Part shown: positions 1 through 24,752 of the stretch, in pieces
How positions within the stretch are numbered: position 1 is the stretch's first letter
Layout: every line of letters starts with the position of its first letter
Notes under the pieces: generated by a model
Told to the model about the DNA's origin: nothing
The model's input: the letters and a program-made list of their open reading frames with translations, nothing else
The model's database searches: none
IMG/VR virus record: IMGVR_UViG_3300046001_000843
Coordinates: 1 to 24,752 of that record
Direction: 5' to 3' (one strand)
Length of the DNA: 24,752 nt
Source: a virus
Program-made: the position numbers and the translations under genes

Positions 1-2
1 GG

Positions 3-86
3 GGAAGCCCTGAAGATTGGTACTGCACCATGCCTGGCTATGTATACGTAGATTTATTAAGGAGAGCACTCGGTGAAAAGAAATGA
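3..86 (+). CDS. 3' end of an unidentified gene (partial)
   Basis: An open frame enters from the left edge and stops at TGA 84-86; 27 residues are visible, ending in LLRRALGEKK. The stop overlaps the start of the next gene by 14 bases and the ribosome binding site of that gene (AAGGAG, 59-64) lies inside it, which is the arrangement expected of a co-transcribed upstream gene. Too little is present to name a family. It is probably the end of another early or replication gene. Confidence 0.45.
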   Translation, partial: GSPEDWYCTMPGYVYVDLLRRALGEKK

Positions 87-237
87 CCTTCGAGATTTTC
101 TAACCTATGCTGACATGTCATACATAGATATGTTAGCAAAAGCAATATTGCTTGACCAAGTTAGTGTTCATACTAAGTTAGATAAAAATGGAAATGAATA
201 CAAACAAATAAAAGTAGCAGCGTTCAAAGATGAGTGA
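73..237 (+). CDS. Small hypothetical protein, 54 aa
   Basis: A GTG start at 73 is preceded by a good Shine-Dalgarno sequence (AAGGAG, 59-64, 8 bases upstream) and the frame runs to TGA 235-237. The protein starts VKRNDLRDFLTYADMSY and ends KVAAFKDE; it is charged, probably helical at the N-terminus, and has no cysteines, membrane segment or recognisable motif. Its last codons overlap the primase start in an ATGAGTGA arrangement, so the two are probably translationally coupled. Its place just before primase suggests an early replication-module accessory protein, but no function can be assigned. Confidence 0.6.
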   Translation: MKRNDLRDFLTYADMSYIDMLAKAILLDQVSVHTKLDKNGNEYKQIKVAAFKDE

Positions 238-610
238 CAAGCCTGACATTGGTGAGTACCTCCACTACATAGGCGCCACCGTGCCTGCTATGGGCAGCGG
301 TTGGCGCAAGATGAAGTGCCCGTTTCATATTGACAGTCATGCATCAGCAGCAGTAAACTTTGATAAGAACGCCTTTATCTGCCACGGTTGTGGAGTTAAG
401 GGCGATACTTATTCCCTAATTATGTACAAAGAAGGTGGTGATTATAGTGAGGCTCTCAAGTTCGCAGCGTCAGTTCTTGCTTCAGGCAACACAGAGATAC
501 GCAGCAAAGATAAATCTCGCAGAGGAATATCTGGCAAGCCGTCAACTCTCGGTAGAAGAGGCAAGCATCTTTCATCTGGGGGTGGTAGACGAACCGCTTC
601 CAGGGCATGA
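230..610 (+). CDS. DNA primase, CHC2 zinc-finger part
   Basis: The first about 85 residues match the N-terminal zinc-binding domain of DnaG-type primases: CPFHIDSHAS (C30, H33) followed by FICHGCGVKGD (C51, C54), the CHC2 signature that helps the primase bind template DNA. After about residue 85 the frame turns into a low-complexity Arg/Gly/Ser stretch and stops at 610. The continuation of the protein (Toprim domain) is in the frame offset by one base that reaches 1079. The 126-aa product as written is therefore either a truncated zinc-finger protein or the 5' half of a frameshifted or damaged primase gene. The start at ATG 230 overlaps the end of the upstream small gene. Confidence 0.8.
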   Translation: MSDKPDIGEYLHYIGATVPAMGSGWRKMKCPFHIDSHASAAVNFDKNAFICHGCGVKGDTYSLIMYKEGGDYSEALKFAASVLASGNTEIRSKDKSRRGISGKPSTLGRRGKHLSSGGGRRTASRA

Positions 611-1079
611 GCCATACAAGGGTAGACTTGCTATTCCATACATCACACCATCAGGTGTGGTTGATATTAGATTCCGCAGTATGCACGGTGAAGACCCTAA
701 GTATATGGGTCTAGTGGGTGCAAAGACTACAATGTTTAATACACAAGCATGCTTTGTTGCAGATAAATACATTTGCGTCACCGAAGGTGAGTTCGATTGT
801 ATTATGATGTCAGTTAAAACCAATCATCCAACGGTAGGCATACCTGGGGCTAACAACTGGAAGCCACACTATAGTAAAATCCTTGACGACTTTGATGTTG
901 TAATTGTATTAGCAGATGGTGATGCAGCAGGGTTAGAGTTCGGCAAGAAAATCAGTAGAGAGTTAGGTAATGTCAACATTATCAGCATGCCTGATGGTGA
1001 AGATGTCAATAGCATGATGATTAAACAAGGAAGTGAGTGGCTAGATGAGCGAATCAGAGAGTGCGTTACCCCCGCTTGA
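435..1079 (+). CDS. DNA primase, Toprim catalytic part
   Basis: From about position 500 this frame reads as the linker and Toprim fold of a phage primase: AEEYLASRQLSVEEA, GRLAIPYI and FRSMHGEDPKYM (a feature of primase catalytic cores), then VTEGEFDCIMM with the catalytic glutamate at about 785, and VIVLADGDAAG with the metal-binding DGD at about 915. It makes RNA primers at the replication fork. The first about 20 residues from the GTG at 435 read as out-of-frame sequence of the zinc-finger part, so the true N-terminus is uncertain. Options are a plus-one shift from the 230 frame between about 470 and 530, an independent internal start, or an assembly indel. The end overlaps the next gene by 35 bases. 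Confidence 0.8.
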   Translation: MVIIVRLSSSQRQFLLQATQRYAAKINLAEEYLASRQLSVEEASIFHLGVVDEPLPGHEPYKGRLAIPYITPSGVVDIRFRSMHGEDPKYMGLVGAKTTMFNTQACFVADKYICVTEGEFDCIMMSVKTNHPTVGIPGANNWKPHYSKILDDFDVVIVLADGDAAGLEFGKKISRELGNVNIISMPDGEDVNSMMIKQGSEWLDERIRECVTPA

Positions 1080-1362
1080 CCATACGTTTTGGGAACACGT
1101 TGAACATTTAGACTTTGCAATTGGTATTCCAGTAGCGCAAGATAGATTGCTAGATGTTATAGGTGCATTGCGTGATATATATGAGACCCTTGTAGAGGGT
1201 GACTTAGAAGATGCAAAGATGTGTACTACAGCATTGGCTGCTATCCTAGTAGCCAGCAAGTATGGCAAAGCAGAAGAAGTATGGGCTGAGTTCTCAATTA
1301 AAGAAGCCATGTCTAACTTTGATAACCACATGAAGGGGATACTTGATGAAGAATCCGAATGA
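1045..1362 (+). CDS. Hypothetical helical protein, 105 aa
   Basis: The frame runs from ATG 1045, inside the end of primase, to TGA 1362, which overlaps the next start. The product is acidic and looks all-helical (AIGIPVAQDRLLDVIGALRD, then a second helical half ending MKGILDEESE). It has a single cysteine, no membrane segment and no motif that I recognise. Its overlap with genes on both sides and its codon use argue that it is real. It lies in the replication/nucleotide block, so an accessory role there is likely but unproven. Confidence 0.65.
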   Translation: MSESESALPPLDHTFWEHVEHLDFAIGIPVAQDRLLDVIGALRDIYETLVEGDLEDAKMCTTALAAILVASKYGKAEEVWAEFSIKEAMSNFDNHMKGILDEESE

Positions 1363-1636
1363 CCTACAAGAAATCTTTTTAGATTTACATACTATGATGC
1401 TTAAAAAGCATGCTGACTATGGTCCTATGAATATATCAGGAGCACCTGGCGGACCAATGAACGGACTACGTGTCCGCATGTATGACAAACTGGCTAGACT
1501 TAACAACCTAGTAGATACAGGCGACACGCCCAACTATGAATCCGTTGAAGATACACTACTTGACCTTGCAAACTATGCCATAATCGGACTGCTGGTCCAA
1601 CGCGGACAGTGGGAAGGTATCCCGAATGGAGAATAG
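1346..1636 (+). CDS. DUF1599 / nucleotide-modification-associated domain 1 protein
   Basis: The 96-aa product has the signature of the small DUF1599 (NMAD1) family: KKHADYGPMN at residues 20-29, RMYDKLARLNNL at 44-55, then ESVEDTLLDLANYAII at 65-80. These carry the acidic and Lys/Arg residues seen in all-alpha MazG/dUTPase-like nucleotide-binding proteins. Members are common in phages and are proposed to act on nucleotides or in base-modification pathways; the reaction here is not established. ATG 1346 is preferred over the TTG three bases upstream because AAGGGG (1333-1338) is then well spaced. The gene lies between a helical unknown and a metallophosphoesterase, both in the same operon. Confidence 0.75.
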   Translation: MKNPNDLQEIFLDLHTMMLKKHADYGPMNISGAPGGPMNGLRVRMYDKLARLNNLVDTGDTPNYESVEDTLLDLANYAIIGLLVQRGQWEGIPNGE

Positions 1637-1638
1637 AT

Positions 1639-2376
1639 GTGAAACGAGTAGTCGTATTAAGCGATTTACAGATACCGTATCAACACGATAAAACTGTAGA
1701 TGCCACACTAGAGTTCATTGCTGATTATAAACCAGATGAACTCTGGTGTATAGGCGATGAACTAGATGCACCTGAACCATCACGTTGGAACAAGGGAATG
1801 GCAGGAGAATATGCTGAGACCCTACAAGATAGTATTGATTTAACGCACGACATCATGGCTCGTTACCGTAAAGCATTAGGTAACAAGCCATTTTACATTC
1901 AACGCAGTAATCATACTGACCGCATTGATACATACATGCGCAAGTATGCGCCAGCCTTTATGTCACTCAAGTCATTAGAGATTGAGGAACTACTAGGCTA
2001 TGGCAAGTTAAAGATTAATTACTTACATAAGATGCACGAGTTGTTACCTGGTTGGGTAATGGCACACGGAGATGAAGGCGCACTTAATCGTGCACCAGGG
2101 GCTACTGCATTAAACTTAGCCAAGCGCATAGGTAAATCAGTAGTGTGTGGACACACGCATCGTGTTGGATTACAACATGAGACCACAGGATTTTATGGAA
2201 AAACCAGTACTTTATACGGGTTAGAGGTGGGTCACATGATGGACATCAAGCAGGCTAGTTACCTCACATCAGGTGCTGCCAACTGGCAGCATGGTCTTGG
2301 TATCCTTGTTGAACACAATCGTAAGGTCACACCATTTGCAGTACCAATTGTAAATGGCGAGGTCATCATTCCATAA
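1639..2376 (+). CDS. Metallophosphoesterase (calcineurin-like)
   Basis: The 245-aa protein has the ordered metal-ligand motifs of the calcineurin-like superfamily: SDLQIPY (D9), IGDELD (D40), SNHTDR (N91, H92), AHGDE (H143) and GHTHR (H172, H174). The first motif has Gln where the classic D-x-H has His, a variant also seen in other phage members. The family hydrolyses phosphomonoesters or phosphodiesters with two metal ions; the substrate (nucleotide, nucleic acid or other) cannot be read from sequence. GTG 1639 is chosen because GGAGA (1628-1632) sits 6 bases upstream; an upstream in-frame GTG at 1609 would overlap the previous gene further and add a tail without any motif. The DUF1599 neighbour suggests nucleotide metabolism. 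Confidence 0.85.
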   Translation: MKRVVVLSDLQIPYQHDKTVDATLEFIADYKPDELWCIGDELDAPEPSRWNKGMAGEYAETLQDSIDLTHDIMARYRKALGNKPFYIQRSNHTDRIDTYMRKYAPAFMSLKSLEIEELLGYGKLKINYLHKMHELLPGWVMAHGDEGALNRAPGATALNLAKRIGKSVVCGHTHRVGLQHETTGFYGKTSTLYGLEVGHMMDIKQASYLTSGAANWQHGLGILVEHNRKVTPFAVPIVNGEVIIP

Positions 2377-3020
2377 TGAATTACATTGAAGAATATAATA
2401 TGTTAGTACAGCAACTCTCAGCCGAGTACGCAAAGCGTTACACTATGTTAGAACGTGATGACATAGGGCAAGAGTTGTGGGTATGGTTTGTCGGTCATCC
2501 CCGTAAGTACAAAGAATGGTCTGACCTAGAACAAAAAGACCGCGACAAGTTGATTGCTAAATCATTACGCAATGCTGCACTTAAGTTTTGTGAACGAGAG
2601 AAGGCTAAGAAAGTAGGTTATGATATATCAGACCTATATTACTATGACCTTTCTGTAGTAGAAGCATTCTTGCCTTCTATCATTGGAGAATCTTATGAGA
2701 TTCCTACAAAGATTCAAGACCTAAATGCTAAGTTTGGTAGTGGTGCAGCATCAGATGGCAACAACTGGTTGTCATTGCGCTCAGACATTGCATCTGCATT
2801 CTATAAGTTAACAGATGCTAAGCAAAATATATTAAGATTACGCTTTAGTATTGACTCACCTGACTGGACATTGTTATCCAAAGATATGGATAGCACACCA
2901 GATGGTGCACGTATGAAAGTACAACGTGCACTTAACTCATTGGTTAAAAACTTAGGAGGATGGAAGCCTTACTATGAACCAGACCAAGAAACAGAAGTAA
3001 GTGAACGACCTCAGGGGTGA
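2376..3020 (+). CDS. Sigma-factor-like DNA-binding protein
   Basis: The 214-aa product resembles small phage-encoded sigma-like proteins. The N-terminal part (LERDDIGQELWVWFVGHPRKYKEW) looks like sigma-70 region 2, with the DxxQE-type helix followed by aromatic residues. The C-terminal part (LTDAKQNILRLRF, then TLLSKDMDSTPDGARMKVQRALNSL) looks like a region-4-type helix-turn-helix in which a TPDGAR turn precedes the recognition helix. A likely role is redirecting host RNA polymerase or regulating phage promoters. Its start overlaps the upstream stop (TAATG at 2374-2378). The WhiB protein encoded further along the operon belongs to a family that binds sigma region 4, so the two may act together (inference). 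Confidence 0.6.
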   Translation: MNYIEEYNMLVQQLSAEYAKRYTMLERDDIGQELWVWFVGHPRKYKEWSDLEQKDRDKLIAKSLRNAALKFCEREKAKKVGYDISDLYYYDLSVVEAFLPSIIGESYEIPTKIQDLNAKFGSGAASDGNNWLSLRSDIASAFYKLTDAKQNILRLRFSIDSPDWTLLSKDMDSTPDGARMKVQRALNSLVKNLGGWKPYYEPDQETEVSERPQG

Positions 3021-3183
3021 ACCAGCATTCGCATGTATATGCGGATGTAAGATGTTCAGAGTTACAGTTATGTGGGATGAAGAAACCAGAGCAGTAGGCT
3101 GGTATGATTTGAAACAAGAATGCATAGAGTGTGGTACGTGGACTACTGCACCTACAGAAATAGATGGAGATGATTGTGCCTAA
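3001..3183 (+). CDS. Small zinc-ribbon protein, 60 aa
   Basis: A GTG start at 3001 overlaps the end of the sigma-like gene. The product has two cysteine knuckles, CICGC (C12, C14, C16) and CIECG (C41, C44), separated by a Trp/Tyr-containing beta stretch (MWDEETRAVGWYDL). This is the pattern of a treble-clef or zinc-ribbon fold of about 40 residues. Such small proteins usually bind nucleic acid or protein partners. The ribosome binding site is weak, consistent with coupling to the upstream gene. Its specific family is not recognised. Confidence 0.65.
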   Translation: MNDLRGEPAFACICGCKMFRVTVMWDEETRAVGWYDLKQECIECGTWTTAPTEIDGDDCA

Positions 3184-3343
3184 CTATGATTACAAGTGCG
3201 ACTTGTGTAACATGACACAAGAGGTATATCGTGAGTTCGGAGATGACCGTGAACCTACGTGTTGTCAAATGGTAATGACTAGGATATGGACTTCACCACC
3301 TGTGAAGTTTAAAGGTTCTGGTTTCTATTCAACAGGAGGATAA
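3176..3343 (+). CDS. FmdB-like zinc-ribbon protein, 55 aa
   Basis: This gene starts at GTG 3176, with GGAGA at 3166-3170, overlaps the previous stop and ends at TAA 3343. The product begins VPNYDYKCDLCNMTQEVYRE and ends KFKGSGFYSTGG. Both ends are diagnostic of the FmdB/CxxC small regulatory zinc-ribbon family, which has an N-terminal P-x-Y-x-Y-x-C-x-x-C and a C-terminal FKGSGFYxTD-like motif. A second cysteine pair (C29, C30) replaces the usual spaced CxxC. The biochemical role of the family is poorly known; it is often called a putative regulatory protein and is frequent in phages. Confidence 0.8.
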   Translation: MPNYDYKCDLCNMTQEVYREFGDDREPTCCQMVMTRIWTSPPVKFKGSGFYSTGG

Positions 3344-3346
3344 GCA

Positions 3347-3457
3347 ATGAAATGGATTATAGTTTTTGTACTATATTTAGGACTTACAGGTTTAATTATA
3401 TCTTTCATGAGGCAAGCAAGTCGTAAAGACAACAAGTCACGCGACATTAACAGTTAA
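3347..3457 (+). CDS. Single-span membrane peptide, 36 aa
   Basis: ATG 3347 is preceded by a strong Shine-Dalgarno sequence (GGAGGA, 3335-3340, 6 bases upstream) that also encodes the last codons of the FmdB-like protein. The peptide has one hydrophobic segment (IIVFVLYLGLTGLIISF) followed by a basic tail (RQASRKDNKSRDINS), predicting one membrane span with the tail in the cytoplasm. No family is recognised. Its place in the early/regulatory block, far from the lysis genes, argues against a holin. Membrane-targeted phage peptides of this size may block superinfection or inhibit host proteins (inference). Confidence 0.65.
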   Translation: MKWIIVFVLYLGLTGLIISFMRQASRKDNKSRDINS

Positions 3458-3471
3458 AGGAAGCCATAAAA

Positions 3472-3732
3472 ATGTACGCATTCAGAGAAGAGGCTAACTG
3501 TGCAGACACAGACTCAGAGGCTTTCTTTACCGTAGAAAGAACCAGTACATATACTGATATAAAAATGCTACGTAAGATATGTGGCAACTGTACCGTAATA
3601 GACCAGTGCTTAGACTATGCACTCAAGCATGAAGTGCTAGGATACTGGGGTAATACAACAGAGTTCCAACGCAAAAGGTTACGTCAAAAACTTAATATAA
3701 TTCCACGCCAGTTACACTTAGACTATAATTAA
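3472..3732 (+). CDS. WhiB-family iron-sulfur transcription regulator
   Basis: The 86-aa product carries the four WhiB cysteines: C10 in EANCADTD, C37 and C40 in ICGNC, and C46 in IDQCLDYAL, followed by the turn motif VLGYWGNTTEFQRKRLR and a basic tail. In this family the cysteines hold a 4Fe-4S cluster, the G[VI]WGG-like turn contacts sigma region 4, and the basic tail contacts DNA. WhiB proteins are found in Actinobacteria and their phages, where some phage versions down-regulate host whiB genes and cause superinfection exclusion. GGAAG (3459-3463) precedes ATG 3472. It is the last gene before the terminator and may retune host transcription together with the sigma-like protein (inference). 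Confidence 0.92.
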   Translation: MYAFREEANCADTDSEAFFTVERTSTYTDIKMLRKICGNCTVIDQCLDYALKHEVLGYWGNTTEFQRKRLRQKLNIIPRQLHLDYN

Positions 3733-3744
3733 AAGCAGAAAAGA

Positions 3745-3779
3745 CCCCCGCCAGGTAGGTTAATGTACCTGAGCGGGGG
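3745..3779. terminator. Bidirectional hairpin terminator between convergent operons
   Basis: CCCCCGC-CAGGTA (3745-3757) pairs with TACCTG-A-GCGGGGG (3766-3779) around an 8-base loop, giving a 13-bp stem interrupted by one bulged A. For minus-strand transcripts it is followed by a T-rich tract, TCTTTTCTGCTTTT (complement of 3731-3744). For plus-strand transcripts the tail CTTCTTGTCT is weaker. It sits exactly between the end of whiB and the end of the holin-like gene, so it should stop both operons. Confidence 0.85.
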
Positions 3780-3820
3780 CTTCTTGTCTCTACGGGGCTG
3801 CTAGACCCCTTAAAAGGGTA

Positions 3821-4018
3821 TTATTTCTTGGTTGTACTCTTGCCAAACTCTGTTGCTTTAGGGTCTAATGCCTTAAGTAATGGTCCAGCCACGGCAGCAA
3901 GGGCTGCAGATAGCAAAGCCTTTGGGTCTGTAATTCCTGCTAAGTACAAGGCAATAACTGATGCTACTGCTGCTCGTGCATATGTTGCTATAATTGCTTC
4001 TAACTTCTTCTTGTTCAT
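3821..4018 (-). CDS. Holin-like small membrane protein, 65 aa
   Basis: The product starts with a basic stretch (MNKKKLEAI), continues with two hydrophobic segments at about residues 8-28 (IIATYARAAVASVIALYLAGI) and 33-50 (ALLSAALAAVAGPLLKAL), and ends in a charged tail (FGKSTTKK). This fits a small two-span holin that forms holes in the host membrane at lysis. Its start overlaps the endolysin stop by a few bases, and it is the last gene of the late operon. Naming rests on size, topology and position, because holins lack a conserved motif. Confidence 0.65.
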   Translation of the reverse strand: MNKKKLEAIIATYARAAVASVIALYLAGITDPKALLSAALAAVAGPLLKALDPKATEFGKSTTKK

Positions 4019-4464
4019 TTTGTTTCCTTTTTTTTCGGTAGGGGATTTACTTTAGATACTATCTTGCCTAATGTTTTACTCTCACCTAACCAGGGGAACC
4101 AGGGAAAAACATCGTTGCTACAAGTATCAAGAATAGAAATGTGTAAGTGCTTATTATGAGCGTTACTCCCAGCGTATTGTCTATTTCCTTGCTTAGCCTT
4201 TTCTTTAGACCAAATCTTTCCTTGAAAAATAAGGTACGACACACGATTATCTTCTTTAAGTTTTTCAAATATTTCAACACAATCAATTCCGTTCTCAGGG
4301 TCATGCGTTAAATCAACCGCTAATCCTGTATTGTGGTCAGACTTAGGGCTTTGTTTCATATGCGCTGCTGATGGTAGTAGCCCATCGCTAGCCTTCTTGC
4401 GCTTAGGGCGCAAGGCTGTTGCTTGTCTTAGTACTGCTATAGCAGCAGGTGTTGCTTTACTCAT
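4015..4464 (-). CDS. Endolysin, M15/VanY-like peptidase
   Basis: The 149-aa protein carries the zinc-ligand pattern of the M15 (D-Ala-D-Ala carboxypeptidase/L-Ala-D-Glu endopeptidase) fold: SDHNTGLAVDLTHD (H44, D51) and, later, HNKHLHIS (H103, H106, H108). It should cut peptide crosslinks in peptidoglycan and act in host lysis. There is no signal peptide, so release would need a holin. ATG 4464 is preferred to ATG 4470 because GGGAAG is then better spaced. The C-terminus (PWFPWLGESKTLGKI, then a lysine-rich end) may add wall binding. The start lies inside a 29-aa ORF and the end overlaps the holin-like gene. Confidence 0.82.
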   Translation of the reverse strand: MSKATPAAIAVLRQATALRPKRKKASDGLLPSAAHMKQSPKSDHNTGLAVDLTHDPENGIDCVEIFEKLKEDNRVSYLIFQGKIWSKEKAKQGNRQYAGSNAHNKHLHISILDTCSNDVFPWFPWLGESKTLGKIVSKVNPLPKKKETK

Positions 4465-4546
4465 CGTCATCTTCCCATTCTTCTAGGTCTATGCTTGGTG
4501 ATACTGGGTCCCACATTGGCTCAGGTAATATAGTTGTGTATCCCAT
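4457..4546 (-). CDS. Overlapping acidic mini-protein, 29 aa
   Basis: ATG at 4546 overlaps the stop of the membrane-protein gene (TAATG) and the frame ends at TAA 4457-4459, inside the endolysin start region. The product begins MGYTTILPEPMWDPVSP and ends EEWEDDDE, strongly acidic with two Trp. The back-to-back overlaps make it a natural translational bridge between the membrane protein and the endolysin. It could be a real peptide (for example a lysis regulator or structural peptide) or serve mainly for coupling. No family is recognised. Confidence 0.55.
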   Translation of the reverse strand: MGYTTILPEPMWDPVSPSIDLEEWEDDDE

Positions 4547-4749
4547 TATTTTTTTATCATTTCGATTACTAATTCATGTAACATTTCAACTTTTTCCTCT
4601 AATCTTACGACAGAATCTTTGAGACTTGACCCACCATTGGGCTTAAGTTCGTATAGATAGTGCTTGACCAACCATCTAATTGCACCGCTGAAAGCGGTTA
4701 CGATTGCAATGATAGATACGATTAGTCCTGCCCAGTTTGCTGGTGTCAT
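4546..4749 (-). CDS. Membrane protein with coiled-coil tail, lysis cassette
   Basis: The 67-aa product has one membrane segment near the N-terminus (WAGLIVSIIAIVTAFSGAI, about residues 6-24), then a short basic stretch (RWLVKHYLYELK) and a heptad-like C-terminal helix (VVRLEEKVEMLHELVIEMI). This architecture is common for holin-like or anti-holin proteins encoded just before endolysins in phages of Gram-positive hosts. Together with the two-span protein at the end of the operon, the phage may have two hole-forming or regulating proteins. The assignment rests on topology and position only. Confidence 0.6.
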   Translation of the reverse strand: MTPANWAGLIVSIIAIVTAFSGAIRWLVKHYLYELKPNGGSSLKDSVVRLEEKVEMLHELVIEMIKK

Positions 4750-4767
4750 TGATTGCGCTCCTAAGAG

Positions 4768-7005
4768 TTATAAACTACGGATGGTTAGATAAGCAATGCC
4801 ACCAAACCCAGAGAATCTTTTATCTCCAGAGGTTTGGTTGTTAAAACTAATTGATTCAATTAGACCAATGAATGATTCACCAGTTCTAAAATCATCAATA
4901 CGAATAGAGTCGCCACCATTTTCTAGTGTCTCTAAATCTCCAAGACGGTCATATGCAGAACCAGTATGTCCAGTTTGTACATTAAATCTATCCTTCTCGT
5001 TGTCAAAGCAAGCAAGTGGATATTGAATGATGCGCTGGCGTGGCACTGCGGGTAACGACTTGAGTTGGTAGCCATCAAAGATGGCACCCAATGATGTGTT
5101 TGTAGTGTTATGTGAGATAGTAAACTTAAAAGACATATACTCTTGAGCACCTACTGGGTAGGATACATTTACCTCAGGGACAAAATCTCCCTTTGCAAAG
5201 TTACCAATAGTTCGTGCAGTACCTACTGTATCAATAGACTCAATGGTTAATCCACCATTAGTGTTATCCACTAAAGCCTTCATTATTTTAAATACCTTAG
5301 GCTCAAGTGTCGAGTATCGAATGCGACCAGTAGTAATGTAGCCAGAAGAAACCAAAGTACTTGCTGATTCAAGATAGATGGCTCCATCAGTTACATTGTA
5401 TTCTGTGCAGAATGCAAGACGATTAGTAACACCAAGGAAAGCAACAGCAGTTGTGTAATGTTCTCCAGTTTGTGCGCTGTACAAGTCGTTTGCATAGGCA
5501 AAACGTAATGGTTCAATCTCAGAACCTAAATCAATTCGGACTGTTCCTGCGTCTGCTCCAACTCCAGTAGAGCACCAAATAAATCTATCTCTTCCAGCAA
5601 AGTCGTAGACTGGTTGTGATGTTTCAAAGATTAAAGGTCCGTAGTTAAGTGAACCATCATCAGGAGAAACAATGGAGGCACGAACTCCTTTGTTGGTACC
5701 AATCATCATATAACCTAAGTAGTAATAAATCTTTTCAACTATCTCACCAGCAGGAAGTTCTGCTGCTACTACTGCAGAAGTTAATGTTGGCATAGCACCA
5801 GATGTATTAAGAGTATACTTTTGAATAGTAGAATAAATACCTGAGTGACCAGCAGTGTAGATAGCAGGACCAGATGCAGCCACAGATGTATAATGATAGT
5901 TAGTATTTTGATTTGTATATACAAGTGTTCCATCAGTAATTACATCTGTATTTACTGGAAATTCATACACTTTATTATTTACACATAAAACAATACGGTC
6001 TTTAATAAACTCCATAGCAGCATAGAATATTTCTTCATCTCCACTTTGGAACATTTGGACTACATCACCTGTGGCAGATGGATTAGATGAACCAGTAGTT
6101 GAGTCGCCAGTTAATGGCTTCTTAAACATAGTAAGACGTTGGTTACCACCAGATGTTTTGTTGGTTATCCAGTAAGCGTTAACTCCATCATCGCAGATAG
6201 CAAATACTTTTTTATCAGTTCCAGATAAGTAATCAACAAAGTGGACTACTGAATTTGTAACACCAGTGCCTACTGGAGATACAGCAGTAGATGTTATTGT
6301 TCCACTTGTTCCAGTTGTATAGGTAAATGTTGTTGTTGTTGGTACGGCTGTGATACGATAGGTACCATTGAATGTTGCGTCAACACCTGTTATTACAATT
6401 GTCATACCAACTGCAAGTCCGTGTGCTGTGCTAGTTGTAAGTGTGGCTGTAGTAGAAGTACGTGCTTTATTTGTAATTGAAACGGTAACTGACGGCTGAA
6501 TTTTATCAACGTCAAACTCATCGTGGAGTAGTACAGCATTTACTCCACCCCATTGAATTGAACGCAAATGTTGATTAGGGTGTTGATGGTCTGTGCCAAC
6601 TACGGCACCAGTAGTAACATGAGCATTGACAACATCTTTGAGTAGGGTTGCTTGACCTTTAGTCCAGACATCCACACCTTTGCTATCTGCAAAGCGATAT
6701 GAGACAGTCTCTCCTGCTGATGGGTCATAGAAGTTAATTCCTGCACCATTGTGGAATGATGACTGGGAGCGAAGCCACCAACCAGTTAGCGTCTGCTCAC
6801 CTGGTTCTGTGGATTGGTCAATCTGTTGCTTGCGATACTCAGCAGTTTGTCTGCGGTAAGGAGTTTCATCTGTAGCATAAACAAAGAATGGAAGCCCATT
6901 GACCGATAGGTCATAGGCTGCGCCTGTTACTTGGTATGTCTTAAGACTGTTGGGATTAGATAAGGCAAACGGTATTGCTTCCGTAATATCATCACCATAT
7001 GGCAT
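4768..7005 (-). CDS. Large tail protein with Thr-rich beta insert
   Basis: The 745-aa protein has an N-terminal domain (YDLSVNGLPFFVYATDETPYRRQ, then GWWLRSQSSFHNGAG and GVDVWTKGQ) of a kind common in tail proteins of actinobacterial phages. A Thr/Ser-rich beta module follows at about residues 170-250 (TLTTSTAHGLAVGMTIVITG). The large remainder has repeated short strands (AICDDGVNAYWIT, YTAGHSGIYSTIQKYT, YYYLGYMMIGTNKG, RFIWCSTGVG) that look like beta-propeller blades. It is probably a distal tail or nozzle component that may contact the host. The start has AGGAG upstream. It is the last morphogenesis gene before lysis. The exact position in the virion cannot be stated. Confidence 0.7.
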   Translation of the reverse strand: MPYGDDITEAIPFALSNPNSLKTYQVTGAAYDLSVNGLPFFVYATDETPYRRQTAEYRKQQIDQSTEPGEQTLTGWWLRSQSSFHNGAGINFYDPSAGETVSYRFADSKGVDVWTKGQATLLKDVVNAHVTTGAVVGTDHQHPNQHLRSIQWGGVNAVLLHDEFDVDKIQPSVTVSITNKARTSTTATLTTSTAHGLAVGMTIVITGVDATFNGTYRITAVPTTTTFTYTTGTSGTITSTAVSPVGTGVTNSVVHFVDYLSGTDKKVFAICDDGVNAYWITNKTSGGNQRLTMFKKPLTGDSTTGSSNPSATGDVVQMFQSGDEEIFYAAMEFIKDRIVLCVNNKVYEFPVNTDVITDGTLVYTNQNTNYHYTSVAASGPAIYTAGHSGIYSTIQKYTLNTSGAMPTLTSAVVAAELPAGEIVEKIYYYLGYMMIGTNKGVRASIVSPDDGSLNYGPLIFETSQPVYDFAGRDRFIWCSTGVGADAGTVRIDLGSEIEPLRFAYANDLYSAQTGEHYTTAVAFLGVTNRLAFCTEYNVTDGAIYLESASTLVSSGYITTGRIRYSTLEPKVFKIMKALVDNTNGGLTIESIDTVGTARTIGNFAKGDFVPEVNVSYPVGAQEYMSFKFTISHNTTNTSLGAIFDGYQLKSLPAVPRQRIIQYPLACFDNEKDRFNVQTGHTGSAYDRLGDLETLENGGDSIRIDDFRTGESFIGLIESISFNNQTSGDKRFSGFGGIAYLTIRSL

Positions 7006-7008
7006 TAA

Positions 7009-7773
7009 CTACTCCTTTGATTGTTGTTGTAACTTCTTCTTCATTTCAACCATACCCCAGTACAGGCTGTAATAGTCGTGGTCTAAAGCAAATCGTTTCA
7101 TATGTGCTGCAATGATTCCTGTGTGTGCGTGAACAGGGATACCAGCACGGTGTACCTTGTTGAAGAAGACAATATCCTCACCAACAAAGTTATCTCCTAA
7201 TCCTTCTTGCTCTGCAAAGAGTGACTGATTAGGGAACATCTCACGTAGTTTGATAAATACGCTACGGTGCATAATAACTAGACCCATACCTGCTGAGTCA
7301 ATCTTTATCAGTTGATTCTCAGGTAGTGGATGGATGTGCTGGATTGAGTTGTCAGTCACACGGTTAAAGATACAAGGAACTGGGGAAGCAAGGCTTCCTT
7401 CTCGTTCCTTTGAGATAAAGTAGACACCACTTACGATTGGGCGATGGACTGCATCTGCCAAGTCCCACAGTTGGGCAATCATATGAATGTCAACTACAAT
7501 GTCAGAGTCAATCCATAGAATCCAATCGGATTTGATTTCATCAATCCAGTGGTCTGTTAGTGCTTGACGTTGACGACCTATTTGGTTGCCCTGCACACGT
7601 AGTGTGTGGCTGATAGGGATACCATTGGCTGGTGCTTGCACACCAATAGCCATTAATCCTTCTGTAAACTTTCCATCCACCATACCGTTATCGCACCAAG
7701 CGATAGTAAGTGTTCCCTTACCCTTAGGTGCTGGTGATGGTTTGCCTATTACTGGTTTGTTATACTTAGACAT
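7009..7773 (-). CDS. GT-A fold glycosyltransferase
   Basis: The 254-aa protein has the family-2-like glycosyltransferase layout: an N-terminal nucleotide-binding half (TIAWCDNGMVDGKF, then NQIGRQRQALTDHWIDEI), the metal-binding DxD in WILWIDSDIV (D89, D91), and the acidic catalytic-type motif VGEDIVFF (E199, D200) followed by a His-rich segment (IPVHAHTGIIAAHMK). It would transfer a sugar from a nucleotide sugar. Targets could be a virion protein, host surface glycans or DNA. Its place between tail genes, in the late operon, favours virion or surface glycosylation (inference). It is soluble, with no membrane anchor. Confidence 0.78.
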   Translation of the reverse strand: MSKYNKPVIGKPSPAPKGKGTLTIAWCDNGMVDGKFTEGLMAIGVQAPANGIPISHTLRVQGNQIGRQRQALTDHWIDEIKSDWILWIDSDIVVDIHMIAQLWDLADAVHRPIVSGVYFISKEREGSLASPVPCIFNRVTDNSIQHIHPLPENQLIKIDSAGMGLVIMHRSVFIKLREMFPNQSLFAEQEGLGDNFVGEDIVFFNKVHRAGIPVHAHTGIIAAHMKRFALDHDYYSLYWGMVEMKKKLQQQSKE

Positions 7774-7788
7774 TTTGTCCCCTATTGT

Positions 7789-7986
7789 CTACCACTTACC
7801 CAACGGGCAAGTTGCTGGTTGTAACTTAGTTTTCATATACATAAAGCATCCACACTTCTTACAAGTGGAGGTTAATTCTACCAATTCTGGGCAAGATTTG
7901 CAAGTATTAAATCTGCGTTCTGCCTCTTCTGGCGTTGCCCTGGGAGTGCCATTAAACATATCCCAAGGCTTTACGCTATCTGTCAT
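7789..7986 (-). CDS. Cys-rich zinc-binding protein, 65 aa
   Basis: Six cysteines are arranged as CKSCPE (C29, C32), CKKCGC (C42, C45, C47) and CPLGKW (C60). The pattern is that of a small zinc-ribbon family frequent in phages, with a RRFNTCKSCPEL start and a KTKLQPATCPLGKW end. The N-terminal part (VKPWDMFNGTPRATPEEAERR) is a typical leader of this family. Its function is unknown. It sits directly before the glycosyltransferase gene with 15 bases between them and is likely co-translated. Confidence 0.75.
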   Translation of the reverse strand: MTDSVKPWDMFNGTPRATPEEAERRFNTCKSCPELVELTSTCKKCGCFMYMKTKLQPATCPLGKW

Positions 7987-8006
7987 TGTTCCCCCATTGT
8001 ATTATT

Positions 8007-8405
8007 TTAGCAAGGTATGTCGCTTGGGTATCCGCTTGTTGAGCAGAATACTACACAATCTTCAGAATCATCTGTAGATGATGTATAACGACCACCATTA
8101 AAGGTTGTGCAGTACCAAGTAGTAGTTGGTGGTGGTGAAGAACAAGCCTGAGATTCTGTTTCAGTCGTTGATGAAGTCTCTGTGTATGTAGAGCAGTCAG
8201 ATGCTGTACAAGTTCTTGTGCCACTTACAGTACGAGTTCTGGTTTGAATACTATCTACACAAGCAGAGTAAGCAGACCATTCTCCATATGTATAACTCCA
8301 GTTACCACACACAGGTGTGCAAGTTGGTGGCGGTGGTGGAGGCGGTGGTGGTGGTGGTGTTGATGTATCGTATGATGCTGCGATTACGCCAAATAGAAAA
8401 CTCAT
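8007..8405 (-). CDS. Proline-tract protein with thrombospondin-like segment
   Basis: The 132-aa product has a short hydrophobic N-terminus (MSFLFGVIAASY), an uninterrupted run of 11 prolines (about residues 17-27), then a Cys- and Thr-rich segment (CGNWSYTYGEWSAYSACVDS followed by TRTRTVSGTRTC). The Trp spacing, the WSxxSxC and the TRTR pattern resemble thrombospondin type 1 repeats, which bind glycans and proteins. The tail has further cysteines (WYCTTFNGGRY, ending IPC). It is probably an exposed virion decoration or receptor-interaction protein, but is not recognised as a named family. The start overlaps the upstream fibre gene stop (TAATG). Confidence 0.6.
   Translation of the reverse strand: MSFLFGVIAASYDTSTPPPPPPPPPPPTCTPVCGNWSYTYGEWSAYSACVDSIQTRTRTVSGTRTCTASDCSTYTETSSTTETESQACSSPPPTTTWYCTTFNGGRYTSSTDDSEDCVVFCSTSGYPSDIPC
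8325..8357. repeat. Trinucleotide repeat (polyproline tract)
   Basis: Eleven consecutive TGG/CGG/AGG units on the plus strand encode 11 prolines on the minus strand. Gain or loss of a unit would change the linker length without shifting frame. Confidence 0.9.
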
Positions 8406-9241
8406 TAGGCTGACAAATCTCCAGTAGCAATGAATGTATCAGTACCAGTACAGAGAATTGCTGCAACAGATGCCTGAGCACGAAGTGCTAAGCCAGGTGT
8501 TCCAGAGATAGTAACTCCTGCACCCTGTGTTAGGGATAGGGCACCTGCACCTGAACGTGAGATGTATACAACATCTCCCTGCGAAAACACGCTAGGTGGG
8601 ACAGTTACGTTAGCAGTAGATGATGACGTAACGATTACCATCTTAGACTTATCGGTTGCTGTCAGTGTGTAGGCAGATGTCTGTGAGTTAATCGCTACAG
8701 ATAGCACTGGGAAAGTGATGACTGGTGTTGTGATAGTTGGAGAGGTTAGAGTCTTTCCAGTAAGAGTTTCTGTTCCAGCGATAGTAGCAAAGTTGTTATC
8801 AGATAATGCTGTATTAAACTGTGCTGTAGTTCCTGTCACGGTGTTAGATGCAAGACTTATTGTCTTGTTAGTAAGCGTTGATGTAGATGCTGAGGTGATT
8901 GCCGCATCTACTCCTGTTGTAAAGTAATCTAAGTCATCAGATGTAAGTACGTGCTTAACTGTTGCTCCACCATTGTGGGCAATAGCAGATGTGCCAGCCT
9001 GACCACGAACAATAGTTATAGTATCACCAGATACTGGATTTCCAGATGCTGATTTTACAAATACAATTTCTTCAAGGGCTGTATCTGGGTCAATAGCAAT
9101 AGTAAACTGGTCATTGGCAGCAAGAGTTTCTGGAACCAAGGTTGAACCTGTTGTACTTGCTACAGTAATAGTAGTAGCAGAAGAAGATATGCCTGTTGCA
9201 AGAGTGGTTTCAATAGAAGTTGAACTGAACATTCTAGTCAT
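8405..9241 (-). CDS. Tail fibre-like structural protein
   Basis: The 278-aa protein is Ser/Thr/Ala-rich and beta-rich. An N-terminal part (TTLATGISSSATTITVAST, then DTALEEIVFVKSASG and TIVRGQAGTSAIAHNGG) matches adaptor-like domains of fibre proteins. A central repeat region (STLTNKTISLASNTVTG, ETLTGKTLTSPTI) is a very common phage fibre repeat. The C-terminal beta domain reads VVYISRSGAGALSLTQGAG and VTISGTPGLALRA. It probably forms trimeric fibres or spikes on the tail. AAGGAA precedes its ATG. It lies between the neck-type protein and the thrombospondin-like protein. Confidence 0.72.
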   Translation of the reverse strand: MTRMFSSTSIETTLATGISSSATTITVASTTGSTLVPETLAANDQFTIAIDPDTALEEIVFVKSASGNPVSGDTITIVRGQAGTSAIAHNGGATVKHVLTSDDLDYFTTGVDAAITSASTSTLTNKTISLASNTVTGTTAQFNTALSDNNFATIAGTETLTGKTLTSPTITTPVITFPVLSVAINSQTSAYTLTATDKSKMVIVTSSSTANVTVPPSVFSQGDVVYISRSGAGALSLTQGAGVTISGTPGLALRAQASVAAILCTGTDTFIATGDLSA

Positions 9242-9250
9242 TTATTTTCC

Positions 9251-10156
9251 TTAACGGTTGTAGCGAATCTTGGTTGGGAACTTACCTTGCAACTTACCAG
9301 CCTCTTCATTAAGACGCTGTTGGTATAGAGCAAAGATGTAACGAGATGCAGATGTACCAGCAGTAGAAGGTAACTTAGTATCTGCTGTGTCTGATTCTGC
9401 TGAGGCTAGGTTAATTCTGCCTGGGTCAATGTATGAAAGCAGACGATAGGCTGCTCCAAGGGCTACAATATCTCTGCAAGATTCAGTTAAACCAGTTACT
9501 GTTGTGAACTCATCATTGTTGTTAACAAGTAGTGATGGCTCTTTGGTGTAGTAGACCTGAACTGTGCGACCTGGAGTGATGCCATCATAGACAGTAATAG
9601 TGTGACCTGATGTAAATGCACCAGTGTTTGCCATTGGGTCTGGACGCCAACGCTTTACTGGGTACCATTCCTTAGATGAACCAACTGATTGCCACGATAC
9701 AGATAGTACTTCTTCTGCCTCAGCAGGTAGTGTGTAGGTATTGACTACGCCATTAAATGTAAAGGTGGTAGATGCAGTACCCCACAACTTAGGAAACAAT
9801 GAACCGATTGTATCGTTGATTGCCTTCTTGATTGAAGAACGTGGGAAGGTTGGAGATAGGATTACAGGTGCAAACTTTGCGTGAGATGCAGCCTGTGTTC
9901 CTTGGAATCCACGACCAAAACCAGCCTCAATAACATTCAGAGTATTGGTTGTTTTATTAAATGAATCTACATAGATAAGTTCATCATCAATTTCAACGAT
10001 ACCTTTGGATAGGTTGTCTTGTGAACCTACCTCAATAGAAGTGTCCGATTCATTAATGCCACCAGTATTCTTAACAAAGGTAATACGGTCTTGGTTAAGG
10101 GTATAACCTTGTAGGTTTGCCTTAACCTCATCAATTAAATCTGATAATATAGCCAC
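9251..10156 (-). CDS. Probable neck/tail adaptor structural protein
   Basis: The 301-aa protein starts at GTG (10154-10156), overlapping the previous stop (TAGTG). Segments such as EIDDELIYVDSF, GFGRGFQGTQAASH, SSIKKAINDTIGSLFPKLW and YTLPAEAEEVLSVSW, and the helical C-terminus (ESCRDIVALGAAYRLLSYI), are like those of phage head-tail adaptor or tail-tube-associated proteins. The mixture of a beta N-terminal half and a helical end fits an adaptor role. It lies between the adhesin-like protein and the fibre. The structural assignment is reasonably sure; the exact role is not. Confidence 0.6.
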   Translation of the reverse strand: MAILSDLIDEVKANLQGYTLNQDRITFVKNTGGINESDTSIEVGSQDNLSKGIVEIDDELIYVDSFNKTTNTLNVIEAGFGRGFQGTQAASHAKFAPVILSPTFPRSSIKKAINDTIGSLFPKLWGTASTTFTFNGVVNTYTLPAEAEEVLSVSWQSVGSSKEWYPVKRWRPDPMANTGAFTSGHTITVYDGITPGRTVQVYYTKEPSLLVNNNDEFTTVTGLTESCRDIVALGAAYRLLSYIDPGRINLASAESDTADTKLPSTAGTSASRYIFALYQQRLNEEAGKLQGKFPTKIRYNR

Positions 10157-10380
10157 TAGATAACCTCTTCTTCATCTGGAGTAACGATTCCTGCTCTGTC
10201 AATAGTTCCATTGGGAAAGGCTGAGTCGTCCCACTCTGCTGTGTTAGGGTCGCCATCTAATTCGATAGGCTCACCTAGTAGCACACCATTGACTACAAGC
10301 CCTTGGGCTAGGTAGACTTTGGTTTCATTACCAAACTCATCTGTTACTACTTCAATATCGTAACTGCGTAAAGTACCCAT
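10156..10380 (-). CDS. Small acidic hypothetical protein, 74 aa
   Basis: The product (MGTLRSYDIEVVTDEFGNET at the start, TPDEEEVI at the end) is acidic and beta-rich, with no cysteine and no membrane segment. It begins a few bases after the adhesin-like gene stop and its own stop overlaps the next start. Position within the tail block suggests a minor virion or assembly protein. No family is recognised. Confidence 0.65.
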   Translation of the reverse strand: MGTLRSYDIEVVTDEFGNETKVYLAQGLVVNGVLLGEPIELDGDPNTAEWDDSAFPNGTIDRAGIVTPDEEEVI

Positions 10381-10382
10381 AA

Positions 10383-13300
10383 TTAGTCTCTTCCATTAAA
10401 GTAGTTAGTGATGTCTGCAATGTTCTTAGTTGTTAGTGTATTGCGGAATACTGCTGCACCATAGAACTCCATATCAATATAAAATGCATTTACAGATGTT
10501 CTACCTATTTTCAATGTATCAATGATATTCAATACAGAACCTATAGATGATATAGAAGTCGATGTAGAATCTGTACCGTTTAAGTTTGTTACAACGGTTT
10601 GTGCAGTTCTGTCTACTCTCATCATAACTGTTTCAAGTTGTCCAGCAGTTGAAGTAACACTGCCTGAAGCAACTGATGAAGATGAGCCACCAAGATACGA
10701 TGAAAGAGTTGCACCAGTTCCAGCAGGTTTTCTTATTTGATAACCAGGATAATCATTTCCATTACTCTTTGAGATAACTGGACCATAATCACCACTGAAA
10801 GATGGTCTACGTATAATACCCATCACAGTAAACGAATCTGCTGCCCCAAAGTTCAAGAAGTCTGTAGTGCTATTGGCAAAGGTGTTAGTTGCTCCTGGGT
10901 AGAGGTAACCAGCATCAATAACACCAGCACTGCGGAATGTGCTACCAGAACGGTTGATTGTTACAGTGGCACCATTAGTTGAGGATTCAGTAAATGATGT
11001 CTGCAATAGGCTGGTAATGCTTTCCTCAAAGTTAGCATCGAAGGCTACTGTGCCACCGATACCGTTGAGTACCTGTGCACGGAAGAACTTGCCACGCAAA
11101 GTATTTTGTCCACCGACAGCACCAATTTCAAGCGCTGCGGTTGAATTGTAAATACTGGTAACTCCAGCAGTTGTTTGAGTGGTTCCGACTTGAGTCCAAG
11201 TTATGCCATCATCAGATGTGAAGAATTTAGAGTCATTGCCACTTGCACCATTGTCTACATCTAATGTCCAACGCACCCATTTGGTAGAACCATCTACGAG
11301 ACCTAGACCACCTAGGAAATGCGAAAGAACGTTAGTTCCATCCGCAGACCATTCTGCAAATAATCCACCGTTGGTGTTCAGTGAAAAACGCCAAGACCTT
11401 TGATTTCCTGTAACTTGCCACTTGGCTATAAAATTTGAAACTGCAGCAGGAGTCCAATCATCTGCTGCAACCTTGACTCTTACATCAATATCACCAGTGA
11501 TATCTAACGGAACTGAATCTGGCGCTGAAGCAGTATTACTATTAACCCCTGGCAGATACAGATAGTTGCCAGTAGATACGAATGTACCAACGCCAGACTT
11601 GTTGATAGTAACTGTGTAGGCATTGCTTGAACGGTCTACAAATGTAGTCTGAGATGGCAGTGTAATGACTGAGGCATCAGCATCTAGGACTATTGTGCCA
11701 TCAATACCGTTCTTAACGATTGAACGGAAGAACTTACCCTTGGAAACTTCAATAGTTCCATTTGTGCGTGAACCAACTTCAACTGGTGTTGTGCTATTAA
11801 ATATGCTTGTTACACCCGCTGTTGTTACAGTTGTACCCAACTGTGTCCAAGTAGAACCATCATCTGATAAAAAGAACTTAACGTCATTGCCACCAGAACC
11901 ATTGTCTACGTCAATAGTAGCACGTACCCACTTAACAGTTCCGTCTGTAATTGATGTTGCAACAGTACAAGACCTAGTTAATAATGTTGAACCATCTGGT
12001 GATGTTGTTAATTGTAAAATTCCACCAGTGGTGATACCTAAAAAGTAAGACCTTTGATTTCCAGTTGCATTTGATTTTGATAATAAGCAACTTCCTGCTC
12101 CTGGTGTCCAATCGTCAAGTGCTACCTTAACCTGAATATCCAAGTCACCTGCAATATCCAAAGGTGGATTATCTGCAACAGACATATAGTTGCCAGAGGC
12201 ACCAGAGAGGTAGACATAGTTCTCGGCTGCAGTTGAATGAGCCATATAGCGGTTGTTGACTTCCATATAGTCATCAGTACCAAAGAGCCAAGTAGGTTGA
12301 GTTACAGCAACGCTCTTGCGTCCAGAGGTGGAACGGTTGATGGTAACTGTTTGACCAGTAACTGCGGTAAAGGATGTAGCAGCACCAGTAGTAATAACTG
12401 AGGTGTCTACATCAAGGACCTTGGTTGTCTCTGTAATGTCTGAGTAGATTTGGGCGCGGAATACTTTAGATGCCAAATGTTGTCCACTGCCAGATATTCT
12501 GCTTCCAATTTCAATAGTTCCAGTGCCAGCAAATATAGTTGTAGTGCCAGCACTTGTAACGGTAGTACCTAATTGAGTCCAAGTGGTACCGTCTGTGGAA
12601 GTAAAGAACTTAGCATCTTTGCCACCTGCTCCGTTATCGACATCAAAGGTTACTCTAACCCATAATGGAGAACCATCGCTTACTGTAGGAGCAGTAGTTG
12701 AGTTTATTTGTGTTGTTGCTGTTCCATCACTACTCCAAGCAAATCCTAATGTTCCATTTGTATTTAAGTAGAAGTTATAAGAATAATTTCCAGCAATCGG
12801 TAATCTTGATATGAGTGAACCTATTGCTGCTGGTGTCCAGTCGTCCATAGCACCATACCAACGTAGGTCAATATCTCCAGATATTTGCAGAGCAGCGGAG
12901 TTTGGTGCGCTCATTTGATTACCAGCAACCCCAGTCAGATACACATAATTAGTGCCAGTATGGTCTAGGAACTTAGGGTCGTTAGAGTCTGCAGCAGTGC
13001 TAGAGCCAACAGTAGTTGGCAGTAGTGAGCCAGCAGTGCCATAGTTGGCAACCGTTCCTACGCCATTAACTGTAACTGTCTGACCAGTAGTAGCGGTAAA
13101 GGTGTCTAGGTTAGAAGACTTGTAATCGGTAGCAATGTTGACATCAAGTACGGTGGTGCCACCAATGCCATCTAGTACTTGAGCACGGTAAACTTTACCT
13201 GTTAATAAACTAGCATTTTCAGAAGCGCCTATTTCAAGAATAGATGTGCTATTAAAAATAGAAGTAGTACCAGCAGTTGTTACAGTAGTTCCTAATTGTG

Positions 13301-14039
13301 TCCAAGTCGTACCATCATCTGAGAGATAGAACTTAACGTCATTGCCAGAGGCACCGTTGTCTACGTCTAAGGTTGCACGGACCCATTTAACAGAACCATC
13401 TGTAACGCCAGTGGCTACTGTAGATGCTTTAGATATTGCTGTTGCGCTTGTTCCAAGAGATGACCAAGTTATCTGTAAAGTTCCGTCAGTGTTTACTTGA
13501 AGTCTGTAAGAACGATTATTTGTAGCAGTGGTATATTTTGAAATAATTATTTGAGCAGCAGATGGTGTCCAGTCATCTAGGGCAACACGTGCTCTTAGGT
13601 CAATGTCTCCAGTAACATCAAGAGCCGTAGCATCTGGAGTGCTTAAATAGTTTCCAGCAACACCAGGTAGGTAAACATAACCAAGACTACCCCAGTTAGT
13701 AGGAGTAGCAGCATCTACATAGTAGGAAGCAGAGCGTGCAGTAGTTCCCTTAAGTAGTACCTCTGCTGGGTGTCCGATGGTGCGTAGCGCATCAACATCA
13801 GACAAGCCAGTAGTTCCTGCTAGTTCATTACAAACTGCAGTAAGTCCCTTGTAATTATTATCTGTACGGTTAGGGTCAACAATGTAATTTAGAGCACCCA
13901 ATAACCCTTGACCTGAGGTACCTGCCCAAACGTTGGCAGCACCTTGCTCTTCTAGGAAGTCATCTCTATCTGGGTATACGCCATAGTTTGCGATACGGTT
14001 GAGTTCTGCACATAATGGACTACCAGTATTACCAGCCAT
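10383..14039 (-). CDS. Giant adhesin-like tail protein with tandem LamG-like repeats
   Basis: The 1218-aa product has an N-terminal domain (LNRIANYGVYPDRDDFLEEQ, then LCAELN and AVCNELAGTTG), likely the virion-attachment part. Four tandem copies of a domain of about 220-245 residues follow, starting near residues 120, 364, 606 and 823. Each opens with YxYLxGxxGNxxSxPD, passes through D(I/L)D..(V/M)..DDWTP and W(V/T)R.T.DVDNG..G.D.KF, then WTQ(L/V)GTT..(T/S)AG.T(S/T)I(F/Y). A divergent LamG-like domain closes the protein (ISKSNGNDYPGYQIRK, then NIIDTLKIGRTS). The fold is concanavalin/LamG-like, typically sugar- or protein-binding. It is a candidate receptor-binding protein. AAGGAAGG precedes ATG 14039. 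Confidence 0.75.
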   Translation of the reverse strand: MAGNTGSPLCAELNRIANYGVYPDRDDFLEEQGAANVWAGTSGQGLLGALNYIVDPNRTDNNYKGLTAVCNELAGTTGLSDVDALRTIGHPAEVLLKGTTARSASYYVDAATPTNWGSLGYVYLPGVAGNYLSTPDATALDVTGDIDLRARVALDDWTPSAAQIIISKYTTATNNRSYRLQVNTDGTLQITWSSLGTSATAISKASTVATGVTDGSVKWVRATLDVDNGASGNDVKFYLSDDGTTWTQLGTTVTTAGTTSIFNSTSILEIGASENASLLTGKVYRAQVLDGIGGTTVLDVNIATDYKSSNLDTFTATTGQTVTVNGVGTVANYGTAGSLLPTTVGSSTAADSNDPKFLDHTGTNYVYLTGVAGNQMSAPNSAALQISGDIDLRWYGAMDDWTPAAIGSLISRLPIAGNYSYNFYLNTNGTLGFAWSSDGTATTQINSTTAPTVSDGSPLWVRVTFDVDNGAGGKDAKFFTSTDGTTWTQLGTTVTSAGTTTIFAGTGTIEIGSRISGSGQHLASKVFRAQIYSDITETTKVLDVDTSVITTGAATSFTAVTGQTVTINRSTSGRKSVAVTQPTWLFGTDDYMEVNNRYMAHSTAAENYVYLSGASGNYMSVADNPPLDIAGDLDIQVKVALDDWTPGAGSCLLSKSNATGNQRSYFLGITTGGILQLTTSPDGSTLLTRSCTVATSITDGTVKWVRATIDVDNGSGGNDVKFFLSDDGSTWTQLGTTVTTAGVTSIFNSTTPVEVGSRTNGTIEVSKGKFFRSIVKNGIDGTIVLDADASVITLPSQTTFVDRSSNAYTVTINKSGVGTFVSTGNYLYLPGVNSNTASAPDSVPLDITGDIDVRVKVAADDWTPAAVSNFIAKWQVTGNQRSWRFSLNTNGGLFAEWSADGTNVLSHFLGGLGLVDGSTKWVRWTLDVDNGASGNDSKFFTSDDGITWTQVGTTQTTAGVTSIYNSTAALEIGAVGGQNTLRGKFFRAQVLNGIGGTVAFDANFEESITSLLQTSFTESSTNGATVTINRSGSTFRSAGVIDAGYLYPGATNTFANSTTDFLNFGAADSFTVMGIIRRPSFSGDYGPVISKSNGNDYPGYQIRKPAGTGATLSSYLGGSSSSVASGSVTSTAGQLETVMMRVDRTAQTVVTNLNGTDSTSTSISSIGSVLNIIDTLKIGRTSVNAFYIDMEFYGAAVFRNTLTTKNIADITNYFNGRD
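10915..13685 (-). repeat. Four tandem coding repeats, about 650-730 bp each
   Basis: Approximate copy starts on the minus strand are 13680, 12948, 12222 and 11570. Protein similarity is clear throughout. Some stretches are also near-identical as DNA, for example the GTTGTTACAGTAGTTCCTAA-type segment in copies 1 and 3. The copies are diverged enough to be old duplications but could still recombine. Confidence 0.75.
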
Positions 14040-14072
14040 TGTTTTGCCTTCCTTGTTGTACGATTAAATTAC

Positions 14073-14330
14073 TTACCATTTAACTTTGTCAGCCCAGTAG
14101 GCTGCGCTCATTTTACCTTTTTGGATATTGGCTTTGTGACGAGCCTTAAAAGATTTCTGTCTTGCTGTTGGCTTCTTGTCTCCTGTGACACCCTGCTGAC
14201 CAAAGCGAATAGTCTTGACCTTATCGCCTTCTTTTGCTACAACAACGTGTGACTTGGTTGGATGACTAGGTGTACGCTTTGGCTTGTTAAAGCCAGATAC
14301 TCCTATTCGCTTTAGTCTAGGGTCTGTCAT
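14073..14330 (-). CDS. Conserved basic phage protein, 85 aa (DUF6321-like)
   Basis: The product contains SHVVVAKEGDKVKTIRFGQQ and ends GKMSAAYWADKVKW, with RQKSFKARHKANIQKG between them. These blocks occur in a small basic protein family found in many tailed phages; I recall it as DUF6321, without having checked. The basic, Arg/Lys-rich centre suggests nucleic-acid binding. It is the last of the run of tiny basic genes and sits upstream of the adhesin-like gene. Its function is unknown. Confidence 0.72.
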   Translation of the reverse strand: MTDPRLKRIGVSGFNKPKRTPSHPTKSHVVVAKEGDKVKTIRFGQQGVTGDKKPTARQKSFKARHKANIQKGKMSAAYWADKVKW

Positions 14331-14486
14331 TTACTTAACCTTTTTTAGATTCGGATTCTTTTTCTTTGCTTTTGCACTTGCCTTGCGTGTAGATGATGCG
14401 AGGATTGCACCAGCAGACTTCATCGATACACCGCTTTTTTTTGCTATACTCTTCTGTGCTGCTTTGAAGCCCATTCCCTTTGGCAT
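14331..14486 (-). CDS. Small lysine-rich protein, 51 aa
   Basis: ATG 14486 overlaps the stop of the preceding gene (TAATG) and the frame ends at TAA 14331-14333, one base before the next ATG. The protein starts MPKGMGFKAAQKSIAKKSG and ends NPNLKKVK; it contains GVSMKSAGAILASSTRKAS. The MPKGMGFKAAQ start and the AGAILASSTRKAS block recur in small proteins of other tailed phages. It is helical and strongly basic, which suggests DNA binding, and its function is unproven. Confidence 0.72.
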   Translation of the reverse strand: MPKGMGFKAAQKSIAKKSGVSMKSAGAILASSTRKASAKAKKKNPNLKKVK

Positions 14487-14770
14487 TATCTACGCTTGCC
14501 TTTACTGTCATAACGCTTTCCAACTAGAGAACCAAGAAATTGTCCACGCTCTGCTTCCGCTTTCTTTCCAGCAGCAGATGCTGCTGCATTAAGTGCTGGT
14601 CGTTTTGCAGGTGGATAATTCTTTGCCTTATCATTTGCATCAACTGAACGGCTCCAAGCCTTTGCTGCTTCGGAGCCTTCCTTAACAACATTGCCTACAT
14701 AGCCTGCAACAGGTCGGTAGATTTTGTCCATAAATGAACGGTCGCTTGCTGATTTACGTGTGCTTGCCAT
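14486..14770 (-). CDS. Basic hypothetical protein, 94 aa
   Basis: The 94-aa product starts MASTRKSASDRSFMDKIYRP and ends GKRYDSKGKRR. It is basic at both ends with an Ala-rich helical middle (RPALNAAASAAGKKAEAERG). It has no cysteine or membrane segment. It follows the 51-aa gene stop immediately (TAA then ATG) and overlaps the next start. It is part of the run of basic proteins; no family is recognised. Confidence 0.65.
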   Translation of the reverse strand: MASTRKSASDRSFMDKIYRPVAGYVGNVVKEGSEAAKAWSRSVDANDKAKNYPPAKRPALNAAASAAGKKAEAERGQFLGSLVGKRYDSKGKRR

Positions 14771-14926
14771 TTACTTCTTCTTTCTTACTGCTACGTTGTC
14801 TATTAGATTTGGATAAGGACGTCCTGCTGCTTTAGCACGAGCCTTAGCCCTAGCCTTTTGCGCTGCTGTTAGTGGAGTTGATTTCTTCTTAGGATTCTTA
14901 GTATCCCAAAATGGTTTCTTCTTCAT
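14771..14926 (-). CDS. Small Lys/Arg-rich protein, 51 aa
   Basis: ATG 14926 overlaps the previous stop (TAATG), and the frame ends at TAA 14771-14773, directly before the next ATG. The product starts MKKKPFWDTKNPKKKST and contains AAQKARAKARAKAAGRPYPN and a C-terminal VRKKK. The ARAKAAGRPYPNLIDN block is seen in small proteins of many phages. A predicted basic helix plus a GRPYPN loop would suit nucleic-acid contact. Function unknown. Confidence 0.7.
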   Translation of the reverse strand: MKKKPFWDTKNPKKKSTPLTAAQKARAKARAKAAGRPYPNLIDNVAVRKKK

Positions 14927-14991
14927 TAGCACTTACACGCCTTATCTGACTTGCCGCATAAGCGGCACTTGCCTGGTTTACGGATTGGCAC
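14926..14991 (-). CDS. Cys4 micro-protein, 21 aa
   Basis: GTG 14989-14991 follows the preceding TAA directly; the frame ends at TAA 14926-14928 in a TAATG overlap. The peptide VPIRKPGKCRLCGKSDKACK plus a final C has CxxC and CxC pairs suited to one zinc ion. It is held between two genes without spare bases, so the frame is likely translated. It is one of the smallest plausible genes here. No homologue is known to me. Confidence 0.55.
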   Translation of the reverse strand: MPIRKPGKCRLCGKSDKACKC

Positions 14992-15114
14992 TTACTTTTT
15001 CTTCTTCTTAGCAGTCTTCTTTACCATCTTCTTGCCAGACTTCTTTGCTTCTGCCTTAGCCATTGCCATACCCTTAGCGGTGTATGCAAATTCTTTTCCG
15101 TTTACCTTTGGCAT
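14992..15114 (-). CDS. Small lysine-rich protein, 40 aa
   Basis: ATG 15114 directly follows the TAA of the upstream gene and the frame ends at TAA 14992-14994. The sequence starts MPKVNGKEFAYTAKGMAMAK and ends in a lysine-rich tail (KKMVKKTAKKKKK). The MPKVNGKxFxYTxKGM start recurs in small phage proteins near virion genes. The Lys/Ala tail resembles nucleic-acid-condensing tails. Function unknown. Confidence 0.7.
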   Translation of the reverse strand: MPKVNGKEFAYTAKGMAMAKAEAKKSGKKMVKKTAKKKKK

Positions 15115-15234
15115 TTACTTCATCTTCTTCTTAGCGACAGCCTTCTTTGCAACCTTCTTGGCTACAGCCTTCTTGGCAGTCTTCTTAGCAGACTTCTTCA
15201 TCATCATATCCATCATCATATTCTTGTTCATCAT
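15115..15234 (-). CDS. Histone H1-tail-like protein, 39 aa
   Basis: ATG 15234 overlaps the upstream stop (TAATG); a second ATG follows at once. The protein opens with a Met-rich stretch (MMNKNMMMDMMMKK) and continues as Lys/Ala/Val repeats of the type AKKAVAKKVAKKAVAKK. Composition and repeat pattern are those of histone H1 C-terminal tails and bacterial H1-like proteins, which neutralise and condense DNA. It may be packaged with the genome or bind host DNA (inference). Confidence 0.7.
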   Translation of the reverse strand: MMNKNMMMDMMMKKSAKKTAKKAVAKKVAKKAVAKKKMK

Positions 15235-15662
15235 TATATTGTTCCTACTTCCTTTAGTACCTCGGTTGTATTTTTATTGATGTGTTGTGCAGGAGGCATC
15301 TTCTCAGCGTTGTAAGGTTTGTTAAGAACCTCACTAGCATTGTATGCTGCTTCCACGTGTTGCCTTGTTGTACCACCTGGTTGCATACCCTGAGCACGTG
15401 CGTCTCTGTATGCTTGGAGTTCACCAGTCCATTTCTTGTCAGATATGTCTCTGGTTGCATCTCCTGCATTCATCTGTAAAGTTTTTACTTTACATCCGAA
15501 GCAATCTTCATCACAGGCTGTGTGGTCTATCTCAATATCTTCGTGCTCAAAGGGAGCATCTGAAGTTTCATCACACAAAGAACAACCCCACTTAAGTGCC
15601 TTGAAGTTGTGGTTCTCATCAAATCCAAAATCTAATACCTTGCTAATATGGATATGTTCCAT
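15234..15662 (-). CDS. Conserved Cys-containing phage protein, 142 aa
   Basis: The N-terminal half has paired cysteines and histidines (WGCSLCDE, then IDHTACDEDCFGCKVKTLQM), a likely zinc-binding site. The C-terminal half is helical (KKWTGELQAYRDARAQGMQP, then GTTRQHVEAAYNASEVLNKP). The arrangement CFGCKVKTLQ plus a polar AYRxARAQGxxP block is repeatedly seen in phages of Actinobacteria, usually just after the capsid genes. Function unknown; it may be a minor virion or assembly protein. GGGGAC precedes ATG 15662. Confidence 0.7.
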   Translation of the reverse strand: MEHIHISKVLDFGFDENHNFKALKWGCSLCDETSDAPFEHEDIEIDHTACDEDCFGCKVKTLQMNAGDATRDISDKKWTGELQAYRDARAQGMQPGGTTRQHVEAAYNASEVLNKPYNAEKMPPAQHINKNTTEVLKEVGTI

Positions 15663-15670
15663 TGTGTCCC

Positions 15671-15940
15671 CTACTGTGCTGTAAAGTTGGCTTCTGTTAC
15701 ATCTATGTCTGCAGCAATTAGCGCTGCCTTTGTTGTTTCGCTTACTGTGTGGTTGTATCCACCACGATAAACTTCTTGGTAGGTAGCCAAGTCACCATCT
15801 ACTAGGTAACGTGCTTGATAGTAAACGCCATCTTGGCGCACGATAGTAATGCCTCTATCAATCTTGTAAAAAGAAAATAGGCGATGAGCACCAGCAGGTC
15901 CTTCTGCAACCACTGGTGTCTTGAATGTATATGTTGTCAT
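15671..15940 (-). CDS. Small beta-rich protein after capsid, 89 aa
   Basis: The 89-aa product (MTTYTFKTPVVAEGPAGAHR at the start) has alternating beta-type segments (RGITIVRQDGVYYQARYLVD, then YQEVYRGGYNH) and a helical end (TTKAALIAADID). It follows the major capsid gene, has a good Shine-Dalgarno sequence (GGGAGA, 15944-15949), and is in the position where head-completion or decoration proteins are often encoded. No family is assigned. Confidence 0.65.
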   Translation of the reverse strand: MTTYTFKTPVVAEGPAGAHRLFSFYKIDRGITIVRQDGVYYQARYLVDGDLATYQEVYRGGYNHTVSETTKAALIAADIDVTEANFTAQ

Positions 15941-15968
15941 TATTCTCCCTAGTTAACTTACTGATAGA

Positions 15969-15986
15969 CAGGGGATTGCTCCCCTG
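15969..15986 (-). terminator. GC-rich hairpin after the capsid gene
   Basis: CAGGGGA (15969-15975) and TCCCCTG (15980-15986) form a 7-bp stem with a 4-base loop. No T-run follows on the minus strand, so it is more likely to attenuate transcription or protect the capsid mRNA 3' end than to stop all transcription. Confidence 0.45.
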
Positions 15987-16005
15987 CCCACCCGTCAATC
16001 AACTC

Positions 16006-17214
16006 TTATAGAGCGCCGATTGATGAACCTGATTCGATTCGGTATAGTGCTTCTTCGCGGTAGCGAGCAAAGCCAAGTACGCCGTACCAACCCATTGGGC
16101 GGAAGCGCATCAACTTGTCAACTACTGGTCCGATTACTACGTGTGGCTCTTCGGCAACTGCCTCAGCCATTGCTTGCTGTCCAGCAAGGATAGTGTCGTA
16201 GACACGTGTTACTGGAGTTACTGTGATTGTTGCTCCCACAGTTACAGCAGCAGAGTTAGCAACGTCAACAGTAAATGTTGTTGTTGAACCTGATGTTGCG
16301 ATAGCAGTAATCTTTGCAGATGAACCTACGCCTGTACCAGAAATCTTGTCGCCAACTTCACCGCGTGTTGCGATAACAGATGATGATGCTACACCGAATG
16401 TGAATGCAGCAGATACACCAGCAACTGTTGCTGTTGTTGTTGCTAGAGCAGTCTGGTCTGCACCAATCTTCTCAGAAGCAATACGTGGTGACTCGATGAA
16501 GTATGCACCTTCGTATGAACCGATTTCACCAGCCCAAATGTTTTCATTTGTCTGGTAGTTGTGTGGGTCGCGCCAAGCAGCAGCACCTGTCTCAGCACGA
16601 AGGTCGTGTGAAACTTCTGGGTGAATACCTGCCCAGTACATTGCACCCTTGCGGTATGCAGCCTTGTTGGCACGCAACTTTGCAACAGCCTTACGGATGT
16701 TAGCAGAAGTTAGTGTTGCAGCAGCAGTAACTGTTGCTGATGATGTTGCAGTTGAACCTGAGTAAATTACGTTAGTTCCTGCACCTAGTGTCGCCATTGC
16801 AACTGTGTCGATTGAATCGGCAAGGTTGAATGCGATGATGTTAGCAACTGCTGGGTCTACGTCTGCAAGTGAGAAGAGTTCCAAAGCACGTGTTACCAAT
16901 ACAGAGTTACCGTACTCGTTAAGAGTAATTGTAACTGTGTTTGGTGTTGTCAATGAAACTGCATCTGGGTCAGATGTTTCTGTGAGAGCAGTTGTTGCCT
17001 GTGATAGGTCGTTGTACTTCTGTAGAACTACAGTTGACCCTGGTACTGACTGATTGGTTGGACGCTTATCTGCAACTGAACGAATTAGTGGTTCGGCGCG
17101 GAGAGCGAATTCAACTAGGCGGTCATACGCCTTTTGTACTAAACCAGCACCGCCTGCTGTTCCTCCGAGAGAGGAAGCACCAGTGTTGGTTGTGCCTGTG
17201 TATGATGTAGGCAT
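16006..17214 (-). CDS. Major capsid protein, N4-gp56/P22-like, with insert
   Basis: The 402-aa protein has the conserved elements of N4-gp56 family capsid proteins: an N-terminal VQKAYDRLVEFALRAEPLIR, PGSTVVLQKYNDLSQATTAL, NEYGNSVLVTRALELF, NIRKAVAKLRANKAA and MYWAGIHPEVSHDLR in the middle, and YEGAYFIESPRIA plus RFRPMGWYGVLGFARYREEA towards the C-terminus. It builds the icosahedral shell with the HK97-type fold. Residues about 250-333 are an extra Thr/Ser/Val-rich stretch (GDKISGTGVGSSAKITAIA) interrupting the core, likely an outward-facing domain. It is preceded by scaffold and a near-perfect ribosome binding site. Confidence 0.88.
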   Translation of the reverse strand: MPTSYTGTTNTGASSLGGTAGGAGLVQKAYDRLVEFALRAEPLIRSVADKRPTNQSVPGSTVVLQKYNDLSQATTALTETSDPDAVSLTTPNTVTITLNEYGNSVLVTRALELFSLADVDPAVANIIAFNLADSIDTVAMATLGAGTNVIYSGSTATSSATVTAAATLTSANIRKAVAKLRANKAAYRKGAMYWAGIHPEVSHDLRAETGAAAWRDPHNYQTNENIWAGEIGSYEGAYFIESPRIASEKIGADQTALATTTATVAGVSAAFTFGVASSSVIATRGEVGDKISGTGVGSSAKITAIATSGSTTTFTVDVANSAAVTVGATITVTPVTRVYDTILAGQQAMAEAVAEEPHVVIGPVVDKLMRFRPMGWYGVLGFARYREEALYRIESGSSIGAL

Positions 17215-17221
17215 TAGTTTG

Positions 17222-17229
17222 TCACCTCC
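17222..17229 (-). promoter_or_regulatory. Strong ribosome binding site of the capsid gene
   Basis: GGAGGTGA on the minus strand (TCACCTCC on plus) is eight bases complementary to the 3' end of 16S rRNA, 7 bases upstream of ATG 17214. It is the strongest site in the late operon, fitting the most abundant virion protein. Confidence 0.85.
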
Positions 17230-17248
17230 AAGTGACTATGAACGGACA

Positions 17249-17728
17249 TTATGATTGTGAGCGGAGAATTGACAAGATGTCGTCTGCACTTTGTGCAGCA
17301 CCTAACTTGTAATCTAAATCTTCTGCTCTGTCAGGCGTTACAGCATTACTAGTTAATGAGTCTTGCTGGCGCAATTGTGCGCGGTCAAACTCATTAGTCT
17401 TTCGTGCCTCTTCGGCAGGTGTTAATCCAAACAAATCGGCATTATCTTCAAGCCAGTTACTAACTGACTCTTCGCTAAAGTCTTCAATGTCTTTCATAAT
17501 TAACCGTGCTGCTTTTAGGTTAACGCCTTTCTTTTCAAGGACTTCTTTGACAGTTCGCTCACGCTGCTCTTTGGTATAGTTCTCAAGTTGCTCAGTGAGT
17601 TCCTTAATACGCTTTTCATCAGAACGCTTAGCCTTCCGTAACTTTTTAAGTAAGTCACTTCCGTCTGGTTGCGTCTCGATTTCGGTATCGAGGTCATCGT
17701 CTTCATCGTCCCAGTAGTTGTTGCTCAT
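17249..17728 (-). CDS. Scaffolding protein
   Basis: The 159-aa protein has a very acidic N-terminus (YWDDEDDDLDTEIETQPDG), a long charged helical section (LLKKLRKAKRSDEKRIKELT, then QLENYTKEQRERTVKEVLEK) and a helical C-terminus (SADDILSILRSQS). Size, charge pattern and position immediately before the major capsid gene are those of phage scaffolding proteins, which guide procapsid assembly and leave or are digested later. AAGGGTGG lies 7 bases upstream of ATG 17728. Confidence 0.78.
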   Translation of the reverse strand: MSNNYWDDEDDDLDTEIETQPDGSDLLKKLRKAKRSDEKRIKELTEQLENYTKEQRERTVKEVLEKKGVNLKAARLIMKDIEDFSEESVSNWLEDNADLFGLTPAEEARKTNEFDRAQLRQQDSLTSNAVTPDRAEDLDYKLGAAQSADDILSILRSQS

Positions 17729-17743
17729 AGCAACGCCACCCTT

Positions 17744-17836
17744 CTATTCGTTGTAGTCGCAAGCCTCAGTATCTAGTCGGGGAACTAGGCTGGCTCTTGC
17801 TACCAGTCTTATACGCCATGTGGGCTGGTCGGTCAC
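17744..17836 (-). CDS. Small ORF, 30 aa, possible read-through extension
   Basis: GTG at 17836 opens a 30-codon frame (VTDQPTWRIRLVARASLVPR, ending LDTEACDYNE) to TAG 17744-17746, which fills most of the 126-base gap between the 392-aa gene and scaffold. The product is non-repetitive with normal amino-acid use. It is in the same frame as the upstream gene, separated from its TAA by six sense codons. It could be a separate tiny gene or a read-through tail. The upstream ribosome binding site is weak. Confidence 0.45.
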   Translation of the reverse strand: MTDQPTWRIRLVARASLVPRLDTEACDYNE

Positions 17837-17854
17837 ATAGGATTCTTTTATTGT

Positions 17855-19033
17855 TTAGATAAGTCCTGCTGTTGAAGAGGACTTGGTTCTTCCAGAAGAT
17901 AGAGCACCCTGCCCCATACCTGATGAACCACTAAATGCTGCACGTTCAAGTGAGGCTAATCTCTTACGTTTAGTTGCTGCGTCTTGATTGCCCTTAAATA
18001 CTTCGGCTTCACCTTCAGCCTGTGCATAATTAATATTAGACTGATTATAAATACTGCTAAGTTTTTCAGCCGTTGGCAATATACCAGCAATAGTTGAGTA
18101 GCCCTCTCGTGCTGTGGCTTGGTCTACACCGTATCTAGCAAGGTCAGTTGCTGTGGCTAAACTTGTGGTAAGCCCTCCACCTGCACCAAGTGCAGCAGCA
18201 CCAATCTCAGATGCTGTTACTTTTTCTTGCAACTTAATTAAGTTTTCCTTTGGATTAAGGAAGTAACCAATTAGGTCATTGTCTGTAATCTCAGGATAGA
18301 AAGACTTAAGTGTTGCTTTAATTGATGGGTCTGAGTTTTGTACACGAGTAACAACTGTTTTTACTCTGTCCTTAAACTCATCAGGAGAAACATCTCCTGA
18401 AATATAGTCAGCAAACTTCTTATAGTTTTCTTCACGGTCAAGACTAAGCATATTACCTAGACCATATGCCTTAAGTGTTGCAGCATATGCTTTCTCATTA
18501 GAAACATATTCAGCCTCTGATATAGCATTAAGACCATTCTTTACACGAGTAAAGTTGCCAGCAAAACGTTTAGCATAAGCGCCAGTAGGGTTAGTCTTTA
18601 ACTTAACAAGTGCTTCTGATGCTGTTAATCCTGATGTCATATAGTCAGAAATTTCACCTGATAAACTTTCAAGTCCATATGATGTGAACAAATCTGTTAG
18701 GATAGCAAATGCATCACGTGTAGCATCGGTAATTTCATTAGGTTTGTCTTTAGTGTTTTGACCAGAACCACCACCAGTTTCTACTGATGCCTTATTACCA
18801 GAAGTCATTACACCAATCATGTCAGGATTTAATCCAGCGTTTTCTGCAATCCTCGTGTCATACTGACTTGTAATTGGATTAGAAAAATTAGAAGCATAGT
18901 CATTATTTTTCTTTCTCTCTAATGCTGCTGCTTCTCCTTTAGCAATTGCTGCTGCTTTTATGGCAGCATTATCTGAAGCAGTTCTTTTTGCTGCTGCTAA
19001 TCTTGCTTTCTTTTGTGCTGCTGTCTCTGCCAT
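17855..19033 (-). CDS. Internal virion (ejection-type) protein, 392 aa
   Basis: The N-terminus is Ala/Lys-rich (AETAAQKKARLAAAKRTA). The middle has a domain seen in structural proteins of actinobacterial phages: FAILTDLFTSYGLESLSGEI, ISDYMTSGLTASEALVKL, SEAEYVSNEKAYAATLKAYG, DVSPDEFKDRV and YFLNPKENLIKLQEK, then EIGAAALGAGG. The C-terminus (LERAAFSGSSGMGQGALSS) is flexible. With the two larger genes upstream it probably forms the internal protein set ejected with DNA in short-tailed phages. The start overlaps the upstream stop (TAATG). The role is inferred from position and from similarity recalled, not searched. Confidence 0.6.
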   Translation of the reverse strand: MAETAAQKKARLAAAKRTASDNAAIKAAAIAKGEAAALERKKNNDYASNFSNPITSQYDTRIAENAGLNPDMIGVMTSGNKASVETGGGSGQNTKDKPNEITDATRDAFAILTDLFTSYGLESLSGEISDYMTSGLTASEALVKLKTNPTGAYAKRFAGNFTRVKNGLNAISEAEYVSNEKAYAATLKAYGLGNMLSLDREENYKKFADYISGDVSPDEFKDRVKTVVTRVQNSDPSIKATLKSFYPEITDNDLIGYFLNPKENLIKLQEKVTASEIGAAALGAGGGLTTSLATATDLARYGVDQATAREGYSTIAGILPTAEKLSSIYNQSNINYAQAEGEAEVFKGNQDAATKRKRLASLERAAFSGSSGMGQGALSSGRTKSSSTAGLI

Positions 19034-20745
19034 TAGCCCATGAATCCAAACGACTTAAGTATGGTGTTAGCAAAGTCAGAAGCAGTATCACGTGCTTCTT
19101 CTGTCTGACGCCATAGTGGGTTTGCTTGCATCTGTCTTGAAAATTCTGCAGTACTCATGAGACCGCCTTCTTTAGTTAATGCTGATTGAACATCTTTATC
19201 ACTGAATGCATCTGTTAAAGGTATGCCAAGTTTTCTAGCCTTGATTAAGGCGTACTGGTCTGCAATGTCTTTGACATTTCCGCCATCTCTAATGTGGTCT
19301 TTAAGGTTGCTATAGATGGTCATAGAGTTAAGACGCATGCGTTCTGTTTGCTTAGCAGTAGCATCTTTCTGCGCACCACCTTCAATAACATACTTAAGTG
19401 CTTCACCTGCAGAAATGGGTTGCCCGTATTCAGCACCAGCCTTTTGCAAGGCTGCAATCTGAACAGCAACCTGACTACCCTTAGCAGACTTAAGTAGTTC
19501 ACCTGCATCTGTGCCAGATAGTGCTTTAATAACAATAGCATTTTGTGCATTAAGACGTTCATCCGCTGTAACAAAGTCACCAGTGCGTGTAGTACCAGTA
19601 ACCTTACCTGTTGCATCACGTACTGAAACAGTCTTAACTGCTGATGCTTTTTCACGCTTATTGATGTCTTGATAGTAAGCATCTTTTTCTTCTTGAGTTG
19701 CTGGTCTACCCAAAGCATCAATCATATAGTCATTGATTTCGTTGTATGCATCACCAATAGTAGTAAGGTCTAGGTCTGTATCTCTAAAGGTGCCAGCCTT
19801 GCTTTCAGCACCACTACTTGCCCCACCCTTAGCAGTGTTAAACCATGCATCAATAAGTGGTGCTTCTTTAGAACCACCATACTTAACTGCACTAACAGCA
19901 TCAAATGTATACTTAGTAAGCATCCCATCAAGACGGGTTAGCCATTCTCCATTTGCTAATTGCTTCTCAGAAATCCAGTTGCGAGAAACCATTTGTTTCT
20001 TTAGTGCATCTAACTGTCCTGGTTCGGAATAGTTCTTAAGAAACGCATCACGAGCAGTTGCTATGCTCTTATACTCTTGCATTGTAGATGAACCATCAGC
20101 ATTTTTTGTACTTACAAAATAAGAACGGGTTCCACCAGTTTTTACAACAGAACCATCGCTGTTAATTGTGTAGTCTTTAAACTTGTTATTTGCTACTTCT
20201 TCTTGACTAAGGGTTCCATCAGATTCTTTAACAGTTTTATCTTCTAGTCGTTTTACTCCAGCGGCAGGTTTAGGTAGTGGCGCAATCTTGCCACCTGCTG
20301 CTTCAGCAGCATTGCCCGCATCGTAAGCAGCCTGAACAGCAGCATCATATTGTGCTTGTCCGCGAGAAGGAATAAGTGCTTCGGCATTTTTAAGTTTATT
20401 TACCGCTTCGTTATATCTATCAACTAAACCTGAAGCGCCTTTTTCTTTTTCGCTTGTACCCTGAGCGTCATTAAGTTCTTTACGTGTAGCGTTTTTTGCA
20501 TCTTGTGCTCGCTTATAAGCAGCAGCAGCAGCATCATATGATGCTTTTAATGCATTAAACTCTTTTATATTAAAATTACGTACACTGCCTGGTTTTGCAT
20601 CATTCTTTTCTTTATTAGCCAAAGCAATTAAATACTTTTGTTCTAACCCACCACGTCCACCAGTACCATTAAGTATGTCATAAGTACGACGAGCCTCTTC
20701 AGATGCTGTACCAAACGCTTTTTCTAGACCTTTAATATCAGCCAT
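19033..20745 (-). CDS. Internal virion protein with coiled coil, 570 aa
   Basis: The N-terminal about 160 residues are Ala/Lys/Glu-rich helices likely to form coiled coils (FNALKASYDAAAAAYKRAQD, NEAVNKLKNAEALIPSRGQA). The middle carries a Gly/Ser linker region, followed by DAYNEINDYMIDALGRPATQ and an EEKDAYYQDINKREK helix. The end is LWRQTEEARDTASDFANTIL plus a Gly-rich tail. No enzymatic motif is visible. It overlaps both neighbours by TAATG. It is probably one of the internal/ejection proteins. An alternative is a tail-associated structural protein. Confidence 0.55.
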   Translation of the reverse strand: MADIKGLEKAFGTASEEARRTYDILNGTGGRGGLEQKYLIALANKEKNDAKPGSVRNFNIKEFNALKASYDAAAAAYKRAQDAKNATRKELNDAQGTSEKEKGASGLVDRYNEAVNKLKNAEALIPSRGQAQYDAAVQAAYDAGNAAEAAGGKIAPLPKPAAGVKRLEDKTVKESDGTLSQEEVANNKFKDYTINSDGSVVKTGGTRSYFVSTKNADGSSTMQEYKSIATARDAFLKNYSEPGQLDALKKQMVSRNWISEKQLANGEWLTRLDGMLTKYTFDAVSAVKYGGSKEAPLIDAWFNTAKGGASSGAESKAGTFRDTDLDLTTIGDAYNEINDYMIDALGRPATQEEKDAYYQDINKREKASAVKTVSVRDATGKVTGTTRTGDFVTADERLNAQNAIVIKALSGTDAGELLKSAKGSQVAVQIAALQKAGAEYGQPISAGEALKYVIEGGAQKDATAKQTERMRLNSMTIYSNLKDHIRDGGNVKDIADQYALIKARKLGIPLTDAFSDKDVQSALTKEGGLMSTAEFSRQMQANPLWRQTEEARDTASDFANTILKSFGFMG

Positions 20746-23700
20746 TACTTTAACTCCTTATACGCGAAGTATGAATCACGTGAATAGAAACTGAGGATTG
20801 ATTTGAATATTGCTCGATTGGCTTCTGCTAAATAAAGGTCGCCAGTCATAAGTTCATTCAAGTCAACCTCAATTTGTGCTTTGCGTTCTGCTTTAATCTG
20901 TGTAGCGTTAGTTACATTCTTTAACTGTGGGTCAGTAGCAAATGCGATAAACTCGCGCATCATCTTGATGGCTAATGCCATCTTCTGACGTGTTGCTGGA
21001 CGAACATCAGCCTTGGGGTCTGCAATTATCTGCTCAACGCTATTAAGAAAAACTGCTTCATTACCAATAGTATTACCAGAACCAATAAGGGCTGAGTTCA
21101 ATAATGGATTGTTAGCCTTCAACGCATTGCGTTGCTGGGTTGCAGAGTTAATAACGTTTGCTCGTAGTTCTGGGTCTGACATTTGGCTCAAGATTTCTTT
21201 TTCTTGACGTGCAATGTCATAGTACTTCTGCTTGTCTTCTGCAGTTTGTACATCTTTGAGATATTTCTCAACACTCTTACTTGCCACAAGACCTGATGCT
21301 TTAATCCAGTTATATGTAGCAGCATTAAAGTCACCTATTTGTGGAGCAAAGATATAGGCTGCCTCACCGTACTGCTCAATCAACTTGGCATTCTTAATGC
21401 CCCAGTCCTTTAACTTATCTGTATTTTTAATAAGAACACTAGTCTGCTTATCTTCACGTGAGACCGTGTAGATGAGTTTGCCTGGGTTCTTGCCAATATA
21501 TGTAGCAAGTGCAGCCTCATATGGGTCTGAAATATCACCATTGTTTGCCAAAGTAATACCATTGAGAATATCAAAGAACTCTGAACGTAAACTAGAGATA
21601 CCTGTTTCTTTAATATAGTCAGGTACACCTACAGTCTCCATAGTAGTAGGAGCAACAGGTGATAGCAAGCCTAGGAAGTGGCGCATAAACAACACGTTGT
21701 GTGCCGAGATACGGATGTTATCTAGGTACTTAGCCTTCTCTACATCAGTAGCATTGGCATCAATGCCAATACCATTGGCTGCGTTGTAAGCAATAGCCTG
21801 CTGTGCTGCTGTTACTTCTTGACGAGACTTTTCATCAAATGGCAACATACCCCATACACGTTGTAGTGATGAAGGCACTACAGCACGTACAACATCTACG
21901 TTGTCTCCGATGTTACCTAGTGCAAATGTGTCAATGCTTTCGCCTAGTTGCTGTGAGTATGGCTGCAACGTATCGCCAATAAACGGAATCTTTCCTGGTA
22001 CTACACCAAGGATATTCTTTACAGCAATAACGCTTAGTCCAGCAATAGGACCAGAGAGCGTAGGAAGACCAGCATCTTGTGAGAATGATGGATTAACCAT
22101 ACGTAATTTAAATGTAAACTCATTAAACAATGGCTGGCTGTATCCAGTATTACCTGTTAGCGCACGGAATGCGCCATCAGTTGCCTTAAAGATAATGTTG
22201 TCCATAGGCATTACTACATACGGTTCGCCCTCTTGGTCTTTATGGATAGCACCACTAGACTCAATGCCAACATTTGCTAGGCGCAAACGGTACAAAGTAC
22301 GCGGCGCTACATCCTTCATGCGGTAGATACGGCGATAGAAGTCCTCAGTTGCACGGTAGTAACGACCTACTGTACGTAGGCTAAACGAGAAGTTAGAACG
22401 AATCTTAGGGTTATCAGCAAACTTTAAAATAGTATCTGCTGCTTCACGCACTGCCAGTTCTGTAAAACGCTTTTCTGCTATTGCACGATACTTTTCAGTT
22501 ACAGCATCAATCTGCTTTTGTGTAGCACCAGCAAAAGGACCCATCTCGCGCTTTACTTGTTGACGTACAAACTCACGTTCAATGCCTGCATACTTCTTAC
22601 GAAGTTGTGAATACGTAACCATTACTGCTGGTTGACGGAAGATACCAGTTACTTGCTGGTCCATCCAGTCCATCATTGTATTACCAGCACGTCTAAATAC
22701 AGTTTCAATATCAAAGTCACCAAATGCTAGTTCAGTATTAATAGGTCCACTAATACGGAATCCCTTGCTAGCATCTTGGAACTCATCTAGTGGAATACGA
22801 GCAACTGCTTCATTCCATGAAGGAATACGTCCAGAATCAACAGCCATCTTTTCTAATTGACGGTAACTACTCTTAACTACTCCAACTAAATCTTCATTAA
22901 ACTTTGTAGCACTGCCATGGAATGTCTCATACATATCAGTAAACATACGGAACAACTGTCCACGTACAATCTGCTCATCATCTAAGCCACGAGCACGTGC
23001 CTGCTGTGTGTAAGCAGAACGCTCTAGGAACATAAAGACAGCATCTTCGTCTTTAATGCCCCATGTCTTGGTAAGGTCGTTAAATTCAAAACCTATTTTA
23101 GTCATACCAGCATCTAATGCTAGTTCCATCATCTCTTTGCCTGTGCGAGGGTCAATCTCGCCTGGCTTAAGTGCATTGTATCTAAAGAATATATCTGCTG
23201 GGTTAAGAGTACGCTCATCAGTTAACTTAACCTTGTTACCAGCAAGCATCTTGAACCACTTCTCAAAATGCGCTAGTGCAACTTCTTGTTCGGTAAGCAT
23301 AGCGGTATCAACTGTACGTGTACCCTTGCCCATCTTGATACCAAGTTGTTCAAACGCTAAGTCAAGCATAGATGGTGTAATAACTGATGCTGCAATCTCG
23401 TCGCCATAGCGACCTGAGATACCACTGCTAGCAACAAGTGATGCAGCCATTGAGTTAAGCGCATCTGGTGAGTGTACAAATGCCTGCATTAAGTAACCAG
23501 CAGACTCATCATTTACATATCGTCCATACATTTGTGATACATGTTCAGAAATAGCCTGACGTTTTTCTAAACTAGATAGAAGTACTTCATCAATACCTAG
23601 TTCATCAGCCTTAGCCTGTATAATTGCTTGACGGTCTAGAAGCGATAAGGCTTCTTCATGTGAGTAGCGTGGTTGCTTGCCAATTCGTATTGGCTTATCA

Positions 23701-24752
23701 GACTTTGGTATAAACTTTAGTGCTTTCTGAACGCCTCTACGCACAGGACCGCTAGCAGATTGAGAACCAGTAGCAGCACGAGACATATTTCCAAGGCGTA
23801 AGCCTTCAAGAGATGCAAACTTGCGTAAATCTTTAGTAGGTGCAGACAATAAGTACATTGTTGCTTCGTCAATTGCAGAACGTACACCCAAGCGTGGAAA
23901 CAAAGTCAAGATAGACCATGTATCAACTAACTTTTTAGAGAATGAACCCTGTGTTGCACCACCAATTGCATTGATGATGTTCTTTTTAGACTTAATCTCC
24001 CAAACAGTTGAGCCAATTGTGTCGTAAGGTAGTGGACCTACAGCAAAAGTAGTCTGGTATGGCTGGATAGGACCTTCAGTATTAACAAAGAAGCCTGATT
24101 CAGACTCACGTATAGTGTTTGCTGGAGCAAACTTAGCATGCTCTGCATTAATTGCTAGGTCACGCTTAGTAGCAAAGCCCGCTTTGTCACCATACTTGTC
24201 TTGTAGGGTCTTAACAATTAACTCTTCACCCTTAACGCTACCACCAAGACCCATTGAGTACATAGTTGCAGCATCTAGGTTACGCAAAATAACAATCTGT
24301 TCATCAGCAGTTGACTCTAAGAATCTAACTGTTAGTGCTTGAGCCATTTCCTTTGGAAGAATTTGACGAGCACGGGCTGTAAAGTTAGCAGCAGTATCAA
24401 CTGCGTTAGCACCAATGCGTACTTCTAATCCTTGTGGAGAACGAGCAGCAAGTCGTCCGTAAGTCTTTGGGTTTTTCCAACCCTTAATCTCTTCGCTAGC
24501 CTTTAACAAAACAGACATGTCAGCATTAGGATTAATTAAACGCTGCAGCGCATCTTCTGTATTAAGAAGTGCAGCAGTAATTGGCTGCAACGCTTCATCG
24601 CGTTCTTTGCCAGTACGTGACATATTGTTAAATACACTATCAAGTGAACGTGTAATAGCATCAGACATCAAACGATTCTGACGTGCAACTGCAACGCCAT
24701 TGCGCATATAGGTTACGCCATCAACACGACCAGCAAGTAGTAGATTTAGTCC
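20745..24752 (-). CDS. Very large virion protein, 5' end outside window (partial)
   Basis: The frame is open from the right edge to TAA 20745; 1335 residues are visible, 15 of them upstream of the first Met at 24707 (GLNLLLAGRVDGVTYMRNGV), so the start is outside. The protein is mostly helical with some hydrophobic stretches (LFPRLGVRSAIDEATMYLL; IAGLSVIAVKNILGVVPGKI) and basic helices (VGRYYRATEDFYRRIYRM). It has no recognisable polymerase, protease or lysozyme motif in the part seen. Length and place upstream of the scaffold/capsid genes fit a large internal/ejection protein, or a large polyvalent protein. It ends with FYSRDSYFAYKELK. Confidence 0.65.
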   Translation of the reverse strand, partial: GLNLLLAGRVDGVTYMRNGVAVARQNRLMSDAITRSLDSVFNNMSRTGKERDEALQPITAALLNTEDALQRLINPNADMSVLLKASEEIKGWKNPKTYGRLAARSPQGLEVRIGANAVDTAANFTARARQILPKEMAQALTVRFLESTADEQIVILRNLDAATMYSMGLGGSVKGEELIVKTLQDKYGDKAGFATKRDLAINAEHAKFAPANTIRESESGFFVNTEGPIQPYQTTFAVGPLPYDTIGSTVWEIKSKKNIINAIGGATQGSFSKKLVDTWSILTLFPRLGVRSAIDEATMYLLSAPTKDLRKFASLEGLRLGNMSRAATGSQSASGPVRRGVQKALKFIPKSDKPIRIGKQPRYSHEEALSLLDRQAIIQAKADELGIDEVLLSSLEKRQAISEHVSQMYGRYVNDESAGYLMQAFVHSPDALNSMAASLVASSGISGRYGDEIAASVITPSMLDLAFEQLGIKMGKGTRTVDTAMLTEQEVALAHFEKWFKMLAGNKVKLTDERTLNPADIFFRYNALKPGEIDPRTGKEMMELALDAGMTKIGFEFNDLTKTWGIKDEDAVFMFLERSAYTQQARARGLDDEQIVRGQLFRMFTDMYETFHGSATKFNEDLVGVVKSSYRQLEKMAVDSGRIPSWNEAVARIPLDEFQDASKGFRISGPINTELAFGDFDIETVFRRAGNTMMDWMDQQVTGIFRQPAVMVTYSQLRKKYAGIEREFVRQQVKREMGPFAGATQKQIDAVTEKYRAIAEKRFTELAVREAADTILKFADNPKIRSNFSFSLRTVGRYYRATEDFYRRIYRMKDVAPRTLYRLRLANVGIESSGAIHKDQEGEPYVVMPMDNIIFKATDGAFRALTGNTGYSQPLFNEFTFKLRMVNPSFSQDAGLPTLSGPIAGLSVIAVKNILGVVPGKIPFIGDTLQPYSQQLGESIDTFALGNIGDNVDVVRAVVPSSLQRVWGMLPFDEKSRQEVTAAQQAIAYNAANGIGIDANATDVEKAKYLDNIRISAHNVLFMRHFLGLLSPVAPTTMETVGVPDYIKETGISSLRSEFFDILNGITLANNGDISDPYEAALATYIGKNPGKLIYTVSREDKQTSVLIKNTDKLKDWGIKNAKLIEQYGEAAYIFAPQIGDFNAATYNWIKASGLVASKSVEKYLKDVQTAEDKQKYYDIARQEKEILSQMSDPELRANVINSATQQRNALKANNPLLNSALIGSGNTIGNEAVFLNSVEQIIADPKADVRPATRQKMALAIKMMREFIAFATDPQLKNVTNATQIKAERKAQIEVDLNELMTGDLYLAEANRAIFKSILSFYSRDSYFAYKELK

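Follow-up and report, generated by a model that had tools for sequence, protein, structure and literature searches.

The open reading frame at 8007-8405 of the window (the whole stretch of DNA analysed, 24,752 bases, which is itself IMG/VR virus entry IMGVR_UViG_3300046001_000843) probably codes for a small adhesin associated with the tail of a freshwater actinophage, made of a docking tag, a polyproline rod, a TSP1-like module and a Cys module, with a spacer whose length would not be tuned by slippage. We propose that this gene, hereafter the slot gene, is translationally coupled to the upstream fibre-like gene through the TAATG overlap, and that the C-terminal domain of the upstream protein serves as docking site for the N-terminal tag of the slot protein, as their co-occurrence suggests. 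A presumably stiff polyproline rod would hold two small modules, both rich in disulfides, at a distance from the virion: one is TSP1-like, with a predicted three-stranded fold, and the other is the C-terminal Cys module. These exchanged modules would probably contact the host surface. The genes of the slot illustrate, one by one, which parts may differ within an island previously linked to host recognition in phages of an abundant freshwater bacterial group, and they show TSP1-like modules in use as exchangeable phage parts. Coordinates are listed in Table 1.

Table 1. Features of the window around and beyond the slot gene
Feature	Position	Strand	Basis or remark
WhiB-like regulator, actinobacterial host marker	3472..3732	+	Marker use after PMC10202952 and PMC6802176
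Glycosyltransferase-like gene (phrog_34859)	7009..7773	-	PHROG match; 61% identical to phage E7
65-aa CxxC protein downstream of the slot gene	7789..7986	-	phrog_13558 / DUF6171
Slot protein	8007..8405	-	ATG at 8405, 132 aa; tag, P11 spacer, TSP1-like module and C-terminal Cys (WYC) module
Four-Cys WYC...CSTSGYP..C module, residues 95-132	8010..8123	-	Common to slot proteins without a TSP1-like module
TSP1-like module, residues 29-88	8142..8321	-	Six Cys; two 15-residue strands predicted
Spacer of eleven prolines, residues 17-27	8325..8357	-	Sequence
Hydrophobic N-terminal tag MSFLFGVIAASY, residues 1-12	8370..8405	-	Putative docking peptide; pLDDT below 50 in the AF2 model
TAATG, overlap of upstream stop and slot start	8403..8407	-	Sequence; putative translational coupling
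Upstream tail-fibre-like protein ('platform'), C-terminus ..FIATGDLSA	8405..9241	-	PHROG tail fiber match, residues 3-176
SU10-type adaptor protein, tail-module landmark	9251..10156	-	Pfam match
Major head protein	16006..17214	-	83% identical to phage E7

The slot gene and its phage

ORF 8007-8405 is a real, conserved gene of 132 codons. Relatives of its product were found in 10 IMG/VR contigs (L001-L010), and further ones via other queries. Seven of these ten (L001-L007) have the tag, the TSP1-like part and the C-terminal part, while L008 and L009 have only the C-terminal module in common with the slot protein and the L010 relative is cut after 14 residues. The nearest relative, L001, carries an identical slot ORF and is 99.6% identical to the window over 10 kb. 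Taken alone, the window slot protein matched no Pfam, PHROG or NCBIfam family, gave 12 matches to PDB sequences (E values of 0.12 or worse, none of them TSP1) and had no match among 50,697 phage records at E<=0.1. The short hydrophobic head, the eleven prolines and the Cys/Trp/Arg-rich segment described in the earlier note are all present in this ORF, with a short T/S stretch between tag and prolines, and residues 29-88 combine the six Cys with WSYTYGEWSAYSAC...QTRTRTV. The slot, the tag, the C-terminal Cys module and the neighbouring enzyme pattern described below were absent from that note.

WhiB-like genes are usable as an actinobacterial host marker (PMC10202952, PMC6802176). Besides such a regulator, the window encodes a sigma factor, a metallophosphoesterase and parts of a primase, and it shows synteny with phage E7, a cultured phage of Ca. 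Planktophila (83% identity for the major head protein, 61% for the glycosyltransferase and 42% for the adaptor). The primase-family matches at 230-610 and 435-1079 on the plus strand (phrog_360 and phrog_849) lie in two overlapping frames, which may represent either two genes or a frameshift. The genomes of E7 and its companion F5, of 39.1 and 38.9 kb (PMC10202952; records OX376640 and OX376641), are filed as Caudovirales sp. ct2KA10 and are unannotated (our L188 and L189). Their variable genomic island 2 is a 5-kb region including part of the fibre gene and encoding two collagen-like and three DUF2541 proteins, for which host recognition has been suggested (PMC10202952). We equated this island with the E7 slot interval by gene content, not by coordinates. 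As in the window, variable genes lie there between the fibre and glycosyltransferase genes, three of them with one common short N-terminus; unlike the window, the E7 interval contains six genes, a longest proline run of 2, no WSxWxxC motif and a different tag. A Pfam scan of one E7 slot protein matched nothing, DUF2541 included.

A conserved slot with a variable content

In the window, the ATG of the slot gene begins on the final base of the stop codon of the upstream gene, whose residues 182-277 match Gordonia phage minor tail proteins, and the slot contains one gene. We surveyed the 80 best of a larger number of IMG/VR contigs fetched with the upstream gene, and inspected the next ORF in each of them. 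The one-base ATG/stop overlap is found in 73 of the 80 loci and the start lies one base later in another; six have no ATG at the slot position, four of which (L107, L130, L144 and L168) still encode a tag-like protein from another start. Downstream of the tag, slot proteins differ widely: L114 has beta-propeller repeats, L130 has Gly-rich domains, and others have spacers joined to Cys modules. The slot protein is encoded in the tail module beside fibre genes, and a constant attachment part is followed by variable distal modules, two properties that we looked for in a tail adhesin or receptor-binding protein. Of the 67 distinct slot proteins of the survey, 35 belong to the YKVLGQ class and 19 carry the tag pattern M..[IL]GI.AS; among the 13 others, eight start like MLNLLAFIGN, MLFLYAIISG or MDVSLLGILH. 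The 35 of the YKVLGQ class count against the adhesin reading, as do the matches of the tag regex to 26 of 664 other (control) ORFs of the surveyed loci. A larger candidate adhesin lies beside the slot, at 10383-14039 on the minus strand: a 1218-aa protein, four stretches of which match phrog_5313.

The type of tag correlates with the C-terminal domain carried by the protein before it, and for this reason we infer that the tag docks on the GDL-type C-terminal domain of that protein. Upstream proteins with a GDL/GDI-type C-terminal domain precede M..LGI.AS-like tags, and those ending in [KR]FA (L118, L134, L160 and L045) precede a different tag type. In all four inspected loci where the slot opens with a YKVLGQ-class gene, a second protein carrying this GDL/GDI-type C-terminus comes after it, and an LGI.AS tag protein is located within 1.5 kb in 19 of the 32 YKVLGQ-class loci with enough sequence. 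Phage E7 has a fibre protein with another C-terminal end and three tandem slot proteins with a third common tag, two of them with a Gly-rich C-terminus and one with a different C-terminus. The WYC module can also be kept on a [KR]FA-type tag, as in L045. L142 (4086-4493) and L125 (1352-1768) encode small collagen-like (GPTGPTG) proteins that end in a GDI-type platform domain and are located after the YKVLGQ gene and before a tag protein.

The identity of proteins to those of the window, computed gene by gene or segment by segment, is strongly mosaic. In L007, the flanking genes are 93-99% identical and the TSP1-like segment 60%. The TSP1-like segment reaches 98% in L002 and L003, with a C-terminal module at 60% and 56%, respectively. 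Finally, L109/L033 have a C-terminal module at 86%, tail genes at 51-67% and the 65-aa CxxC gene at 88%, with no TSP1-like segment. These identities show that slot modules are exchanged between phages, and the slot protein is a cassette made of a short hydrophobic tag, an exchangeable spacer, a TSP1-like module and a 38-aa Cys module. Modular receptor-binding proteins of Klebsiella phages (PMC8262889) likewise have a constant attachment part and exchangeable C-terminal modules; unlike them, the attachment part is only about ten residues long in the window and belongs to a separate gene that overlaps the preceding one. In a search of PDB with the WYC module profile, antibody chains were matched at E values of 0.15 or worse (best 60 of 63 matches), which we read as chance. 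A slot protein of L045 (1508-1804) joins 25 prolines in a row to a WYC module.

Resemblance of residues 29-88 to TSP1

The resemblance of this segment to thrombospondin type 1 repeats exceeds chance. We searched all PDB sequences with a family profile of 14 rows (hmmsearch, E<=10), which gave four matches, three to TSP1 proteins, namely isthmin-1 (E of 0.13) and MIC2 (0.21 and 0.25), and one to lactococcin 972 (0.7). Of two profiles with shuffled columns (from 9 of the 14 rows), one matched two ecdysone receptor chains and the other nothing, so that no TSP1 protein was recovered. When the 14 members were compared one by one with Pfam, seven matched TSP1_spondin (best E of 0.001), three TSP_1 (0.036) and two TSP1_CFP_C (0.0096), and two TSP1 models are the Pfam families matched by most members; the unrelated families SLC25_like (0.023) and MSSP (0.041), with E values comparable to those of the TSP1 models, and PTN_MK_C (0.24) were matched by two members each. 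None of the 14 members scores above the curated Pfam cut-off for any TSP1 model. The window segment has 10.4 bits against TSP1_spondin, for a cut-off of 41, and PF00090, sought in 15 contigs, matched in three of them (L018, L006 and L097), with at best 13.4 bits (L006) versus a cut-off of 21.6. The profile comparison proposed in the earlier note as a check therefore yields matches, all of them below the curated cut-offs.

Structure prediction, another check proposed there, for residues 29-100, gave a confident fold over residues 31-90 (mean pLDDT of 89-96 per ten residues in the AF2 model), with long strands at 53-67 and 73-87 plus a short one. The TSP1-like character claimed in the earlier note is thus retained as regards a confidently predicted fold and conserved cysteines, but not as regards a TSP1 profile match over a curated cut-off. 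Comparison of models with known structures is less clear-cut. Foldseek found no match at E<=0.001 in PDB and BFVD, where unrelated chains rank above TSP1. In VIA-align, among the 50 matches listed for the window model, TSP1 chains have Z values of up to 4.2, level with unrelated folds. Ten of these 50 have at least 18% identity: nine are entries of TSR structures, titled properdin (or complement FP), thrombospondin, BAI1 or semaphorin, and the tenth is a complement complex chain (7nyc_C, 31%). No TSP1-titled chain occurs among the 50 matches listed for the model of L104, a relative whose two long strands have 19 residues each, versus 15 in the window model.

In our opinion, the most telling observation for the TSP1 resemblance is a coordinated change in length. 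The spacing between cysteines is 3-15-16-4-16 in 7 of 10 members and 3-15-17-4-16 in L006; it becomes 3-20-20-4-20 in L104 and 3-19-20-4-20 in L007. The three long segments thus lengthen together in two relatives while the short ones stay at 3 and 4, as a three-stranded sheet would need. W16, S17, C22 and R31 are nearly invariant in the family alignment. A TSP1 domain is characterized by a Trp layer and an R-x-R layer motif, and by a cysteine framework in which WSxC is followed by CxxxCG. The phage segment has the former, with W..W..C then Q.RTR, as well as six Cys, and its model, like TSP1 (TSP_1, TSP1_spondin and TSP1_CFP_C), has two long antiparallel strands and a Trp-rich irregular part. 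Unlike TSP1, it has CTPxCG before the Trp motifs, with the spacing given above, and strands about four residues longer in two relatives. As all members score below the Pfam cut-offs and the order of cysteines differs, we filed the segment as TSP1-like, not as TSP1; judging from sequences and models, homology is likely but not proven.

TSP1-related segments are also found in large proteins of L018, L019 and L097, in two of which they alternate with WYC modules. The 1533-aa protein of L097 (474-5072), where TSP1-like modules alternate with WYC ones, also has repeats of the FFPYFP type and weakly matches Hint at its C-terminus; 20 of its 52 matches are listed, all in the C-terminal Hint part, and the L019 protein had no match in phages. 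A literature search combining thrombospondin and phage tail returned PMC7824862 alone, in which the word appears only in a reference.

Alternative explanations and the proline spacer

It is possible, and a serious competitor to homology, that the W/C/R-rich segment arose independently as a disulfide-rich module of three strands, whose alternating W/Y, R/T and E/T residues mimic TSP1. The sub-threshold Pfam scores, the position of CTPxCG before the Trp motifs, the undistinguished Z values of VIA-align and the lack of TSP1-titled chains among the matches listed for L104 would all be expected under such convergence, and the strands of L104 resemble simple GTRT and ITET repeats. However, TSP1 leads the PDB profile search, the Pfam families ranked by members matched and the high-identity VIA matches listed, and it is lost from shuffled profiles. 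Far less credible is the capture from eukaryotes of a genuine TSP1 domain binding glycosaminoglycan-like polymers. The motif resemblance invites this explanation, and a BFVD entry of another uncultured phage (A0A6J5N7M8, rank 10, E of 0.4) bears the name TSP1 repeat, but no sequence match lies above the cut-offs and relatives were found only in viral contigs, with none of 19 pattern matches confirmed in one scan of bacterial and archaeal genomes.

Two further explanations concern the other parts of the protein. Its hydrophobic N-terminus might point to a secreted or membrane-associated small protein rather than a virion part, involved for example in host surface modification or superinfection exclusion. 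We consider this unlikely: a hydrophobic stretch of some 10 residues is on the short side for a transmembrane segment, and the gene, with its TAATG overlap, keeps a constant position within the tail genes. As for the spacer, the earlier note saw a trinucleotide microsatellite whose slippage would tune spacer length, and hence a phase-variable reach. A repeat does exist (TRF: TGG, 11.7 copies, 84% matches, 8325-8359), but it is an interrupted microsatellite mixing three proline codons (CCA eight times, CCG twice and CCT once), as at most four identical codons occur in a row. The tract is P11 in the window, L001, L002, L003 and L007 and P12 in L005, L181 and L031, a point in favour of slippage. 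Nevertheless, P11 is kept in four distinct genes (window, L002, L003 and L007) despite three codon strings (one in the window and L001, one in L002 and L003, one in L007), which argues for selection on a fixed length. We thus rejected slippage, and a phase-variable spacer is highly improbable. Spacers of relatives differ mainly by replaced composition, other slot spacers being P/T/E mixtures, G/T or T-rich tracts, or long polyproline. A cluster of short tandem repeats is located elsewhere in the window, at 14832-15244.

In our judgement, the finding of the earlier note is real, its TSP1 reading is partly right, and the ORF is most plausibly one cassette in a slot for modular tail adhesins.

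Stalk genes and candidate modifying enzymes in related loci

The most interesting lead arising from this work is a wider pairing of stalk genes with candidate modifying enzymes. We surveyed 124 distinct ORFs following upstream-profile ORFs for stalk composition and nearby enzymes, a T-rich stalk being defined by at least 19 T in 40 residues and a long proline stalk by a run of at least 25 prolines or by 26 P in 40 residues. A PF11397-like gene is found near 10 of the 11 T-rich stalks, the eleventh (L034) being at a contig end with the start of the enzyme visible, and a 2OG-Fe(II) oxygenase near all five long proline stalks, which represent about three lineages. Among the other 113 ORFs (108 when counted by spacer type), a GlcNAc transferase is near one and an oxygenase near four; the 108 comprise 100 without a T-rich or P-rich spacer, seven with P11 or P12 and one with P7. 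Both assignments are supported by Pfam: PF11397 was matched with 128.2 and 133.8 bits (cut-off of 21) and PF13640 with 30.3, 30.6 and 28.0 bits (cut-off of 27). The PF11397 enzymes had no PDB match at E<=0.01 and no NCBIfam match. The oxygenases, which had no NCBIfam match either, exhibit invariant H107, D109, H164 and R176 (HxD...H...R), and all five PDB matches of their profile at E<=0.001 are prolyl hydroxylases.

We then scanned viral contigs with each enzyme, obtaining 78 further loci each, some of them refetched seed contigs. Only enzymes with less than 90% identity to any seen before were retained and clustered at 90%; four of the 78 2OG loci, from which no enzyme ORF was recovered, were left out of this count. 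A T-dominant neighbour was found in 20 of 37 new GlcNAc transferase clusters versus 0 of 30 new oxygenase clusters (Fisher, 3e-7), and a P-dominant one in 2 of 37 versus 13 of 30 (Fisher, 3e-4), counts for which the seeds came from loci showing the pattern, clusters have common ancestry and thresholds are our own choice. The contrast holds when all loci are clustered at 70% (17/26 vs 0/15 for T-dominant neighbours, 2/26 vs 8/15 for P-dominant ones). There was no T- or P-dominant neighbour within 2.5 kb in 15 of the 37 and 17 of the 30 new clusters. Where found, the stalk gene is always upstream of the enzyme (51/51 and 45/45 loci, redundant ones included). No stalk occurs on the minus strand of the enzyme loci, and 104 control loci without either enzyme contain four T-rich and one P-rich stalk.

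This gene pairing suggests dedicated stalk modification. By analogy, the T-rich stalks would be mucin-like and the proline-rich ones extensin-like. Chances are about even, in our view, that aquatic phages tailor their attachment stalks in this way, T-rich ones with a PF11397 GlcNAc transferase and P-rich ones with a prolyl hydroxylase, the result being an adhesin rod glycosylated or hydroxylated by the phage, with the window P11 adhesin as a short representative of this slot lacking both enzymes. The window and the nine other records with a TSP1-like slot protein, all possibly incomplete, yielded neither of the two enzymes, so we do not claim the pairing for the window; its P11 adhesin may carry no modification or may be modified by the adjacent glycosyltransferase, which is of another kind. 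The gene for the latter (phrog_34859) is near five of seven P11/P12 slots; since E7 has it with no such spacer, no pairing is claimed for it either.

Prolyl 4-hydroxylase genes are reported to be abundant in Baltic Sea viruses, where their use has been called cryptic (PMC9301287), and the enzyme of PBCV-1 acts on proline peptides, although hydroxyproline was undetected in its virion proteins (PMC7019647), so that PBCV-1 may stand as a warning for the stalk-hydroxylation reading. The 2OG oxygenases reported here resemble these viral enzymes in matching only prolyl hydroxylases; unlike them, they have a candidate substrate gene directly upstream in slot-related loci, and the pairing thus gives viral prolyl hydroxylases a concrete candidate substrate. 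Among the listed titles and opening abstract lines of the literature on prolyl hydroxylase or glycosylation and phage tails, on tail anchors and polyproline fibres, and on freshwater actinophages, we found no description of such a pairing. In phage records, the GlcNAc transferase query gave three distant matches and the 2OG query none. In one locus (L077), both GlcNAc transferase-like and 2OG oxygenase-like genes follow a protein with PTPAPTAT repeats.
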